Made by a program: the position numbers and the translations under genes. Of a DNA stretch of 64,000 nt, positions 1 through 64,000 are shown piece after piece (position 1 is the first letter of the stretch; every line of letters starts with the position of its first letter). The stretch comes from Nonomuraea terrae (GTDB taxonomy: Bacteria; Actinomycetota; Actinomycetes; Streptosporangiales; Streptosporangiaceae): assembly GCF_004348995.1 (NCBI RefSeq), contig NZ_SMKQ01000002.1:62001-126000 (forward strand). Direction: 5' to 3'. A model generated the notes under the pieces. It saw only the letters and a list, made by a program, of their open reading frames with translations, did no database searches and was not told where the DNA came from.

Positions 1-1
1 C

Positions 2-451
2 TACCGCGTGGTACTGCTCACGACCGGCCAGGACCCCCAGACCCGGACCCTGGTGGACGCCGTGCTGACGTGGGCCGAGGAGAACGACGTCGACCTGCGG
101 ACCATCGCGCCCACGGACCCGCACCAGTACGTCGCGAGCATCAGCCAGGCGATCCAGCTGAAGCCCGACCTCATCGTCAGCGCCGGCAACGACCTCGTCG
201 ACCCCCTGGCCATGGTCAGCCCCAACCACCTCGACCAGCAGTTCCTCGTGGTCGGCGCGGAGCTGGCCGAGCCCACGGAGAACGTCACCGCCGCGGACTG
301 GACCGGCGCGTCGTTCCGCGGCGAAGGTCTCGGCATGTCCTCGACGTACGATCCGGCGAGCTTCACCCCCGAACGCGCCGGCCGGGCCATCCGGGCGGGC
401 GTCGCCGCCGTCCTCAACGGCATGACCGGAATCGTCATCTGGCTCGACTGA
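2..451 (+). CDS. BMP-family-like substrate-binding protein, C-terminal part
   Basis: This is the C-terminal 149 codons of a protein that begins left of the window; the frame is open from base 2 to a TGA at 449-451. The visible part alternates beta strands and helices like a periplasmic-binding-protein lobe (PDLIVSAGNDLVDP, then a strand FLVVGAEL), and ends with repeated small hydrophobic residues. The pattern resembles BMP/PnrA-type solute-binding lipoproteins that feed ABC importers, but the lipobox and first lobe are outside the window. It lies 23 bp before a sensor kinase gene on the same strand. The family assignment is an inference; a divergent sugar-binding-like lipoprotein is possible. 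Confidence 0.5.
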   Translation, partial: YRVVLLTTGQDPQTRTLVDAVLTWAEENDVDLRTIAPTDPHQYVASISQAIQLKPDLIVSAGNDLVDPLAMVSPNHLDQQFLVVGAELAEPTENVTAADWTGASFRGEGLGMSSTYDPASFTPERAGRAIRAGVAAVLNGMTGIVIWLD

Positions 452-474
452 TCCGCCCCCTAAAGTCAGGTCAT

Positions 475-1578
475 ATGGGGATCGAGGGGTCGTTCTGGCG
501 GGCGATCGCGGTCTACCGCGTCGCCTCCCTGGGGTACGCCGTGCTGCTGCTGGTGAGCGCCGGCGGCTACCAGCGTCCCGTCGCGGGCTGGCTGGTCATC
601 GGCGTGATGGCGGTCTGGACGGCGGTCGTCACCGTCGCCCGCCCGAACGCGCGGCTCCTGGCGCTCGACGTCGTCGTCACGCTCGCCTGCCTGCTGAGCT
701 CGCCGTACGTCCAGGGGCCCGACGCCAGGGCCTCCGGGCTGATGCCGCTCACGGCGACCTGGGTCGGCGGGCCGGTCCTGGCCTGGGGCGTGTACGGCGG
801 GCGGCGGGCCGGCGCCGTCTCGGCGGTCATCCTGTCGCTCGGCGACCTGTGGCTGCGCGGCCTGCGCGAATGGAGCCTGTCCGCCCCCGTCAACGGGGCC
901 GTGCTGCTCATCCTCGCCGGCAGCGTCGTCGGCCACGTGGCCCGGCTCACCAAACAGGCGGAGGAACGGCTCCAGCGCGCCGTCGAGGCGGAGGCCGCCG
1001 TCCGCGAGCGCGAACGGCTCGCCCGCGGCATCCACGACTCCGTCCTGCAGGTGCTGGCGCTGGTGCAGCGCCGCGGCCTGGAGATCGGCGGGGAGGCCGC
1101 CGAGCTGGGACGGCTGGCCGGTGAACAGGAGGCGGCGCTGCGCGAGATGGTCCGCAGCGGGCCACCGGACCAGGACACCGCGGAGACGGTCGACGTGGGC
1201 GCCCGATTACGCCGCTTCGCCTCCGCGACGGTCACCGTATCGACCCCCGCGACCCCGCTGCCGCTCCCCGCCCACCAGGCCCGGGAGGTCGTGGCGGCCG
1301 TGGGCGCGGCGCTCGACAACGTCCGGCGCCACTGCGGCAAGGATGCCGGTGCCTGGGTCTTCGCCGAGGACGACGGCGTCCGGATGACGGTCACCGTACG
1401 CGACGACGGCCCCGGCATCCCCGCGGGACGCATCGAGGAGGCCGCGGCCGAGGGCAGGCTCGGCATCGCGCAGTCCGTCCGGGGCCGGATCGCGGGAGTG
1501 GGCGGCACCGTCGAGATCACGTCCGCCCCCGGCCAGGGCACCGAGGTCGAACTGACCGTCCCTCTGCTTCTAGAGTGA
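475..1578 (+). CDS. MacS-like NarL-class sensor histidine kinase
   Basis: A 367-residue membrane histidine kinase. Residues 1-155 hold about five hydrophobic segments. A short coiled-coil linker leads to a HisKA_3 dimerisation helix with the phospho-acceptor in GIHDSVLQ (His187), and an HATPase_c domain follows with an N-box (LDNVRRH) and G-boxes (DDGPGIPAG, GLGIA-type RLGIAQ). Start ATG 475 was chosen because it begins just before the first membrane segment. A -10-like TAAAGT at 461-466 sits so close that the message may be leaderless. Its stop overlaps the start of the response regulator by 4 nt, so the two are co-translated partners. The actinobacterial MacRS family is the closest match from memory; the input signal is unknown. 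Confidence 0.85.
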   Translation: MGIEGSFWRAIAVYRVASLGYAVLLLVSAGGYQRPVAGWLVIGVMAVWTAVVTVARPNARLLALDVVVTLACLLSSPYVQGPDARASGLMPLTATWVGGPVLAWGVYGGRRAGAVSAVILSLGDLWLRGLREWSLSAPVNGAVLLILAGSVVGHVARLTKQAEERLQRAVEAEAAVRERERLARGIHDSVLQVLALVQRRGLEIGGEAAELGRLAGEQEAALREMVRSGPPDQDTAETVDVGARLRRFASATVTVSTPATPLPLPAHQAREVVAAVGAALDNVRRHCGKDAGAWVFAEDDGVRMTVTVRDDGPGIPAGRIEEAAAEGRLGIAQSVRGRIAGVGGTVEITSAPGQGTEVELTVPLLLE

Positions 1579-2234
1579 CGGGCATGACCAGCGCTCTGCG
1601 GGTGATGGTGGTGGACGACCACCCGATGTGGCGGGACGCGGTCGCCCGTGACCTGGAGCAGGCCGGTTACGAGGTGGTGGCGACCGTCGGCGACGGGCGC
1701 CAGGCGTTGCGCGTCGCCGGCGCCGTACGCCCCGACGTGGTCGTGCTCGACCTGCGGCTCCCCGACCTGGCCGGGGTGGAGGTGGCCCGAGGGCTGGCGG
1801 CGTCCGAGCGGCCGCCCCGCGTGCTGGTGCTGTCGGCCAGCGGCGAGCAGGACGACGTGCTGGAGGCCGTCAAGGCGGGCGCCTCCGGCTACCTGGTCAA
1901 GTCCGCGAGCCGGGAGGAGTTCCTCGACGCCGTCCGGCGCACGGCCGAGGGCGAACCGGTCTTCACCCCCGGCCTGGCCGGTCTGGTGCTCGGCGAGTAC
2001 CGCCGCCTGGCCACGCAGCGGCCCGCAGTCGGAGGCCCCCGCCTCACCGACCGCGAGACCGAGGTGCTGCGCCTCGTCGCCAAGGGCCTGTCCTACAAGC
2101 AGATCGCCGAACGGCTGACGCTCAGCCACCGCACCGTGCAGAACCACGTGCAGAACACCCTGAGCAAGCTCCACCTCCACAACCGGGTCGAGCTCGTCCG
2201 CTACGCCATCGAGCGCGGGCTCGACCAGGCGTAG
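1575..2234 (+). CDS. NarL/FixJ response regulator, partner of the preceding kinase
   Basis: A 219-residue two-domain regulator. The receiver domain occupies residues 1-125, with acidic pocket VDDH, phospho-acceptor Asp59 in VVVLDLRLP, and the conserved Lys in YLVKSA. The LuxR-type HTH covers about 155-215, with LTDRETEVLRLVAKGLSYKQ leading into the recognition helix HRTVQNHVQN. GTG 1575 overlaps the kinase stop (GTGA); ATG 1584 is an equally possible start. Phosphorylation by the overlapping kinase should promote dimerisation and DNA binding. The target genes are not evident, although the downstream genes run on the opposite strand. Confidence 0.9.
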   Translation: MTGMTSALRVMVVDDHPMWRDAVARDLEQAGYEVVATVGDGRQALRVAGAVRPDVVVLDLRLPDLAGVEVARGLAASERPPRVLVLSASGEQDDVLEAVKAGASGYLVKSASREEFLDAVRRTAEGEPVFTPGLAGLVLGEYRRLATQRPAVGGPRLTDRETEVLRLVAKGLSYKQIAERLTLSHRTVQNHVQNTLSKLHLHNRVELVRYAIERGLDQA

Positions 2235-2239
2235 CGGGC

Positions 2240-2530
2240 TCAGGAAGCGTCGACCTTGAACGGGTCGTGCTCGGCGAGCAGCTTGTCCAGGCGCGCCTGG
2301 TCGATGCGGCTCGCCATGTTGGCCACCTCGTGCCGGTCCCGGATGCACTTGGCCAGGACGAAGGCCGACGTCACCGTGTAGAGCACGGCGATCGCCAGGA
2401 ACGCCCGGATCCAGGCGTCGATGGGGAGGTAGAGGACGCCGAGCGTCACGCTCCCGAGCGCCACACCGAACGAGATGACGCACTGCGCGAAGTAAGCGGC
2501 GGTCATGCTGGGCTGGACGGGTTTGCTCAT
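2240..2530 (-). CDS. YiaA/YiaB-family two-helix inner-membrane protein
   Basis: A 96-residue protein with a short polar N-terminus, two membrane helices (about residues 10-35 and 42-62) joined by a tight turn (LYLPIDAWIRAF), and a charged cytosolic tail. This is the layout of the YiaAB domain. ATG 2530 was chosen because a longer upstream reading is low-complexity and runs over the neighbouring lipoprotein gene. It converges on the response regulator with 5 bp between stops. The function of the family is poorly defined; membrane location is clear. Confidence 0.75.
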   Translation of the reverse strand: MSKPVQPSMTAAYFAQCVISFGVALGSVTLGVLYLPIDAWIRAFLAIAVLYTVTSAFVLAKCIRDRHEVANMASRIDQARLDKLLAEHDPFKVDAS

Positions 2531-2598
2531 GCTCCCAGGGTCCGGCCTGGACGCGCCGGCCGCCTGAGTAGAGGTACCTAAATCCTGCTGAGTACGCG

Positions 2599-3267
2599 CT
2601 ACCAGGCGACGACGCCCTGGTTGCTGGGCTGGAACGTGCCGACCTGGAGCGACTTGACGGTGATGCCGGACTGCTCGGGGGCGGGGAAGCCCTCCAGGGT
2701 CGCCGCCACCTGCGGCCCGCCCTTGGCGAGCCCCACCTTGAAGCCGTTGCCGGTCGGGCAGTCGGAGTCGCTCTTGTCGCAGACCGTCCACTTGATCCCG
2801 GCGAACGCGCCGCCGCCCGCGGTCAGGTCGGCCGGGACCGACTCGCCCGGCTGGGCGACGTTCTCCGTGGGCACGTCCACGGCCTCGTCGGCCGCGTTCA
2901 CCAGGGTGACCACCGGCCGGCCCGCCACGCCGCAGGTGCCGTCAGAGGTGTTCGTGACGTGCAGGAGCGCCATCCGGGTGTCTCCCTCGCGCCGCTGCGG
3001 CTGCTCAGTGAGCGTCACCTCGACGTCGTCGGCCGCGCAGGCGGGCACGGCGGCCGCCGGAGCGGTCGGCGTGCCGCTCTCACTCGGCGTCTCAACGGCG
3101 GAGCTCGGCGTCTCAACGGCGGAGCTGGGCGCGGCGGCGGCCGAGCTCGACGCCGCCGACGGCGTGTCCACGGCGGGGGCCTGCGCCGAAGAGCTCCCGC
3201 AAGCCGACAACCCCGCCATCACGGCGAGCAGCAGGACCGCCTTCGGGGCCGTACGAAGTCGTGACAC
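2599..3267 (-). CDS. DUF4232-type secreted lipoprotein
   Basis: A 222-residue exported lipoprotein. It has a basic N-terminus, a hydrophobic stretch and a lipobox LSAC (Cys23), followed by a Ser/Ala/Pro-rich linker of about 55 residues. That linker contains a perfect tandem SSAVETP repeat, visible as a DNA duplication near 3090-3125. The rest is an immunoglobulin-like domain with ACAADDVEV, HVTNTSDGTC and GRPVVTLVN, as in DUF4232 proteins. Such proteins sit on the outer face of the membrane or wall; their ligands are unknown. A GTG/ATG start near 3267 precedes the signal directly. Confidence 0.82.
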   Translation of the reverse strand: MSRLRTAPKAVLLLAVMAGLSACGSSSAQAPAVDTPSAASSSAAAAPSSAVETPSSAVETPSESGTPTAPAAAVPACAADDVEVTLTEQPQRREGDTRMALLHVTNTSDGTCGVAGRPVVTLVNAADEAVDVPTENVAQPGESVPADLTAGGGAFAGIKWTVCDKSDSDCPTGNGFKVGLAKGGPQVAATLEGFPAPEQSGITVKSLQVGTFQPSNQGVVAW

Positions 3268-3557
3268 AGTTCGTCCTCATCTCACATCAATGGCTGCGGT
3301 CGCGGAACGCCCGGTCTGCGTCGGGCCCGGTTCCGGCGCCGGAAAGGCGGCGCTGCGCGACAGGCGTCCCTGTCACGAGCCGCAACTCTATGCGAACGCC
3401 GCGCGCCGGATCATCAACCCCCCGGGGCCGGAACCCGTGGCGGACGCCCTGACCTGCCCGTGTGATCTCCGGCAAGGCAGGATTCCTCGCCTCGAATGCG
3501 TAATTCGCCACAGAACGAAAGCCGTTCGTCCACGACGTTCGTCTCCCGGAGCCGCGA

Positions 3558-4154
3558 TCAGGCGCGGAGGATCTTGCAGACGAAGGTGGTGTAGTGGTGG
3601 ACGACCTCGTCCCGGCTCAACGGGCCCGACCGCCGGAACCATTCGCGCACGCCGTTGAGCATGTCGAGCACCGCCATCGTGGCCATGCCGGCGTCGTCGA
3701 CCTGGAACTCGCCGGTCGCGCACCCCTCGGCGATCACGTCGCGCACCGCGTCGTGGTACGCCTTCTGCAGGTGGATGCCCTCGCGCCGCTGGTCAGGGCT
3801 GAGCGCGTAGCGGATCGGGTTGCCGATCAGCAGCTCGGGCCGTCGGTCGTCGCTCATCTCCAGATGGACGCGGACGATCTCCCGTATCCGCGCGGTGGGC
3901 GGCCTGGTCCGGTCCTGCAGCACCGGCACGGTCGCCGCGAGGAAGTCCGCCATGAACTTCGTGATGATCGCGTACAGCACTTCCTGTTTGTTCTGGAAGT
4001 AGTGGTACATCGTCGAGGACGAGATGCCCGCCGCCTCGGCGATGTCCCGGATCGAGGTCGCCGCGTAGCCGCGCTCCTGGAAGAGCGCGCTGGCCTGGCC
4101 CATGATCCGCTCTCGCAGCACCGGGCCTTCGTCCAGGCTGCGCTTCCTGGCCAA
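3558..4154 (-). CDS. TetR/AcrR-family repressor, KstR2-like
   Basis: A 198-residue regulator with an N-terminal TetR helix-turn-helix (residues 15-62; TSIRDIAEAAGISSSTMYHY) and an all-helical ligand domain. It appears to start with TTG at 4154, preceded by a purine-rich stretch. It is transcribed away from an acyl-CoA ligase/monooxygenase pair. KstR2- or FadR-like TetR proteins commonly repress acyl-CoA ligase genes and bind CoA thioesters, so regulation of that operon is a reasonable inference. A 14-bp inverted repeat in the ligase promoter could be its operator. Confidence 0.85.
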   Translation of the reverse strand: MARKRSLDEGPVLRERIMGQASALFQERGYAATSIRDIAEAAGISSSTMYHYFQNKQEVLYAIITKFMADFLAATVPVLQDRTRPPTARIREIVRVHLEMSDDRRPELLIGNPIRYALSPDQRREGIHLQKAYHDAVRDVIAEGCATGEFQVDDAGMATMAVLDMLNGVREWFRRSGPLSRDEVVHHYTTFVCKILRA

Positions 4155-4254
4155 TCGGGTCCGCCTTTCCGCTCCGCCTCCCGTCGGCCCAGGTCAGTGG
4201 CCGATGAGTGCGGCGAGCCTAGCAGGGCGGCCCCGCGCGCGAACATGCCTCGCC

Positions 4255-4300
4255 TTGACGGCCGAGCAGGCTCCGCCCTAGCATGCCGATCGTTTGATCG
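4255..4300 (+). promoter_or_regulatory. Sigma70-like promoter with TetR-type inverted repeat
   Basis: TTGACG at 4255-4260 and TAGCAT at 4279-4284 are separated by 18 bp. An inverted repeat CGATC-GTTT-GATCG at 4287-4300 covers the likely transcription start. It lies between the divergent TetR gene and the acyl-CoA ligase, the usual place for a TetR operator. Binding by that TetR protein is inferred. Confidence 0.55.
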
Positions 4301-4332
4301 ACACGAGCCGCGACCCCGACCCCGGAGAAACC

Positions 4333-5838
4333 TTGACTGACACGATCGCCTCGATGTTGCTCGCGGTCGCGAAGGAGCACGGCTCGCGCGAGGCGCTGGT
4401 CGACGGGCCGCGGCGGCTCGACTACGCGGCCGTGTTGCGACGCGCGCGGGCCGCCGCCGCCAGGCTGGCCGCGCTGGGCGTCCGGCCCGGCGACCGGGTG
4501 GCCGTCCTGCTGCCGAACGGCTGGCACCACGCCACCGGCTACCTCGGCATCCAGCTGGCCGGAGCGATCGCCGTGCTGGTGAACACCCGGTTCACCACCC
4601 CGGAGATCGAGTACGTCTTACGCGACAGCGGCGCCCGGTACGTCCTGACCGACGATGACTTCGCCGCCCGGCTGGCGCCGGACTCGGTGGCCGAGCCGCT
4701 GCGGGTGGCCGAGATCGTCGCCTGCACCGGCGCCCCGCCGGCCCCCGCCACGCCGCCCGGCGTCGCCCGCAGGCCCGGCGACGTCGCCCACCTGCTGTAC
4801 ACCTCGGGCACGACCGGCAGACCGAAGGGCGCGATGCAGACCCACGCGAACCTGCTGTTCAACGCGGGCACCGTCCGGGAGCGGCTCGGCGCGGCGCCCG
4901 GCGAGCGCACGCTGATCGCGGCGCCGATGTTCCACGCCACCGGCCTGGTGTCGTTATTCGTCGGTTTCGTCTCGGCCGGCGGCTGCTGCGTGATGACGCC
5001 GTCGTTCCACGCGGCCACCGTGCTCGACCTCTTCGTCCGCGAGCGGATCACGGTGTTCGCGGGGGTCGCGGCGATGCTGCGGCTGCTGCTGATGCTGGAC
5101 GACGTCGACTCCGCGGACCTGTCGGCGCTGCGGCTGTTCGTCATGGGCGGCTCGCCGGTGCCCGAGACCTTCCCCGCGCAGGTGGCGGAGCGGCTGCCCA
5201 AGCTGCGGCTGGCCAACGTCTGGGGGCTGACCGAGGCGACCTCGATCGTCACGTACGTCGACGGCGAGGAGTACACGACGCGGCCCTGGAGCGTCGGCCG
5301 GGCCGTGTCCGGCGTCGAGCTGGGCATCTCGATCGACGGCGCACCGCCTCGTGACCTGCGGGGGCAGGTCGGCGAGCTGTGCGTACGCGGTCCGGTGGTC
5401 GCGGCCGGGTATTGGGAACGGCCCGGCGCCACCGCGAAGGCCTTCGCCGGCGGCTGGCTGCGCACCGGCGACGTCGGGTCCGTCGACGCCGACGGCTACG
5501 TACGCGTGCTCGACCGGCTCAACGACATGATCATCCGGGGTGGCGAGAACATCTACAGCCTGGAGGTCGAGAGCGTCATCGCCGAGCACCCGGACGTCGC
5601 CGACATCGCCGTGGTCGGCGTGCCCGACCCCCTCTTCGACGAGCGGGTCCGCGCGGTCGTCGTCCCGCGGCCCGGCACCTCGCCCACCGCCGAGGAGTTG
5701 CGCGCCTACGCCGCCGCCCGGCTGGCCGACTACAAGATCCCGGCCGAGTTCCGGTTCGTCACCGAGCTGCCCCGCAACCCGGCAGGCAAGGTGCTCAAGC
5801 GGCGGCTGAGCGAGGAGTCCGATGCCGCGACAGGCTGA
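4333..5838 (+). CDS. Acyl-CoA ligase (AMP-forming), fatty-acid or aryl acid activating
   Basis: About 501 residues of the ANL superfamily, which activates a carboxylic acid with ATP and transfers it to CoA. Visible motifs are the phosphate-binding loop LLYTSGTTGRPKG (near residue 155), the adenine/acyl site VWGLTEATS, the hinge and Asp in GWLRTGDVG, LNDMIIRGGENIY, and the C-terminal catalytic lysine in NPAGKVLKRRL. TTG 4333 has GGAGAA 6 bp upstream; a longer start at 4294 would lie inside the operator-like repeat and is less likely. The gene overlaps the monooxygenase by 17 bp, suggesting that the two act on one catabolic or tailoring substrate. Confidence 0.88.
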   Translation: MTDTIASMLLAVAKEHGSREALVDGPRRLDYAAVLRRARAAAARLAALGVRPGDRVAVLLPNGWHHATGYLGIQLAGAIAVLVNTRFTTPEIEYVLRDSGARYVLTDDDFAARLAPDSVAEPLRVAEIVACTGAPPAPATPPGVARRPGDVAHLLYTSGTTGRPKGAMQTHANLLFNAGTVRERLGAAPGERTLIAAPMFHATGLVSLFVGFVSAGGCCVMTPSFHAATVLDLFVRERITVFAGVAAMLRLLLMLDDVDSADLSALRLFVMGGSPVPETFPAQVAERLPKLRLANVWGLTEATSIVTYVDGEEYTTRPWSVGRAVSGVELGISIDGAPPRDLRGQVGELCVRGPVVAAGYWERPGATAKAFAGGWLRTGDVGSVDADGYVRVLDRLNDMIIRGGENIYSLEVESVIAEHPDVADIAVVGVPDPLFDERVRAVVVPRPGTSPTAEELRAYAAARLADYKIPAEFRFVTELPRNPAGKVLKRRLSEESDAATG

Positions 5839-7402
5839 GCGGGGCCGGCCCGGCAGCGCCGAGCTCGACGTGCTGATCATCGGCGCCGGGTTCAGCGGCC
5901 TGGGGGTGGCCGCGCTGCTCGACCGGGCCGGCCTGCGCTCGTTCCTCGTCCTGGAGGCCGCCGACGACCTCGGCGGCACCTGGCGGGACAACACCTATCC
6001 GGGCTGCTGCTGCGACATCCCGTCGCCGCTGTACTCCTTCTCCTTCGACCAGCGGGCCGGCTGGACCCGGCTCTTCGCCGGCCAGGCGGAGATCCTGGAC
6101 TACCTGCGCGGCGTCGCCCGCAGGCGCGGCCTGCTCGACCGGATCCGGTACGGCGCGAAGGTCGTCGAGGCACGCTGGTCGGGCCGGCACTGGGAGGTGA
6201 CCACGGCGGCGGGAGAGCGGTACACGGCCCGGTTCGTGGTCTCCGCGGTCGGGCCGCTGCACCACCCCGCCATTCCGGACCTGCCGGGCGCCGCGCAGTT
6301 CCGGGGGGCGGTGTTCCACTCGGCCACGTGGGATCACGGGGTCGATCTGACCGGGAAGCGGATCGCGGTGCTTGGCACGGGGGCCAGCGCGATCCAGTTC
6401 GTCCCGGCCATCGCCGGGCGAGCCGCCGCGGTGACGGTGTACCAGCGCACGCCGCCTTGGATCCTGCCCAAGGCGGACCGCGCGTTCACCGAGCGGCAGC
6501 GGTGGCTCGCCCGGCGTCTCCCGCCGTACCGGTGGTACGTGCGGGCCAGGCTGTTCTGGACCCACGAGAAGCGGGCCCGCGGCTTCGTCGGCGACCCGGC
6601 CGCCATGGCCACGACCGCCCGGTACGCCAGGAGGCTGCTGGAACGGCAGGTCGCCGACCCGGAGCTGCGGGCCAGGCTGACCCCGGACTACGCGATCGGC
6701 TGCAAGCGCCTGCTCATCTCCAGCGACTGGTATCCGGCCCTCACCCGCCCGGATGTCGAGGTGCGCGACGGCGGCGTCAAGGAGGTCCGGCCCGGTTCGG
6801 TGGTGGGGACGGACGGCGTCGAGGCGCCGGCCGACGTGCTGATCTACGCGACCGGCTTCGACGCCCATCACACCGTGACCCGCATGTCGATCGTCGGCCG
6901 TGACGGCCTCTCGCTGGCGGAGGCGTGGCGGGACGGCGACCAGGCGTACCTGGGCACCACGGTCGCCGGTTTCCCCAACCTGTTCGTCATGGTCGGCCCG
7001 AACACCGCGCTCGGCCACAACTCCCAGATCTTCATGATCGAGGCGCAGGCCCGCTACGTCGTGGCCTGCGTGCGCCGGATGCGGCGCCGGGGTTCCCTCG
7101 AAGTGCGCGCCGAGGTGCAGCGCGCCTTCAACGAGTGGCTGCAGGGCCGCATGGCCCACACGGTGTGGCAGACGGGCGGCTGCCGCAGCTGGTACCAGGA
7201 CCCGAGCAGCGGCCGGATCACGGTGCTCTGGCCGGACACCGCGGTCGCGTTCTGGCGGCGGCTGCGCCGGGTGCGCATGTCGGACTACCTGCTCGACGGC
7301 GCCCGAGTCAGCGCACGTCCCATTCCAGCTCGCCGCCGGCCGCCCTCGGCCGCCAGTAGCCGATGGAGCCGCCCTGCTCCAGGGCGTCGGCGGTGGCCTT
7401 GA
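5822..7402 (+). CDS. Flavin-containing monooxygenase, Baeyer-Villiger type
   Basis: A 526-residue class B flavoprotein monooxygenase. The FAD Rossmann motif GAGFSG is near residue 22, a Baeyer-Villiger-like fingerprint FRGAVFHSATWDH follows near 163, and the NADPH Rossmann motif GTGASA is near 186. ATP-dependent CoA ligation and NADPH/O2-dependent oxidation by this overlapping pair would suit degradation of a ketone, steroid or terpenoid acid; the substrate is inferred only. The last about 30 residues are Arg/Pro-rich and overlap the convergent SMI1-type gene by 95 bp, so the natural stop may have been lost. Confidence 0.85.
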   Translation: MPRQAERGRPGSAELDVLIIGAGFSGLGVAALLDRAGLRSFLVLEAADDLGGTWRDNTYPGCCCDIPSPLYSFSFDQRAGWTRLFAGQAEILDYLRGVARRRGLLDRIRYGAKVVEARWSGRHWEVTTAAGERYTARFVVSAVGPLHHPAIPDLPGAAQFRGAVFHSATWDHGVDLTGKRIAVLGTGASAIQFVPAIAGRAAAVTVYQRTPPWILPKADRAFTERQRWLARRLPPYRWYVRARLFWTHEKRARGFVGDPAAMATTARYARRLLERQVADPELRARLTPDYAIGCKRLLISSDWYPALTRPDVEVRDGGVKEVRPGSVVGTDGVEAPADVLIYATGFDAHHTVTRMSIVGRDGLSLAEAWRDGDQAYLGTTVAGFPNLFVMVGPNTALGHNSQIFMIEAQARYVVACVRRMRRRGSLEVRAEVQRAFNEWLQGRMAHTVWQTGGCRSWYQDPSSGRITVLWPDTAVAFWRRLRRVRMSDYLLDGARVSARPIPARRRPPSAASSRWSRPAPGRRRWP

Positions 7403-8474
7403 GCAGGGCGTAGTAAGAGCGAATCCGCACCCCTCCTGGCGCGAAGCTCATACTGCCCTCGTGATCGGTGTCTCCGACGTCGCGCCGCACCGTGTCGACC
7501 ACGAGATGATCACCGCTCCCATCGGCGCCGACGGGCAGCATGCGCCCGTCCCACCACTCCTCGCGCGGATCGCCGCCCATGTCCTCGCCGTCGATCTCGC
7601 AGAGCTGCCACCAGTTCTCCCGGATCTCGCGGACGCTCATGTTCCAGTGGCCCAGGAAGCCGAAGCCCCAGGTCTCCGCCACGAACGTGGTCCCGTCGTG
7701 CCGCAGCAGCGACGCCCGCAGATCGTCGGGGAAGCGCACCCCCAGCTCCGCCTCGGCCGCCGCGATGGCCCGGGCCTTCGCGGGCCTGCCGAGCGTGCGA
7801 TGGCTGCGCGGGGCGTTCTTCTTCAGCCACGCCTCGATCCGCCGCCACTGCCGGTTCACCGCCCGGGAGACCTTCGCGTCGATCTTCCGTACGCGCGGGG
7901 CGGCCTTCTGGGGGCGGCAGTCCGCGTCGGGGCTCGACGCGTAGTCGGGGACTGATGCGTGGTCGGGGACTGATGCGTGGTCGGGGCTCGACGCGTAGTC
8001 GGGGACCGGCTCCTGCCGGCCGCCTGTGCCTACGAAGACAGCTGAGCCGCCCTGCTCCGTCTCGGCCACCGTCGCCTCCTCCGTTCCGCCGGAGAAGACG
8101 GCCGATTCCAGAGCCTGAACGCCCCCGGCCAGCACGACGAGCGCGAGCCCGGCAACGGCCCAGCGGGTCAGGCGGCGCCGGGTGGCCCCGTCCAGCGGCT
8201 GCCGGGGTGGGAAGAGCCGGGAGGGGCGATCCAGGACGGACGGCTTGGCGGCGTACCGGTCGGCGTCCTTCTCGGTCGGGGTGCCGAGGATCGGCGCCGG
8301 GGGCCACTGCGTCACCGGGCTCTCGGGCTCGGGCGGCGCTCCTGCCGGGCTCGCCGTCTCAGGTGGCGCTCCCGCCGGGCGGCGGCGGGAGCGTACGACC
8401 AGCACGGCGACCGCCGCCAGAACGGCAGCGGACAGCACGCACCATAACCCTCGAGACCTGATCACTCGCCGCAC
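7308..8474 (-). CDS. Membrane-anchored SMI1/KNR4 (SUKH) domain protein
   Basis: A 388-residue protein. A first membrane segment covers residues about 10-27, with Pro-rich spacers and a second hydrophobic helix at about 108-122 (WAVAGLALVVLAGG). A low-complexity linker with a six-residue tandem repeat (PDHASV/PDYASS) comes next, then a SUKH domain (about 205-388). That domain opens with RIEAWLKKNAP and includes AEAELGVRFPDDLRASLLRH and the later DHLVVD. SUKH domains occur in immunity proteins and in housekeeping regulators. Here no toxin gene is adjacent, so the role is unknown. Confidence 0.78.
   Translation of the reverse strand: MRRVIRSRGLWCVLSAAVLAAVAVLVVRSRRRPAGAPPETASPAGAPPEPESPVTQWPPAPILGTPTEKDADRYAAKPSVLDRPSRLFPPRQPLDGATRRRLTRWAVAGLALVVLAGGVQALESAVFSGGTEEATVAETEQGGSAVFVGTGGRQEPVPDYASSPDHASVPDHASVPDYASSPDADCRPQKAAPRVRKIDAKVSRAVNRQWRRIEAWLKKNAPRSHRTLGRPAKARAIAAAEAELGVRFPDDLRASLLRHDGTTFVAETWGFGFLGHWNMSVREIRENWWQLCEIDGEDMGGDPREEWWDGRMLPVGADGSGDHLVVDTVRRDVGDTDHEGSMSFAPGGVRIRSYYALLKATADALEQGGSIGYWRPRAAGGELEWDVR
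7927..7998. repeat. Four tandem 18-bp units inside the SUKH gene
   Basis: Units 7927-7944, 7945-7962, 7963-7980 and 7981-7998. Units 2 and 3 are identical, and units 1 and 4 are identical, giving an A-B-B-A order. They keep the reading frame and encode six-residue repeats in the linker. The array is an ordinary coding minisatellite. Confidence 0.85.
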
Positions 8475-8499
8475 GCCCGGCAGAGTATCCCGAATCGGC

Positions 8500-10800
8500 C
8501 TACCCGGAGACCGACATCACCCGGCGGGCGAGGCGCACCACGATGCTCTTCGAGGTCGGCGTGTTGGACGTCTCCGCGACCGAGTCCAGCGGCACGAGCA
8601 CGTTGGTCTCGGGGTAGTACGCCGCGCAGCAGCCGCGCGCGGTGGCGTACGCGATCACCCGGAACCCTTCGGCCGTGCGCTCCCCGTCGGGCCACTCGCT
8701 GACCAGGTCGACCGTCTCGCCGTCGGCGATGCCGAGCCGGGCCAGGTCGTCGGGGTTGACGAACACGACCCTGCGGCCCTGGTGGACGCCGCGGTAGCGG
8801 TCGTCCAGGCCGTAGATGGTGGTGTTGTACTGGTCGTGGCTGCGCAGCGTCTGCAGCAGCAGCCGCCCCTCCGGGACGCGCAGCACCCGCAGCTCGTTGA
8901 CGGTGAAGTTCGCCTTGCCCGTGACGGTGGCGAAACGCCGTTCGTCACGCGGCGCGTTCGGCAGCACGAACCCGCCCGGCTCGCGTACGCGGGCGTTGAA
9001 GTCGTCGAAGCCGGGCACCACGCGCTCGATGCTGTCGCGGATGGCGTCGTAGTCCGACTCGAAGCGCTCCCACGGGATGCCGTCCTGGCCGAACAGCCGC
9101 CTGGCGAGCCTGCAGACGATGGCGACCTCGGGCAGCAGGTCCGGCGAGGCCGGGCGCAGGCGTCCCCTGGAGGCGTGCACCATGCCCATGGAGTCCTCGA
9201 CGGTGACGAACCGGTCGCCGTCGCGCTCCGTACGGCCCAGCGTGGGCAGGATGAGCGCCTGCTCGCCGCAGACCGCGTGCGAGCGGTTGAGCTTGGTCGA
9301 CACCTGGACGGTGAGCCGGGCCTTGCGCAGCGCCGCCTCGGTCACCTCGGTGTCGGGAGTCGCGGAGACGAAGTTGCCGCCCATGGCGAAGAACACCTTG
9401 GCCTCGCCGTCGCGCAGCGCCCTGATCGAGTCGACGACGTCGTGGCCGTGCTCGCGCGGCGGCTCGAAGCCGAACTCGGCGCGCAGCGCGTCGAGGAAGG
9501 CCGCCGGGGGCTTCTCGTAGATGCCCATCGTGCGGTCACCCTGGACGTTGGAGTGCCCGCGCACCGGGCAGACACCGGCGCCGGGACGACCGACGTTGCC
9601 GCGCAGCAGCAGGAAGTTGACGACCTCGCGGATGGTCGGCACGGAGTTCTTGTGCTGGGTGAGGCCCATCGCCCAGCAGACGATGACCGACTTCGCGCCG
9701 AGGATCTCCTTGGCCGTGTCGTCGATCTCCGCGCGGGACAGCCCCGTCGCCTCCTCGACGTCCGCCCAGTCGAGGTCGCGGAGGTGCTTCTCCCAGTCGT
9801 CGAAGCCGTGCGTGTGCTCCTCGACGAAGCGGCGGTCGATCACCGTGCCGGGAGCCGCGTCATCGGCCTCCAGCAGCCGCTGCGACAGGGCCTGGAAGAG
9901 CGCGAGGTCGCCGTTGATGCGGATCTGCAGGAACCGGTCGGCCATCTGGGTGCCGTTGCCGACGACGCCCACCGGTCGCTGCGGGTTCTTGAACCGCATC
10001 AGGCCGGCCTCGGGCAGCGGGTTCACCGCGATGATGCGGGCGCCGTTCTTCTTGGCCTTCTCCAGGGCCGTCAGCATGCGCGGGTGGTTGGTGCCGGGAT
10101 TCTGGCCGACGACGAAGATCAGGTCGGACTTGTAGAGGTCGTCCAGCAGGACCGTGCCCTTGCCGATGCCGAGCGTCTCGGTGAGCGCCGAGCCGCTGGA
10201 CTCGTGGCACATGTTGGAGCAGTCGGGCAGGTTGTTGGTGCCGAACCGGCGCACCAGGAGCTGGTAGACGTACGCGGCCTCGTTCGACGTGCGGCCGGAG
10301 GTGTAGAAGAGCGCCTCGTCCGGGCTGTCGAGGCCCCGCAGCTCGTCGGCGATGAGCGAGAACGCGTCGTCCCACGACACCGGCACGTAGTGGTCGGAGC
10401 CGGCCGCCTTGAGCATCGGCTCGGTGAGCCGGCCCTGCTGCCCGAGCCAGTAGTCCGTTCGCTTCGCCAGCTCGCTGACCGGGTGCTCGGCGAAGAACTC
10501 GCGCGTCACCCTGCGCAGGGTGGCCTCCTCGGCGACCGCTTTCGCGCCGTTCTCGCAGAACTCGGCGAAGCTGCGATGATCGCCTTCCGGCCACGCGCAG
10601 CCGGGGCAGTCGAAGCCGTTCTTCTGGTTGACCTGAGTCAACGTCAGGAATGCGCGCTTGACCCCCATCTGGGCGTACGAGATCTCCAGGGAGTGGGCCA
10701 CGCCGGGCACGCCGGCCGCCCACTGCTTCGGTGATCCGACATGGAGGGCTTCGTCGCCGACGTCCTGCCGTGGAGCCTTTTTAGCCACCCGATACTCCAT
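8500..10800 (-). CDS. FdhF/YdeP-family molybdopterin oxidoreductase
   Basis: A 766-residue cytoplasmic protein of the formate-dehydrogenase-like YdeP family. The N-terminal FDCPGCAWPEGDH region replaces the four-cysteine iron-sulphur motif of classical formate dehydrogenases. Later blocks bind the molybdopterin guanine dinucleotide: FYTSGRTSNEAAY, QNPGTNHPR, CPVRGHSNVQGDR, and C-terminal LRSHDQYNTTIY. ATG 10800 begins a short basic leader without a signal peptide. It is divergent from an OFA-type oxalate/formate transporter, so import of a small carboxylate followed by oxidation is a plausible link. The real substrate of actinobacterial YdeP proteins is not settled. Confidence 0.88.
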   Translation of the reverse strand: MEYRVAKKAPRQDVGDEALHVGSPKQWAAGVPGVAHSLEISYAQMGVKRAFLTLTQVNQKNGFDCPGCAWPEGDHRSFAEFCENGAKAVAEEATLRRVTREFFAEHPVSELAKRTDYWLGQQGRLTEPMLKAAGSDHYVPVSWDDAFSLIADELRGLDSPDEALFYTSGRTSNEAAYVYQLLVRRFGTNNLPDCSNMCHESSGSALTETLGIGKGTVLLDDLYKSDLIFVVGQNPGTNHPRMLTALEKAKKNGARIIAVNPLPEAGLMRFKNPQRPVGVVGNGTQMADRFLQIRINGDLALFQALSQRLLEADDAAPGTVIDRRFVEEHTHGFDDWEKHLRDLDWADVEEATGLSRAEIDDTAKEILGAKSVIVCWAMGLTQHKNSVPTIREVVNFLLLRGNVGRPGAGVCPVRGHSNVQGDRTMGIYEKPPAAFLDALRAEFGFEPPREHGHDVVDSIRALRDGEAKVFFAMGGNFVSATPDTEVTEAALRKARLTVQVSTKLNRSHAVCGEQALILPTLGRTERDGDRFVTVEDSMGMVHASRGRLRPASPDLLPEVAIVCRLARRLFGQDGIPWERFESDYDAIRDSIERVVPGFDDFNARVREPGGFVLPNAPRDERRFATVTGKANFTVNELRVLRVPEGRLLLQTLRSHDQYNTTIYGLDDRYRGVHQGRRVVFVNPDDLARLGIADGETVDLVSEWPDGERTAEGFRVIAYATARGCCAAYYPETNVLVPLDSVAETSNTPTSKSIVVRLARRVMSVSG

Positions 10801-10910
10801 TTCCGGCTATCCAGCGTTGTCCAAAATACTGCACACTGTTCCTCGAGCCGCTGGGGCGGTCGCGACAGCCCCCGGGCCGCGGCAGCGACTCCATGACGCA
10901 GTGGCATGAC

Positions 10911-10938
10911 TACTGTCAGATAATCTAGACAAACAGTA
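10911..10938. promoter_or_regulatory. Inverted repeat between divergent FdhF and OFA genes
   Basis: TACTGT (10911-10916) and ACAGTA (10933-10938) form a 6-bp inverted repeat around an AT-rich core with GATAATC, in a 140-bp divergent intergenic region much poorer in GC than its flanks. It could be a shared operator or promoter. No adjacent regulator points to the binding protein. Confidence 0.35.
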
Positions 10939-10941
10939 TCA

Positions 10942-12375
10942 ATGCCGACATACTACTCATTCATGCCGGAAGATGGTCAAACGTTGAAATATTCCACCTC
11001 TGGTGGGTTTCTGAGTCGCGCCCGTTCGGTGGCGCCACCCACCTGGAGCCGGTGGCTGGTTCCCCCGGCCGCGCTGTCCGTACACCTCTCCATCGGGCAG
11101 GCGTACGCGTGGAGCGTCTTCAAGCCCGCGCTTGAAGACGCTCTCCACCTCTCGGGCACCCAGAGCGCCCTCCCCTTCCAGCTCGGCATCGTCATGCTGG
11201 GCCTGTCCGCCGCGTTCGGCGGACCGCTGGTGGAGCGCAACGGCCCGCGCTGGGCGATGTTCGTCTCGACCGTCTGCTTCTCGGTCGGCTTCCTGATCGC
11301 CGCGCTCGGCGTCGCGACCGGGCAGTACTGGCTGGTCGTCTTCGGGTACGGCATCGTCGGCGGCATCGGCCTCGGCATCGGTTACATCTCGCCGGTGTCC
11401 ACGCTGATGAAGTGGTTCCCCGACCGTCCCGGCATGGCGACGGGCATCGCGATCATGGGCTTCGGCGGCGGCGCGCTCATCGCCTCGCCGTGGTCGGCGC
11501 AGATGCTCAGCTCCTTCGGCTCGACGACCAGCGGGATCGCGACGGCGTTCGTCGTGCACGGCGTCGTCTACGCGATCTTCATGTCCCTCGGCGTCTTCCT
11601 GATCAGGGTCCCCAAGGAAGGCTGGCGCCCCGCGGGCTGGACACCGCCGGAGACGACCGGGCGCGCGCTCATCACGACCGCGAACGTCTCGGCACGCAAC
11701 GCGATCCGCACGCCGCAGTTCTGGTGCCTGTGGATCGTCCTCTGCTTCAACGTGACCGCGGGCATCGGCATCCTGGAGAAGGCCGCGCCCATGATCACGA
11801 ACTTCTTCGCCAACACGTCCACGCCGGTCTCGGTCAGCGCGGCGGCGGGCTTCGTGGCCCTGCTCTCGCTGGCGAACATGGCGGGCCGGCTCGCTTGGTC
11901 GTCGGCGTCCGACGCCATCGGGCGCAAGAACATGTACCGCGTCTACCTCGGTGTCGGCGCGCTGCTGTACCTGGTGATCACGCTCGCCGGCGACTCCGCC
12001 AGCTTCGTGTTCATCCTGTGCGCGATGGGCATCCTGTCCTTCTACGGCGGCGGTTTCGCGACCGCTCCGGCGTACCTGAAGGACCTGTTCGGCACGTACC
12101 AGGTGGGCGCGATCCACGGCCGCCTGCTGACGGCGTGGTCCACCGCGGGCGTCCTCGGCCCGCTGATCGTCAACGCCATCGCCGACTCCCAGGAGGCGGC
12201 CGGCAAGACGGGCCCGGCGCTCTACACGACGTCGCTCTACATCATGATCGCGCTGCTGGCGGTCGGCTTCGTGGCCAACGAGCTGATCCGCCCGGTGAAC
12301 CCGAAGTACCACGAGCCGCCGGCCACCGAGGCGCCCGAGAAGAACATCGCGGCCGTACCGCAAGGAGGATCATGA
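10942..12375 (+). CDS. OFA-family MFS transporter, oxalate/formate antiporter type
   Basis: A 12-helix major-facilitator protein of up to 477 residues. The homologous part starts near the Trp-rich WSRWLVPPAALSVHLS; the inter-helix loop has RNGPRWAMF and the OFA-like GYISPVSTLMKWFPDRPG. The first about 30 codons are AT-richer and lack a convincing ribosome site, so the true start may be TTG 10984 or GTG 11029. The stop overlaps the start of a 44-residue membrane peptide gene (ATGA). Exchange of small carboxylates such as oxalate or formate is known for the family; the substrate here is inferred. Confidence 0.85.
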   Translation: MPTYYSFMPEDGQTLKYSTSGGFLSRARSVAPPTWSRWLVPPAALSVHLSIGQAYAWSVFKPALEDALHLSGTQSALPFQLGIVMLGLSAAFGGPLVERNGPRWAMFVSTVCFSVGFLIAALGVATGQYWLVVFGYGIVGGIGLGIGYISPVSTLMKWFPDRPGMATGIAIMGFGGGALIASPWSAQMLSSFGSTTSGIATAFVVHGVVYAIFMSLGVFLIRVPKEGWRPAGWTPPETTGRALITTANVSARNAIRTPQFWCLWIVLCFNVTAGIGILEKAAPMITNFFANTSTPVSVSAAAGFVALLSLANMAGRLAWSSASDAIGRKNMYRVYLGVGALLYLVITLAGDSASFVFILCAMGILSFYGGGFATAPAYLKDLFGTYQVGAIHGRLLTAWSTAGVLGPLIVNAIADSQEAAGKTGPALYTTSLYIMIALLAVGFVANELIRPVNPKYHEPPATEAPEKNIAAVPQGGS

Positions 12376-12506
12376 TGGCGGAGCAGAACACGGCGGCGCC
12401 GCGGCGTACCGCCCTGATGGTCGTCACCTGGGCATGGGTGGGCGTGCCGTTCGCCTACGGCGTCTACGAGCTGCTGCTCAAGCTCGGCCCCCTCTTCGGC
12501 GGCTGA
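12372..12506 (+). CDS. Small membrane subunit of the OFA/MFS transporter
   Basis: A 44-residue protein that starts at ATG 12372 with an ideal AAGGAGGA ribosome site at 12362-12369 and overlaps the transporter stop by 4 nt. It has a polar N-terminus and one membrane helix (about residues 14-38) containing VVTWAWVGVPFAYGVYELLL. Such tiny partner proteins follow OFA transporter genes in many actinobacteria and are named MFS transporter small subunits. A role in assembly or stability is inferred. Alternative start at ATG 12375. Confidence 0.8.
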   Translation: MMAEQNTAAPRRTALMVVTWAWVGVPFAYGVYELLLKLGPLFGG

Positions 12507-12517
12507 CACGACACCCC

Positions 12518-12543
12518 GGCCGGCCTCCGCGCGGAGGCCGGCC
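12518..12543. terminator. 26-bp perfect palindrome, bidirectional terminator
   Basis: GGCCGGCCTCCGC at 12518-12530 is followed directly by its exact reverse complement to 12543. It fills the 38-bp gap between the convergent transporter-subunit and WYL-regulator stops. No U-tract is present, as is common for actinobacterial hairpin terminators. Confidence 0.75.
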
Positions 12544-12544
12544 C

Positions 12545-13507
12545 TCACTGTTCCCGTACGGCGCGCAGGCAGCGCTCGGCCTGTGCGCGCAGGGCGTCGG
12601 CCAGCTCGGGCGGACCGCTGGTGAGCGTGAAGCCGGCGTCGACCGAGGTGATCATCCAGACCAGGTCCGACGGGGTCTCGGCGCCGACGTGGAGCAGGCA
12701 GCTGTGGTCGTCCACGGCCTCGACGACGCCCATCCCCGGCCAGACCCGGTCGGCGACGGCTTCGGCGGACTCGTGGAGGGTGACGGTGGCCCGGCACGGC
12801 CACGTCCGCGACGACAGCTGGTACGCCAGATAGGCCGCCACGTCGTCGTACGGCGGCCGCCTCGGCGCGAAGCGCGGCCCGTTCGGCGTGCGCGGAGTGA
12901 GCCGGTCCACCCGGAACGTACGCCAGTCGCCGCGGCCGGTGTCGAAGCCGACGAGATACCAGTGCCGCCCGAAGCTGACCAGGTGGTACGGCTCCACCGA
13001 CCGCACGGAGTCGCCGCCACGCGGGCTGGTGTAGTCGAAGCGCAGCCGTTCGCGCCGGCGGCAGGCGTCCGCGATGACCATGAGGGTGTCCGTCGACACC
13101 TGCGGCCCGGGCGCCGTACCGGCTCTGACCGTGGCGGTGTGCAGGGTGCTGACCCGATACCGCAGCCGCGACGGCAGGACCTGCTCGATCTTCGTGAGCG
13201 CGCGCAGCGAGGTCTCCTCGATCCCGGCGACCGAGCCGCCCGCCGCCGTGCGCAGCCCCACCACCACGGCGACCGCCTCGTCGTCGTCGAGCAGCAACGG
13301 CGGCAGCGCCGCGCCCGCGCCGAGCCGGTAGCCGGCGGCGCCCTGGGTGGCGTCCACCGGGTATCCGAGGCCGCGCAGCCGCTCGACGTCCCTGCGGACC
13401 GTGCGGGTGCTGACGCCGAGACGGCCGGCGAGCTCGGTGGCCGACCAGTCGCGCGGGGTCTGCAGGAGCGACAGCAGTTTCAGCAGTCTCGCCGAGGTCT
13501 CCACCAC
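12545..13507 (-). CDS. YafY-type HTH/WYL-domain transcriptional regulator
   Basis: About 320 residues. The N-terminal HTH_11 winged helix (ELAGRLGVSTRTVRRDVERL, then LGYPVDATQGAAGYRLG) is followed by a WYL ligand domain, where RLRFDYTSPRG, VEPYHLVSFGRHWYLVGFD and FRVDRL match the WYL core, and a C-terminal WCX segment. GTG 13507 was preferred over GTG 13528, which would sit inside a promoter-like TAAGTG and touch the palindrome. It is divergent from an epoxide hydrolase across a 23-bp palindrome and probably regulates both genes. Confidence 0.87.
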   Translation of the reverse strand: MVETSARLLKLLSLLQTPRDWSATELAGRLGVSTRTVRRDVERLRGLGYPVDATQGAAGYRLGAGAALPPLLLDDDEAVAVVVGLRTAAGGSVAGIEETSLRALTKIEQVLPSRLRYRVSTLHTATVRAGTAPGPQVSTDTLMVIADACRRRERLRFDYTSPRGGDSVRSVEPYHLVSFGRHWYLVGFDTGRGDWRTFRVDRLTPRTPNGPRFAPRRPPYDDVAAYLAYQLSSRTWPCRATVTLHESAEAVADRVWPGMGVVEAVDDHSCLLHVGAETPSDLVWMITSVDAGFTLTSGPPELADALRAQAERCLRAVREQ

Positions 13508-13527
13508 GTCGACCAGTCTGCCGCACA

Positions 13528-13550
13528 CTTAGGACCGGGCCTGTCCTAAG
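13528..13550. promoter_or_regulatory. Perfect operator-like palindrome between WYL regulator and epoxide hydrolase
   Basis: CTTAGGAC (13528-13535), a 7-bp spacer, then GTCCTAAG (13543-13550). It overlaps a -10-like TAAGTG for the regulator on the minus strand and lies just upstream of TAGCGT (13553-region) for the hydrolase. Its position fits a shared autoregulatory site for the WYL protein. The binding assignment is inferred. Confidence 0.65.
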
Positions 13551-13564
13551 CGCTGCCTAGCGTC

Positions 13565-14707
13565 ATGGGCATGACAGGCATTCACCCCTTCCGCATCGAC
13601 GTACCGCAGGACCAGATCGACGATCTCCACACGAGGCTGGCCGCCGCCCGCTGGCCGGACGAGCTGCCCGGGGTCGGCTGGAGCCGGGGCGTCCCGGTCG
13701 GATACCTGCGGGAGCTCGCCGACTACTGGCGCACCGGTTACGACTGGCGCGCGCACGAGGCCGCGCTGAACGGGCACCCCCAGTTCACCACCGCCGTCGA
13801 CGGCCAGAACGTGCATTTCCTGCACGTCCGCTCCCCCGAACCGGACGCCCTGCCGCTGCTCCTGCTGCACGGCTGGCCGGGCACCTTCGCGGACTTCCTC
13901 GACGTCATCGGCCCGCTGTCGGACCCCCGGTCCCACGGAGGCGACCCCGCCGACGCCTTCCACCTGGTGATCCCGTCGCTGCCCGGGTTCGGCTGCTCCA
14001 CGCCGCTGGCCGGGCCCGGCATGAGCGCCGCCAGGATGGCCGGCGTCCTGGTCGAGCTGATGTCCCGGCTCGGCTACGACAGGTACGGCGTGCAGGGATA
14101 CGACACCGGCTCGTGGGTCGCCCCCGAGATCGGCAAGCAGGCGCCCGACCGGGTCGCCGGCGTCCACGTCAACGCCATGATCACTTTCCCGGCCGGCGTG
14201 GAAGGCGAGATGGACGGTCTCAGCGAGGCCGAGCAGCGGCGCTGGCAGGCGATGCAGGACTTCAACGACGGCTACCTGCAGTGCAACTCCAAGCGCCCGC
14301 AGACCGTGGCGTACGGGCTGCACGACTCCCCCGTCGGCCAGCTCGCCTGGATCGTCGAGAAGTACAAGGAGCTCACCGACCCGGTGGACGGGCTGCCCGA
14401 GGATAGCGTCTCCCGCGACCGCATGCTCACCACCGTCTCCCTGTACTGGCTGACCGGCACGGCGGCGTCCTCCGCGCAGGTCTACTACGAGGAGATGACC
14501 GCCGCCGGCTGGGGCGAGCCGCAGCGCGGGACCGTGCCGACCGGCGTGCTGGTCTCCGCCCACGACGTGACCGTTCGGCTCTGGGCCGAACGCGACCACC
14601 ACATCGTGCACTGGACCGAGCTCGACTCCGGCGGCCACTTCCTCGCCATGGAGGCGCCGCCGGCACTCGTCGGCGACGTCCGCCTCTTCTTCGGGAAGCT
14701 GCGCTGA
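13565..14707 (+). CDS. Epoxide hydrolase, EHN-type alpha/beta hydrolase
   Basis: A 380-residue epoxide hydrolase. The N-terminal EHN domain begins [20 protein letters not shown]. The oxyanion-hole motif HGWPG is near residue 102, nucleophile Asp in QGYDTGSW near 179, and catalytic His in SGGHFLAME near 357. It opens epoxides to diols through an alkyl-enzyme ester and has no signal peptide. ATG 13565 and ATG 13571 are both possible, and the nearby -10-like sequence suggests a leaderless message. An HTH_42 protein gene follows at a 1-bp gap. Confidence 0.9.
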
Positions 14708-14708
14708 C

Positions 14709-15812
14709 ATGGGCGACCGGCTGAGCAAGCGAGCGCTGGGCCGAGCGCTGCTCGACCGGCAGTTCCTGCTGCGGCGCGCGGACCTGCCGGCGGTCACGGC
14801 GGTCGAGCGGGTGTTCGGGCTCAACGCGCAGAGCCCGAACCAGCCGTACCTGGCGCTGTGGAGCAGGCTCGACTCCTTCACGATCGCCGGCCTGACCGCG
14901 GCCATCGAGGACCGGTCGCTGGTGCGCTCGACGATGATGCGGGCCACCCAGCACCTGATGTCGGTGCCGGACTTCCGGTTCGTCCGACCGGTGCTGGCGC
15001 CGCTGCTGCGCCGCGTGCAGCGCAACACGTTCGGCCGGCGCACCGCGGGCGTGGACCTCGACGCTCTGGTCGAGGAGGCGCGCGAACTCCTCGACGGCCG
15101 TGTCGTGACCCGGCCCCAGCTGGGCAGGCTGCTCGCGCAGCGCCGGCCGGCCGCCGACCCGACCGCGCTCGGCTGGAGCGTCCAGTACCTGGAACCGCTG
15201 GTCCACCCCGCGCCCAGCGGCACATGGAACGTCTACGGCCCGACCCCCTGCGCCCGCGCCGACTGGACCGGGGTACGGCCGGAGGCGACGGCGGAGGACG
15301 TACGCCGGATGGTCCGCCGCTATCTGGCGGCGTTCGGCCCGGCGAGCGTCTCCGACGCCCGCGTCTGGTCCGGCGTCAGCGGGCTGCGTGAGATGTTCGA
15401 GCAGTTGCGCCCGGAGCTGCGGGTGTACACCGACGAGTCCGGCCGGGAGCTGTTCGACCTGCCCGACCGGCTGATTCCGGCGGCGGATCTCCCGGCGCCG
15501 GTGCGGTTCCTCCCGGAGTTCGACGCGCCCCTGCTCGCCCACGCCGACCGCGGCCGGATCATGACCGACGAGATCCGCCGTCAGGTCTGCGTCGGCGACG
15601 CCATCGCCGCCACGGTCCTCGTGGACGGCGCCGTGGCGGCGACGTGGACGACCTCGCACGACGACGGCGCCGCCGTCCTGACCGTGCGGCCGCTGCGGCC
15701 GCTGCGGCCGTGGTCACCCGCCGACCGGGACGCCGTCGAGGCCGAGGCCGCCCGGCTGCTCGCCTTCACCCACCCGGACGCCGGCGGGCATGACGTACGG
15801 CTGGCCGGCTGA
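14709..15812 (+). CDS. Winged-helix HTH_42 protein, AlkZ-like fold
   Basis: A 367-residue protein of the HTH_42 family, which includes the interstrand-crosslink glycosylase AlkZ/YcaQ. The diagnostic segment FGLNAQSPNQPYLALWSR sits near residues 38-55, followed by STMMRATQHLM and winged-helix repeats. AlkZ uses a QxQ catalytic motif; here the first Gln is Asn (N-A-Q), so base-excision activity is uncertain. The gene follows the epoxide hydrolase by 1 bp and probably shares its message. Repair or resistance linked to reactive epoxides is a tempting inference, not shown. Confidence 0.82.
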   Translation: MGDRLSKRALGRALLDRQFLLRRADLPAVTAVERVFGLNAQSPNQPYLALWSRLDSFTIAGLTAAIEDRSLVRSTMMRATQHLMSVPDFRFVRPVLAPLLRRVQRNTFGRRTAGVDLDALVEEARELLDGRVVTRPQLGRLLAQRRPAADPTALGWSVQYLEPLVHPAPSGTWNVYGPTPCARADWTGVRPEATAEDVRRMVRRYLAAFGPASVSDARVWSGVSGLREMFEQLRPELRVYTDESGRELFDLPDRLIPAADLPAPVRFLPEFDAPLLAHADRGRIMTDEIRRQVCVGDAIAATVLVDGAVAATWTTSHDDGAAVLTVRPLRPLRPWSPADRDAVEAEAARLLAFTHPDAGGHDVRLAG

Positions 15813-17309
15813 TCAGGAGACGGTGTCGGCGACGACGTGGACGAGGTTGCGCGTCTGCCCGACGATGGCCAGCCGCCACGCGTCGAAGGTCGGGTCGCTG
15901 GGCCGGAAATCGGTCTCGAAGTGCTGCATGTCCGGCGTGTGGATGTGGCCGGCCGGGATGTCGAGGCCCATGCGGTCGCGCAGCAGCGTGTTCCGGTAGG
16001 CGCTCTCGTTCGACAGGTAGTTGCCGCCGCCACCGCTGTAGGAGCACGATCCGGGGTCGGGCGGGGTCGGAGCGGTCGGCGGCGGGTACTCGACCGGCGG
16101 CGGGTCGTTCCGCGTCTGCCGGGCGGTGGCGGCGCAGTCGGGGAACTGCGTGTAGTTCGTGTGCCAGACCACGCCGAAGGCGACGGACGGGTCCGGCCAC
16201 GTGTCGCCCGGCGGCCGGGGGATGGAGGCGCCCGTGTTCGCCTTGATCATCTCGGCGATGGGCAGGGTGGCGGAGGTCCACTGGGGCGGCTCGGTCAGGC
16301 TGAAATCGGCCGGCCCGCCCCAGCGTTCCACCACGGAGCTGTTGCACGCGTTGTTGTCCACGGCCAGCTGCGGCACGCCGCCGGCCGGCGCGCACGGCCG
16401 GACCTTGTCGTTGCCCGGCGAGACGCCGTGGTAGCGCGCGTTCCACTGCTCCAGGTTGAACGCCGCGCCGCCCGCCTGGCTGATCGTGATGGACGCGTCC
16501 ACCCGCTTCGGCCCCGGGCGCATGAACGGCCCGACGGTGTCCTCCAGATAGCCGCGCTCGAACTCGGGATAGTTGACCGGCAGCGTGTAGGCCTCGATCC
16601 GCGCGATCCCGCCGCTCTTCGTCCGGTACGTGGTGCCGTCCAGGGCGAGTGCGGTCGCCCCCGACGGGTTGCCGTGCCGGATGTTGTTGCCGACCGTCCC
16701 CGGCGCGGGGCCGGTCGTTCCGCCGTCGAGCGTGTACGGGTCGAAGCCGCTGGCGATGACCCGCCTGACGCCCTTCCCGCTGGGGAGGTCGATGTCGAAC
16801 ATGCCGCGGGAGGCGCGGTCGAACCGGGTGATCAGCTCGGTCCGCTCGGCGGCGGACAGCCGGAACTTCGGCGTCCACTGCCGCAGGACGGCGGTCGACT
16901 CCAGCCGGGTCCAGTAGAGCGGCCGGTCGTCGCTGTAGGGCAGGTCGCCTCGGACCGGCTCCCGCTGCTGGGCCCGCCGTACGGCGTCGCGCCAGAGCTC
17001 CTCGCCCGCGCGCAGGACGAGCGCCGTGGTGGCCTTGAGGCTCGTCGTCCGGCAGAGGTCACGGGTCAGCGCCGGGGTGAAGCCCTGGAAGCCGCCGCCC
17101 TCGATCATCTGACGGGCGAACGTGCGCGACTGCGGCACCGCCGGGTCGTCGGCGTCGGGCAGGGTCAGCCCCAGCCGTTCCTCCTCCACCGACAGGGCCG
17201 CCCCGGAGTCGAGGCATCCGCGCTCGCTCCGCGCCGAGACCGGCCCCGCCGTGGCGAGCAGGGTCACGGCCGCCAGGGCCAACGCCGCCCCGCGTCGTAG
17301 GTACGTCAT
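15813..17309 (-). CDS. Secreted pyroglutamyl-peptidase-like (C15 fold) protein, probable pseudoenzyme
   Basis: A 498-residue protein with a signal peptide (1-26, cut near VSARS), about 150 unassigned residues, and a region resembling C15 pyroglutamyl peptidase. Matching blocks are IASGFDPY (186-192), NPS (214-216), ITISQAGG (274-281), NLEQW with a conserved-position Glu287, and GHIHTP (454-459), equivalent to the catalytic-His motif. The block that should carry Tyr-x-Cys-Asn reads AYRN (437-440), so the nucleophile Cys appears replaced by Arg. Known C15 enzymes are cytosolic and about 215 residues long. An exported, extended form without Cys suggests a binding or structural role. Strong promoter and AGGAGGT site upstream. 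Confidence 0.65.
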   Translation of the reverse strand: MTYLRRGAALALAAVTLLATAGPVSARSERGCLDSGAALSVEEERLGLTLPDADDPAVPQSRTFARQMIEGGGFQGFTPALTRDLCRTTSLKATTALVLRAGEELWRDAVRRAQQREPVRGDLPYSDDRPLYWTRLESTAVLRQWTPKFRLSAAERTELITRFDRASRGMFDIDLPSGKGVRRVIASGFDPYTLDGGTTGPAPGTVGNNIRHGNPSGATALALDGTTYRTKSGGIARIEAYTLPVNYPEFERGYLEDTVGPFMRPGPKRVDASITISQAGGAAFNLEQWNARYHGVSPGNDKVRPCAPAGGVPQLAVDNNACNSSVVERWGGPADFSLTEPPQWTSATLPIAEMIKANTGASIPRPPGDTWPDPSVAFGVVWHTNYTQFPDCAATARQTRNDPPPVEYPPPTAPTPPDPGSCSYSGGGGNYLSNESAYRNTLLRDRMGLDIPAGHIHTPDMQHFETDFRPSDPTFDAWRLAIVGQTRNLVHVVADTVS

Positions 17310-17341
17310 GGCGCCCTTACCTCCTGCCCGCAGATGATCAG

Positions 17342-17370
17342 ACCTTACGAATCGTTCAACAATCCGTCAA
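17342..17370 (-). promoter_or_regulatory. Sigma70-type promoter for the C15-like gene
   Basis: On the minus strand TTGACG (17370-17365), a 17-bp spacer, then TAAGGT (17347-17342). The AGGAGGT ribosome site lies at 17325-17319, before ATG 17309. The -35 and -10 hexamers are close to the housekeeping consensus, so constitutive expression is likely. Confidence 0.65.
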
Positions 17371-17385
17371 TAGGTCACGTTGGAC

Positions 17386-19005
17386 CTATGAGGCGGCGAA
17401 CGGGATCGTGTCCGGCCGGCACGTGGCGCCCTTGGCGGGCAGTGTGCCGTCGACGAGGTAGCGGGACGTCGCGGTCACCACGCAGCCGGACTGCTGGGCC
17501 GCCACGTGCCCCCACCCCTCGTTGATCAGCAGGCGGCTGCCGGGCAGCATGTCGTGCACGCGCTGCGCCGACCACACCGGAGTCGCCGGATCGAACCTGC
17601 TGCTCAGGATGAGCACGGGCTCTCGGGTGCGGGCGTGCCACGGCCCCCGGTGCCGGAGCTTGTTCGCGCTGTGCCAGGGCACGCAGGGGCTGCTCTCGTA
17701 CGCCCGCAGCGTCCCGAACGGCGCCGCGTCCCGGTCGCGTTCCGCCGCGAGCCGCTCCAGCGCCCGGGCACTTCGCGGCCCGTCCGTCTCACCGCAGGTC
17801 ACCGCGTGGTAGGCGGCGACGATCGGGCTGGTGTACGGCGTGCCGCCGATGCCGGCCTGCTGCAGCAGCACCACGTCGGCCGCGAGGGATCCGCCCGCCG
17901 GGCCGGACGGATCCTCGATCGCCTCGGCGACCGCCTTCAGGAACGGCGCCCCGCCGCCCTGCTCGTTCCAGAACATCGGCTGGTACAGCCAGCTCCCGGT
18001 CCACGTCACCACGAAGGAGTAGGTGAGCGGGACGGTCGCGCCGTCGCTCGCCTTGAGCCGCACCGGCCCCCGGCGCAGCACGTCGAGAATGCGGTCGAAC
18101 GCCGCCTCCGGGTCCCCGCCGCCGAACGCGCACCGCTCACCGGCCTCCTCGCACAGCCGGAAGAACTCCTCCAGCGTGCGCCTGGTGGCCACGTCGCTGC
18201 CGGTACGGGCCGACGGCGTGGTGCCCGGCCCGCCCGCGTCCCGCCGGGTGGGGTCGAGGACGCTGTCGAAGACGAACCGCCCGGTCCTGTTCGTGAACAT
18301 GTTCGCGTAGACCATGCCGAGGTAGGTGCCGTACGACTGGCCCAGGTAGTTCAGCCGGTCCTCGCCGAGGGCCGCGCGCACCACGTCGAGGTCGCGGGCG
18401 ATCGCGACGGTGCTGACGTGGTCGAGCAGGTCGCCCCCGCGCTTGCGGCACAGGCTCGCGTACCGGGCGTCGGCCTTCGCCCGCTGCCTGCGTTCCCCGG
18501 CCGTCACCGGCGCGTTGGACACGCCGCTGGCCAGCGCCTCGGCCTCCTTCGCGTCCGCGAAGCACCGTACGGCCGGCACGCTCCGCCCGGAGCCGCGCGG
18601 GTCGACGCCGACGATGTCGTACCTGGCCAGCACGTCGGCGTTCACCGGGCCGGGCAGGGCGCCGGTGACGATGCCCTGCAGGTAGTCGACGGCCGAATAT
18701 CCGGGGCCGCCCCGGTTCACCACCAGGGAGCCCGCTCGCTTGGCCCGATCCGCGGCGGGGATCCTGGCCAGCGCCAGCGTCACCCTCCGGCCGCGCGGGC
18801 GCGTGTAGTCCAACGGCACCTCAGCGGTGGCGCACTGTAATCGCGGCGCGTCGGCGCACGCCGTCCACGTCAGCTCCGGCACCCGTACCCCGGGCACTCC
18901 CCCGGCGGGGATTTCGCGAGCCTGCGCCACGGCGGCCATCGGCGGTGCGGTGGCCACGACCATCGCCAGCGACGCCAGCAGTGTTCCGGCTAAACGCCAT
19001 TTCAT
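17386..19005 (-). CDS. Secreted TAP-like tripeptidyl aminopeptidase, S33 alpha/beta hydrolase
   Basis: A 539-residue exported hydrolase. ATG 19005 has GGGAGAAG upstream and opens a signal peptide ending near AVAQARE. Oxyanion motif VVNRGGPGYS (about 95-104), nucleophile Ser224 in GQSYGTYLG, and a C-terminal TAP domain with Asp in SSRFDPATP and His in GWGHVAAQ complete the triad. The family removes N-terminal peptides from secreted proteins. A separate promoter for the downstream C15-like gene lies in the 76-bp gap, so the two are only partly coupled. Confidence 0.88.
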   Translation of the reverse strand: MKWRLAGTLLASLAMVVATAPPMAAVAQAREIPAGGVPGVRVPELTWTACADAPRLQCATAEVPLDYTRPRGRRVTLALARIPAADRAKRAGSLVVNRGGPGYSAVDYLQGIVTGALPGPVNADVLARYDIVGVDPRGSGRSVPAVRCFADAKEAEALASGVSNAPVTAGERRQRAKADARYASLCRKRGGDLLDHVSTVAIARDLDVVRAALGEDRLNYLGQSYGTYLGMVYANMFTNRTGRFVFDSVLDPTRRDAGGPGTTPSARTGSDVATRRTLEEFFRLCEEAGERCAFGGGDPEAAFDRILDVLRRGPVRLKASDGATVPLTYSFVVTWTGSWLYQPMFWNEQGGGAPFLKAVAEAIEDPSGPAGGSLAADVVLLQQAGIGGTPYTSPIVAAYHAVTCGETDGPRSARALERLAAERDRDAAPFGTLRAYESSPCVPWHSANKLRHRGPWHARTREPVLILSSRFDPATPVWSAQRVHDMLPGSRLLINEGWGHVAAQQSGCVVTATSRYLVDGTLPAKGATCRPDTIPFAAS

Positions 19006-19088
19006 GCCCGCTTCTCCCGTCTCCGTTTCCCGCCTTTGATTTTTCCGAGACACGTAACGCGACGGCAGTCGCCGATGTCATCAACACA

Positions 19089-19125
19089 CATGACATCTGT
19101 CATGCGATTCCGGTGATTATCACCG
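19089..19125. promoter_or_regulatory. Two perfect palindromes in a divergent regulatory region
   Basis: CATGACA-TC-TGTCATG (19089-19104) and CGGTGAT-T-ATCACCG (19111-19125) are both perfect. They stand between the TAP-like peptidase (minus) and a small membrane-protein operon (plus), next to a third pair of repeats. Two different palindrome sequences suggest two different regulators. Confidence 0.6.
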
Positions 19126-19138
19126 GGCGGAGGCCTGC

Positions 19139-19189
19139 TTCAGGAAGCCTGAAGGTCATGTGCTAGGTTTCAGGCACCCTGAAGGTCAT
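19139..19189. promoter_or_regulatory. Duplicated operator TTCAGG-N3-CCTGAA-GGTCAT
   Basis: Two 21-bp copies, 19139-19159 and 19169-19189, start exactly 30 bp apart. Each contains a perfect TTCAGG-N3-CCTGAA dyad plus GGTCAT. They flank a -10-like TAGGTT (19164-19169) and end just before the ribosome site of the next gene, so a protein bound there would block transcription. The regulator is not identifiable here. Confidence 0.7.
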
Positions 19190-19200
19190 TGGGAGAACCC

Positions 19201-19659
19201 ATGGAAGATTTCCTGCTGTCGGTGCATGTGCTCGCCGGCATCGTGTTCATCGGAGGCTCGGCGGTCGCGACCAGCCTGTTCCCGCGCTACGTGCCCGTCG
19301 CCGTACCGGAAGGCGCCTCGCAGCCGGACGAGCGCAGCCGCGCCGTGGCCGTCGCGCTGCACCGCATCACCCGCGGCTACAGCCTCTTCGGCGTCGTCGT
19401 GCCCGCCGCCGGTCTGATCCTCGCCTTCGTCCAGGGGCGCACCGGCGAGATCTGGATCACCCTCGCCATGATCCTCACCGCCGCCGCAGGCGTCCTGCTG
19501 GCCCTGCAGATCCATCCCCGGCAACGCCATGCGCTCGACACCCTCGTCGACCGCGACCGGCTGCGCCCGCTCTCCATGATCGCCGGCTTCTACAACCTCC
19601 TGTGGGCGATCGTGGTCGTCCTGATGATCGTCCGCCCCGGCGCCCCCGAGGGTTTCTGA
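19201..19659 (+). CDS. Four-helix integral membrane protein, DUF2269-like
   Basis: A 152-residue membrane protein. ATG 19201 has GGGAG at spacing 7. Four hydrophobic helices are visible, at about 3-25, 55-75, 80-100 and 125-145. VHVLAGIVFIGG and HRITRGYSLFGVVVP resemble DUF2269/copper-resistance-like small membrane proteins. It overlaps the next gene by 1 nt and sits under the duplicated TTCAGG operator. Function unknown. Confidence 0.65.
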   Translation: MEDFLLSVHVLAGIVFIGGSAVATSLFPRYVPVAVPEGASQPDERSRAVAVALHRITRGYSLFGVVVPAAGLILAFVQGRTGEIWITLAMILTAAAGVLLALQIHPRQRHALDTLVDRDRLRPLSMIAGFYNLLWAIVVVLMIVRPGAPEGF

Positions 19660-19913
19660 TGGAACGCACCCTCCGGGCCGCGGCCGCCGTCGAGGCCGTC
19701 TCTCTGGTGATCCTCCTGGTCAACGTGTTCACCGTGCACAACGAGTCGATCACCTCACTCGGCGGCCCCCTGCACGGCTCGGCCTACCTCACCGTCATCG
19801 TGACCACGCTGCTGCTGACCCCGGCCGCCGGCACCCGCCGGCGCGCCGCCATCCCGGGCATCGGCGGCCTGCTCGCCGTACGCCGCCTGCGCCGCCACTC
19901 CCCCGGCGATTGA
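19659..19913 (+). CDS. Small membrane protein, DUF3817-like
   Basis: An 84-residue protein starting at ATG 19659, which overlaps the previous stop (TGATG). Helix 1 (about 5-27) contains AVEAVSLVILLVNVF and helix 2 (about 40-58) contains LHGSAYLTVIVTTLLL; the tail is basic. The Glu in the first helix and the HG before the second recall DUF3817. It is co-translated with the preceding membrane protein and followed after 14 bp by the HD::ECF41 chimera. Confidence 0.6.
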   Translation: MERTLRAAAAVEAVSLVILLVNVFTVHNESITSLGGPLHGSAYLTVIVTTLLLTPAAGTRRRAAIPGIGGLLAVRRLRRHSPGD

Positions 19914-19927
19914 GAAGGGACACCGTC

Positions 19928-21076
19928 ATGGACGCCTACGGAAGCCTGCCGTTCCCCTGGAGCACACTGACGCTGAACGCGATCCGCTTCGCCCAGGACC
20001 CGGAGAAGCCCGCGATCTTCAACCACAGCATGCGCGCCTACCTGTACGGACGCTTCCTCGGCGAGCGGCAAGGGCTTCGGCCCGGCCACGACTACGACGA
20101 CGAGCTGCTGTTCCTCGGCTGCCTGCTGCACGACGCCGGCCTCAGCGACCAGGCCAACGGCGACCAGCGCTTCGACCTCGACGGCGCCGACCTGGCCGCC
20201 GAGTGGCTCACCGGTCAGGGGCTGCCGCCGGAGAAGGTGGAGATCGTCTGGGACGCGATCGCCCTCCACCTGTGTGTCGAGGTCGCCGCCCGCAAGCGCC
20301 CCGAGATCGCCCTGGTCAGCGCCGGCGCCGGCTACGACCTCGGCCCCGAGGGCCCCGCCCTGCCGCCCGGCTACGCGGACCGCGTCCACGCCGGGCCGTG
20401 GCTGCCCGATCCGCCGCTCACCGACCCGTACGAGGACCCGGAGCGCTCGGCGGAGCTGGCCGACTCGGTGTCGATGGCGGCCCTGTTGCTGCTCGAACGG
20501 CTCAGCCCGCTGGAGCGGGCGGTCTTCGTGCTGCGCGAGGTGTTCGGGTTCGGCTTCCCGGAGATCGCCTCGGCGGTGGGACGCTCGGAGGCGGCCTGCC
20601 GCCAGCTCGCGGTGCGGGCCCGCCGCCACATGGACGAGGGCCGCCCCCGCTTCGAGGCCGACCGGCAGGCAGGCGAGAAGCTCACCGCACGATTCTTCGA
20701 CGCCTTCAAGGAAGGGGACGTCGACGGGTTGCGGGAGCTCCTCGCCGCCGACGTTCACATGGTCGGCGACGGCGGCGGCAAGGGCCCGCAGTGGAAGCCC
20801 GTCTTCGGCGCCGAGAACGTGGCCCGGGTGCTCGCCGCGATCGTCCCGCCGTTCATCCGGATCGGCGGCGTGGTGGAGCCGCACGAGGTGAACGGCCGCC
20901 CAGGCGCGATCTTCCGCGACCGCGACGGCAAGGTCGTCAACACGCTGGCGCTCGACATGCTCGACGGCCGGATCCAGACGATCCGCGCCGTGACCGACCC
21001 CGACGAACTGGCCCGCCTGGGCCCGGTGGCCGACGCCCGAGCCGTGATCCGCGCCGCGGCCCGGTCTTTGGCGTAG
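19928..21076 (+). CDS. Chimera: HD-domain hydrolase fused to the sigma4/SnoaL-like half of an ECF41 sigma factor
   Basis: One open 382-residue frame from ATG 19928, with GAAGGGA upstream. Residues 1-153 are a cyanamide-hydratase-like HD hydrolase (His33 in FNHSMRAY; LLHDAG at 67-71). The HD-family gene at 48.5-49.2 kb aligns with this part only. From residue 156 the sequence switches to GPWLP, a sigma region 4 (LSPLERAVFVLREVFGFGF, RQLAVRARRH) and a SnoaL-like domain with DGGG at 281-284 and DPDEL at 357-361. That is the back half of an ECF41 factor, as in the intact gene at 59.9 kb. Sigma region 2 is absent, so it cannot bind core polymerase or a -10 element normally. It looks like a deletion fusion of two neighbouring genes; expression is unproven. 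Confidence 0.7.
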   Translation: MDAYGSLPFPWSTLTLNAIRFAQDPEKPAIFNHSMRAYLYGRFLGERQGLRPGHDYDDELLFLGCLLHDAGLSDQANGDQRFDLDGADLAAEWLTGQGLPPEKVEIVWDAIALHLCVEVAARKRPEIALVSAGAGYDLGPEGPALPPGYADRVHAGPWLPDPPLTDPYEDPERSAELADSVSMAALLLLERLSPLERAVFVLREVFGFGFPEIASAVGRSEAACRQLAVRARRHMDEGRPRFEADRQAGEKLTARFFDAFKEGDVDGLRELLAADVHMVGDGGGKGPQWKPVFGAENVARVLAAIVPPFIRIGGVVEPHEVNGRPGAIFRDRDGKVVNTLALDMLDGRIQTIRAVTDPDELARLGPVADARAVIRAAARSLA

Positions 21077-21180
21077 ATGTTCAGCAGGTGGCTCTTGACC
21101 GTGGCCTCGGTGATGAACAGCCGGGCGGCCGCCTCACGGTTGGTGTTCCCGGCCGCCACGAGTTCGAGGACCTCGGGGTC
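21070..21180 (-). pseudogene. LuxR-type HTH fragment of a response regulator
   Basis: On the minus strand a 36-codon stretch reads EVLELVAAGNTNREAAARLF then ITEATVKSHLLNIYAK, the DNA-binding helix-turn-helix of a NarL-type regulator. It has no receiver domain before it: the preceding bases belong to an ABC ATPase fragment in another frame. The C-terminal residues after IYAK are also missing. It ends against the stop of the HD::ECF41 frame, so it is a remnant between two deletion joints. Confidence 0.75.
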
Positions 21181-21404
21181 ACCTCGGCGCGGTCCCGGAG
21201 CGGATCCAGCCCGAACACCTTGATCTCGCCCCGGTCCGGCGCACGGAGACCCTCGACGCACTCCACGGTCGTCGTCTTGCCGGCGCCGTTCGGGCCGAGG
21301 ATCCCGAGGATCTCGCCCTCCTGAACGGTGAGCGAGACATCGTCGACCGCGACGTTGTTCCCATAACGCTTGTGGAGGTTCCGTACCTCGATCACTGGTG
21401 GCAT
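21180..21404 (-). pseudogene. ABC transporter ATPase, N-terminal 75 residues only
   Basis: From ATG 21404 on the minus strand: VIEVRNLHKRYG, then Walker A GPNGAGKTTT, and up to GLDPLRDRAEV, as in drug-type ABC ATPases (about 300 residues when whole). The Q-loop, signature motif and Walker B are gone. The frame runs into the LuxR fragment. The truncation is clean, and no permease gene remains nearby. Confidence 0.8.
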
Positions 21405-21534
21405 GCGCGCGTCCTCCCGGGCTCGGCGACTTACTGCGTCCACCCTGGTACGACGGCCCTCATCCCGACACCGACCGGCAGACGGGACCTGCCGTACCAC
21501 CCGGCGGCCCCCTCGACCCCACCGGATGGCGCCC

Positions 21535-21558
21535 GCGATCCACCGATCGGTGGATCGC
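21535..21558. repeat. 24-bp perfect palindrome upstream of the acetamidase gene
   Basis: GCGATCCACCGA (21535-21546) is followed at once by its exact reverse complement. It lies between the ABC ATPase scrap (minus) and the acetamidase (plus). It could be an operator, a recombination site, or part of the scar; nothing adjacent decides. Confidence 0.65.
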
Positions 21559-21662
21559 ACTCCCTTTCCCGGCACGACGATGCGTTCGACACACGCAAGA
21601 CCCCGCCCTGGTCTTCTCGGACCTCCGGATCGAAGAACTCCCCCGGATTTTCCACGACCGAC

Positions 21663-23039
21663 ATGCGGCTGAAACACCGGACGGTCACCGTGGAGCAACC
21701 CCCCGGTGATCATCGGGAGGGGCCTGTCCACGCACCCGGGGATCTCCTGGGGTGCCCCTTCAGTGATGGGAGCCCGGCCATTTCCACCAACCACTGGAGC
21801 TCGGCGAGTCGGAGAAGCCTGCTGGCCGCCGGTCTGGCCGCAACGATCGGGGCCGGCGTCGCCGCCCCCGCCCAGGCGTCGCCCGGCGACAAGGGCAGCC
21901 GCCGCGGTTCCAAGCCCGCGAAGTGGGACCATCACCTCAAATCCACCCCGGACGAACTCCACTGGGGCGGCTTCCCGATCGGCTGGGAGCCCGGCCTCAC
22001 GATGAGGTCGGGTCAGACCGTCCGCGTCGACACCCTCTCCCACCAGGGCTTCACCAACCCTGACATCCACCCGCGCGACTACTTCGGCGCCTTCGGGGTC
22101 GAGCCGGACGAGATCCTGCCCGACGGGCTGGCGTTCTGGGAGACGCTGCCCGAGCGCCAGGCCGCGGGCAGACGGTACGGCGGTCACGTCCTGACCGGCC
22201 CCATCTACGTCGAGGGCGCCGAGCCGGGCGACACCATCGTGGTCGACATCCTCGACATCGACACCCGGGTGCCGTACGGCTTCAACAACACCGCTCCCAC
22301 CGGCGGGGTCATGGCCACGTTCTACCCCGGTTGGCGCGAGGGCGACGAGGGCCTCGACATACCCGCCGAGATCCCGCCCGACCTTCCGGCCGGCGTCTGG
22401 CCCGACGTCCGCACCCACCTCTACCGGACCGGCATGCACCGCGGTGAGGAGGTCGTCTTCTTCTCCGACGACATCTTCATCCCGACCCAGAAGTTCATGG
22501 GGATCATCGCGGTCGCCTCGCCGACGGGCGAGTTCATCGGCAACACCGAGGGCGAGCCGCCGCCGGCCACCGGCGTGCAGAACTCCACGCCCCCGGGCAA
22601 GTTCGGCGGCAACATGGACGTCCGCGACCTCTGCGTCGGCACGAAGCTCTACCTGCCGGTCTTCCAGCCCGGCGCGCAGATCTTCGTCGGCGACCCGCAC
22701 AGCTGCCAGGGCGACGGCGAGGTCAGCGGCACCGCCGTCGAACACTCCCTCTCCGGCACGTTCCGCATCACCCTGATCAAGAACGTGGCAACCGAGCTCC
22801 CGTGGGCCGAGACCGACGACCACTGGATCATGATGGGCATCCACTGGGACCTCGACCGCGCCATGCGGATCGCCGTCGAGAAGACCGTCGACTTCCTCGT
22901 CACCACCCAGGACCTGACCGTCCCGAAGGCCTACTCGTTCGCCTCGATCGCGGTGAACTACCACAACGCCGAGGTCGTCGACCGCACCCAGGTCGTCACC
23001 GGCTACATCCCGAAGAACGTCTTCAAACGCCGCCGCTGA
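21663..23039 (+). CDS. Secreted acetamidase/formamidase family protein (Tat substrate)
   Basis: Up to 458 residues. The mature part matches the FmdA/AmdA family: WGGFPIGWEPGLTMRSGQTV, HVLTGPIYVEGAEPGDT, FNNTAPTGGV, FMGIIAVASP, NMDVRDLCVGTKLYLPVF and GDPHSCQGDGEV. A twin-arginine signal SRRSLLAAGLAA precedes ASPGD, so it is probably exported folded. The start is uncertain: ATG 21663 and GTG 21690 are in frame, neither with a good ribosome site, and the upstream DNA is scar-like. It hydrolyses short amides such as formamide or acetamide to ammonia and acid (family knowledge). Confidence 0.82.
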   Translation: MRLKHRTVTVEQPPGDHREGPVHAPGDLLGCPFSDGSPAISTNHWSSASRRSLLAAGLAATIGAGVAAPAQASPGDKGSRRGSKPAKWDHHLKSTPDELHWGGFPIGWEPGLTMRSGQTVRVDTLSHQGFTNPDIHPRDYFGAFGVEPDEILPDGLAFWETLPERQAAGRRYGGHVLTGPIYVEGAEPGDTIVVDILDIDTRVPYGFNNTAPTGGVMATFYPGWREGDEGLDIPAEIPPDLPAGVWPDVRTHLYRTGMHRGEEVVFFSDDIFIPTQKFMGIIAVASPTGEFIGNTEGEPPPATGVQNSTPPGKFGGNMDVRDLCVGTKLYLPVFQPGAQIFVGDPHSCQGDGEVSGTAVEHSLSGTFRITLIKNVATELPWAETDDHWIMMGIHWDLDRAMRIAVEKTVDFLVTTQDLTVPKAYSFASIAVNYHNAEVVDRTQVVTGYIPKNVFKRRR

Positions 23040-23254
23040 CCCACCGCCAGGCAACCTGCAGTGGGTCGGCAGGCCGGGGCAGCGATCGAGGAGACGAGCG
23101 GCCGCTGCCCCTCGGCGACCTCATCCTCGCCGAAGGACTCCCCGCGTCGAAGACAGCTCGCGCGACGTCAGCGCCGGACCGTGCTCGCACGCGTCCGCGG
23201 CGGACCTCGTATTCTTGACCGGGTCGCCGACCGTGCGGCCGTGAAGGGAACGTC

Positions 23255-23992
23255 GTGCGCCGTTATTCACGTGTCGTGGCCAAGTTGAGCGGCGAGGCGC
23301 TCGCGGGAGACGCCGGTTGGGGCACCGATCCCGCCAGCCTGGCGCAGTTGGCGGATGAGATCCTGTCGGTTCACGAGCTCGGCGTCCAGGTCGCGGTCGT
23401 CATCGGCGGTGGCAATTACTTCCGGGGCAGGATGGCCGAGGGATGGGGCATCGGCCGGGCCGAGGCCGACAACATCGGCATGCTCGGCACGGTCATGAAC
23501 GCGCTGATGATGCGCGGCGTGCTCACCGCACGTTCCACGACAGATGTGCGAGTGATGACCGCGGTGCCCATGCAGAGCGTGGCAGAGCCCTTCATCCGGC
23601 TCCGCGCCGACCGTCACCTGCGCCGTGGGCTGATCGTGCTGCTCGCCGGCGGCATCGGCCAGCCGTACGTCACGACGGACTATCCCGCGGTCCAGCGGGC
23701 TCTGGAGCTCGACGCGGATGCGCTGCTGGTGGCCAAGCGCGGTGTCGACGGCGTGTACGACAGCGACCCGAACATCAACCCCGACGCGAAGCGGTACACC
23801 ACCCTCACATACCGGGAGGCTCTGGCGGCCGGCGTGAAAGTCATGGATGAGAGCGCGTTCGTGCTCGCCAACGAGCAGAGGCTTCTCATGCACGTCTTCG
23901 ATGTGGCGGCAAAGGGCGCGATGAAGGCGATCTGCGAGGGCGAGGACGTGGGGACGCGGATCACCCACGATGCGGTGGCCCCGCGGGCATGA
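23255..23992 (+). CDS. pyrH: UMP kinase (PyrH-type) paralogue
   Basis: A 245-residue amino-acid-kinase fold protein. GTG 23255 follows GAAGGGA. Motifs are KLSGEALAG, VIGGGNYFRG, DNIGMLGTVMNALMM, the UMP site YVTTDYPAVQRALEL, VDGVYDSDP and KVMDESAFVLA, all as in bacterial UMP kinase. In actinobacteria pyrH normally sits with rpsB/tsf/frr; none of these is here, so this is probably an extra copy or a specialised kinase. YVTTD replaces the usual FFTTD. Neighbours give no pathway hint. Confidence 0.82.
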   Translation: MRRYSRVVAKLSGEALAGDAGWGTDPASLAQLADEILSVHELGVQVAVVIGGGNYFRGRMAEGWGIGRAEADNIGMLGTVMNALMMRGVLTARSTTDVRVMTAVPMQSVAEPFIRLRADRHLRRGLIVLLAGGIGQPYVTTDYPAVQRALELDADALLVAKRGVDGVYDSDPNINPDAKRYTTLTYREALAAGVKVMDESAFVLANEQRLLMHVFDVAAKGAMKAICEGEDVGTRITHDAVAPRA

Positions 23993-24174
23993 CGCGTGTG
24001 ATCGAGAATCCACGAAACCCCTCAACGAGAGGCGGCAGCCCTCCGGATGAATCCCGTCCATAACCGCGATCCGCAGGCCCCGATTAAGAATCGCCGAGAA
24101 CACTCGGATACCCCATGAACTGGGGCCCGGTCCGGCCATCGCCTCATGTCAATTAGTGCTACAAATGACCGTCC

Positions 24175-25188
24175 ATGGGGATCTTTCGCCGCCGGAAGTT
24201 ATCGCGGTATGCCAGTGAGAACATGGTCGTCGGGCGCACCTGGACAGACGCCGCTCTGGACGCCGGCGTCGAGTTGGTGAGCCAGGGGCACCTTCAAGCG
24301 GGGATCGCCCTGCTCTCGGAGACTCATGACGATCCTGAGCTGCGTTCGCTGAGGACGGAAGCGCTCGGTGACGCCGCGATCGGCCGGAGCCGGGAGATCA
24401 TGGAGTTGCTGGACGAGGCCGACCATCCGGCGGACGTCCTCCTGTGGCTCGGCCGTACGATCATCAATGAAGCGTGGGCCATTCGCGGCGGTGGTTACGC
24501 CTCCACGGTCGGCAGCGATCGGTTCAAGATGTTCTTCGCCACTTTGTCCACCGCGCATGAGCCGCTCATGGAGGCGGCCCGACTGCGTCCGGACGATGCC
24601 GTGCCGTGGGAGTCCATGATCTGGTACGGCCTGGGCATGCAACTCGACCGGTCGGAGGAAGATGCGATCTGGGCCGAGATCACCTCTCGGTGCGACACCC
24701 TGTTCTCCGCCCATTGGGCCAGGCTCCAGGCGGTGAGCGCGAAATGGGGCGGGTCCCATGAGGACATGTTCGCGCACGCCCGTAGCGCGGTGGCGCTGGC
24801 TCCACCGGGCAACCCGCTCACGGCCATGCTCGCGTTGGCGCATCTGGAGTACCTGCTCGCCGAGGAGACCCGGCTGGTGCAGGAGAGCACATTGATGGCC
24901 TACATGAAGTTCAGCATGGCCTACTTCTCCGAGACGGTGCTCAGCGAGTTGAAGGAGGCCGAGAGCCGCTGGACGACCGGCAAGCGGTCACATGTACGAG
25001 ATGTCGACGCCCACCACCTGTTCGGTGCGATCTTCTTCCAGACCAGGGACACGTACGACCTGGCCGCACGGCATCTCTCCCAGGTAGGCAACCGGGTCGG
25101 GGAGGCCGCACCGTGGGGTTACCGCGGCGACCCGGCCGAGGAGTTCGGCAAGGCCCTGCAGAAGCTCAAGCTTCCCCTTCCCCATTAG
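24175..25188 (+). CDS. Uncharacterised helical-repeat protein
   Basis: A 337-residue soluble protein of unknown function. It is almost all helical, with TPR-like pairs: GVELVSQGHLQAGIALLSE, HEPLMEAARLRPDDAVPWES, HARSAVALAPPGNPLTAM. It also has a conserved-looking central WYGLGMQLDRSEEDAIWAE. No signal peptide, membrane helix or catalytic motif is seen. ATG 24175 has no clear ribosome site; TACAAA 11 bp before it may be a -10 of a leaderless message. The fold resembles large unnamed actinobacterial families. I do not assign a function. Confidence 0.7.
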   Translation: MGIFRRRKLSRYASENMVVGRTWTDAALDAGVELVSQGHLQAGIALLSETHDDPELRSLRTEALGDAAIGRSREIMELLDEADHPADVLLWLGRTIINEAWAIRGGGYASTVGSDRFKMFFATLSTAHEPLMEAARLRPDDAVPWESMIWYGLGMQLDRSEEDAIWAEITSRCDTLFSAHWARLQAVSAKWGGSHEDMFAHARSAVALAPPGNPLTAMLALAHLEYLLAEETRLVQESTLMAYMKFSMAYFSETVLSELKEAESRWTTGKRSHVRDVDAHHLFGAIFFQTRDTYDLAARHLSQVGNRVGEAAPWGYRGDPAEEFGKALQKLKLPLPH

Positions 25189-25234
25189 GACTCTCGCTGT
25201 CATGGCGGAGTGAGCGCTTTTCGTCCTCCGGCTG

Positions 25235-25360
25235 CGTGGTGATTCTGAAGGACTGCGACGGCCTTGCACAGGTAGCCGGCCTTGCCGGGGCTGCAGCGGA
25301 GCTTGCGGAGAATGCGCCAGCTCTTGAGCTGCGCATGTGCACGTTCGCCCGGGCCGCCGC
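25235..25360 (-). pseudogene. IS5-family transposase, C-terminal remnant
   Basis: The minus strand encodes GERAHAQLKSWRILRKLRC followed by SPGKAGYLCKAVAVLQ, which matches the conserved C-terminus of IS5-group DDE transposases, where the Glu of the triad lies in GERANAQLK. The rest of the transposase and any terminal repeats are absent. The remnant marks an old insertion between the unknown helical protein and the next membrane protein. Confidence 0.7.
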
Positions 25361-25466
25361 GGCTGAGAGGTCCTCCTCTGGGACGACGCCGTCGCGACCT
25401 CCGGAGGAGTCGGCCAAGACCCGGTGACGATGTGCGGGGCACCGCCGCGGCGGCAGATTGGGCCGG

Positions 25467-26480
25467 GTGAACACCTCTCCTCCAGGAAACCGCCGTACGA
25501 TCGTGCCGGTCCTGATCACCGCCGTATGGTCGGTGGGTTATCTGCCCCTCGGCCTGCTCTGGGCTCTCGGAGGGCCCGGATATCCGTTCGACGCCGGCCG
25601 TGCGGGGGCGGGCAACACCCTGCTCGACCCTCTTCCGGCGGCGGCCGGCGGCGGCGTGCTGGCGATGTCGGCGCTGGTGGCCGGCGTCGTCGCCGTGCTC
25701 GCCACCAGAGGCCCGCTCAACCGGGCCCCCGCCGTTGTGGCCGTCGTGGCCGGCGTCGGCCTGGCGGTGCTCCTGCCCGACGTGCGCATCATGATGACCG
25801 CCGGGTACCTGCCGGTGATGCTGGCCGCCGCACTCGCCGGCCAGGCCGAGTTCTCGATGATCGCGACCATGCTGACGTGGCCCAGCGTCAACCTGCTCAT
25901 CCTGATGGCGGCCGGCGTCAGCCTGATGCTCTTGGGGACGCGCGCGCTGATCGGAGGGCCCGGGCGGTCCGGCAGCGCCACCGGCGCGCTACGGATCGGG
26001 CGGTATGCGACCGCTGTCGCGGTCGCCGTCCCCGTCGTCTACGCCGTCACCCGCTTCGGCTGGCTCCTGGGCGTGCCCGTCGGCATCAGCGACCAGTTCC
26101 TGGCCTACATCGCCGAGATCACCCCGATCGGCGCCGGTCTCAGCACGCTCGGTCTCGTCGGCGCGGTCCTGACCGTCGGCCTGGTCCGGCCGTGGGGTGA
26201 GAGCTGGCCGCGCTGGGTGCCGTTCCTGCGCGGGCGGCCGATCCCGGCGCGATTCCCCGCCTACTCGGCTCTGGCCGTCTCCCTCCCCATCACCTCCGCC
26301 GGACTGATGTACGTCCGCAAGAAGCTCACCGGCGAGCAGGTCGGCCCGGCGGGGGCGGCCGACGAGCTGGGCGCCTGGCTGCCGGAGATGTTGTGGCCGC
26401 TGTGGGGTGTGGCCCTGGCGGTGGCCGCGCTGGCGTACCTCTCCCGCCGCCGGCACCTCGCTCAGGCACGCCGACCATAA
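25467..26480 (+). CDS. Polytopic membrane protein co-transcribed with a two-component system
   Basis: About 337 residues with nine or so hydrophobic helices and no recognised catalytic motif. The start is GTG 25467 (TTG 25458 is also possible). The stop codon overlaps the kinase ATG by 1 nt, so the membrane protein, kinase and regulator form one operon. It may be a permease-like sensor partner or the system's target. Function unknown. Confidence 0.75.
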   Translation: MNTSPPGNRRTIVPVLITAVWSVGYLPLGLLWALGGPGYPFDAGRAGAGNTLLDPLPAAAGGGVLAMSALVAGVVAVLATRGPLNRAPAVVAVVAGVGLAVLLPDVRIMMTAGYLPVMLAAALAGQAEFSMIATMLTWPSVNLLILMAAGVSLMLLGTRALIGGPGRSGSATGALRIGRYATAVAVAVPVVYAVTRFGWLLGVPVGISDQFLAYIAEITPIGAGLSTLGLVGAVLTVGLVRPWGESWPRWVPFLRGRPIPARFPAYSALAVSLPITSAGLMYVRKKLTGEQVGPAGAADELGAWLPEMLWPLWGVALAVAALAYLSRRRHLAQARRP

Positions 26481-27754
26481 TGGTGGGCGTGCGTGAGTCC
26501 CCGTCCCCTGCCGGCGCCGCGGTGGACTCGTTTCTCAACCGGCATCAGGTGAGCGCCGATGCCGTGCTCGCCGTCCTGCTCGTCCTGCCGCTCGGCCTGG
26601 TCTCGTTGAGCCTGCTCCGGGCCTCGGACAGTCCCCTGTCGCTCCGCCTGCTCGCGGGTCTCGGCCTGCTGGTGCTGCATGGTTGCGTCGTTCCGCGTCG
26701 GCTGCGCCCGCTGGCGGCGTACGGACTGGCCGCCGCGGCGATGCTGCTGCTGGTGGCGCTGCCGCCCCTGCACGACCCGGGCGGCGCCTACTATCCGGCG
26801 GTGCTGCTGCCGAGCACGCTGGTCTTCGGGCTGCTGCTCTACACGGCGTCCGGCCGGCTCGAACTGCTGCCCAGCCTGGTCTGCCTGGCCGTCACCCTGA
26901 CGGGAGTGGTCCTGGTCCTGGCGCGTCTGTGGAATCCGGCCTCGTGGGGCGGCTCGTCGGGCTCCTACGAGCTGGTCGCGTGGCGGATCGGGCTGTCGGT
27001 CGGCCTGGTCGCCGCGGCGGCGTGCCTCTGGTCGCTGGGGCGTCTCAGCCGGATGCGGGTGTTGTTCCTGTCCGAGCTCAGAGCGAAGGCCGGGCGCGCC
27101 GAGGCCGACCGTGCGCGGGAGCGGAAGGAGGCGGCGCGGGCGGAACGCGACCGCATCAGCCGGGAGATGCACGACGTGGTGTCCCACTCGCTCGCCGTCA
27201 TGGTCAGCCAGGCGGAGGGCGGCAGGCTGTCCGATCCGGACTCGCCCGGGGCGGGTGTGTTCGCCACCATCGCCGGGGTCGGGCGCGAGGCCCTGCGCGA
27301 CATGCGCGGGCTCCTGGGCGTGCTGCGCGCCGACGGCGGCACCGCTCCGCAACCGGGCCTCGGCGACCTCTCCGACCTGCTCGACCATGTGCGAGATACG
27401 GGCGTACGCGTCACCGTACAGGAGGTCGGGGACGCCCGGCCGCTGCGCCCCGCCGTCGACCTGACCGCCTATCGCGTCATCCAAGAGGGGCTGACCAACG
27501 TCATCAAGCACGCGGGGGAGACGGCCTCGGCCGACATGACGCTGGCGTGGCGCCCGGACGGACTGCACATCACCATCACGAACGACGGCGCCGGGCCGCC
27601 CGCCGAAGAGGCCGGCGTCGGGCTGACCGGGATGCGCGAACGTCTCAGCATGGTGGGAGGCACCCTGGAGGCCGGCAGACGCCCCGGCACCGGCTTCGAA
27701 CTGTCGGCCACCGTGCCCTATGAGCCGAGGAGTCTTCCATCATCAGGATCATGA
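26480..27754 (+). CDS. NarL-class sensor histidine kinase
   Basis: A 424-residue kinase with about six membrane helices (residues 20-195), a charged coiled-coil linker, HisKA_3 with the phospho-acceptor in ISREMHDVVSHSLAVMV, and HATPase_c with YRVIQEGLTNVIKHAG and VGLTGMRERL. ATG 26480 overlaps the upstream TAA; GTG 26489 is an alternative. It overlaps the response regulator by 4 nt. The organisation is typical of actinobacterial stress or antibiotic-sensing pairs; the signal is unknown. Confidence 0.9.
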   Translation: MVGVRESPSPAGAAVDSFLNRHQVSADAVLAVLLVLPLGLVSLSLLRASDSPLSLRLLAGLGLLVLHGCVVPRRLRPLAAYGLAAAAMLLLVALPPLHDPGGAYYPAVLLPSTLVFGLLLYTASGRLELLPSLVCLAVTLTGVVLVLARLWNPASWGGSSGSYELVAWRIGLSVGLVAAAACLWSLGRLSRMRVLFLSELRAKAGRAEADRARERKEAARAERDRISREMHDVVSHSLAVMVSQAEGGRLSDPDSPGAGVFATIAGVGREALRDMRGLLGVLRADGGTAPQPGLGDLSDLLDHVRDTGVRVTVQEVGDARPLRPAVDLTAYRVIQEGLTNVIKHAGETASADMTLAWRPDGLHITITNDGAGPPAEEAGVGLTGMRERLSMVGGTLEAGRRPGTGFELSATVPYEPRSLPSSGS

Positions 27755-28392
27755 TCGTCGACGACCAGGAGTTGCTGCGCAACGGCCTGACCATGGTCGT
27801 CAGGTCCCAGCCCGACGTGGAAGTGGTCGCCGAGGCCGCTGACGGCCTGGCGGCCCTGAAGGCGTTGGAGTCGCGGCGCGTCGACGTGGTGGTGATGGAC
27901 ATCCGTATGCCCCGAATGGACGGTGTCACCGCCACCCGGGAGATCCAGCGGCTGGACGACCCGCCGAAAGTGCTGGTGCTGACCACGTTCGACCTCGACG
28001 AGCACGCCCTGGCCGCGCTGCGCGCCGGTGCGAGCGGGTTCATGCTGAAGGACGCGCCAGGAGAGGAGATCGTCGCTGCGATCCGGCACGTGCACCGGGG
28101 CGACTCGATCATCGCGCCCGCCACGACCCGGCGGCTCATCGGGCGGCTCGTCACGAAGGCCGACACCGACCCGGACGCCGTGCTCAACGTGCTCACGGAG
28201 CGCGAGCGTGAAGTCTTCCTCAGCCTGGCCCGAGGCGCGTCCAACGCCGAGATCGGGGCCGAGCTGTTCTTGTCGGAGACCACGGTCAAGACGCACGTGG
28301 GGCGCATCCTGACGAAGCTCGGGCTGCGCGACCGGGTCCAGGCGGTGGTCATGGCGTACGAATCCGGCGTTGTCATTCCCGGCGAGCGTTAG
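27751..28392 (+). CDS. NarL/FixJ response regulator
   Basis: At least 213 residues. The receiver has VDDQE, phospho-acceptor Asp in VVVMDIRMPRMDG and Lys in FMLKDAPG; the LuxR HTH is LTEREREVFLSLARGASNAE with ETTVKTHVGRIL. ATG 27751 overlaps the kinase stop, but most relatives start about four residues earlier (M-x-I-R-I-M-I-V-D-D). Here the codons before ATG are ATC ATC AGG ATC, and GAGGAG at 27727-27732 is placed for a start at 27739-27742, so an AUC start is possible. Confidence 0.9.
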   Translation: MIVDDQELLRNGLTMVVRSQPDVEVVAEAADGLAALKALESRRVDVVVMDIRMPRMDGVTATREIQRLDDPPKVLVLTTFDLDEHALAALRAGASGFMLKDAPGEEIVAAIRHVHRGDSIIAPATTRRLIGRLVTKADTDPDAVLNVLTEREREVFLSLARGASNAEIGAELFLSETTVKTHVGRILTKLGLRDRVQAVVMAYESGVVIPGER

Positions 28393-28440
28393 ACACTGGC
28401 ACCGATCAAAACAAGTGCTTGTCTGTGTGAGCCTGAAGAT

Positions 28441-28469
28441 GGAGGGGATGAGGTGTGCTCACCCCCTCC
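28441..28469. terminator. Bidirectional hairpin terminator
   Basis: A 12-bp stem (GGAGGGGATGAG with CTCACCCCCTCC, one G-U pair) and the loop GTGTG. It lies between the convergent response-regulator and beta-lactamase-like genes. No U-tract. Confidence 0.7.
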
Positions 28470-28474
28470 GGGAA

Positions 28475-29413
28475 TCAGCCGGCGGCAGCCGGTGCTGGGT
28501 GTCCAAGCCCGTGGAGATGGTCGTAGACGGCCAGTCCGATGTTCTGCACGATCGGGTTGCCGATCCGCTGAGCCTCGTTGTAGCTGGTCGTCGTGGTCAC
28601 CTCGGTGAGCACGACGACCGCGGTCTCATGCCCGGGGACCAGGAAATAGCCCACATCGTGGGTGACGTTGCCGGTCTCTCCGGTCTTGTGAGCGATCGGC
28701 TTGCCGGCCAGAACCGCCCCGAACTTGGTGTCGACCTCCTGGTGCAGCATCCAGTCCGCGATCTGGTCCGTGGACGTGCGCGAAAGGAGCCGGCCGGAGT
28801 ACGTCGCCTTGAGCAGCGAGAGCGTATCCGCGGCATCGATGGCATTCGTCGGAGCGGTGATGAGATCGCCCGGGAACATCTGCCGGTTGAACTTCATCGT
28901 CTTCAGCCCGAGATCGTCCAGCAGCGCCTGAACCGTCGGTATCCCGACGTAGTACAGCAGGACGTTCGTGGCGGTGTTGTCGCTGACGACCACCATCCGG
29001 CGCGCGAGTTCACGCACTGTGGTGTTGAACGGCATGTGCTCGTTCTGGATGGTGCCGCTTCCCCCCACGACCATGTACGGCGAGACCGTCACCGGGGCGT
29101 CGAGCGAGATGAGGCCGCGGTCGACCTGTCGCATCAGGGTGGCCAGCAGGGAAAGCTTGATGACGCTGGCCGGGTTGTAGGAGGCCACCGAGCCGAGGAT
29201 CGCGCTCTGGCCGTTGGGACGGCTCAGGTCCGCCAGACCGACCGAGACCCGGACGCCGTGTGCCGCGGCATCGTCGACGAGCGGCTGCACGATGCCGGTC
29301 AGCTGCTTGAGGTCCGTCTTCTGCGGATCAGCGGTCGCCGGGGAGACGAACAAACCCACGCAGACCGTCAGCACGGCGGCGACGATCGCCACGCGACGTA
29401 GACGCAGGCCCAT
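28475..29413 (-). CDS. Class A beta-lactamase-like secreted serine hydrolase
   Basis: A 312-residue exported protein. ATG 29413 has GGAAAGA upstream and opens a signal peptide ending at TADPQ. The penicillin-recognising motifs are present: SVIK (Ser83-Lys86), SDN (144-146) and KTG (243-245). I cannot find the Glu166-type ExxLN omega-loop motif expected after SDN; the segment reads LGLKTMKFNRQMFPGD. Genuine beta-lactam hydrolysis is therefore doubtful, and a peptidase or DD-peptidase-like role is possible. An AT-rich 400-bp leader region lies upstream. Confidence 0.82.
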   Translation of the reverse strand: MGLRLRRVAIVAAVLTVCVGLFVSPATADPQKTDLKQLTGIVQPLVDDAAAHGVRVSVGLADLSRPNGQSAILGSVASYNPASVIKLSLLATLMRQVDRGLISLDAPVTVSPYMVVGGSGTIQNEHMPFNTTVRELARRMVVVSDNTATNVLLYYVGIPTVQALLDDLGLKTMKFNRQMFPGDLITAPTNAIDAADTLSLLKATYSGRLLSRTSTDQIADWMLHQEVDTKFGAVLAGKPIAHKTGETGNVTHDVGYFLVPGHETAVVVLTEVTTTTSYNEAQRIGNPIVQNIGLAVYDHLHGLGHPAPAAAG

Positions 29414-29816
29414 TGATGTCTTTCCGGCCGCTTGATGGCGAACGTCTGTGTGTCTGGACCTGCGCTGCACGAAAACCGTCCTTCGAAAATCTGGATTAAA
29501 GGAAACAGAAAGCACGGAAGTGGCATGTCCTAAAATGCCGAATCAGACGCTATGATCACGGCATTTCAGCATTTTTTCCGAAATGTAAATGTCAGGGTTT
29601 TCGGGGTGCCGTACAAGAAAAATCCGCGTGGCTCCTCAAGGCGCCGCGGAACCACCGACTCCACGCCCGTTACGTGGCCCTCAACCTCGGCCTGCGGCGA
29701 GCACCCGGCGACCGGTCGATGGTCACGACGCGCGCTGCCCCCGGAGGTGAACGGGCTGGAACGCCGGATGGGGACCTGCTCCCGAGCATGAGGACGACCT
29801 GAGGGAGTATGCGAAG
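29414..29816. other. AT-rich intergenic region between divergent genes
   Basis: 403 bp separating the beta-lactamase-like gene (minus) from the LLM oxidoreductase (plus). Bases 29500-29640 are clearly AT-richer than the rest of the window. An inverted repeat AAATGCCG (29533-29540) / CGGCATTT (29559-29566) with an 18-bp loop is present. No convincing gene; promoters for both neighbours should lie here. Confidence 0.5.
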
Positions 29817-30680
29817 ATGCGTTTTTCGATCAACATCCCGAACTTCGGGGACTTCGCGGACGCCAGGACCGTGGCATCGGTGGCCGTGGCGGCGGAACGT
29901 GCGGGCTGGGACGCGTTGTTCGTCTGGGACCACCTCGTGCATCGCAAGCAGCTCCGCCGCACCTTCGGCGATCCATGGATGCTGCTGACCGCCGCGGCGC
30001 TGGCCACCTCGCGGATCCGGCTGGGCACGCTGATCACCCCGGTCGCCCGCCGCCGTCCTCAGCAACTGGCCCGCCAGGTGGCCGCCCTCGACGCGCTCAG
30101 CGGCGGGAGGGTGATCTTCGGGGCGGGTCTGGGCGCGCCGATCGACGACGAGTTCGGCAGTTTCGGGGAGCCGACCGACCCGGTCGTGATCGCCGAGCGC
30201 CTGGACGAGGGGCTGGACCTGCTGCGGCGCTACTGGTCGGGCGAGCCGGTGAACCATGAGGGCCCGCACTTCCAGGTGCGTGACGTGACCCTGCTGCCCG
30301 CCACGGTGCAACGCCCCCATCCGCCGGTCTGGATCGCGGGGTACTGGCCGCGTCAGCGTCCGATGCGCCGAGCCGCCCGCTGGGACGGCGCGGTGCCGCT
30401 GTTCGCCTCCGCCACACACGGCGAGGCCCCGCCCGCCGACGAGGTCCGCGACCTGGCCGCCTTCGTCCACCGGCACCGCGACCCCAGCCGAGACACGCCC
30501 TTCGAGATCGTCGTCGGCGGCGCGAGCCCCACCGACCCCGCCGGGGCGCGCGACCTGATCGGCCCGCTGGCCGACGCCGGCGCGACCTGGTGGGACGAAC
30601 GGCAGCACATCCGCGGCGAAGACCTCGACAAGCTCGCGCCGGTACTACGCCGTATCGAACAAGGCCCACCGACCGTGTAG
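29817..30680 (+). CDS. LLM-class flavin-dependent oxidoreductase
   Basis: A 287-residue TIM-barrel bacterial luciferase-like protein. It begins MRFSINIPNFGDFADART; the core has WDALFVWDHL, SRIRLGTLITPVARRRP, ALDALSGGRVIFGAGLG and HPPVWIAGYWPRQRPMRRAA. These proteins use F420 or FMN to reduce or oxidise small molecules; YWP in place of the usual GGxxP-type loop is unusual, and the cofactor cannot be decided from sequence alone. It precedes the FMN-riboswitch/riboflavin gene on the same strand by 423 bp. Confidence 0.85.
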   Translation: MRFSINIPNFGDFADARTVASVAVAAERAGWDALFVWDHLVHRKQLRRTFGDPWMLLTAAALATSRIRLGTLITPVARRRPQQLARQVAALDALSGGRVIFGAGLGAPIDDEFGSFGEPTDPVVIAERLDEGLDLLRRYWSGEPVNHEGPHFQVRDVTLLPATVQRPHPPVWIAGYWPRQRPMRRAARWDGAVPLFASATHGEAPPADEVRDLAAFVHRHRDPSRDTPFEIVVGGASPTDPAGARDLIGPLADAGATWWDERQHIRGEDLDKLAPVLRRIEQGPPTV

Positions 30681-30921
30681 CCACGGCGCGTCGCACCTGA
30701 ACGGCAAGCCAGAGACCGCCTCATCTCACCCGTCACACCGCCGCGACTTCCCGTGAGCTCCTATGCTCCGGGGCGTTGCCGCCGGGCAGGCTCCGGACGG
30801 ACATCGCACCGATGTTCAGGTCGCACCTCGGCGTCTACGTGCACCGAGGTAGGCGCTGGTTCGTCGTGGGAGCGCCGATCAGGCCGGCCGACCGTTGATC
30901 TTGCCGGCTGATGGGTGATAT

Positions 30922-31103
30922 AGGTGGATTGGTGCGATTCCAAGGTGTGGCGGTGAAAGCCCGCCGGTTCCGCTGATCGTGGCGGGACGACTCGGTGTGA
31001 TTCCGGGCCGCGCGGTGACACCCCGCCACCTCTCGGGCCCGCTCGGCCCCTGACTCCTTCCCGCGGAGAGGACCGTCCTCCCGCTGTCGAGAGGTGGTGT
31101 CGC
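30922..31103 (+). promoter_or_regulatory. FMN riboswitch (diverged) controlling the riboflavin fusion gene
   Basis: Six stems can be drawn as in the FMN aptamer: P1 AGGTGG/CCACCT (30922-30927 with 31026-31031); P2 TTGG/CCAA (30929-30932 with 30940-30943); P3 GGCGG/CCGCC; P4 GTTCCGC/GCGGGAC (30967-30973 with 30982-30988); P5 CGG/CCG (30993-30995 with 31003-31005); P6 GCGG/CCGC. Both halves carry the hallmark GGTG-nn-ATTCC loop and a CGGTG turn (GGCGGTGAAAGCCCGC, GCGCGGTGAC). The 3' strand of P1 extended, CCACCTCTC (31026-31034), is exactly complementary to the ribosome site GAGAGGTGG (31089-31097), giving a mutually exclusive translational switch. The conserved 3' GGATG-GGAG part is poor, so it is a diverged member. 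Confidence 0.65.
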
Positions 31104-32324
31104 ATGTTCACCGGACACATCCAGGAAGTCGGAACGGTGGTGGCCGTCGACCAGGCACGGATCGCGGTCAGAGCGCCCAAGGCCGCCGCGAGCGCGCTGA
31201 GCTCGATCTGCCTGAACGGCGTCGGGCTGACGGCCGTTCGAGCCGAGCACGAGACGGACGTCCTGGAAGCCAGGCTTTCTGCCGAGACCCGTCGCCGATC
31301 GACCCTCGACGAGATCCAGCCCGGCACGCGGGTCAACGTGGAGGCGCCGCTGACCCTGGGCGACCCGCTGGGCGGTCACCTGGTCCAGGGCAACGTGGAC
31401 GCCGTGGGCAAGGTCATGAGAGTCGACGACGACGGCACCGCACGGCGGTTGTGGATCAAGCCGCCGGAGCGGTTTCTCCCCCTGGTCGTCCCCAAGGGCC
31501 GGATCGCGGTCGACGGCGTCAGCCTGACCGTCGCCGAGGTGTCCCGCGACCGGTTCTCCGTAGCCCTGATCCCCGCGACGTTGCAGGCCACCGCGCTGTC
31601 GGAGCTGTCGGCCGGCGATCGGGTGAACCTGGAGCCCGATCTGCTCACCCGCCTGGTGCGGCGCTGGCCGTCCGACCCGGGGCGGGCAGTGAGCGAGGTG
31701 GTCGCGGCGCTGCCGTGGGCGGGACGGGTCTCGGGCGGGCAAGGCGTGCAGAAGGCGGTGACGCAGCTCGCGTCCGGAGGAGCCGTGGTGATCTGGGATC
31801 CCGACCGGGAGGGCGAGGGCGACGTGGTGTTCGCGGGAGCGCGGTTGCGCCCGGAGGCGTTCACCTTCCTGCTCACCCAGGTCTTCGGCCATCCGACGGT
31901 GCCGTGCGCGCCCGAGGTGCTCGACCGTCTGGAGATCGGGCCCATCCCCGGACCCGGTGATCGGCATGGCACCCGGCCGCACGTCCCGGTGGACCTGGCG
32001 GCCGGGACCGGCACCGGGGTGTCGGCGGCCGAACGCGCCGCGACCGTGCGCCGCCTGGCCCACCCGGACTCCAGACCCGCCGACTTCCTCCGGCCCGGAC
32101 ACGTCTTCCCACTGGCGGCACGCCCTGGAGGTCTCTCCGAGCGCGCCGGTCATACCGAGGCCACCGTCGCCATGTGCGTGGCCGCGGGGTTGCCGCCCGT
32201 CGGGGTGTGTTGCGAGGTCATGAACCCCGACGGGACCATGGCGCGGGCCGCCGACCTGGAGGTCGCCGCCCTGCGCTGGGGCCTGCCGCTCCTCGACGTC
32301 GACGACCTCAGGAAGCACCTGTGA
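31104..32324 (+). CDS. Fused riboflavin synthase (RibE) and 3,4-dihydroxy-2-butanone-4-phosphate synthase (RibB)
   Basis: A 406-residue two-domain enzyme. Residues 1-197 are riboflavin synthase: MFTGHIQEVGTV, LNGVGLT, LGGHLVQGNVD and VDGVSLTV, the two internal lumazine-binding repeats. Residues about 215-406 are DHBP synthase: DREGEGDVV (usual DRENEGDL), TGVSAAERA, GHVFPL, AGHTEATVAM and NPDGTMARAAD. It would supply the butanone phosphate and perform the last dismutation of riboflavin synthesis, but RibA and RibH are not in the window. RibB is normally fused to RibA, so this pairing and order are unusual. Start ATG 31104 follows GAGAGGTGG by 6 nt. Confidence 0.85.
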   Translation: MFTGHIQEVGTVVAVDQARIAVRAPKAAASALSSICLNGVGLTAVRAEHETDVLEARLSAETRRRSTLDEIQPGTRVNVEAPLTLGDPLGGHLVQGNVDAVGKVMRVDDDGTARRLWIKPPERFLPLVVPKGRIAVDGVSLTVAEVSRDRFSVALIPATLQATALSELSAGDRVNLEPDLLTRLVRRWPSDPGRAVSEVVAALPWAGRVSGGQGVQKAVTQLASGGAVVIWDPDREGEGDVVFAGARLRPEAFTFLLTQVFGHPTVPCAPEVLDRLEIGPIPGPGDRHGTRPHVPVDLAAGTGTGVSAAERAATVRRLAHPDSRPADFLRPGHVFPLAARPGGLSERAGHTEATVAMCVAAGLPPVGVCCEVMNPDGTMARAADLEVAALRWGLPLLDVDDLRKHL

Positions 32325-32456
32325 TCAGAGCGGGCCGCGACCTCTACGAGAGGTCCCCTCCTCTTCGACGGCGCTCGTTGTCGACGACTCCATAGGCTGA
32401 TGGTCGTCGCCGGAACCGGCTCCCCGAGCTCGATCTGATTCCGGGCCGCCGGTGGT

Positions 32457-33064
32457 TCACTGCGTTGATTCACGCCTGCGGGCTCGGGAGGCACGCAGAT
32501 TGGCGGGATTGCCGCAGGATCGGGTGCTGTGCCAGACCCCGTTGTTGTTACGTGTCCGGTCGTAGAAAGTGGCGACGCACCTGGGGTTGGGGCAGATCTT
32601 CAGCCGGCGCCACGTGCCGTCCTGCTGGGCGTTGAGGCATTCCGTCAGCACCGCGGAGGCGACCCAGCGCCAGCTTCCCCGGTGGGTGCGGTGACGAACC
32701 GTGGCCCGGGCCTGGTCTCGATCGTCACGGCAACGGCCGCGAGGCGCGTGGGGCGGAAGACCTCGTCGGCATCAGCGGGCCCGGAGACGAGCCGGCGGAG
32801 TTCCTCTCGGATTTCTCGCAGGGCGGGGAGGTCCTCCTCCGACAGAGAGGGAACGGCCAAGTCCACGCCCCTGGCCTCGCCGAGCGACTCCCCCGCCGCG
32901 GTGAGCCACTCCTGTGCGGCGGTGAGGTCGAGGAGCAGGTCCGGGTGTACGTGCCTGGGTGGCGGCCGGCCATCGGAGGTGGAGTTCAGGAGGTCTTGGA
33001 CGAAGGCCAGACTTCCCGGGGCCGGGACCAGTCCAGAGACACGCTCCGTAGCGATCCACTGCAT
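32457..33064 (-). pseudogene. CGNR zinc-finger (ABATE) regulator broken by a frameshift
   Basis: Minus-strand frame 33064-32645 encodes an ABATE-type domain (MQWIATERVSGLV, FVQDLLNSTSDGR) and then runs out of frame after RFVTAPTGE. The continuation in the -1 frame reads WRWVASAVLTECLNAQQDGT, then the zinc finger WRRLKICPNPRCVATFYDRT and VWHSTRSCGNPANLRASRAR to a stop at 32457. A single-base deletion near 32665 (by a G/A run) would explain it. It is either a pseudogene or a sequencing error. The intact family members are small-molecule-responsive regulators. Confidence 0.8.
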
Positions 33065-33124
33065 CTTGTGATCTACCTGTCTTTCCGGCGACCGCGTCTT
33101 TCAGTCCTACGGTGACACAGGCGC

Positions 33125-33166
33125 ACCGGGGCGCGGGCGATCGGCATGTGCCGACCGCGCCCCGGT
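33125..33166. terminator. Very strong composite hairpin upstream of hemE
   Basis: A 12-bp perfect outer stem ACCGGGGCGCGG/CCGCGCCCCGGT, a GCGA bulge on the 5' side only, then a 6-bp inner stem TCGGCA-TG-TGCCGA. It sits in a 357-bp gap between the CGNR remnant (minus) and hemE (plus), which otherwise shows no gene. There is no U-tract; it could be a terminator or a folded leader. Confidence 0.55.
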
Positions 33167-33421
33167 CATCAGCGAAGCCTCAGAGGGATCCCACTCCTGA
33201 CACAAGATCACGAAGCGTCTTGACCCGACGGCTGAGGCCGGCGTGGTCGTGACGGTGGCGGTGGGCGTCAAGTCGCTGTGTTGTCGATCACTGGTCTGTC
33301 GACCGTGCTCTGATCGTTCCAGGTGGTGGGCGTAGGTAGGCTGGTAGCGCACCTTCACGTGTGGGGGTGCGTGTGCTGATCGGGCTGTTGGGGCTCGCGT
33401 GTCTGGGCAGGATGGAAGAGC

Positions 33422-34543
33422 GTGGGCGTCGATATACGGGAAGAGTCGGACGTCGACCAGGTGGCGGGTGAGACGCGGCCGAAGAAGCTGCTGTTGCGTG
33501 CGCTTGCGGGCGAGCGCACCGAGCGACCACCGATCTGGCTCATGCGGCAGGCCGGACGCTATCTGCCGGAGTACCACGACGTCCGCGAGGCTGCGGGCGG
33601 GATGGCGGGGCTGTGCAATTCACCCGAGCATGCGGTCGAGGTCACCTTGCAACCGCTCCGCCGCTTCACGCTCGACGCCGCGATCCTGTTCGCGGATCTT
33701 CCCCAGATCGCGGCGGCGTTGGGGCAGACCTTGGAGTACCGGGTCGGTGACGGGCCCGTCCTCACGCCCCCGATCCGTTCGACTTCGGACATCACCGAGT
33801 TCTTGAGCGCGTCCCGCTTGCACGAAGAACTGGCCCCGATCTATGAGACCGTCAGCCAACTCACTCGCGCATTGCCTGACGAGGTCACGTTGATCGGCTA
33901 TGCCGGCGCGCCATGGACGGTCGCGACTTACATGGTCGAAGGGCGCGGTGGCGGCGGCTCAGAGCACTCCATCGTCAAGCAGTGGGCGCTGAGCGATCCG
34001 GCGGGGTTCCAACACCTGATCGACCTGCTCACGGCGGCCATCATCGAGTTCTTGGACCGTCAGATTCAGGCGGGTGCCGAAGCGATCCAACTCTTCGAGA
34101 GCTGGGCCGGAATACTCCCCGACCCGCTGTTCCGGCGTTGGTGCGTCACGCCGGTTGCCGCCATCGTCGCGGCGCTGAAGGCGAAGCATCCGAGTGTTCC
34201 CATCATCGCCTTTCCGCGCGGCGCGGGGCTTGCCTACAACGGCTTCGCCGAGGCGACCGGCGTGGACTGCGTCGGGCTCGACTCGACAGTACCTGTGGAG
34301 TGGGCCGCGCAGAAGGTGCAGCACGAGCTCGGCCGGTGCGTGCAGGGCAACCTCGACCCCCAGCTCCTGGTCGCGGGCGGGCCTGCACTCCACGCGGAAA
34401 CAGACCGCATCCTGAACGCGCTCAGTGGTGGCCCGTTCGTGTTCAATCTCGGACACGGAATCGTCAAGACCACACCCCCCGAGCATGTGGCCGCTCTCGC
34501 CCAGCAGGTACGGTCCTGGTCCGCAGCGCAGCAGAGAGCCTGA
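33422..34543 (+). CDS. hemE: Uroporphyrinogen decarboxylase (HemE), atypical copy
   Basis: A 373-residue TIM-barrel enzyme that decarboxylates the four acetates of uroporphyrinogen III to coproporphyrinogen. The start is GTG 33422. Signatures are PPIWLMRQAGRYLPEY (substrate Arg), YAGAPWTVATYM, FESWAGIL, IIAFPRGAG, VQGNLDP and FNLGHGIVKTTPPEHV. The LDAAILFAD...AALGQTLEY region and the C-terminus look more like alphaproteobacterial HemE than the usual actinobacterial form, and base composition is lower in GC than the surroundings. No other haem gene is adjacent, so it is probably an acquired second copy. Confidence 0.88.
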   Translation: MGVDIREESDVDQVAGETRPKKLLLRALAGERTERPPIWLMRQAGRYLPEYHDVREAAGGMAGLCNSPEHAVEVTLQPLRRFTLDAAILFADLPQIAAALGQTLEYRVGDGPVLTPPIRSTSDITEFLSASRLHEELAPIYETVSQLTRALPDEVTLIGYAGAPWTVATYMVEGRGGGGSEHSIVKQWALSDPAGFQHLIDLLTAAIIEFLDRQIQAGAEAIQLFESWAGILPDPLFRRWCVTPVAAIVAALKAKHPSVPIIAFPRGAGLAYNGFAEATGVDCVGLDSTVPVEWAAQKVQHELGRCVQGNLDPQLLVAGGPALHAETDRILNALSGGPFVFNLGHGIVKTTPPEHVAALAQQVRSWSAAQQRA

Positions 34544-34701
34544 ACGCGTCGGCGTCGGCTCGTGCGCTCGGCCTACCGGGGCCTAGCCTGGGGCTGAGAT
34601 CTCCGCTCTGGTAACGGTGTGGATCTCGTGGGCCGTGAACGCAGCAGCAGGCAGAGGCCAACGTCAAGGCCCAGGTTGAGGTAACCCGCCGACTCCAGGC
34701 G

Positions 34702-35628
34702 CTACCGAACTCGATTACGGTGCATCCGGTCCACGTCGTGGCTGGGGGCAACGCCGAAGATCCTGCGATACTCGCGGCTGAACTGTGAGGGACTGCTGTA
34801 GCCGACGGTGTAGGCGGCCGTGGCAGCATCGTAGTCGTGGCTGATCATGAGCCGTCGTGCTGCGTAGAGCCGGATTTGCTTCTGGTACTGCAGCGGGGTC
34901 ATCGAGGCGATGGTCTTGAAATGGTGGTGCAGCGAGGACGGGCTCATGTGGACGTGCCGGGCGAGTTCGGCGATCCGCAGGTGTTCGGTGTAGTGCTCAC
35001 GGATCCACGTGATCGCCTGGGCGATCTTGTGTGTCTGGCTCTCGGCGAGGACGAGATGACGGAGCCGCATGCCCTGTTCACTGCTCAGTAGCCGGTACAG
35101 GAGTTCTTGTTCGATCAGCGGGGCGAGGAACGGGATGTCGGCGGGGGTGTCGAGCAGGCGCACGAGCCGCAGGACCACGTCGAAGAGCGGAGCGGACAAG
35201 GCGCAGACGGAGATGGCCGCACCCCCGGGGATCGACCTGGGCGGGGGGAGCCGCATGTCGGCCATCAGGTCGGCCATGCGCTGCAGGTGGAGCTCGTACG
35301 CGATGCTCAGATACGGCCGGTCGGGAGTGGCTTCGGTGACCGTACTGATGAGAGGCAGGTCCATGGCGGTGATCAGGCCATGGGTACCGCCGTAGGAGTA
35401 GGTGCGCTCACCCAGGACGACCTGCTTGCTCCCCTGAGTGGGCAGCACCAACTGGGCCTTGGCGACGTCGCACTCCGGCTCTGTGGGTGAGGAGTACCGG
35501 TACAGCGACATTCCCGGGATGGTGGTGTGCTGCTTGCCGTTGGAAGAGGTCAGCTTCCCGATCAGGGTGGTGAGCTCACCGCGGGCATGTTCCAGCCGTG
35601 CGCTGGGCGGTAGCGGCATTGGCGTCAT
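34702..35628 (-). CDS. AraC-family transcriptional regulator (AraC_N type)
   Basis: A 308-residue regulator. The N-terminal domain (about 20-180) is of the AraC_N/cupin-like type, with VLPTQGSKQVVLGERTYSYG. C-terminal AraC HTH pair (about 205-300): HLRIAELARHVHMSPSSLHH and AAYTVGYSSPSQFSREYRRI, then FGVAPSHDV. Such regulators frequently control SDR or aldo-keto reductase genes in response to aldehydes or phenolics; three SDR genes lie downstream in the region. It converges on hemE. Confidence 0.87.
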   Translation of the reverse strand: MTPMPLPPSARLEHARGELTTLIGKLTSSNGKQHTTIPGMSLYRYSSPTEPECDVAKAQLVLPTQGSKQVVLGERTYSYGGTHGLITAMDLPLISTVTEATPDRPYLSIAYELHLQRMADLMADMRLPPPRSIPGGAAISVCALSAPLFDVVLRLVRLLDTPADIPFLAPLIEQELLYRLLSSEQGMRLRHLVLAESQTHKIAQAITWIREHYTEHLRIAELARHVHMSPSSLHHHFKTIASMTPLQYQKQIRLYAARRLMISHDYDAATAAYTVGYSSPSQFSREYRRIFGVAPSHDVDRMHRNRVR

Positions 35629-36077
35629 GGTGTATCCCGACAGCGGGTGTCACGTGTGCAGGATTTCCAAAGGGCGTTCTGATACCAGCCTAGGCGCTGG
35701 ATTCCGCAGGCACTCGGCCGGGCCGCCCGTTCCACGGGTCCCCATCTGCAGGATCGTGCATGATTCTCGGAGCATCTTGCTAGGACGCGCGGTGCTCGGC
35801 CGCCTAGCATCGACAAGGGAAGCCGCCGTTCTCGGCAGACAGCTTGGACGACAGCCGCGCACCTCAAGCGCTGCCGCTTCCCGCGAGCAAATCGCGGGTG
35901 CGGCGCTCGTCTGGGGCGCCGAGCCTTCTGTCCGGGCGTACCCGCCGGCGCACGGGACGGCGTAGTGGCATCCCCCGTTCTTCCCCATGCCACACAACGC
36001 TCACGCGAGTGACTCGGCGCCATATTTGACGAATGTGTCAGATACGGCCGAGTAGATCAGAATGGGGAGCCTGGGGC
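35629..36077. other. Intergenic region, no gene recognised
   Basis: 449 bp between the AraC gene (minus) and the STAS gene (plus). Short open frames on both strands have no family resemblance. A dyad TGAC-N6-GTCA at 36028-36041 lies just upstream of the STAS gene and may be an operator. Promoters of both genes are expected here. Confidence 0.4.
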
Positions 36078-36452
36078 ATGGACAAGCATGATCAGCCGCA
36101 GTCGCTGCAGTTTGCGACGCACTCCGCAGCTTGGGGCGCCGTGCTGGCCTTGCGGGGAAGTTTGGATTACGAAACTTCGGCGCGGCTAGGGGTGGCGCTT
36201 GAGCGGATGCTCGGACAGCACGATTTGTCCACTGTTGTACTGGATCTGTCGGAGCTCGAGTTCTGCGACTCTTCCGGTATAGGCGCGCTGGCAATGGCGT
36301 GGAAGCGGATGCGCAGGGATGGCCGCCACCTGGCTTTGGCCGGTGCTCATGGACTGTGCGGACGGGCCCTGCAACGGACGGGCCTCCACCAGGTCTTCGC
36401 GCAGTACCCCACGTTGGCGGAGGCCGATGCCGCGCTGTCTGCGAGACGGTGA
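36078..36452 (+). CDS. STAS-domain anti-sigma factor antagonist
   Basis: A 124-residue single STAS domain. ATG 36078 was chosen because it follows a G-rich ribosome site and gives the normal family length. The core has VLALRGSLDYETSARL, TVVLDLSELEFCDSSGIGAL (phosphorylatable Ser in the DSSG loop), and a C-terminal helix LAEADAALSA. It would bind an anti-sigma kinase of the RsbW type when unphosphorylated. No partner kinase or SigB-type factor is adjacent. Confidence 0.87.
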   Translation: MDKHDQPQSLQFATHSAAWGAVLALRGSLDYETSARLGVALERMLGQHDLSTVVLDLSELEFCDSSGIGALAMAWKRMRRDGRHLALAGAHGLCGRALQRTGLHQVFAQYPTLAEADAALSARR

Positions 36453-36599
36453 CGACGGCAGAAGGCAGATCCATGCGTCCCTGCCGATGTCCCCGATGGG
36501 CGGCACGCCCGGACGGCGCGGCGACGTCATCGAGCACGCAACGGGCCAGGAGCCCTGAACAGCTGTGTGGGAGATCAAAGGCCCAGGCCCACTGGAGTA

Positions 36600-37601
36600 T
36601 TACACCTTGCTGCCGGTCAACTGTTCGCTCAGGTTCCACAGGCGGTCGGCGAGCTGCGGGTCGACGGCGTAGGACATCACCCCGACGGGTGTCTCCACCC
36701 GACCCGTCATCACGTCGATGCTCTCGTCGTGTGAGGTGAGCAGCGGGGAGATCTCGTTGTTCTCGCAGTAGACGCCGCCCATGCCGTCGAGTTGCGGCGC
36801 GGTGGCGCACCAGAGGGTGGTCGACGCCCCCTGTTCGGCGGTCTTGCGGCCCGACTGCGGGTCGATGACGCGGTTGCCGTGCTCGTCGACGAGGCCATTC
36901 GTTCGCAGATACTCCGGCGTGGTCCACGGGCTGAGGTTGGTGCCGATGATGAGGCCCGGGTGCAGGGAGAAGCCGCGGATGTCGTCGGCCTCGCCGCGCT
37001 GGTCCAGCCCGACCGCGAACAGGATGTTGGCCGTCTTCGACTGGCCGTAGCCCAGCCAGCCGTCGTACTCGCGTCGTTCGAAGTTCGGGTCGTCGAAGAC
37101 CACGGGCGAGAGGTGGTGTGCCCAGGCCGAGACCGTGACTACCCGCGCGCCCCTGGCCCGGCGCAGGGCGGGCCAAAGCCGTGTGGTGAGTTGGAAGTGT
37201 CCCAGGTGGTTCGTGGCGAACTGCGCCTCGTACCCTCGGGCGTCCCGGGTCAGCGGTACGTTCTGGATCCCCGCGTTGTTGACCAGGATGTGCAGCGGCC
37301 GCCCGGTGGCGAGGAACCTGTCGGCGAACGCGTCGATCGAGGCCGGATCCATCAGGTCCAACTGGTCGATCTCGACGCCGTCGATCCCCGCGAGCATGTC
37401 GCGGGCACGGCCTGGGGAGCGCACCGGAACGACGACGGTGGCGCCGGCAGAGCGCAGGGCACGGGTGGTCTCCAGGCCGAGGCCGGAGTGGCCGCCGGTG
37501 ACGATTGCGGTTCTGCCCGAGAGGTCTATCCCCTTGATGACGTCGGCAGCGGTGGACGCGGCGCCGAAACCGGAGCCGATCGGTTGTTGTGGACTGGGCA
37601 T
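36600..37601 (-). CDS. Short-chain dehydrogenase/reductase (retinol-dehydrogenase-like)
   Basis: A 333-residue Rossmann-fold oxidoreductase. ATG 37601 follows AAGGAG. Cofactor motif TGGHSGLG, NNAG (NNAGIQN), and the catalytic YGQSK (Tyr-x-x-x-Lys). An Arg after the second strand (VPVRSPGRA) suggests NADP(H). It is close to the SDR at 40.3 kb in sequence (DLSGR/QxAIVTG, AxFATNHLGHF, GYGQSKTA), so the two are probably paralogues. Substrate unknown, likely an aldehyde or ketone. Confidence 0.88.
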   Translation of the reverse strand: MPSPQQPIGSGFGAASTAADVIKGIDLSGRTAIVTGGHSGLGLETTRALRSAGATVVVPVRSPGRARDMLAGIDGVEIDQLDLMDPASIDAFADRFLATGRPLHILVNNAGIQNVPLTRDARGYEAQFATNHLGHFQLTTRLWPALRRARGARVVTVSAWAHHLSPVVFDDPNFERREYDGWLGYGQSKTANILFAVGLDQRGEADDIRGFSLHPGLIIGTNLSPWTTPEYLRTNGLVDEHGNRVIDPQSGRKTAEQGASTTLWCATAPQLDGMGGVYCENNEISPLLTSHDESIDVMTGRVETPVGVMSYAVDPQLADRLWNLSEQLTGSKV

Positions 37602-37971
37602 GTCAGATTTCTCCTTGAAAAAGCTGCTGCAGACCGCGTCTGCCTCGCGCCTCTCGGGCGATGCATGCGCGCTCGTCACGTTTCTGTTCGGCGCGGGTCG
37701 CCGTCATGGTCGCGTTCCGCGGCGGTGGTCCTCGCGGCGTGGGTGAGCAGAACGCCGATGGTGAGGACGTCGGCCAGTTCGGGCACGGCCTCGATCAGCT
37801 GTCGATGTCGCAGGCCGGCGCAACCGCGGGATGCGGCCGGGAGACGGGTCGCGACGGCGAGAATGCGGCGGACGTCGTCCTTGTTGGCTTTCGGTATCGC
37901 GTTCTGCGGGGCCGTGTTGTCTTCAAGGACGCCACCACACGCCCCCGGTCACGGAGAGACGGGTGCAGACG
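37602..37971. other. Intergenic region with a startless open stretch
   Basis: 370 bp between two minus-strand SDR genes. On the minus strand about 85 codons (about 37930 to 37675) stay open, with coding-like residues DDVRRILAVATRL and IEAVPELADVLTIGVLL, but an in-frame TGA precedes them and no start codon with a ribosome site is seen. It may be a gene remnant. I cannot name it. Confidence 0.35.
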
Positions 37972-38817
37972 TCACGACATCGCTGTCGAGCGGCTGAGCG
38001 TCTCCCAAGTGACCATGTCGGCCAGCAGGGACTCGTGGTGGGCCCGCAGCGCATCGACCGCGTCGCCGCCGAGTACGAGGCGGAGCGGCGGGTTCTCGGC
38101 GTCGAGCACCTTGATGATGGCCGCGGCGCCCTTCGCGGGGTCACCTGGTTCTTTGCCCGCGGTAGCCGCGACCATCTGCCGGAGACCCCCCGAGGTCGCC
38201 TGGTAGGCCGGGTTCTCGGGGGCCAGAACCATGTTGTCGGTGATCTTGGTGCGGAACATGCCCGGTTCCACCAGCAGTACCCGAACGCCCAGGGGTGCCA
38301 GTTCACTCGACAGCGCCTCGCTGAATGCCTCGAGCGCGTGCTTCGCGGCGTCGTAGCCGCCCAGCCCCGGGTAGGTCATCCGGCCGCCCAGCGAGCTCAT
38401 CTGCACGATCGTCCCGCTGCCCTGCTCGCGCATCAGGGGGACGATCGCCTTGGTGACCTCCGCGGCACCGAAGAAATTGACCTCCATCAGCGAGCGCAGC
38501 TGCTCCATCGAGGTTTCCTCGACGGCCCCGATCATGGTGAACCCGGCGTTGTTCACCAGGACGTCGATGCGACCGAACACAGCCAGCGTCGCCTGTGCCG
38601 CGGCCTGGACGGATGCCGGGTCCGTGACGTCCAGTGCCGCCGTGCTGACCCGGTCGCCGCCGATCTCCGCAAGGTCGGCGAGCGTCTCCGGGCGGCGCGC
38701 GGTGGCCATGACCCGGTCGCCGGCGGCCAGCGCGGCCAGCGCGACCTCCCGGCCGAACCCGGTCGAGCAGCCCGTGATCAACCAGACGCGGCCCTGCGTT
38801 TCGTTCGTCATTCCCAT
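37972..38817 (-). CDS. SDR oxidoreductase, classical type
   Basis: A 281-residue short-chain dehydrogenase. ATG 38817 has GAAGGG 5 bp upstream; ATG 38811 is also in frame. Motifs are WLITGCSTGFGRE (cofactor), NNAGFTMIGAVEE, Ser in VQMSSLGGR, and the YDAAK catalytic pair. The TGCSTGFG glycine loop with VMATARRP points to NADP(H). It is divergent from the LysR gene 94 bp away and is the likely target of that regulator. Confidence 0.9.
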   Translation of the reverse strand: MGMTNETQGRVWLITGCSTGFGREVALAALAAGDRVMATARRPETLADLAEIGGDRVSTAALDVTDPASVQAAAQATLAVFGRIDVLVNNAGFTMIGAVEETSMEQLRSLMEVNFFGAAEVTKAIVPLMREQGSGTIVQMSSLGGRMTYPGLGGYDAAKHALEAFSEALSSELAPLGVRVLLVEPGMFRTKITDNMVLAPENPAYQATSGGLRQMVAATAGKEPGDPAKGAAAIIKVLDAENPPLRLVLGGDAVDALRAHHESLLADMVTWETLSRSTAMS

Positions 38818-38883
38818 GCCCTTCAACGTGGTGTTTACCGAGGTCAATGGTGGTTGTGGAACGCCAAAGCCGTCCAACACCTA

Positions 38884-38902
38884 CTACCTGTCGCGGTTGT
38901 AG
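38884..38902. promoter_or_regulatory. LysR-type T-N11-A binding box
   Basis: CTAC-N11-GTAG (38884-38902) is a perfect dyad with the T-N11-A spacing of LysR regulator sites. It ends 9 bp before the lysR start in the divergent region shared with the SDR gene. Autoregulation and control of the SDR are inferred. Confidence 0.6.
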
Positions 38903-38911
38903 GATTTTCTT

Positions 38912-39814
38912 GTGACCCCTGATCTTCGGCAGCTGAGGTATTTCGTCGCCGTCGCCGAGGAGTCCAGTTACACACGCGCTGCCGAGCGACTCATGATCAG
39001 CCAGCAGTCCCTGTCCCAGCAGATCGCCCTGCTGGAACGCATGCTCGGTGCGAAGCTGTTCGACCGCGACACCCGGGGCACCAGCCTGACCGCTGTGGGT
39101 GTGCTGTTCCTCCCCGAGGCCCGTGCGGTGCTCGAGCGAGCCGACGAAGCCATCGACGTCGTGGCACGAGCCGTGCGTGGCGAGGTCGGCAGCCTCCGCC
39201 TCGCCTTCCTCGCCACCACCACGAACTACCTGCTTCCCCCGGTGGTTCGTGCCGTCCGGCAACGACTGCCGGGAATCAGGCTGACGACGGAGGAGACAAC
39301 GATCGCACCTCTGGTTGAAGGCGTACTCAAAGGCCGCTACGACGTCGCGTTCACCCGGCCTCCGCTGGTGGCCGGTCTGGAGACCAGGACGCTGATCAGC
39401 GAGCCGGTATGCGCCGTCCTGCCCGAGGAGCATCCGCTCGCCGGACGATCCGAGTTGACGCTGGGTGAGCTGGCCGGCGAACGGTGGGTGCTGACCCCGC
39501 GGAGCTCATGGGAGCCTTGGCACCAGGCGTTCGACCACTCTTTCCGTACGGCGGGATTCACCCCTGACGTGGTCCAGCGGGACACGAGCGTGCAAGGGCT
39601 TCTCGGCCTCGTGGCGGCCGGTGTCGGGATAACCCGGCTCGCCAGGTCCGCGAGCAGTCTCCGGCGCACCGGTGTGGTGTTCGTACCGCTGACCGGTGAG
39701 TTCGTGCCCACCGAGATGGTCTGGTTGTCCGGCGACACCTCACCCGCGTTGCGCGGTCTGCTGGACGTGGTCACCGAACTGGCCGCTTCCACCGACCTCA
39801 CCGAGTCCGGCTGA
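38912..39814 (+). CDS. LysR-family transcriptional regulator
   Basis: A 300-residue LTTR. GTG 38912 start. The N-terminal winged helix has LRQLRYFVAVAEESSYTRAA and ISQQSLSQQIALLERMLG; the effector domain of two alpha/beta lobes follows (LRLAFLATTTNYLLPPVV, YDVAFTRPPLVAGLETR). It is divergent from an SDR oxidoreductase, the classic LysR arrangement in which the regulator activates the neighbour in response to a substrate or product. Confidence 0.92.
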   Translation: MTPDLRQLRYFVAVAEESSYTRAAERLMISQQSLSQQIALLERMLGAKLFDRDTRGTSLTAVGVLFLPEARAVLERADEAIDVVARAVRGEVGSLRLAFLATTTNYLLPPVVRAVRQRLPGIRLTTEETTIAPLVEGVLKGRYDVAFTRPPLVAGLETRTLISEPVCAVLPEEHPLAGRSELTLGELAGERWVLTPRSSWEPWHQAFDHSFRTAGFTPDVVQRDTSVQGLLGLVAAGVGITRLARSASSLRRTGVVFVPLTGEFVPTEMVWLSGDTSPALRGLLDVVTELAASTDLTESG

Positions 39815-40275
39815 CCCCCACGCCGCACCTGCCCGGACCAGGGGCCACCGCGTCCATCGCGTGGAGCCGGCAACAGGCGCAAAGGGAGGTGCTCCGAGCA
39901 CCGCAATGAGCTCACAGGATCGGGCTGTGACCGTTGCAGGCAACTCATGTTGGACGGAGCAAGCCGCGCCCCGACACAATTGCCCTTGTCAACCACTGTG
40001 CTGACGAGATGCGCTGCCGGCGGCGGCCTGGCCACGTTCGCATTCCGCATCACCGACCCCGACAACGGGACGAGCGCGGCTGCTCCACAGCGACTACCCG
40101 GCCGCAGCGGACCGGCACCGAACACGCTCGACCCCAGGTGCCGCCCTGACCGCCCGTCCACGAGCTGCCACAGGGCTCGCACCACCGCGACTGCGCAGGT
40201 GGATGCGGCCCCGCCCCACCGTGCCGCCGACGACGACTTTCTGCGACTCGGCGCCATCCGACAAGGAACATTCTC
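39815..40275. other. Intergenic region, no gene recognised
   Basis: 461 bp between lysR and the next SDR, both on the plus strand. Reading frames here are short and resemble no family. A -35-like TTGACA on the minus strand (39990-39985) and an ACAAGGAA ribosome site just before 40276 are the only signals noticed. Confidence 0.4.
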
Positions 40276-41202
40276 ATGACCGTGCTCATCACCACACCGT
40301 TCAACGCTGACAGCACCGCTGCCGACGTTGTCGCCGGCCGAGACCTGTCCGGGCAGCGAGCCATCGTGACCGGAGCGTCCTCGGGGATCGGGATCGAAAT
40401 CGCCCGGGCACTCGCCTCAGCCGGAGCGGAGGTGACCTTGGCTGTGCGCGATACCGGTGCCGGCGATCAGGTCGCCCGGGACATCGCGGCGAGCACCGGC
40501 AACGCAACGGTCCGCGTCGCGCGCCTGGACCTGTCCGACCTCAAATCGGTGGGCGCGTTGGTCGCGGCCTGGAGCGGCCCCCTGCACATCCTGGTCAACA
40601 ACGCCGGCGTGTGCTTCCCACCCGAGACACACAATGCTCAGGGCCTGGAGACGCAGTTCGCCGTCAACCACTTGGGGCATTTCGCGCTCACCACCGGCTT
40701 GCACCCGGCGCTCGCTGCTGCCGGACGCGCGCGATTGGTCACCCTCAGCTCGGATGCCCACATCTACGGACCCGTCGACTTCGACGACCTCAACTTCCGC
40801 GATCGGCCGTACGATCCAGTCGTCGCCTACGGCCAGTCCAAGACCGCCACCGCGCTGTTCGCCGTCGAGGCCCAGCGGCGCTGGTCCGCCGACGGTGTCA
40901 CCGCCAACACCGTGCACCCCGGGCCGATCAGGACCAACCTCGACCGGCACCTGAGCGCTGCGGCCCAGGCCGCGCTGCCCGACTTCGACTACCGGACGGC
41001 CGAGCAGGGCGCGGCCACCCCGACCCTTCTGGCCACCTGGCCCCCTCTGGAAGGCAAGGGCGGAATGTACTTCGAGAACGGCAACCAGGCCGTACGCAAC
41101 GAGCCCGGCCAGAGCACCGGAGTCGCAGACCACGCACTGGACCCCGAAGCGGCCGAGCGCCTGTGGCACGTATCCCTCGACCTGCTCGCCGCCGCCCGCT
41201 GA
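40276..41202 (+). CDS. Short-chain dehydrogenase/reductase, paralogue of the 36.6-kb SDR
   Basis: A 308-residue SDR. ATG 40276 follows ACAAGGAAC. Cofactor motif TGASSGIG, NNAGVCFPPE, Ser in VTLSSDAHIYG, catalytic YGQSK. The C-terminal VRNEPGQSTGVADHALDP resembles the end of the 36.6-kb SDR. Probably NADP(H)-dependent (AVRDTGAG after strand 2). The cluster of three SDR genes with AraC and LysR regulators suggests a carbonyl-detoxifying or catabolic patch. Confidence 0.9.
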   Translation: MTVLITTPFNADSTAADVVAGRDLSGQRAIVTGASSGIGIEIARALASAGAEVTLAVRDTGAGDQVARDIAASTGNATVRVARLDLSDLKSVGALVAAWSGPLHILVNNAGVCFPPETHNAQGLETQFAVNHLGHFALTTGLHPALAAAGRARLVTLSSDAHIYGPVDFDDLNFRDRPYDPVVAYGQSKTATALFAVEAQRRWSADGVTANTVHPGPIRTNLDRHLSAAAQAALPDFDYRTAEQGAATPTLLATWPPLEGKGGMYFENGNQAVRNEPGQSTGVADHALDPEAAERLWHVSLDLLAAAR

Positions 41203-41351
41203 GCCAGGGACGACAACGCCGCGCGCTCGCAGAGATCATGGCCCAGGTCCGCTGACAGACATCCGGACACGCCCACCCGCCTCAGCGACCACGACGTCGT
41301 TCAGGCGGCCGCCAGGAGCATGTCGAGGCGGGGCCGCGTCCCGCCTCGACC

Positions 41352-41648
41352 TCAGCCGCGCGTGCGGATCAGCATGACGAGCCCGGCGATGAACGACCCG
41401 AGCAGGACCGGCGACACGACCGCGAGGCCGCCCCACACGACGAGGCCGAGATAGCCGAGCGCGGACGAACTGTGCGTCGGGTCGGCGTCAGCGGCCGCGA
41501 ACAGCCCCAGGCCGAGGACGACACCGGCCACCGTGAGCGCGATCGGCGTCCACAGGAGCACGTGGGCCCACAAACGGTACCTCCGACTGTAGACACGCCG
41601 GGCCGACCGCACGTTCGGCTGTGGGGGATACCCGACGGATTCGCTCAT
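41352..41648 (-). CDS. Small two-helix membrane protein
   Basis: A 98-residue protein with a polar N-terminus and two long hydrophobic helices (about residues 28-50 and 65-92: WTPIALTVAGVVLGLGLFA, LVVWGGLAVVSPVLLGSFIA). ATG 41648 was selected as the only start that keeps a short cytosolic leader. No family recognised. It follows the 223-residue protein below on the same strand by 95 bp and may share its transcript. Confidence 0.6.
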   Translation of the reverse strand: MSESVGYPPQPNVRSARRVYSRRYRLWAHVLLWTPIALTVAGVVLGLGLFAAADADPTHSSSALGYLGLVVWGGLAVVSPVLLGSFIAGLVMLIRTRG

Positions 41649-41743
41649 GCCCCATTTGTACCAGCCCGCATGGTCCCCACACCGGACAAGACTCCCATCC
41701 CCCGCCTCCCACCGCCGCGTCACGGGCGAGCCGCACCGGCCCG

Positions 41744-42415
41744 TCAGTCCTTCCTGCGGTCCCAGGGGTCGCCGATCCAGCCGTCGAAGGACGGGATCAG
41801 GGCCGCGAGGGCGGCTCCGAGCCGCCAGTCCAGCTCCGGTGCGAACAGATGCACCGTGTCCCCGGACGACCTGAACTCCAGCGGGACCTGTCCGCCGGAG
41901 CGCCACTTGATGCGGCGGGGGCCACGCGGGTAGTCGCCGCCGCCGTTGAACAGGGCGGCCACGAGGATGATCGGCAGCAGGGGCGAGCACAGCCACCACA
42001 CGCACCACCAGAAGAGCCGGCCCTTGTATCCCACCGCGTCCGGGCTGCCGGCCCGGCTCACCGTCCAGCGTGAGCGCAGTCCCCGGCTGAACGCCTTGTC
42101 GCGGGTGAACATACCGAGCGGTTCACCCTGCGGGCCGAGCACCTGGAACTGTGTCCGCCCGCTGCCCGCGGAGACGGTGACCAGGGTGGCGACCCTCGCC
42201 TGGCGGTGCTCGTCCGCCCACAGGACGAAGGAGCGGGCTCCCGTCTTCCGGACCGCGAGGTAGGCGGATATGCCGTTGGGCGGCAACTCGCGTTCCACAT
42301 AAGCGACCGGCCGCGAAGTTCCCGATCCGTCGGAGAAGCTGATCAGGCAGTCGAGCTGCCCGCCAGGGGCGGTCCTCAGTCGCCGCAGCGCTTGTAAGTT
42401 GAGAGTACGGGTCAC
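41744..42415 (-). CDS. Uncharacterised protein with one or two membrane segments
   Basis: A 223-residue protein of unknown function with a GTG start at 42415. The N-terminal half is beta-rich (QFQVLGPQGEPLGMFTRDKA) and recalls phospholipid-scramblase/LURP-like folds, where a barrel surrounds a hydrophobic helix. A strong membrane stretch is LFWWCVWWLCSPLLPIILVA (about 135-155). The C-terminal part ends with a Trp/Asp-rich DGWIGDPWDRRKD. The fold suggestion is weak. Confidence 0.55.
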   Translation of the reverse strand: MTRTLNLQALRRLRTAPGGQLDCLISFSDGSGTSRPVAYVERELPPNGISAYLAVRKTGARSFVLWADEHRQARVATLVTVSAGSGRTQFQVLGPQGEPLGMFTRDKAFSRGLRSRWTVSRAGSPDAVGYKGRLFWWCVWWLCSPLLPIILVAALFNGGGDYPRGPRRIKWRSGGQVPLEFRSSGDTVHLFAPELDWRLGAALAALIPSFDGWIGDPWDRRKD

Positions 42416-42653
42416 CCGACGGGCTCCTTCACGCGTGTCTGTGTCGAACGATCAGCACGAAGGTACGCCCACGCGGTCCCAGTTCGCTCATCCGTCCGCG
42501 CCCGTCCAGGGCGAGTGCGTCGGTGATGCAGGAGGCCAGTCCTGCGTGCCGCCGGTCCGCGCGTTCGTGGTGAGCGCCGAAGTCGTGGGCGAGGACGGCT
42601 CCCGATGAACTGACCGCGGCGGCGGCGCCTCCTTGAAGGCCTGTCAGAGCAGG

Positions 42654-43079
42654 TTAGCGGATGAGGGCGCGTGTGAGGAGCTGGTGCAGGACGTCCTGCT
42701 CTTCGGGGGCCAGGGGGGCCAGGGGGGAGTCTTCGGAGAGCAACTCGAGGAGGCGCTCGCGGATTTCGGTGCCCTTGGGGGTCAGGACGAGCTGCTTGGC
42801 GCGGCGGTCGTCAGGGTGTGGATGGCGTTCGAGGTAGCCCTGCTCTTCGAGGCGATCGGCGACGAAGGTGGCGTTGGAGGGCTCGCAGCTCATCCGTTCG
42901 GCGAGTTCGCGCAGGGTCATGGGGTGGGTCAGCTCGCACAGCGCGGTGCCCTGTGAGGCGGTCAGACCGAAGGTGGCAGCCCGGACCCGAAGGTGAACTT
43001 CGATGTGACTGGCCAGGCCCTTGACCAGCCCGCACAGCAGGCGGTCGGCTTGAGCTGGGGTCTCGCGCTCGGTGGCCAC
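42654..43079 (-). CDS. MarR-family regulator
   Basis: A 141-residue winged-helix protein: TASQGTALCELTHPMTLREL, MSCEPSNATFVADRLEEQGY (recognition helix), and the wing HPDDRRAKQLVLTPKG. It is divergent from a metallo-hydrolase gene across an AT-rich 109-bp region full of dyads, which is the normal MarR layout. Ligand release of repression by a phenolic or lactone-like compound would be typical but is inferred. Confidence 0.9.
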   Translation of the reverse strand: MATERETPAQADRLLCGLVKGLASHIEVHLRVRAATFGLTASQGTALCELTHPMTLRELAERMSCEPSNATFVADRLEEQGYLERHPHPDDRRAKQLVLTPKGTEIRERLLELLSEDSPLAPLAPEEQDVLHQLLTRALIR

Positions 43080-43092
43080 GGCATAACTTTAC

Positions 43093-43132
43093 TACAACTC
43101 GAATGCTTGCAATTAGAATCGTTCTAGTTGTA
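43093..43132. promoter_or_regulatory. MarR-type operator region
   Basis: Outer dyad TACAACT (43093-43099) / AGTTGTA (43126-43132) and inner perfect dyad TAGAA-TCG-TTCTA (43114-43126) lie in an AT-rich island between the divergent MarR and metallo-hydrolase genes. Nested dyads of this size are typical for MarR dimers. Confidence 0.65.
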
Positions 43133-43188
43133 ACTTTTCGCTCGTGCCGCCGCCCGGCGGCACCCCTTCGAGCACGAGGTAGGACCAT

Positions 43189-44082
43189 ATGGCCCCGACC
43201 ACCGATTTCGACCGCGTACGGCTGACCAGCGCACCACGCGTTCGTTCGCTCCACCTGGGCGAACTGAAGATCACCTACGTCCCGGACGGGCTGTGCCTGT
43301 GCAAACCGCACGGCTGGCTGACCGGCACCACCGACGCGGACTGGGCGGCCAATCGCGATCATCTCGACGACGGCGGCTTCCTGCCCGCAGCCATCGGCGG
43401 GTTGCTGGTCGAGATGGGTGACCGGGCGCTACTCATCGACACCGGGTACGGACCCGAGTCCCACCCCGACGACCCGGCCAACCCGGTCATAGGAAGCATC
43501 TACGGCGGAGAGATGCTGGACGGCCTGCGGCGGCTGGGCCGCGAGCCACGCCAGATCGAGGCCGTCGCCATCACCCACCTGCACCTCGACCACCTGGGCT
43601 GGGCCTGGAGCGCCGAACCCGGCACCGATGCGCCACCGTTCGCGCACGCCACCCACTTCGTCGCGGCACCCGAGTGGGAGCGGCGCGACCTGGCCGCCGA
43701 GGCCGGGGCGACCGAGGAACGTCTGGCCGCCTTCGCACCCCGCGTCCGTACGGTCGAGGACGGCGAGGAGATCTTCCCCGGCGTGCGGGTTTCGTTCTCG
43801 GCTGGACACACCTTCGGCCACACCACGTACACCATCACCGGCGGCGGCCGGCGGCTCGTCGCGTTCGGCGACGCAATGCACGCGCCGGTCCAGGTCACCC
43901 ACCCCGAATGGGGCTGCACGCTCGACCACGACCCCGCCGAAGCCACCGAGCACCGCCGCCGGCTGGTCGAAGAGCTGAGCCGCCCCGACACCATTGGCTA
44001 CGGCAACCACTTCGCCGACGTTGTCTTCGGACGCGCCGAGCGCCGCCCCGACGGCCGGTTCACCTGGGTCCCCGTAGCCTGA
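43189..44082 (+). CDS. MBL-fold metallo-hydrolase
   Basis: A 297-residue metallo-beta-lactamase-fold enzyme. GAGGTAGG precedes ATG 43189. The zinc motif HLHLDH (THLHLDHLGWAW) is near residue 130, with a further His in FSAGHTFGHTTY and Asp in AFGDAMH, then a final His in GYGNHFADV. This fits the di-zinc lactonase/phosphotriesterase-like group. Divergent from MarR, so probably induced by its substrate. Confidence 0.88.
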   Translation: MAPTTDFDRVRLTSAPRVRSLHLGELKITYVPDGLCLCKPHGWLTGTTDADWAANRDHLDDGGFLPAAIGGLLVEMGDRALLIDTGYGPESHPDDPANPVIGSIYGGEMLDGLRRLGREPRQIEAVAITHLHLDHLGWAWSAEPGTDAPPFAHATHFVAAPEWERRDLAAEAGATEERLAAFAPRVRTVEDGEEIFPGVRVSFSAGHTFGHTTYTITGGGRRLVAFGDAMHAPVQVTHPEWGCTLDHDPAEATEHRRRLVEELSRPDTIGYGNHFADVVFGRAERRPDGRFTWVPVA

Positions 44083-44456
44083 TCGTTCGCCACCCGGGGT
44101 GCGAACCTGTAACGGGCCGCGCCACCGCGCGCCGAGGAGCCGCCATGCTCACGGCCGCGCACCGCATCAACAGCAGACCCCCATCGCCGCCGACCTGCAC
44201 CTGTCGCGCACGACACCCGGCCTGGCGATGAGCGCCATGAGCGCCTCCACGCGACTTCCGACTCGCCGAACGCCTGGCCGCACATCTCACGAGCAACAGG
44301 CGACCGTCCTCGCCGCCCTGCTGCTCCGGCCCGCCCCGTACGTAACCAGCGACGCCGCCCGGCGCGAGTGATCGACGACAGTGCCGGCGATGAGCAGCGG
44401 AGCCGTTCGCAGTGCTCAGCAAGTCGTACACCTTCCTAGAGAAACAGAGAACTGTC
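44083..44456. other. Intergenic region, no gene recognised
   Basis: 374 bp between the metallo-hydrolase and the aldo-keto reductase genes. Open frames of 50-90 codons exist on both strands but show no family resemblance. Possibly eroded coding sequence. Confidence 0.4.
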
Positions 44457-45433
<977 letters not shown>

Positions 45434-45437
<4 letters not shown>

Positions 45438-46390
45438 CGCTGCCTGCTTTTCGCTGCGCCGTGCTGGACGACTACCAGGGGGTGGCACTAGGGATGGCCG
45501 GGTGGTCCCGGGTCCGGGCCACCAGCTTCCGCGAGCACTTTGCGAGCACCGACGAACTTGTGGCGGCCATCCACGACTGCGAGATCGTGGTCGCCATGAG
45601 GGAGCGCACGCCGTTCCCCGCCTATGTGTTCGACCGGCTGCCCCACCTGCGGCTGCTCGTCACCACCGGCATGAGCAACGCCGCCATCGACCTGGAGGCG
45701 GCGCGGGCGCACGGCGTCACGGTATGCGGCACGGGCGGCGGCTCGACCTCGACGGTCGAGCTGACGTGGGCGCTGATCCTCGGCCTGGCCCGCCACCTGG
45801 TGCCCGAGGCGACCGCCATGCGCACCGGCGGCCCCTGGCAGCACACCCTTGGCACAGACCTGCACGGACGCACCCTCGGGCTGCTCGGCCTCGGCCGTAT
45901 CGGGTCGCAGGTGGCGGCGATCGGGCGGGCTTTCGGCATGGACGTGCTGGCCTGGAGCCAGAACCTGACGCGCGAGCGGGCCGAGGAATGCGGCGCGCGA
46001 CCGGCCCCCAATTTGGATGCCCTGCTCGCCGGCTCCGACGTCGTCTCCGTCCACGTGGTGCTCGGCGACCGGACGCGGGGGCTCGTCGGCGCGCGGGAAC
46101 TGGGCCTGATGAAGCCCACCGCGTACCTGGTCAACACCTCGCGGGCGGCGATCGTCGACCAGTCCGCCCTGGCGTCCGCGCTGCGCGAGGGGCGGATCGC
46201 GGGGGCCGGGCTGGACGTGTTCGACGAGGAGCCGCTGCCCGCCGGCCATGAGTTCCGTACGCTGCCGAACGTGCTGGCCACGCCGCACCTCGGCTATGTC
46301 AGCGAGTTGAACTACGCGACGTTCTACCGTGACGCCGTGGACGACATCGGCGCCTTCCTCGACGACAGCCCGATCCGGGTGCTGACCTGA
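45434..46390 (+). CDS. D-2-hydroxyacid dehydrogenase, NAD-dependent
   Basis: A 318-residue enzyme. GTG 45434 overlaps the AKR stop (GTGA). NAD motif GLLGLGRIGSQ, catalytic Arg in VNTSRAAIVD, Glu in GLDVFDEEPL and His in ATPHLGY form the family triad. It interconverts 2-keto and D-2-hydroxy acids. MRERTPFPA replaces the usual substrate-loop Arg region but keeps RxRT. Pairing with an AKR suggests metabolism of a keto acid or aldehyde. Confidence 0.92.
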
Positions 46391-46391
46391 C

Positions 46392-46585
46392 TCACTCGAC
46401 CCTCGTCCTGGCCCGGAAGGCGGCGGTCTTGACGCGGTTCTGGCAAGCCGTCGAGCAGAACCTGCGATGCCGTTGCGGGAGACGTCCAAGTAGACGCGAT
46501 CGCAGCGCTGGGCCGTACAGACGCCGGGACGGTCGTGGAACTCGCTGCCCGGGGTCCTCCTCGGACCTCGGTGAAGGCAAGCGCG
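46392..46585 (-). pseudogene. CGNR zinc-finger remnant with frameshifts
   Basis: Three minus-strand frames must be joined: FTEVRGGPR, then FHDRPGVCTAQRCDRVYLDV-SRNG, then RRFCSTACQNRVKTAAFRAR to a stop at 46392. Together they make the second half of a CGNR zinc-finger protein. The N-terminal ABATE domain is not recognisable. Two indels and the lack of a start make it a clear pseudogene, the second broken CGNR gene in the window. Confidence 0.75.
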
Positions 46586-46808
46586 GGATCTTCTCCAAGA
46601 GAAGGTGACGCTGCGATCGAGCACCCGGACGAGACGGCCCGCGAGGCGGTATTCCCGGTGGTGCCAGGCGGGGAGAAGACGCTGCGCGCCGCCGGGCTCA
46701 TCATGCAAGATCCACAAGCTCTCTGTCACAAATGACGCGACAGACGTGACAGACGCGCCGACTCAGACACACGAGTCGGTGCTGTCACTGTTGCTGTCAG
46801 CAGACATC

Positions 46809-46839
46809 AAAAAGCCCCGAACGATGATCCGTCCGGGGC
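46809..46839 (-). terminator. Orphan tRNA-Phe terminator (left copy)
   Basis: On the minus strand a GCCCCG/CGGGGC hairpin is followed by TTTTT, a textbook intrinsic terminator. It stands 8 bp beyond a 50-bp copy of the tRNA-Phe 3' end and has no gene of its own to serve. It parallels the terminator after the intact tRNA-Phe at 54091-54123. Confidence 0.8.
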
Positions 46840-46846
46840 GTCTTTG

Positions 46847-46896
46847 CTGTTCAAAGCTGGTGGTCAGGGGCAGGGTCGAACTGCCGACCTTCCGCT
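46847..46896. repeat. att-like direct repeat, left: 3' half of tRNA-Phe
   Basis: 49 of 50 bases are identical to 54131-54180. On the minus strand the copy runs from the end of the tRNA-Phe anticodon loop through the encoded CCA and 11 bp beyond. Identity stops abruptly at 46897. This is the structure left when a tRNA-targeting integrase inserts an element. Confidence 0.85.
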
Positions 46897-47074
46897 CGAC
46901 AAAGCCGCCTTGGGGCGGGGGCTCCTGGTGACGTACGCCGTCTTCGGTGGCGTCGTCGCCTCCGGAGGCGACGCGACGCAGGTCGACGCGCTGTTGCGGT
47001 ACCAACCGGGAGACACCCTGGTTGCGTCTGCTGGTGAGGTCGCGGGGAAGATCCCGCGCCCTCGGTCCAACTCG

Positions 47075-47330
47075 TTAGGCAGACGGCGTGTGCAGCAGCC
47101 GCTGGATGGCGGTGACCCGTTCGGCAATCATGCGGGTGCCAATGGCTGTCCCGGGGATCACGTGGGCCATGTGGAACGCTCCGCTGTAGTGGTGAAGATC
47201 CGTCGGTACACCTGCCTGGATCAGCAGGTGCGCGTAATTCAGTACCTCGTCGCGTGGTGGTAGGCGGCCACCCAGGCGGGAGGCAGGCCGGCCCTCTCGA
47301 CCGTGACGCCGTTCAAGCTCAGCTCGATCG
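47075..47330 (-). pseudogene. Alpha/beta-hydrolase C-terminal remnant
   Basis: Minus-strand pieces LSLNGVTVERAGLPPAWVAA and, after a +1 frame change near 47256, DEVLNYAHLLIQAGVPTDLH, YSGAFHMAH and RLLHTPSA to a stop at 47075. This is the C-terminal third of a fold-3 esterase, including the catalytic His region (GAFHMAH). The nucleophile half is missing. It abuts and slightly overlaps the end of the next hydrolase gene. Confidence 0.7.
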
Positions 47331-47987
47331 CGCGATCTCGTCGATGAGGGCGGCCAGAATGCGCGGCTGCGACAGGAACGGGGAATGACCGCTGGTGAGT
47401 CGGCGGATCTCGGCAGCCTGGGCTGCCATCTTCTCCTGCAGCGCGAGCGAGATGGCCTGATCCTGCTCTGCGACGATGTAGGTGGACGGGATGTCCCGCC
47501 AGGCGACCGCGCCGACCTTCTCGGCGAACGATCGGACGGTCTGGTCGACCAACGCGCTCATCGCCTGCTCGGCCTCGGCGTCGGGCAGATCGCCGTAGAG
47601 CGAGGTACGCGCTCCGCTGATAAGCGGGAGCAGGCCGCTCACGTCGTCGGGAGTGGGCGAGCCTTCGAGGTCGAACAGCGACTGGCCCTCGTCCGGCATC
47701 CACGCGCAAAGGTAGATCAGCCGCTCGACGTTCCGCGCACCGGCGGCGGCCTCGGTGATCGGGATGCCCCCGTAGGAGTGGCCGAGCAGCACGACCGGGC
47801 CCTCGATCGAGGCCAACTCCTTGGCCACCATGGCGGCGTCGTCATGCATGCCCGCGGTGGGACGCTCTCCGGCGCTCGGCAATGCGGGTGCGCGGGTGCC
47901 ATAGCCGAGTGCGTGTAGCTCGGTTTCGAGCTTCTCCCAGGCGTTCGGCCGGTGCCAGGCGCCGTGGACGATCATCAAGGTAGTCAT
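47319..47987 (-). CDS. Alpha/beta-fold hydrolase (EstC/salicylate-esterase-like)
   Basis: A 222-residue small hydrolase. ATG 47987 has TGGAGT 8 bp upstream. It begins TTLMIVHGAWH, the oxyanion region; nucleophile Ser in LLGHSYGG, acid Asp in IVAEQDQAI, His in LTSGHSPFLS. No signal peptide. The fold is that of plant methyl-ketone/salicylate esterase-like hydrolases. It is the best preserved metabolic gene of the island. Confidence 0.88.
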   Translation of the reverse strand: MTTLMIVHGAWHRPNAWEKLETELHALGYGTRAPALPSAGERPTAGMHDDAAMVAKELASIEGPVVLLGHSYGGIPITEAAAGARNVERLIYLCAWMPDEGQSLFDLEGSPTPDDVSGLLPLISGARTSLYGDLPDAEAEQAMSALVDQTVRSFAEKVGAVAWRDIPSTYIVAEQDQAISLALQEKMAAQAAEIRRLTSGHSPFLSQPRILAALIDEIARSS

Positions 47988-48161
47988 GAACGGTACTCCA
48001 GAATTCTCAGGTGTCGGATTGTGTGGCGTGGGCGGCGGGGGCGCCTGCCCCCGCGACGCCAGCCGGCCGGGAGAAAGTGCTGGCCAGGAGAACGGCCCGG
48101 CCGGGAAGACTGGCCCAGGCATCGGTGACTCATAAACCGGGGAAAAGCGCGCGCGGGTCGT

Positions 48162-48509
48162 TCAGCGTGACACGCGGGCGATCAGCAGCGACCCCACCCC
48201 GTCGGCGGCCCAGAAGATCGCCGTGCTGGCCGCGGCCACGAGGAGGGCGGTGACCAGCACCGGACGGCGACCCAGGTGATCGCTGAGCGACCCGACCGTC
48301 AGCAAGGCGCCGAGCAGACCGGCGACGTACACTGCGAAGATCACCGTCAGCATCGTCACCGAGAAGCCCCAACGCTCCCGGTACAGCGGGTAGATCGGGG
48401 ACGGCGCGCTCGCGGTCGCCATCATCAGCACGTTGGCGTAGACGAGCAGGACGAACGAAGCACGACGTCCGAGACGACGTCCGTTGTGGAAGTGACTCAC
48501 ACCGTTCAT
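48162..48509 (-). pseudogene. MFS transporter truncated after about four helices
   Basis: 115 codons encoding the start of an MFS protein: TM1 (FVLLVYANVLMMATASAPSP), TM2, the loop motif SLSDHLGRRPVL, TM3 and LLIARVSR, where it meets a stop. Relatives are about 400 residues. The remaining helices are absent from the downstream DNA, so this is a deletion remnant. Confidence 0.8.
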
Positions 48510-48533
48510 CGCATGGCCTCGTGTGATGTCCGG

Positions 48534-49223
48534 TCAGCTCGGCCAGGGCGAGCCGACGATGCGCTCGACCGTCGTCGTGCGCTGGAAGCCGGGGATGAAG
48601 TGCTCGAGCACGTCGGAGTTCACGGTGCCGTTCGTGGTTTCTGGGCGGTTCTTGAGCCCGTCGACGTAGGCTCGCAGGAACTCGTTCTTGAAGTCCCCTC
48701 GTGGGTGGACGGCGAGGATTTCGTCCAGCTGATCGGGTTCCAGCCCGTCCAGGCCGAAGCCGATCGCGTCGGTCAAGACGCCGAGGTGTGTGGTGGCGAT
48801 CTCCGGGGCCATCCGGCCGGGGATGCCCGGCGTGGTGTGCAGCGCGATCGCCGTCCAGACGGTCTCGGCCGCTGCCGTCGAGAAACCACGGTCCAGGAGG
48901 AACTCGCGCGCGTGGTCGGCGCCATCGACTTCGAAGCGCTGCTCGACGTCGGAGAAGGGAGCCAGGAGGCCGACGTCGTGGAACATGGCCGCCAAGTAGA
49001 GCAGCTCCGGGTCCGGTTTCACGCCGAGCTTGTCAGCGTGGATCAGGCCGAAGAAGAAGACCCGCCGGGAGTGGTGATAGATGAGAGGGCTGGTCGTCTC
49101 CTGGATGAGCATGGTCGCTTCGGCGACCGCCGCTGTCTCAGGAATCTCCAACCCCGCGATGACCTCTGGCATGACCTCTGGCTTTCCGGGAAGTGTGTCG
49201 GTTGTGGACCGTGTGTCCGACAT
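48534..49223 (-). CDS. HD-domain hydrolase, cyanamide-hydratase-like
   Basis: A 229-residue metal-dependent HD protein. His in IYHHSRRVFF, the HD pair in MFHDVGLL, FEVDGADHAREFL, and the distal His in IALHTTPGIPG are all present. Related enzymes hydrate cyanamide or act on isocyanides and other small molecules. It aligns over its core with the HD half of the 19.9-kb chimera but contains no sigma domain. It is intact within an otherwise decayed island. Confidence 0.85.
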   Translation of the reverse strand: MSDTRSTTDTLPGKPEVMPEVIAGLEIPETAAVAEATMLIQETTSPLIYHHSRRVFFFGLIHADKLGVKPDPELLYLAAMFHDVGLLAPFSDVEQRFEVDGADHAREFLLDRGFSTAAAETVWTAIALHTTPGIPGRMAPEIATTHLGVLTDAIGFGLDGLEPDQLDEILAVHPRGDFKNEFLRAYVDGLKNRPETTNGTVNSDVLEHFIPGFQRTTTVERIVGSPWPS

Positions 49224-49582
49224 TCATGCTGCCCACCGCTTGGCGTGCGGCGCCGCCTTCCTCCGGCCAGGAATCACCTATATCCGGACAGGGCGAAATC
49301 GCAGCCGTGTGCTCCTACCACGACCGCTGCACTGACTCTCGTGACGACCCCCACCCCGCCGCGGCACGCCGAAGCCGCCCAGGGGCGGTCGGAGGGGTGG
49401 CTTCGGCGCCCGCTGCCGGTTGAGCAACCCCGTCCACGAGGGTCTGTCCCCGTCATCTCCGGGTAACGGTGTGCTACCAAGGAACGGTGTCCATGCCTCC
49501 CGCGTCGCCGCATCGACGGCGGTCAGTGCCGCCGGGGTCCGGCCGGTCACCGCGCGGATCCGGCTCCGGAGGGACCGGACCG

Positions 49583-49797
49583 GTGAACGCTGCCCCGCAC
49601 CGGGTCGCGATCCTCGTCTACGACGGAGTGACGTTGCTGGACGTCGCCGGTCCCGCGGAGGTGTTCAAGGAGGCGAACCGGTTCGGTGCCGACTACCGGA
49701 TCGTGCTGCTGTCGCCGACCGGTGCGGACATCACGTCGAACCTCGGGGTCCGGATCGCGGTCGACGGCGCCGTCTCCTCGGAGCCGGCGATCTCAGC
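49583..49797 (+). pseudogene. GlxA-type (DJ-1/PfpI plus AraC) regulator, N-terminal remnant
   Basis: GTG 49583 opens RVAILVYDGVTLLDVAGPAE and VFKEANRFGADYRIVLLSP, the N-terminus of GlxA-family regulators. Similarity ends after about 70 codons near 49797, where IS110 leader sequence begins. The other half is not found beyond the transposon, so insertion was accompanied by loss of flanking DNA. Confidence 0.75.
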
Positions 49798-49831
49798 CAG
49801 TACCTGTACTACGTCTGACAGTGATGATGTA

Positions 49832-49922
49832 GATGAGCGTCTCCCGCCAGGGTCTGACCCAGCGTCTGACTGACTTCGGGTCCTCAACAGGATCTGTCGG
49901 CCCGAGGCGGGAGACACTCATC
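49832..49922 (+). ncRNA. Candidate IS110 bridge RNA
   Basis: A 91-nt hairpin upstream of the IS110 transposase: a 17-bp terminal stem (49832-49848 with 49906-49922, one G-U pair) encloses about 57 nt with smaller hairpins, including GGG-TCTGA-CCC. In the IS110 group a structured RNA from this leader guides target and donor choice. Its location and shape fit; the guide loops were not matched to target sequence. Confidence 0.5.
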
Positions 49923-50046
49923 CGCACCCACCAGACGCGGCGCCTGTGACTTCATAGGAGCCTGGCCAGAGGCCCCATCACTGTCTTGTCCGCCTTGCCC
50001 GGCTGGTGCGTGCCGCCCCGCCCACGGTCAAAACGACAGGACGACG

Positions 50047-51120
50047 ATGACCTCCATTACACCCCACAGCGCACCGATCACAGAAGTCGCCGCCGGCGTG
50101 GACACCCACCAAGACACCCACACCGCAGCAGTGATCGACCCGGTCGGACGGGTCCTGGGAACCGAGCAGTTCCCCGCCACCCCGACCGGATACACCGCCC
50201 TGCTGACCTGGATGCGCACCTTCGGACACCTGACGCGCGTCGGCGTCGAAGGCACCGGCGCCTACGGAGCCGGGCTCACCCGCCTGCTGCAAGCCGAGCA
50301 CATCGACGTCATCGAGATCGACCGGCCGGACCGCAAGACCCGCCGCTTCCAGGGCAAGTCCGACCCAATCGACGCCATCGCCGCCGCCAAGACCGCACTC
50401 GCCGGCGACCGCACCGGCACCCCCAAGCAGCGCGACGGCCGGATCGAAGCGCTGCGCAATCTACGGGTGGCGCGCCGCTCGGCGATCGACCAGCGCGCCG
50501 ATGTCCAGCGCCAGATCAAGACCCTCGTCGTCACCGCGCCCGAAAGTCTCCGCGAACGTCTGCGCGGCCTGCCTGCCATGAAGCTGATCGCCGCCTGCGC
50601 GGCACTTCGCCCTGACCCGCACGACGCCGCCACACCCACCACCGCCGTTCAGATCGCGCTGCGCTCACTGGCCCGCCGCCACCAGCAGCTCACCGCCGAG
50701 ATCACCGACCTGGACGAGCTCCTGCAGCCCCTGGTCGCCGCGATCAATCCCCGCCTGGTCGCCGTCCACGGGGTTGGGACCGACGTCGCCGGCCAATTGC
50801 TGGTCACCGCCGGCGAAAACCATGATCGGCTGCGCTCCGAGGCCGCCTTCGCCATGCTCTGCGGTGTCGCCCCCATCCCGGCCTCATCCGGCAAGAACCG
50901 CAGGCACCGGCTCAACCGGGGAGGCGACCGCCAAGCCAACGCCGCTCTCTACCGCGTCGTCCTGTGCCGGCTTCGCTGGGACCCCCGCACCCGGGCCTAC
51001 ATGGAACGCCGCACCCAAGATGGGCTCTCGAAGAAAGAGATCATCCGATGCCTCAAGCGGTACGTCGCCCGCGAGCTCTACCAGATCATCACAACAAACG
51101 ATCTTCAACTCGCGGCTTGA
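50047..51120 (+). CDS. IS110-family transposase (DEDD recombinase)
   Basis: A 357-residue transposase that looks intact. The RuvC-like DEDD residues are Asp19 (GVDTHQDTH), Glu68 (GVEGTGAYG), Asp106 and Asp109 (KSDPID). The C-terminal Tnp_2 domain has GVGTDVAGQLL and the serine region PIPASSGKNRRHRLNRGG with the RQAN motif. It inserts without classical terminal inverted repeats, guided by a bridge RNA. TTCATAGGAGC at 49951-49961 and TCCATAGGAGC at 51123-51133 (10 of 11 identical) bracket the gene and may be end or guide-related sequences. Confidence 0.92.
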   Translation: MTSITPHSAPITEVAAGVDTHQDTHTAAVIDPVGRVLGTEQFPATPTGYTALLTWMRTFGHLTRVGVEGTGAYGAGLTRLLQAEHIDVIEIDRPDRKTRRFQGKSDPIDAIAAAKTALAGDRTGTPKQRDGRIEALRNLRVARRSAIDQRADVQRQIKTLVVTAPESLRERLRGLPAMKLIAACAALRPDPHDAATPTTAVQIALRSLARRHQQLTAEITDLDELLQPLVAAINPRLVAVHGVGTDVAGQLLVTAGENHDRLRSEAAFAMLCGVAPIPASSGKNRRHRLNRGGDRQANAALYRVVLCRLRWDPRTRAYMERRTQDGLSKKEIIRCLKRYVARELYQIITTNDLQLAA

Positions 51121-51492
51121 CATCCATAGGAGCATCCTGTATGCGAGGTCCTCCAGAGTCCGCCAATGTCCGGGACCGTGCGCCCAGGTTGTCACTCAGC
51201 CGAGCATCTGTTCACAAGGAGAATCGGCGATGTGCACGGGTGTCCACCGCTGACCGCAGAGCGCTGGTCACAGGCGTCCCCGATCATCCGGGGCCGTTGT
51301 TAGCATCCGAGTTAGCAAGATCCTTCCGTGACCCCTTCGATGCGAAGCCACTTGCGCCTGACCGCTACGGGCACTGGTACGCCGCCTGACCTGGCCCATC
51401 AGTCTCCGGAAGTCCGCGAGCGTCCGCAGCCGTGCTCTAAAACTGATGGACATCGTTGACACCTGGGTCTCCGACCACTACGGAGACTATCT
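51121..51492. other. Junction between IS110 right end and IS481-type left end
   Basis: 372 bp. It begins with TCCATAGGAGC just after the IS110 stop and ends with the leader of the next transposase. A plus-strand open stretch (51250-51389) reads ALVTGVPDHPGPLLASELAR and ends in a stop; it may be a C-terminal gene remnant but resembles nothing I can name. Confidence 0.4.
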
Positions 51493-52443
51493 ATGTCGAC
51501 TCCCCCGAACCCCCCACTCGACCGTGAAGCCAAGCGGCGCCTGGCGGTCATCCGTCACGTCGAAGAGGTCTCGGGCAACGTCGCGCTGACGTGCCGCTAC
51601 TACGGGATCAGCCGGCAGGCGTACTACATCTGGTACCGCCGCTACCAGGCCGAGGGCATCGAGGGCCTGCGCACCCGCTCCAAGCGGCCCAAGACCAGCC
51701 CGAACGCCACGCACGCTGAGGTCGTGCAGAAGATCATTTATCTGCGGCAGAACTACCACTTCGGTCCGGAGAAGATCTCGATGTACCTGAAGCGGTACCA
51801 CGACGTCACCATCAGCCGCTCAGGCGTCTGGCGGATCCTCAAGCGCCTGGACATGGGCCGGTTGCCAGCCTCTCAGCGCTACAAGCGCCACGACCGCCGC
51901 TGGAAGCGGTACGAGAAGCAGCTGCCCGGCCACCGCGTCCAGATCGACGTCAAGTTCATCGAGCCGATCGCCGGCGTCACCGGCCGCAAGGGCGACCGTA
52001 ACAAGTACTACCAGTTCACGGCGATCGACGACTGCACCCGGCTGCGCGTGCTGCGCATCTATCCGCAGCTCAACCAGAAGACCGCCATCCAGTTCCTCGA
52101 CTACGTCTTGCAGCGCCTGCCGTTCCAGGTGGAGGTCATCCAGACCGACAACGGGGCCGAGTTCCAGTCGGCCTTCCACTGGCACGTCCTGGACAAGGGC
52201 ATCAACCACGTCTACATCAAGCCCCGCACGCCGCGGTTGAACGGCAAGGTCGAACGCTCACACCGCATCAACGCCGAAGAGTTCTACCGGATGCTCGAGG
52301 GCGTCGTCATCGACGACGCCGAGGTGTTCAATGACAAGCTTCGCGAATGGGAGGACTACTACAACTACCCTCGACCCCATGGCGGCCTCGGCGGCCAAAC
52401 CCCTTACGAACGCCTCAAGCAGAAGACCACGGCCCAGGCGTAA
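51493..52443 (+). CDS. IS481-family DDE transposase
   Basis: A 316-residue transposase, apparently intact. N-terminal HTH (VEEVSGNVALTCRYYGISRQ), then an rve integrase core with Asp152 (VQIDVKF), Asp219 (IQTDNGAEF) and Glu254 (GKVERSHR), and a C-terminal YNYPRPHGGLGGQTPYERL. Terminal inverted repeats are not clear; GACATCGTTGAC upstream and its approximate reverse near 52445-52460 are candidates. Confidence 0.92.
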   Translation: MSTPPNPPLDREAKRRLAVIRHVEEVSGNVALTCRYYGISRQAYYIWYRRYQAEGIEGLRTRSKRPKTSPNATHAEVVQKIIYLRQNYHFGPEKISMYLKRYHDVTISRSGVWRILKRLDMGRLPASQRYKRHDRRWKRYEKQLPGHRVQIDVKFIEPIAGVTGRKGDRNKYYQFTAIDDCTRLRVLRIYPQLNQKTAIQFLDYVLQRLPFQVEVIQTDNGAEFQSAFHWHVLDKGINHVYIKPRTPRLNGKVERSHRINAEEFYRMLEGVVIDDAEVFNDKLREWEDYYNYPRPHGGLGGQTPYERLKQKTTAQA

Positions 52444-52471
52444 ACGATCAATGTCGGTTGCACAGGTGGTT

Positions 52472-52558
52472 ATGTTCGTGAGTTCCGGCGCCAGATGTCG
52501 CTGGGTTCGGGCGCCAGCGAGATCGCGCCGCTCTCGATGTTCGTGAGTTTCGGCGCCA
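52472..52558. repeat. 22-bp direct repeats downstream of the IS481-type gene
   Basis: ATGTTCGTGAGTT-(C/T)-CGGCGCCA occurs at 52472-52493 and 52537-52558, one mismatch apart, 65 bp between starts. A shorter related piece GGTTCGGGCGCCAG lies between them. They may be ends of a further eroded IS element or binding sites for a transposase. The surrounding 280 bp contain no gene. Confidence 0.6.
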
Positions 52559-52721
52559 CGCCGGTTGCTACGGCCGCGCCCGGCGTCGAACGGATCTCTG
52601 CTCACGCATAGTGACGAACCAGGGGAGGCCATCCGCGCGTTGTCTGCGGCAGATGTGTGCACCTGACCTTGGTCTGCACGCCCTCAATAGGCAGTTGAGG
52701 ATGTCTGCTGCGGCATCCGGG

Positions 52722-53339
52722 TCAGCGTCTCATCAGACGTTCGATCGTCCATTCATGAAAGAGAGATCCCCATGGCAAACCTCCGTCTGCATCATCGATG
52801 AAATCGATGTCCGGGTCTGTTGCTCGGACCGAGTCCCACAACGCCAGCACGGGGTCATCAGGCACGACCAGGCCCAATTCGCTGACAAGTACGGCCTGTA
52901 GCTCATCAAGATCGGGGTGCCTGCGCCGCATCCCCTCCTCCAGCCAGGCTTGCGCTCTACGCATCTGGCCGAGGTCGCCGCCACCGGAGAAGTTGAGCAG
53001 GTCACGCCAGTTCGGCAATGCCACCATCGTTGCCAGAGCGTTCGAAAGGCTCGATCCGACAAGACCAGCACTGCCTTCCGAATCCGCGTACAGCACGTGG
53101 CGCAGTCGCGCCTCCCGGCCCACGAGGAAGAACCGTCCCGCCGCCCCGTCACACGCGATCGCGTGCAGGCTCTCACCCGACAACAATCGCGCCGTAGATC
53201 CGTCTACGGATTCCAGATCCTCGACGTCGAATTCGATTAGCTCTCGCAGGATGCCTGAAAGTGCCGGCGTCGCCGCGATCCTGCGAAGCAGCGAAGTGTC
53301 GTCATGCACTGGCCGAGGGTACAGCCGATCTGCGTGCAC
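52722..53339 (-). CDS. Uncharacterised protein, possibly SUKH-like
   Basis: Up to 205 residues, acidic, soluble. VGREARLRHVLYADSEGSAG then LVGSSLSNALATMVALPNWR suggests a SUKH/SMI1-like fold seen in immunity proteins, but key residues are not decisive. The start is GTG 53339 or 53309, neither with a good ribosome site. It lies in the island between the IS481-type element and an S1 protein. No toxin partner is visible. Confidence 0.5.
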   Translation of the reverse strand: MHADRLYPRPVHDDTSLLRRIAATPALSGILRELIEFDVEDLESVDGSTARLLSGESLHAIACDGAAGRFFLVGREARLRHVLYADSEGSAGLVGSSLSNALATMVALPNWRDLLNFSGGGDLGQMRRAQAWLEEGMRRRHPDLDELQAVLVSELGLVVPDDPVLALWDSVRATDPDIDFIDDADGGLPWGSLFHEWTIERLMRR

Positions 53340-53699
53340 CGACTCGGCGGGACCGCGCGGCGAACGTCAGCGTCTCGTCGAACGCTGCTTCGTCCTCGGG
53401 CAGCATGAAGATGCTGGTCTGCTTGCGAACGCGACCCGGGCTCGAAAATCCGGCCATGATGACAGATGCCCCGCGTGTGCATCCGCTCATCGGCAGAAGT
53501 GCGCGTCGCACGTCGTTCATCACGGCGGCCGAGTTCTACGGAGAGTCACCTGGCGACGTGTGCTTACCTCGCCAGGATCTCGGCCATGGTCAACAAGTGG
53601 CGCTCGTTCTCACGACCACTCGCACGCGGTAGGCCAGCGAAGTAGTGCCGAAAGTGACCAACATCTGGCTCCCGTGCTCGCGAACAAAATCACTCAGGC
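53340..53699. other. Gap with a short possible gene start
   Basis: 360 bp. On the minus strand, from ATG 53457, MAGFSSPGRVRKQTSIFMLP and EDEAAFDETLTFAARS look coding, but the frame soon becomes Arg/Ala-rich and stops at 53302 after overlapping the neighbouring gene. It may be the true N-terminus of that gene split by a frameshift, or a remnant. Confidence 0.4.
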
Positions 53700-54035
53700 T
53701 TACAGCCTTGAGGCGCTGCTGTCGTTCCATGGAGGCGTCCATCCGTCGAGTGTTATCCGCACCTGGTGGTCGCGCTCGACATGGTCGGCGACATGACCTT
53801 CCACCTGCGCACCAAGCTGCGGCAGCTCGAAATCCCGAGGCATGCCGACCACCTCCGCCAGGCCCACAGCATCAGGGACACCGTGGATCCTCACGAAGAC
53901 GCCGAACGGTTGCCGGCCGATGACCGTCGCGATGATGTGCTTACCTACCGGGAGCACCTGGCACGTGGCGGGCCAGGCCTCCTGGATCTTCTTAGCCGCC
54001 TCTGGTCCGATGTGCGGCCACACGTACTCGTCCAC
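53700..54035 (-). CDS. S1 RNA-binding domain protein
   Basis: A 111-residue protein with a GTG start at 54035. Residues 25-95 form an S1-type OB fold: VGKHIIATVIGRQPFGVFVR, GLAEVVGMPRDFELP, GAQVEGHVADHVERDHQVRI. There are no other domains. Short S1 proteins of this kind are found next to immunity-like or hypothetical genes in actinobacteria. RNA binding is likely; the role is unknown. It lies at the right border of the tRNA-Phe island. Confidence 0.7.
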   Translation of the reverse strand: MDEYVWPHIGPEAAKKIQEAWPATCQVLPVGKHIIATVIGRQPFGVFVRIHGVPDAVGLAEVVGMPRDFELPQLGAQVEGHVADHVERDHQVRITLDGWTPPWNDSSASRL

Positions 54036-54090
54036 GCCTTGACCTCACAGATGGCTCACCGTTGGACGGGCACACTGTCGTCAGAACAAC

Positions 54091-54123
54091 AAAAACGCCC
54101 CGGAGCGGTGATCGCTACGGGGC
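54091..54123 (-). terminator. Intrinsic terminator of tRNA-Phe
   Basis: On the minus strand GCCCCG pairs with CGGGGC, an inner AGCGATCACCGCT further closes the stem, and GTTTTTGTT follows. It is 8 bp downstream of the 50-bp repeat, at the same distance as the orphan terminator at 46.8 kb. Confidence 0.8.
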
Positions 54124-54130
54124 ATCTTGG

Positions 54131-54180
54131 CTGTTCAAGGCTGGTGGTCAGGGGCAGGGTCGAACTGCCGACCTTCCGCT
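54131..54180. repeat. att-like direct repeat, right: within intact tRNA-Phe
   Basis: The matching partner of 46847-46896 (49/50). It covers the tRNA-Phe from the 3' edge of the anticodon loop to the 3' end plus 11 bp. Since the tRNA is complete here, this is the side where the incoming element would have restored the gene. Confidence 0.85.
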
Positions 54181-54218
54181 TTTCAGGCGGACGCTCGTAC
54201 CAACTGAGCTACCTGACC
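54145..54218 (-). tRNA. tRNA-Phe (GAA)
   Basis: 74-nt cloverleaf: acceptor GGTCAGG/CCTGACC, D-arm GCTC/GAGC, anticodon loop CTGAAAA with GAA, T-arm GGCAG-TTCGACC-CTGCC, discriminator A. CCA is encoded at 54144-54142. Followed by an intrinsic terminator and used as the island attachment site. Confidence 0.95.
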
Positions 54219-54223
54219 CAGAG

Positions 54224-54298
54224 CGGTCCTGACGGGACTTGAACCCGCGACCTCCACCTTGACAGGGTGGCGAGCACTCCAAACTGCTCTACAGGACC
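54224..54298 (-). tRNA. tRNA-Asp (GTC)
   Basis: 75-nt cloverleaf: acceptor GGTCCTG/CAGGACC, anticodon loop CTGTCAA with GTC, T-arm GCGGG-TTCAAGT-CCCGT, discriminator G. CCA not encoded. Only 5 nt separate it from tRNA-Phe, so both come from one precursor. Confidence 0.95.
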
Positions 54299-54388
54299 TT
54301 GCGTTTCTTGCTGTTTGCGCTCGCTTAGCTTACCAGCTCTTCGGTGGTCTTAGACCATCCGTTTTGCGGGTGCGCTAGGCGCTCGCGG

Positions 54389-54461
54389 TGCCCCCAACGG
54401 GATTCGAACCCGTGCCGCCGCCTTGAAAGGGCGGTGTCCTAGGCCGCTAGACGATGGGGGC
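54389..54461 (-). tRNA. tRNA-Glu (TTC)
   Basis: 73-nt cloverleaf: acceptor GCCCCCA/TGGGGGC, anticodon loop CTTTCAA with TTC, T-loop TTCGAAT, discriminator A. CCA not encoded. Its first nucleotide directly follows the TGA of the upstream metallophosphoesterase gene on the same strand. Confidence 0.95.
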
Positions 54462-56021
54462 TCAGGATTCCCTGTCGCCTTCCGTCGGAGACCTCTGAAG
54501 CATAGGGGACGATTGCCCCTGATGCCAAAGCGGCTGACCGGCGGTCGGCGTCGGCGTGCCAGTGACCGGTCCCGTTGGCGACGGGGCGTTCGTTGGCTCT
54601 GGGGAAATCATACGTTGCGGGTCGGCCTCCACGTGACGGGAGATGTAGACCGACTGCTCGCCCAATCCGCCCAGCGTGATGTCGTCCCAGGCCTGCAGGC
54701 GCCCCGTCTCGCGGTCGAAGTACAGGACGGACGCCTGTACGGGGGTGGGCTGGGCGTGTTCGAGTGCGCGCAGGCCGGCGCCGCCCGTGGAGCCCTGGAC
54801 GAGCATGCGGCTCCCGCTCGGCAGCATGGTCGTCTTCCGCTCGTGCGTGTGGCCGGCCAGGATCATGGGCGCGGCGCCGCTGAAGCCGCGTCCGACGTCG
54901 GGGTCGTGTACGGCGATCACGTCAGGCTTGGCCACCTTGCCCAGATGCGCACGGGCGAACCGGGCAAGGACGGACGGGTCCGAGTCGATGGGTACGGATT
55001 TGTCCGGAGTGAACCGCGGGTCGCCGAGGCCGTAGATCTTCAGGCCGGCGACGGTTCGGGTCTCGTCGTCCAGGACGATGGCGTTCCGCTGCCGTTCCAC
55101 CGCCCGCTGGGTGGTCATCGAGTCGTGGTTGCCCCGGACGTACACGTACGGCACGCCGAGGCGGCCGATCTCGTCCACGAACTTGTTCTCGGCCCTGGTG
55201 CCGTGGTCGGAGATGTCGCCGGTGTCGATGACCATGTCCACGGCGAACTGGTCCTTGAGCGAGCGGATGACGTTCCAGGCGATGGGGTTGATGTGGATGT
55301 CGGAGACGTGCAGGACCCGGATGGACTTCGGGTCCGGGTCGTACACCGGCAGGGTCGAGACCGTCTCGTAGAGCTTCGAGACGTTCGTGACGAGCTTGGT
55401 GAGCTGCGTCCGATACGACTCGAACCGCGTGACGATCGACTCCGCGCTGCCCACCAGTGACGGCGCCGCGGCGATCAGACCCGAGTAGCGCGGCTCCACG
55501 AGCGAGTTGGGACGGAACGTCAGGGCCGCCAGCGCCCCCGTCCCGGCAAGCCCCACAGAGGCCGCCAGAAGGCCCACCAGAGCCACTTTGGGGCGCTTGT
55601 AGACCATCAGGACGGCCAGCAGCGCCCCCGCCCCCGCACACAGCAACGAGCGGACGACGAGCATGCGGACGCCGTCCAGCAGATCGCCCTCGATCGTGGC
55701 GGGCAGGCGGTCGGCCAGCCGCGGGTCCTCCAGGAGGGCGCGGGCGCGTTCCTGGTCGATGTTCTCGAGGGTGATGCGCAGCCGCAGCGGCGCGTCATGC
55801 GTGTGGAACGTGAGCGTGCCGAGGGGGCTCGCGTCGACCACCGTCTCGCCGTGCCAGGCGGGGCGGAGCGACATGCCGGTCTCGACCGGGCCGACCTGGG
55901 ACCGTACGGTGCCGCTGAGGAAGATGCCCAGCCAGGCACCGGCCGCGGCGACGAGGAGAACCGACAGGACCCTCGCGGTCCGCGACCGAAGGATGGCCTT
56001 CGACCTGTGGACGAACTTCAT
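54462..56021 (-). CDS. Membrane-anchored metallophosphoesterase
   Basis: A 519-residue protein. An N-terminal membrane helix (about 17-35), an extracytoplasmic beta-rich segment, two further helices (about 118-165), then a calcineurin-like phosphoesterase domain (about 235-440). Metal motifs are DIHINP, DTGDISDHG, GNHDSM, AVHDPD and AGHTHERK. The C-terminal tail is Pro/Thr-rich and disordered. It is conserved beside tRNA-Glu in related actinomycetes as far as I recall. Its stop codon abuts the mature tRNA-Glu. Confidence 0.9.
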   Translation of the reverse strand: MKFVHRSKAILRSRTARVLSVLLVAAAGAWLGIFLSGTVRSQVGPVETGMSLRPAWHGETVVDASPLGTLTFHTHDAPLRLRITLENIDQERARALLEDPRLADRLPATIEGDLLDGVRMLVVRSLLCAGAGALLAVLMVYKRPKVALVGLLAASVGLAGTGALAALTFRPNSLVEPRYSGLIAAAPSLVGSAESIVTRFESYRTQLTKLVTNVSKLYETVSTLPVYDPDPKSIRVLHVSDIHINPIAWNVIRSLKDQFAVDMVIDTGDISDHGTRAENKFVDEIGRLGVPYVYVRGNHDSMTTQRAVERQRNAIVLDDETRTVAGLKIYGLGDPRFTPDKSVPIDSDPSVLARFARAHLGKVAKPDVIAVHDPDVGRGFSGAAPMILAGHTHERKTTMLPSGSRMLVQGSTGGAGLRALEHAQPTPVQASVLYFDRETGRLQAWDDITLGGLGEQSVYISRHVEADPQRMISPEPTNAPSPTGPVTGTPTPTAGQPLWHQGQSSPMLQRSPTEGDRES

Positions 56022-56054
56022 ACGGATTCTTGCCTACCTGACGGACGGGGCAGA

Positions 56055-56405
56055 ATGGCAAGCGTGATCCAGGTATCGCGGGAGAAGTTCGAGGAACTCG
56101 TGGCCGAGGCATTGGACAGCATCCCCCCTGACCTCACCGGCCTCATGAGCAACGTGGTCGTCACGGTCGTCGATGACCCGCCGGAGCCCAACCTGCTCGG
56201 CCTGTACACCGGTGTCCCCCTCACGGAGCGCGGCGACTGGTACTCAGCAGTCCTGCCCGACCGCATCGAGATCTACCGCAATGCGATATGTGAGATTTGC
56301 GATACGGAAGAGGACGTGATCGAAGAGGTCCGCATCACGGTCGTCCATGAAGTTGGTCACCATTTCGGCATCGACGACGCCCGCCTTCACGAATTGGGCT
56401 GGTAA
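56055..56405 (+). CDS. Zincin-like metallopeptidase (HExGH type)
   Basis: A 116-residue protein with zinc motif HEVGHHFGI near residue 98 in the final helix, preceded by ITVV; the earlier part reads FEELVAEALDSIPPDL and GLYTGVPLTERG. This is the small metallopeptidase family 1 of actinobacteria and other bacteria (minimal zincin fold). ATG 56055 was chosen by alignment to family length; GTG 56064 is possible. Substrate unknown. It is divergent from the phosphoesterase by 33 bp. Confidence 0.88.
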   Translation: MASVIQVSREKFEELVAEALDSIPPDLTGLMSNVVVTVVDDPPEPNLLGLYTGVPLTERGDWYSAVLPDRIEIYRNAICEICDTEEDVIEEVRITVVHEVGHHFGIDDARLHELGW

Positions 56406-56506
56406 CCCTTTGCATTTGGTTGGCTGCTTTAGGTTGCGGTCACCCATGTCGTTCGGGCACCTTAGGTGACATACCGAACACTCTGAGTCAGGCACAGCGG
56501 AGTCCT

Positions 56507-57796
56507 ATGGGGGCCATGCGGGCGCGACGGCCGCCGGGGCGGCATCGCCGTGCCGGAACGCCGCGAGTCACATACCGGGAAGTCATCGCCGTCAGGGAGT
56601 TCCGGGCCCTCTGGTTCGGCCAGGGCCTGTCGCTCCTCGGCGACCAGCTCGCGCAGGTCGCGCTCGCCGTGCTCGTCTACGACCGCACGGGCTCGCCCCT
56701 GGCCACGGCCGCGGTGTACGCGCTGACGTACCTCCCGTCGATCGTCGGCGGCCCGCTGCTCGCGGGGCTGGCCGACCGGTTCGCGCGCCGGGGCGTCATG
56801 CTGACCTGCGACCTGCTGCGGGCCGCGCTGGTGGCCGCGATGGCGGTGCCGGGGCTGCCGTTCTGGGCGCTGTGCGTGCTGGTGTTCTTCGTGGTGCTGC
56901 TCAGTGCGCCGTTCTCGGCCGCGCGGGCGGCGCTGCTGCCCGAGATCCTCGACGGCGACGCGTACGTCATGGGCTCGGCCCTGCAGAACATGACGAACCA
57001 GGCCGTGCAGATGATCGGTTTCGCGGCCGGCGGAGCGATGATCGCCGCGATGGGCCCCTACCGGGCGCTCGCCCTCGACGCCGCGACGTTCCTCGGGTCG
57101 GCGCTGATCATCGTCTCCGGCGTACGCCGGCGTCCCGCTCCAGGTCGCGACGGCGCCAAGCCATCCATGTGGACGATGACCAAGGGCGGGGCCAAACTGG
57201 TGTTCGGCTCTCGCAAGCTGCGCACTCTGGTGCTCTTCGCGTGGCTGTGCGGCTTCTACATCCTGCCGGAGGGCATAGCGGCGCCGTACGCGGCCACGTT
57301 CTCCACCGATGCGCTTCCGGTGCCGGTCATCACGGGGCTGCTCATGGCGGCGATGCCGACCGGGACGGTGATCGGGGCGTTCCTGTTCAGCAGGTTCGTG
57401 TCACCGCCGCGACGGCTGCAGCTGATGGGGTGGATGGCCATGCTCAGCTGCGCGCCCCTGATCGTGACGGCGCTGCGGCCGCCGCTCGCCGTGGTGCTCG
57501 CCGCGTGGGTGCTGTCGGGCGTCGGCGGGGCGTACCAACTCGCCGCGAACGCCGCCTTCGTGCAAGCCGTACCGGCCGAACGCCGCGGCCAGGCGTTCGG
57601 TCTCGTGCAGTCGGGGCTGATGGCCGTACAGGGGATCGGGATCCTCATCGGAGGGTTCGCGGCGGAGAGACTCGGCCCTGAGCCGGTGGTCGCGCTGGCC
57701 GGGATCGGCGGGGTGACCTGCGCCGCCGTCCTCACCATGATGTGGACCGAGTCTCGCGACAAGACCGCCCAGGTGCGCGCCCAGGCAGCCGCCTGA
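56507..57796 (+). CDS. MFS transporter, drug-efflux type
   Basis: A 429-residue, 12-helix major facilitator. ATG 56507 follows GGAG. REFRALWFGQGLSLLGDQLA opens TM1, and the A-motif-like GLADRFARRGVML follows TM2. FSAARAALLPEIL resembles macrolide-efflux MefA-like carriers. The central loop is short. Export of a hydrophobic compound is the usual role; the substrate is unknown. It converges on the PspC gene, with stops adjacent. Confidence 0.87.
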   Translation: MGAMRARRPPGRHRRAGTPRVTYREVIAVREFRALWFGQGLSLLGDQLAQVALAVLVYDRTGSPLATAAVYALTYLPSIVGGPLLAGLADRFARRGVMLTCDLLRAALVAAMAVPGLPFWALCVLVFFVVLLSAPFSAARAALLPEILDGDAYVMGSALQNMTNQAVQMIGFAAGGAMIAAMGPYRALALDAATFLGSALIIVSGVRRRPAPGRDGAKPSMWTMTKGGAKLVFGSRKLRTLVLFAWLCGFYILPEGIAAPYAATFSTDALPVPVITGLLMAAMPTGTVIGAFLFSRFVSPPRRLQLMGWMAMLSCAPLIVTALRPPLAVVLAAWVLSGVGGAYQLAANAAFVQAVPAERRGQAFGLVQSGLMAVQGIGILIGGFAAERLGPEPVVALAGIGGVTCAAVLTMMWTESRDKTAQVRAQAAA

Positions 57797-58084
57797 TCAC
57801 GGCTGAGGCTTCTGCTCGCCGCTCCAGTCGGTGGTGGACTTGCGCTGCTGCTGCTTGCTGATCACGTCCTGGAGGATCGAGGTCTCGTGGTGCTCGTCGG
57901 GCATGAGCAGCCAGCCGATCGCGTAGATGCCGACGCCCAGCCCGCCGAACAGCGTCAGGATCGCCAGCGCGATCCGCACCATGTTGGCGTCGATCCCGAC
58001 GAACTCCCCGACGCCCGAGCACACGCCCGCGACGATCCGGCCTTTTTCGGTCCTGCGGAGTTTCTTGACCTGGTATTCGCTCAT
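57797..58084 (-). CDS. PspC-domain membrane protein
   Basis: A 95-residue protein. PspC domain at residues 6-62: KLRRTEKGRIVAGVCSGVGE and MVRIALAILTLFGGLGVGIY, one or two membrane helices ending WLLMPDE. A charged, Gln-rich tail follows. PspC proteins sense membrane stress in the phage-shock response, and many actinobacteria keep short solitary ones. No PspA/B is present here. Confidence 0.9.
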   Translation of the reverse strand: MSEYQVKKLRRTEKGRIVAGVCSGVGEFVGIDANMVRIALAILTLFGGLGVGIYAIGWLLMPDEHHETSILQDVISKQQQRKSTTDWSGEQKPQP

Positions 58085-58175
58085 GCCTCAAGACTGCCCG
58101 TGGGGCCGGTATTCGCACATCAGGATTACCCCTGGTAGAACCCTGGTAGTCCCCTATGCGAGGAGAGGATCCGCA

Positions 58176-59330
58176 ATGGACGACCTGCTGCGCCTCGACG
58201 ACCGGCTCAACGCCGACCAGCGGTTGATCCGCGACACCGTCAGGTCCTTCGTCGCCGACCGCGTCCTGCCGCACGTGGGTGACTGGTTCGAGGAGGCCGT
58301 CTTCCCCGCGCGCGAGCTCGCGCCCGCGCTCGGCTCACTGGGCCTGCTCGGAATGCACCTCGAGGGGTACGGCTGCGCCGGCACCGACGCGACCTCGTAC
58401 GGCGTGGCCTGCCGCGAGCTGGAGGCCGGCGACTCGGGGTTGCGCTCGTTCGTGTCGGTGCAGGGCTCGCTGGCGATGTTCCCGATCTGGAAGTACGGCT
58501 CCGACGAGCAGAAGGAGGAGTGGCTGCCCCGGATGGCGGCCGGCGAGGCGATCGGCTGCTTCGGCCTGACCGAGCCCGACCACGGCTCCGACCCGGCCGG
58601 CATGCGCACGTACGCGAAGAAGGACGGATCCGACTGGATCCTCAACGGCTCCAAGATGTGGATCACGAACGGCTCGATCGCCGACGTGGCGGTGGTGTGG
58701 GCGCAGACCGACGAGGGCGTCCGCGGCTTCGTCGTGCCGACCTCGACGCCCGGCTTCTCCGCCCCCGAGATCCACAAGAAGCTGTCCCTGAGGGCCTCGG
58801 TCACCTCCTCCCTGTACTTCGACGACGTACGCCTGCCCGCCTCGGCCGCCCTGCCCGGGGTCGTCGGGCTGCGCGGGCCGCTGTCGTGCCTGTCGGAGGC
58901 CCGCTTCGGCATCATCTGGGGCGTCGTGGGCGCCGCCCGCGCCTGCGTGGAGGCGGCCGTCGACTACTCCAAGACGCGCGTCCAGTTCGACAAGCCGATC
59001 GGCGCGTTCCAGCTCACCCAGGAGAAACTCGCCTGGATGTACGTCGGCCTGGCCCAGTCCCAGCTCACCGCCCTCCATCTCGGCGAGCTCAAGGACGCCG
59101 GCACGCTGAAGCCCCGCCAGATCAGCTTCGGCAAGCTGGCCAACGTCCGCGCCGCCCTCGACATCGCCCGCCAGGCCCGTACGATTCTGGGCGGCAACGG
59201 GATCACGCTGGAGTACCCTGTGATCAGGCACATGAACAACCTGGAGAGTGTGCTGACGTACGAAGGCACACAGGAAGTTCATACGCTGGTGCTGGGAGAG
59301 GCGCTGACCGGGCTGCCGGCTTACCGGTGA
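58176..59330 (+). CDS. Acyl-CoA dehydrogenase, glutaryl-CoA dehydrogenase-like
   Basis: A 384-residue flavoenzyme. ATG 58176 follows GAGAGGAT. FAD/substrate motifs are CFGLTEPDHGSDP and WITNGS; the catalytic Glu is in LTYEGTQEVHTLVLG near residue 361. The close match of SVTSSLYFDDVRLP and the EGT block to the glutaryl-CoA dehydrogenase group suggests oxidative decarboxylation of glutaryl-CoA to crotonyl-CoA in lysine/tryptophan breakdown. Medium-chain acyl-CoA dehydrogenation is the alternative. Confidence 0.88.
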   Translation: MDDLLRLDDRLNADQRLIRDTVRSFVADRVLPHVGDWFEEAVFPARELAPALGSLGLLGMHLEGYGCAGTDATSYGVACRELEAGDSGLRSFVSVQGSLAMFPIWKYGSDEQKEEWLPRMAAGEAIGCFGLTEPDHGSDPAGMRTYAKKDGSDWILNGSKMWITNGSIADVAVVWAQTDEGVRGFVVPTSTPGFSAPEIHKKLSLRASVTSSLYFDDVRLPASAALPGVVGLRGPLSCLSEARFGIIWGVVGAARACVEAAVDYSKTRVQFDKPIGAFQLTQEKLAWMYVGLAQSQLTALHLGELKDAGTLKPRQISFGKLANVRAALDIARQARTILGGNGITLEYPVIRHMNNLESVLTYEGTQEVHTLVLGEALTGLPAYR

Positions 59331-59379
59331 TGGAGGCGTCGCGGGCAGGGCGGTAATCTCTGTACCCTTGCTCGTGCGA

Positions 59380-59452
59380 GGGGCGTTAGCTCAATTGGCA
59401 GAGCTGCGGACTTTTAATCCGTAGGTTCCGGGTTCGAGCCCCGGGCGCCCTA
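59380..59452 (+). tRNA. tRNA-Lys (TTT)
   Basis: 73-nt cloverleaf: acceptor GGGGCGT/GCGCCCT with G-U pairs at its first and last positions, D-arm GCTC/GAGC, anticodon loop CTTTTAA with TTT, T-arm CCGGG-TTCGAGC-CCCGG, discriminator A, encoded CCA at 59453-59455. Located 49 bp after the acyl-CoA dehydrogenase stop. Confidence 0.93.
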
Positions 59453-59455
59453 CCA

Positions 59456-59896
59456 CTCCACACCCCATCTGACTTGCACTTTCTCGATCCTCGACCTTCT
59501 CCTGCGAGGCGAAGATGTGCGAGTTCATGCTCGTCACATGCTCTTCGGCACATCGGCGGCGATAGCAAGGTCGAAATATTCCGTCTCGTGCTACAGGGTA
59601 TCGGCACCTCACCAACCGGTAGACAAGCGACAACAGCACCTCGCGGTGGTCGCAGCCACCACCCTGATCGCGTAGCAGAATCCCAGTTCAGAGCACGAAA
59701 CCGTGTTTCCGAGCGGGACACCCGGCAGAAGGGCCTGGTGGAAGGGTTGGCAGGAGGGACACGCCCGCGCGCGGCCAGGTCTTCGCGGCGCTGCTCGGTG
59801 TAAGCGTACGGGATGGCTCGCTTCCGAGGCCGTCGGCGTGGACCCCGGACTCGGATGACTACGCTGGATCTGCAGGGTGGGGAGGTGGCGATCTGT
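59456..59896. other. Intergenic region, no gene recognised
   Basis: 441 bp between tRNA-Lys and the ECF41 sigma gene. Both strands have open frames, but none resembles a protein family. The sigma promoter must lie here. The stretch next to the tRNA 3' end could be old integration debris; no tRNA-Lys repeat is found elsewhere in the window. Confidence 0.4.
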
Positions 59897-60787
59897 ATGG
59901 GCAATGGGCACACGAGTGGCCGGTCTGAGCGGGAGGCCATCCTCGGAGCCGAATGGGAGAGCCACAGGCCTGCGGTTTTCGGCGTGGCCTACCGGCTGCT
60001 GGGCAGTGTGGCCGATGCCGAGGACGTGACCCAGGACGTGTGGTTGCGGGCGGCCGGAACGGATCTGCGGGGTATCGATGATCTGCGGGCCTGGCTGGTG
60101 ACGGTGGCCGCACGGCGGTCGTACGACATTCTCAAGAGTGCCCGTTTCCGCCGGGAGACCTACGTCGGGCCGTGGCTGCCGGAGCCACTGCTGACGGGGC
60201 CGGACGCATCCGAGCCGGTCCTCGTCGATGAGTCCGTCGGCTCGGCGATGCTCCTGATCATGGAGGAGTTGAGCCCGCCGGAGCGGGTGGCCTTCGTCCT
60301 GCACGATGTCTTCGGTCTTGAGTTCGGCCGGATCGCCGAAGTGCTGGATGTCTCCGTGCCGAGTGCCCGGCAACTGGCCTCACGGGCGCGGCGGCGGGTG
60401 GCCAACGCGAAGCAGTCTTCGCCACAGGCGTCGCAGGCGGAGCGTGAACGTGTGCTGGCGGCCTTTCGCGCCGCGTACGAGGCCGGGGATCTGGCTGGGC
60501 TGGTCAGGCTGTTGCACCCGGACGCCCTCTACGTCACCGACGGCGGCGGCAAGGCCGCCGCGATGCGCAAGCCCGTCTACGGTGGTGAGCGCGTCGCTGA
60601 GGTGCTGGTGCGGGTGGGCCGCCAGTGGCGGCCGGACCGCATCGACCTCGTCGAGGTCGGTGGCGAGCTCGCCCTGGCGTTTTACCGGAAGGGCCGTGTC
60701 TACTCCGTCGACACTTTGCAGATCGCAGACGGCCTGATCAGCGCGTACCGCAGGGTCATCAACCCGGACAAGCTTTCTCACCTCTGA
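59897..60787 (+). CDS. ECF41-type RNA polymerase sigma factor (SigJ-like)
   Basis: A 296-residue ECF41 factor. Region 2 (about 20-85) has VFGVAYRLLGSVADAEDVTQ, the WLPEP motif follows, region 4 has LSPPERVAFVLHDVFGLEF and SVPSARQLASRARRR, and a C-terminal SnoaL-like extension carries DGGG and ends NPDKL. In this group the extension controls sigma activity in place of an anti-sigma factor. ATG 59897 has GGGAGG about 12 bp upstream; GTG 59885 and an earlier frame are alternatives. A consensus ECF41 promoter follows directly, before an oxidoreductase gene. Confidence 0.92.
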   Translation: MGNGHTSGRSEREAILGAEWESHRPAVFGVAYRLLGSVADAEDVTQDVWLRAAGTDLRGIDDLRAWLVTVAARRSYDILKSARFRRETYVGPWLPEPLLTGPDASEPVLVDESVGSAMLLIMEELSPPERVAFVLHDVFGLEFGRIAEVLDVSVPSARQLASRARRRVANAKQSSPQASQAERERVLAAFRAAYEAGDLAGLVRLLHPDALYVTDGGGKAAAMRKPVYGGERVAEVLVRVGRQWRPDRIDLVEVGGELALAFYRKGRVYSVDTLQIADGLISAYRRVINPDKLSHL

Positions 60788-60789
60788 GC

Positions 60790-60816
60790 TGTCACACCCC
60801 GAGGGGCTGCCTCGTC
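60790..60816 (+). promoter_or_regulatory. Consensus ECF41 promoter
   Basis: TGTCACA at 60790-60796, a 16-bp spacer, and CGTC at 60813-60816. This matches the published ECF41 -35/-10 consensus and spacing as I remember it. It begins 2 bp after the sigma stop codon and points at the quinone-oxidoreductase gene, with a leader of about 155 nt. Confidence 0.75.
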
Positions 60817-60979
60817 TCCCTGATGAGAACCAGAACGGGACAGACGAAGGAACGCTCGTGAGCAGATGAGATCAGGTCGGTATGCGTCCACCTGCTGCGT
60901 TCCTCCGTCGACGAGCCGCGATGAGCCCCGCGGGTGACCGGGATGCGCGCTCGAGAGCCCCCTCCTAGTAAGGACCTTT

Positions 60980-61900
60980 ATGCAAGCCATCACTGTGCGA
61001 GACCGTGAAGCCGGTCTCTCCGGGCTGTCCCTGACGGACATGCCCTACCCCCATGCGGCCGAGAACGACGTCATCGTGCGGGTACACGCCGCGGGCATGA
61101 CCCCTGGAGAGCTGGACTGGCCAGCCACGTGGACCGATCGCGCGGGCCGTGACCGGACGCCGAGCGTACCCGGGCACGAGTTGTCGGGTGTGGTCGAAGA
61201 GCTGGGGTTCGGCACGACCGGCTTGAGTGTCGGCCAGCGGGTGTTCGGCCTGGCCGACTGGGCCCGCAACGGCTCGCTCGCCGAATACGTCGCGGTGGAG
61301 GCCCGCAATCTCGCGCCGCTGCCGGCGGATGTCGACCACATCCTGGCCGCGGCACTGCCGATCTCCGGGCTGACCGCCTGGCAGGGCCTGTTCGACCACG
61401 GCCGCCTGGTCACAGGCCAGACCGTCCTGATCCACGGCGCCGCGGGCGGCGTCGGCTCGATCGCGGTGCAGCTCGCCCGCGAGGCCGGCGCCCGTGTCAT
61501 CGGCACCGGCCGGTCCGCCGACCGGGACACGGCGCTTGCCCTGGGCGCCGACACCTTCCTGGACCTGCAGACGGAGAAGCTGGAGGACGTCGGCGAGGCG
61601 GACGTCGTGTTCGATGTGATCGGCGGAGACATTCTCGACCGATCGGCCGCCCTGGTCCGGGCCGGCGGCACGCTCGTCAGCATCAACCTGCCGCCCAAGG
61701 TCCAGCCCAAAGACGGGCGGGCGGTCTTCTTCGTCGTCGAACTCGACCGCGCCCGGCTCACCGAGCTCGCCACGCGAATGAGGGACGGCCGGCTCAAGCC
61801 GGTCATCGGCGCTGTACGGCCGCTCGCTGAAGCACCCGCCGCGTTCGCCCCCGCCACGCGCACCCGGGGCAAGACGATCATCCGCGTCACGGAAGACTGA
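60980..61900 (+). CDS. NADP-dependent quinone oxidoreductase-like MDR protein
   Basis: A 306-residue medium-chain dehydrogenase without structural zinc cysteines. AAGGA precedes ATG 60980. GroES-like N-domain (VRVHAAGMTPGELDW, PGHELSGVVEELG), Rossmann motif HGAAGGVGSIAVQLAREAG, and a C-terminal TRTRGKTIIRV. It reduces enones or quinones with NADPH. It lies under the ECF41 promoter and is the probable target of the adjacent sigma factor. A cupin gene follows after 14 bp. Confidence 0.9.
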   Translation: MQAITVRDREAGLSGLSLTDMPYPHAAENDVIVRVHAAGMTPGELDWPATWTDRAGRDRTPSVPGHELSGVVEELGFGTTGLSVGQRVFGLADWARNGSLAEYVAVEARNLAPLPADVDHILAAALPISGLTAWQGLFDHGRLVTGQTVLIHGAAGGVGSIAVQLAREAGARVIGTGRSADRDTALALGADTFLDLQTEKLEDVGEADVVFDVIGGDILDRSAALVRAGGTLVSINLPPKVQPKDGRAVFFVVELDRARLTELATRMRDGRLKPVIGAVRPLAEAPAAFAPATRTRGKTIIRVTED

Positions 61901-61914
61901 ACAGGAGACCAATC

Positions 61915-62379
61915 ATGATCGGAATGCGGATCGCCGGTAGCGTACTGGCCGTCGCCGCGCTGACTGCGGCCACGCCCCACTCCACCTCGGACCAGCCCGC
62001 CCCAGCCACGACGCCGACCGCGGCCGTGACATCGGAGCACCCCACCGAGACCCTCAAGCCACTGCTCGAGCAGAGCCTCCCGAATGTGAAGGGCAAGACG
62101 TTCACCTCGGCGATCGTCGACTTCCCGCCCAACGCACGTGCGATGCCGCACCGGCACGGCCAGGCGTTCGTCTACGCCTACGTACTCGCAGGCACCGTGC
62201 GCAGCAAGCTCGACGGCAAGCCCGCGACCACCTACCGCCAAGGCGCGAACTGGGTCGAGTCGCCGGGCGCCCACCACGTCCTCACCGAGAACACCAGCCG
62301 GACCCAATGGGCCAAGCTCCTGGTCGTCTTCATCTCCAACACCGGAGACAAGCTCAAGGTCGACGACCCTGGGTCGTAG
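61915..62379 (+). CDS. Exported cupin-domain protein
   Basis: A 154-residue protein with an N-terminal hydrophobic signal (about 5-20), a Thr/Pro-rich linker, and one cupin barrel: FPPNARAMPHRHGQAFVYAY provides His-x-His and an acidic-position variant, and GANWVESPGAHHVLTEN carries the second His motif. Metal binding is likely. It is co-transcribed with the quinone oxidoreductase, so it may belong to the ECF41 regulon. Confidence 0.85.
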   Translation: MIGMRIAGSVLAVAALTAATPHSTSDQPAPATTPTAAVTSEHPTETLKPLLEQSLPNVKGKTFTSAIVDFPPNARAMPHRHGQAFVYAYVLAGTVRSKLDGKPATTYRQGANWVESPGAHHVLTENTSRTQWAKLLVVFISNTGDKLKVDDPGS

Positions 62380-62626
62380 CGCGTCGTACGCAACGGGCGC
62401 CCACGTGCCCGCACGAACTCACTGCCCCTGCCGGAAACCAGACACCGGCTACCCAGACGCGCCCGAAGCACGGAAGACCGACGATCATCCTTGTCCTTTC
62501 GGAGATCTCTCGACGACCGGCGATGGGCTCCTGTGACGCGGGCCTGCAGGGCTGGTCGTGGCACCCCGACCCCCCGCAGGTCACCTGCGCGGTGAAGGGT
62601 CGCGGTTCCGGCAGCGGGAGGCACGG

Positions 62627-63088
62627 ATGAGGGACGAGAGCACCAGAAGGGCCAGCGACCTGCCGCTGGGCGTCTTTGATACTGCCCCGGCGGGCGTGGC
62701 GGTGTTCAGCGGTCCCGATCATCGGCTGATCTACATGGACGACGCCTACCAGGAGATCGTCGGAGAACGCCCGCTCGGAGCCCCGGCCAGGGAAGTGTTT
62801 CACGACATCACCCAGCAGAGATACTTCACGCTGCTCGATCAGGTCAGGGAAACGGGAAAGGCCGTCAGCCTGAAGGACATCCCGTTCGAGTACCGCGATC
62901 ACCCGCTGGCGGTACGGGAGCGTTACTCCTCGGTCAGCGTGTCGAGGATCTCACTGGAAAACGGCGAGGAAGGCGTGTTGATCATGGCCGTGGAGGTCAC
63001 GGACCAGGTCGAGTCCAAACGGCTGGGCGGCTCCATCCCCGCGGAGCGGGACAGGTTCCTGCGGCTACCAGAGCCTGACCCAGCTTGA
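62627..63088 (+). pseudogene. PAS-domain part of a SpoIIE-type phosphatase gene, frameshifted
   Basis: 153 codons from ATG 62627 (GCGGGAGG upstream). It encodes a PAS domain (LPLGVFDTAPAGVAVFSGPD, YMDDAYQEIVGERPL) and ends abruptly after AERDRFLR. The next frame continues GYQSLTQLERQEIWVSDSRG, the expected start of a second PAS domain, so a one-base insertion near 63062 has separated the parts. If the frameshift is real, this piece may still be made as a lone PAS protein. Confidence 0.75.
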
Positions 63089-63104
63089 GAGGCAGGAGAT
63101 CTGG

Positions 63105-63914
63105 GTGTCCGATTCCAGGGGGGAGGTGATCGAGCCGTGTCCCGGCTGGCACCGGCTCACCGGGCAGCCGTGGGAGGAACACCGCGGTCACGGCTGGCTG
63201 AATGCCGTGCACCCCGACGACCGCGAATCCACCAAGACCGACCCGCCGCGGGTGTCGGGGCTGGAGATCGCCGCCCGGTACCGGGCCAGTGCCACCTCGG
63301 CGGAGATCGGCGGCGACTGGTACGACTGCTTCGTACGGCCCGACGGCTCCACCGTGCTGACGATCGGCGACGTGGCCGGCCACGACCTGGCGGCGGCGGT
63401 GACGATGAGCCAGCTGCGCAACATGCTCAGAGGGCTGGCGGTGGACCGCCAGGAGCCCCCCGGTGACATCCTGCGCCGTATGAACGTCGCCACCGAGTTG
63501 CTGAACGGCGAGGGCACGGCGACCTGCATCCTCGCCCACTTGGAAGGGCCGGACAGCGGCGTCTGGTCGCTTCATTACTCAGTGGCGGGCCACCCGCCGC
63601 CCCTGCTCGTCACCCACGAAGGCGAGGCACGCTTCCTGGAAGGCGCCGTCAACCCCCTCCTGGGCGCGGGCTACGACATGTCGCGCAGCAGCTCCGTCGC
63701 GGTGCTTCCCGCACGTAGCACGCTGCTGCTCTACACCGACGGCCTGGTGGAAGTGCCAGGAGAGCATCTCGACCTGGGACTGGAACGGCTCCGCCGCGGC
63801 TCCGCCTCGCTGGCCCGCGAGCCTCTTGACGACTTCTGCGACAGACTGCTCCAGCTGCCTACGGTGTACAGGGACGACGTCGCCATGATCGCCGTACGCC
63901 TGCCGGGGATCTGA
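63105..63914 (+). CDS. PP2C/SpoIIE-type phosphatase, rear part of the split gene
   Basis: 269 codons from GTG 63105. The first about 45 residues are the start of a PAS domain (WHRLTGQPWEEHRGHGWLNA, VHPDDR). The rest of that PAS domain is missing: HPDDREST runs straight into GLEIAARYRAS, the start of the SpoIIE domain. Metal-binding motifs are GGDWYDCF, IGDVAGHD, GHPPPLL, LLLYTDGLVE and YRDDVAMIAVRL. It dephosphorylates STAS anti-sigma antagonists in known systems. Internal deletion plus the upstream frameshift suggest a decaying gene. Confidence 0.8.
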   Translation: MSDSRGEVIEPCPGWHRLTGQPWEEHRGHGWLNAVHPDDRESTKTDPPRVSGLEIAARYRASATSAEIGGDWYDCFVRPDGSTVLTIGDVAGHDLAAAVTMSQLRNMLRGLAVDRQEPPGDILRRMNVATELLNGEGTATCILAHLEGPDSGVWSLHYSVAGHPPPLLVTHEGEARFLEGAVNPLLGAGYDMSRSSSVAVLPARSTLLLYTDGLVEVPGEHLDLGLERLRRGSASLAREPLDDFCDRLLQLPTVYRDDVAMIAVRLPGI

Positions 63915-64000
63915 GCACACGTGGGCGTTGATCGCCCGCCGTCCCGGTCTACCGCCGGAGCAGTCGATCCTCAAGCACGGCCTGCTCCCCAGTAAACCCC

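Follow-up and report, generated by a model that had tools for sequence, protein, structure and literature searches.

The window, by which we mean the whole 64,000-nucleotide stretch of Nonomuraea terrae DNA analyzed here, contains an uninterrupted forward-strand frame of 382 codons plus a stop at 19928-21076. Residues 1-154 of its product are the front part of an HD hydrolase. Residues 155-382 are the linker, region 4 and SnoaL-like extension of an ECF41 sigma factor, without region 2. The features of the locus are collected in Table 1. Pfam places the HD domain at residues 31-121, Sigma70_r4_2 at 184-235 and SnoaL_2 at 254-312, the last with an E-value of 8e-05 and a bit score below the curated cut-off; no model of sigma region 2 is among the Pfam matches listed for the protein. 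Among the NCBIfam models, TIGR03401 matches residues 7-114 with a score under its cut-off, and the SigX4 and SigJ models match from residue 154, entering at model position 72 or 79. The SigX4 and SigJ scores fall below the model cut-offs, as expected since the protein is partial. A sequence-only reading of this DNA had described a 382-codon open frame in which an HD hydrolase is joined, near residue 154, to an ECF41 factor that keeps region 4 and the SnoaL-like extension, its region 2 being replaced by the HD domain. The frame and the domain matches bear out that description in each of its parts.

Table 1. Features at the fusion locus, in window coordinates.
Feature	Position	Strand	Basis or remark
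Small gene whose stop overlaps the DUF3817 start; putatively in one operon with the fusion	19189..19659	+	ORF list
DUF3817 gene, its end 14 bp upstream of the fusion start codon	19659..19913	+	Pfam, gene spacing
Codons 1-154 (5' part) of an HD-domain gene, cyanamide-hydratase-like	19928..20389	+	Pfam HD at 31-121; SBT364 relative
Deletion joint with 5-base overlap CGCCG	20389..20393	+	HD-side and ECF-side nearest relatives both have CGCCG
3' part of an ECF41 sigma gene: linker, region 4, SnoaL-like extension	20394..21073	+	Pfam, NCBIfam, N. aridisoli relative, SigJ 5xe7
Second deletion joint, from the sigma C-terminal codons to an antisense LuxR remnant	21066..21068	.	21066 = L035 18186, 21068 = L035 18062
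LuxR-type response regulator remnant, 121 bp	21068..21188	-	N. aridisoli counterpart 95% identical
Third deletion joint (21178-21188) and remnant of a putative ABC-transporter ATPase gene start	21178..21404	-	ORF translation, alignment to N. aridisoli

The sigma half is recognizably of the ECF41 type. It shares a WLPEP-type linker, region 4 and the SnoaL-like extension with the known ECF41 factors SigJ of Mycobacterium tuberculosis, Ecf41Bli and Ecf41Rsp, and its residues 1-207 align with SigJ (PDB 5xe7). The WLPEP motif is described as characteristic of ECF41 in the available text of PMC3426412. Its counterpart here is WLPDP at residues 158-162, which aligns to WLPEP or WFPEP in 27 of the 27 sigma-side relatives given. 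Region 2 is found by Pfam in the N. aridisoli orthologue of this half. The HD half resembles the cyanamide hydratase family (TIGR03401, PDB 6dk9), except that it lacks roughly the final 30% of the sequence. The predicted structure of the fusion has a mean pLDDT of 64.7, falling below 50 at residues 135-190 around the joint.

The two halves have separate relatives, and the joint between them is sharp. Among the matches listed, the best relative of the HD half is 83% identical over residues 1-155 and comes from Nonomuraea sp. SBT364, while that of the sigma half is an 87% identical protein of N. aridisoli (KC333). In the genus search most relatives end at residue 155-156 or begin at 153-154, with a minority beginning at 149-152 and some short pieces. 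The other genus genomes match only within about residues 1-156 or within about 149-381, among the matches listed. We searched 54 Nonomuraea genomes (53 with a match at E ≤ 1e-40), 341 genomes of the family (136 with a match at E ≤ 1e-75) and 394 of the class (10 with a match at E ≤ 1e-105); the three sets overlap, and each includes the window's own genome (G000). Among the matches listed from these 54, 341 and 394 genomes, residues 1-382 are covered by the window's own genome only. Likewise, none of the best 80 of 85 relatives in a named genome collection, which may omit the window's genome, carries both halves in one protein, and a keyword-level search of the literature found no account of an HD-sigma fusion. 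Because the E-value thresholds were strict, a very divergent fusion could escape these searches. The sequence-only reading had proposed a search for full-length homologues with the same domain order as a check; that none appears among the matches listed counts against a functional fusion. A conserved domain architecture is therefore rejected, within the thresholds used, no second species with the fusion being among the matches listed.

It had also been noticed that both halves have relatives inside the window. These exist, at about 48765-49154 on the reverse strand for the HD half and at about 60155-60799 on the forward strand for the sigma half, but at 36% and 40% identity they are distant paralogues and not donors. 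A fusion of these two genes is rejected, since relatives at 83% and 87% are found in other genomes. Elsewhere in the genus, an HD relative and an ECF41-like sigma gene are divergent neighbors in one genome (L033 3025-4493), and in another (L032 9990-19604) they share a strand, with about 8.5 kb between them. These neighborhoods hint that linkage between the two families recurs.

The origin of the fusion can be traced by comparison with N. aridisoli. Window positions 14000-20033 match its contig C609 at 94%. That contig continues through a broken HD gene and a TGTCACA-n16-CGTC motif and ends after the opening codons of an epimerase gene. The right flank, from window position 20389, matches contig C13 at 91%. 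C13 starts inside the epimerase gene and continues through a complete ECF41 gene, a convergent LuxR-type response regulator (Response_reg and GerE by Pfam) and, behind it, a histidine kinase. The ends of C609 and C13 have 9 bp in common. Mapped onto locus L036, they overlap by exactly 9 bp, and in loci L037, L038 and L039, where the match to C13 begins at its base 6, back-extrapolation gives the same 9-bp overlap. Since the contig ends abut in this way, we infer with good confidence, for N. aridisoli across the two contigs, an ancestral order of HD gene, ECF41-type promoter, epimerase and ECF41 gene. The promoter motif is also present upstream of the epimerase in L036-L039. On the left side, SBT364 (G042) and two further genomes (G009 and G031) are collinear with the window between about 19130 and the joint. 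The N. aridisoli arrangement resembles the ECF41 loci described in the available text of PMC3426412, in which about a third of ECF41 genes have a same-strand partner gene upstream that carries the promoter. As far as that text goes, the partner is a carboxymuconolactone decarboxylase, an oxidoreductase or an epimerase behind TGTCACA-n16-CGTC, and not all members have one.

Relative to this order, the sequence missing from the window is the HD C-terminus, the promoter, the epimerase and sigma region 2, about 1.4 kb in all. The sum consists of about 194 bp of the HD gene (measured from SBT364), about 92 bp of spacer and epimerase start, and 1139 bp of the rest of the epimerase and region 2. Neither an ECF41-type promoter nor an epimerase partner gene was found at the fusion locus. 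The lost epimerase and region 2 have no close copy in the contigs of the window's genome; the best match of this query, 71% over 184 bp, sits beside a paralogous sigma gene. The lost HD C-terminus likewise has no close copy in that genome (best E-value 0.005). The sequence CGCCG stands at the joint place in three of the six HD-side relatives (L028, L029 and L030) and in four of the five ECF-side relatives (L035, L037, L038 and L039). An overlap of at least five bases would occur by chance in about 1% of cases, assuming 72% G+C, so joining through microhomology is likely.

The assembly is a draft of 469 contigs and the overlap at the joint is short, so we considered whether two places had been wrongly joined. 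This is very unlikely. Both flanks are collinear with adjoining N. aridisoli contigs in the expected order, the lost epimerase, region 2 and HD C-terminus are without a close copy in any contig, and the contig holding the joint is 160 kb long. Moreover, a shared stretch of 5 bp is not long enough to lead an assembler astray.

We return to deletion, which the sequence-only reading had mentioned as a fallback in the form of a deletion scar. That fallback is now strongly supported, with the likely ancestral order and the missing 1.4 kb traceable. The Nonomuraea ancestor would have had the HD gene, ECF41 promoter, epimerase and ECF41 sigma gene in that order on one strand. One deletion of roughly 1.4 kb would have taken everything between the front of the HD gene and the back of the sigma gene, and the ends would have joined over 5 bp of microhomology, in frame by chance. 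If made, the product would begin with a truncated HD domain and continue with sigma region 4 and the SnoaL-like extension. The factor's own promoter and its likely target, the epimerase, would have been removed in the joining event itself. Thus, compared with other ECF41 factors, the fusion has had region 2, partner gene and promoter deleted, and because of this, it is to be regarded as a remnant and not as a working member of the family.

The locus has been altered further downstream. A second deletion, of about 123 bp relative to N. aridisoli, lies between the end of the sigma gene and the LuxR gene, and the last codons and stop of the fusion are supplied by this junction with the antisense LuxR remnant. 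About 110 bp beyond the second joint, which clips the end of the fusion, there is a third. There, about 3.2 kb present in N. aridisoli is missing, among it the histidine kinase and most of the response regulator. The reverse-strand piece beyond it presumably belongs to the beginning of an ABC-transporter ATPase gene, judged by eye from a Walker A motif in the translation. The locus is decaying, losing genes through repeated deletions. N. aridisoli has not kept the HD gene intact either; its copy (L148 9340-9539, on C609) has lost an internal segment between two ACAGCATGC-like sites and is frame-shifted. The same HD gene has been lost differently in two related species. Farther to the right, window positions 23970-28475 show several large length differences to N. 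aridisoli (L035). Of this, 25181-28475 corresponds to about 40 bp there, by insertions here or deletions in N. aridisoli.

On the upstream side, the fusion is probably co-transcribed with the DUF3817 gene and the small gene preceding it. Because it stands 14 bp behind DUF3817 in this plausible operon, it is probably expressed. For the HD half, this raises the question of a residual enzyme, one that retains its metal ligands, is still partly active as a hydrolase or hydratase, and carries the sigma part as a passive tail. H33, H68 and D69 all precede the joint and are invariant in seven relatives. They can be aligned with 6dk9, which we take to be yeast DDI2, through the intact SBT364 homologue (stretch 21-115; E-value 0.0006 to 6dk9), and would be candidate ligands; one final ligand could not be placed in this alignment. 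The dN/dS of the HD half is 0.29 against its nearest relative, SBT364. Since the frame is open and the operon plausible, some residual activity may persist. However, intact HD relatives (seven were compared) have about 219-230 residues, and everything past about residue 154, or about 65 C-terminal codons, is gone. This lost part is rich in residues invariant in the seven relatives, such as KAPP and PGEL. In a low-confidence model of the intact protein (mean pLDDT 63.3), a long helix at 149-176 spans the place of the joint, and N. aridisoli has nothing but the broken HD gene at this position. A residual enzyme is, on balance, highly improbable.

The pattern of substitutions was examined for both halves. 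Pairwise dN/dS is 0.32-0.39 for the sigma half (five relatives) and 0.29-0.44 for the HD half (six relatives), with no stops in either half. Against N. aridisoli, the sigma half has a dN of 0.062 and a dS of 0.183. Polarized changes in it number 6 synonymous and 5 nonsynonymous here, versus 10 and 15 in N. aridisoli, counting only sites at which all four outgroups agree and with codon 361 counted on both lineages. HD residues 1-35 give a dN/dS of 1.28 against N. aridisoli, a value set aside because it comes from 11 differences only and a broken gene. The other values and the counts show no extra decay, the polarized changes being seemingly no more relaxed here than in N. aridisoli; they are compatible with a recent deletion and also with a retained chimera. 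Selection on the chimera is not supported, as the dN/dS values and polarized counts cannot separate a recent deletion from retention. The open frame is itself weak evidence of function because, in a simulation with substitutions only, 44% of frames were still open after 40 random substitutions (31% after 58).

Finally, there is the suggestion that the product binds -35-like DNA and antagonizes ECF41 promoters. Without region 2, the fusion is not expected to work as a sigma factor. As a retained chimeric regulator, it would use region 4 and the SnoaL-like part to bind the TGTCACA -35 element or core RNA polymerase, in competition with ECF41 paralogues. Region 4 and the linker motif are intact, the frame is open and in an operon position, the sigma half is matched at 13 other places (E ≤ 2.6e-26), and nine exact TGTCACA-n16/17-CGTC sites are left in the genome, versus two for the reversed control. 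There is also a precedent for a divided sigma factor in SigO-RsoA of Bacillus subtilis, described in the available text of PMC8103513 as a sigma4 and a sigma2 protein; it includes, like the fusion, a protein with sigma region 4 and without region 2. SigO, however, works with a separate region-2 protein, whereas the fusion protein arose by deletion. Against a retained regulator are the deletion of its own promoter and likely target, the lack of a relative with the fusion among the matches listed, the low pLDDT around the joint and the clipping of the sigma C-terminus by the second deletion. In addition, for the two ECF41 factors studied in the available text of PMC3426412, no target was detectable other than the neighboring partner gene. 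Another ECF41 factor controls motility, to go by the title of a reference, so targets beyond the neighbor may exist in some species. Taken together, we consider a retained regulator very unlikely, and the proposed antagonist gained no positive support, its own promoter and likely target being deleted and no second fusion being among the matches listed. It is highly unlikely, too, that the chimera works in trans as a decoy, engaging through region 4 alone the ECF41-type promoters that remain or the sigma factors belonging to them. If it did, it would be a newborn natural sigma antagonist, created by deletion. One of the nine exact ECF41-type motifs lies within the window at 60790-60816, directly after the full ECF41 gene and oriented toward a possible downstream target; at least one such motif also turns up in 16 of 100 shuffles of the window.

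The fusion is thus very probably specific to this lineage, made by one deletion of about 1.4 kb, and by now most likely a decaying chimera that is non-functional or at most residually active. The domain anatomy, the N. aridisoli gene order across two abutting contigs, the lack of a close copy of the lost pieces in this genome and the neighboring deletions are direct observations; that it was a single event, its direction and the loss of function are inferred from them. In-frame gene fusion through deletion between neighboring genes is a known kind of event, and this case resembles such deletion fusions in having same-strand neighbors, loss of the intervening DNA, short microhomology and confinement to one lineage. 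The fusion is ordinary as a type of event and a clean worked example of it. It shows how a single ordinary deletion can produce what looks like a new domain architecture, and here a related species reveals both the joint and the likely ancestral order. Fusions seen in a single genome should not be read as designed regulators. For the ECF41 family, it means that a whole circuit, consisting of sigma factor, partner gene and promoter, would have been lost in one step.
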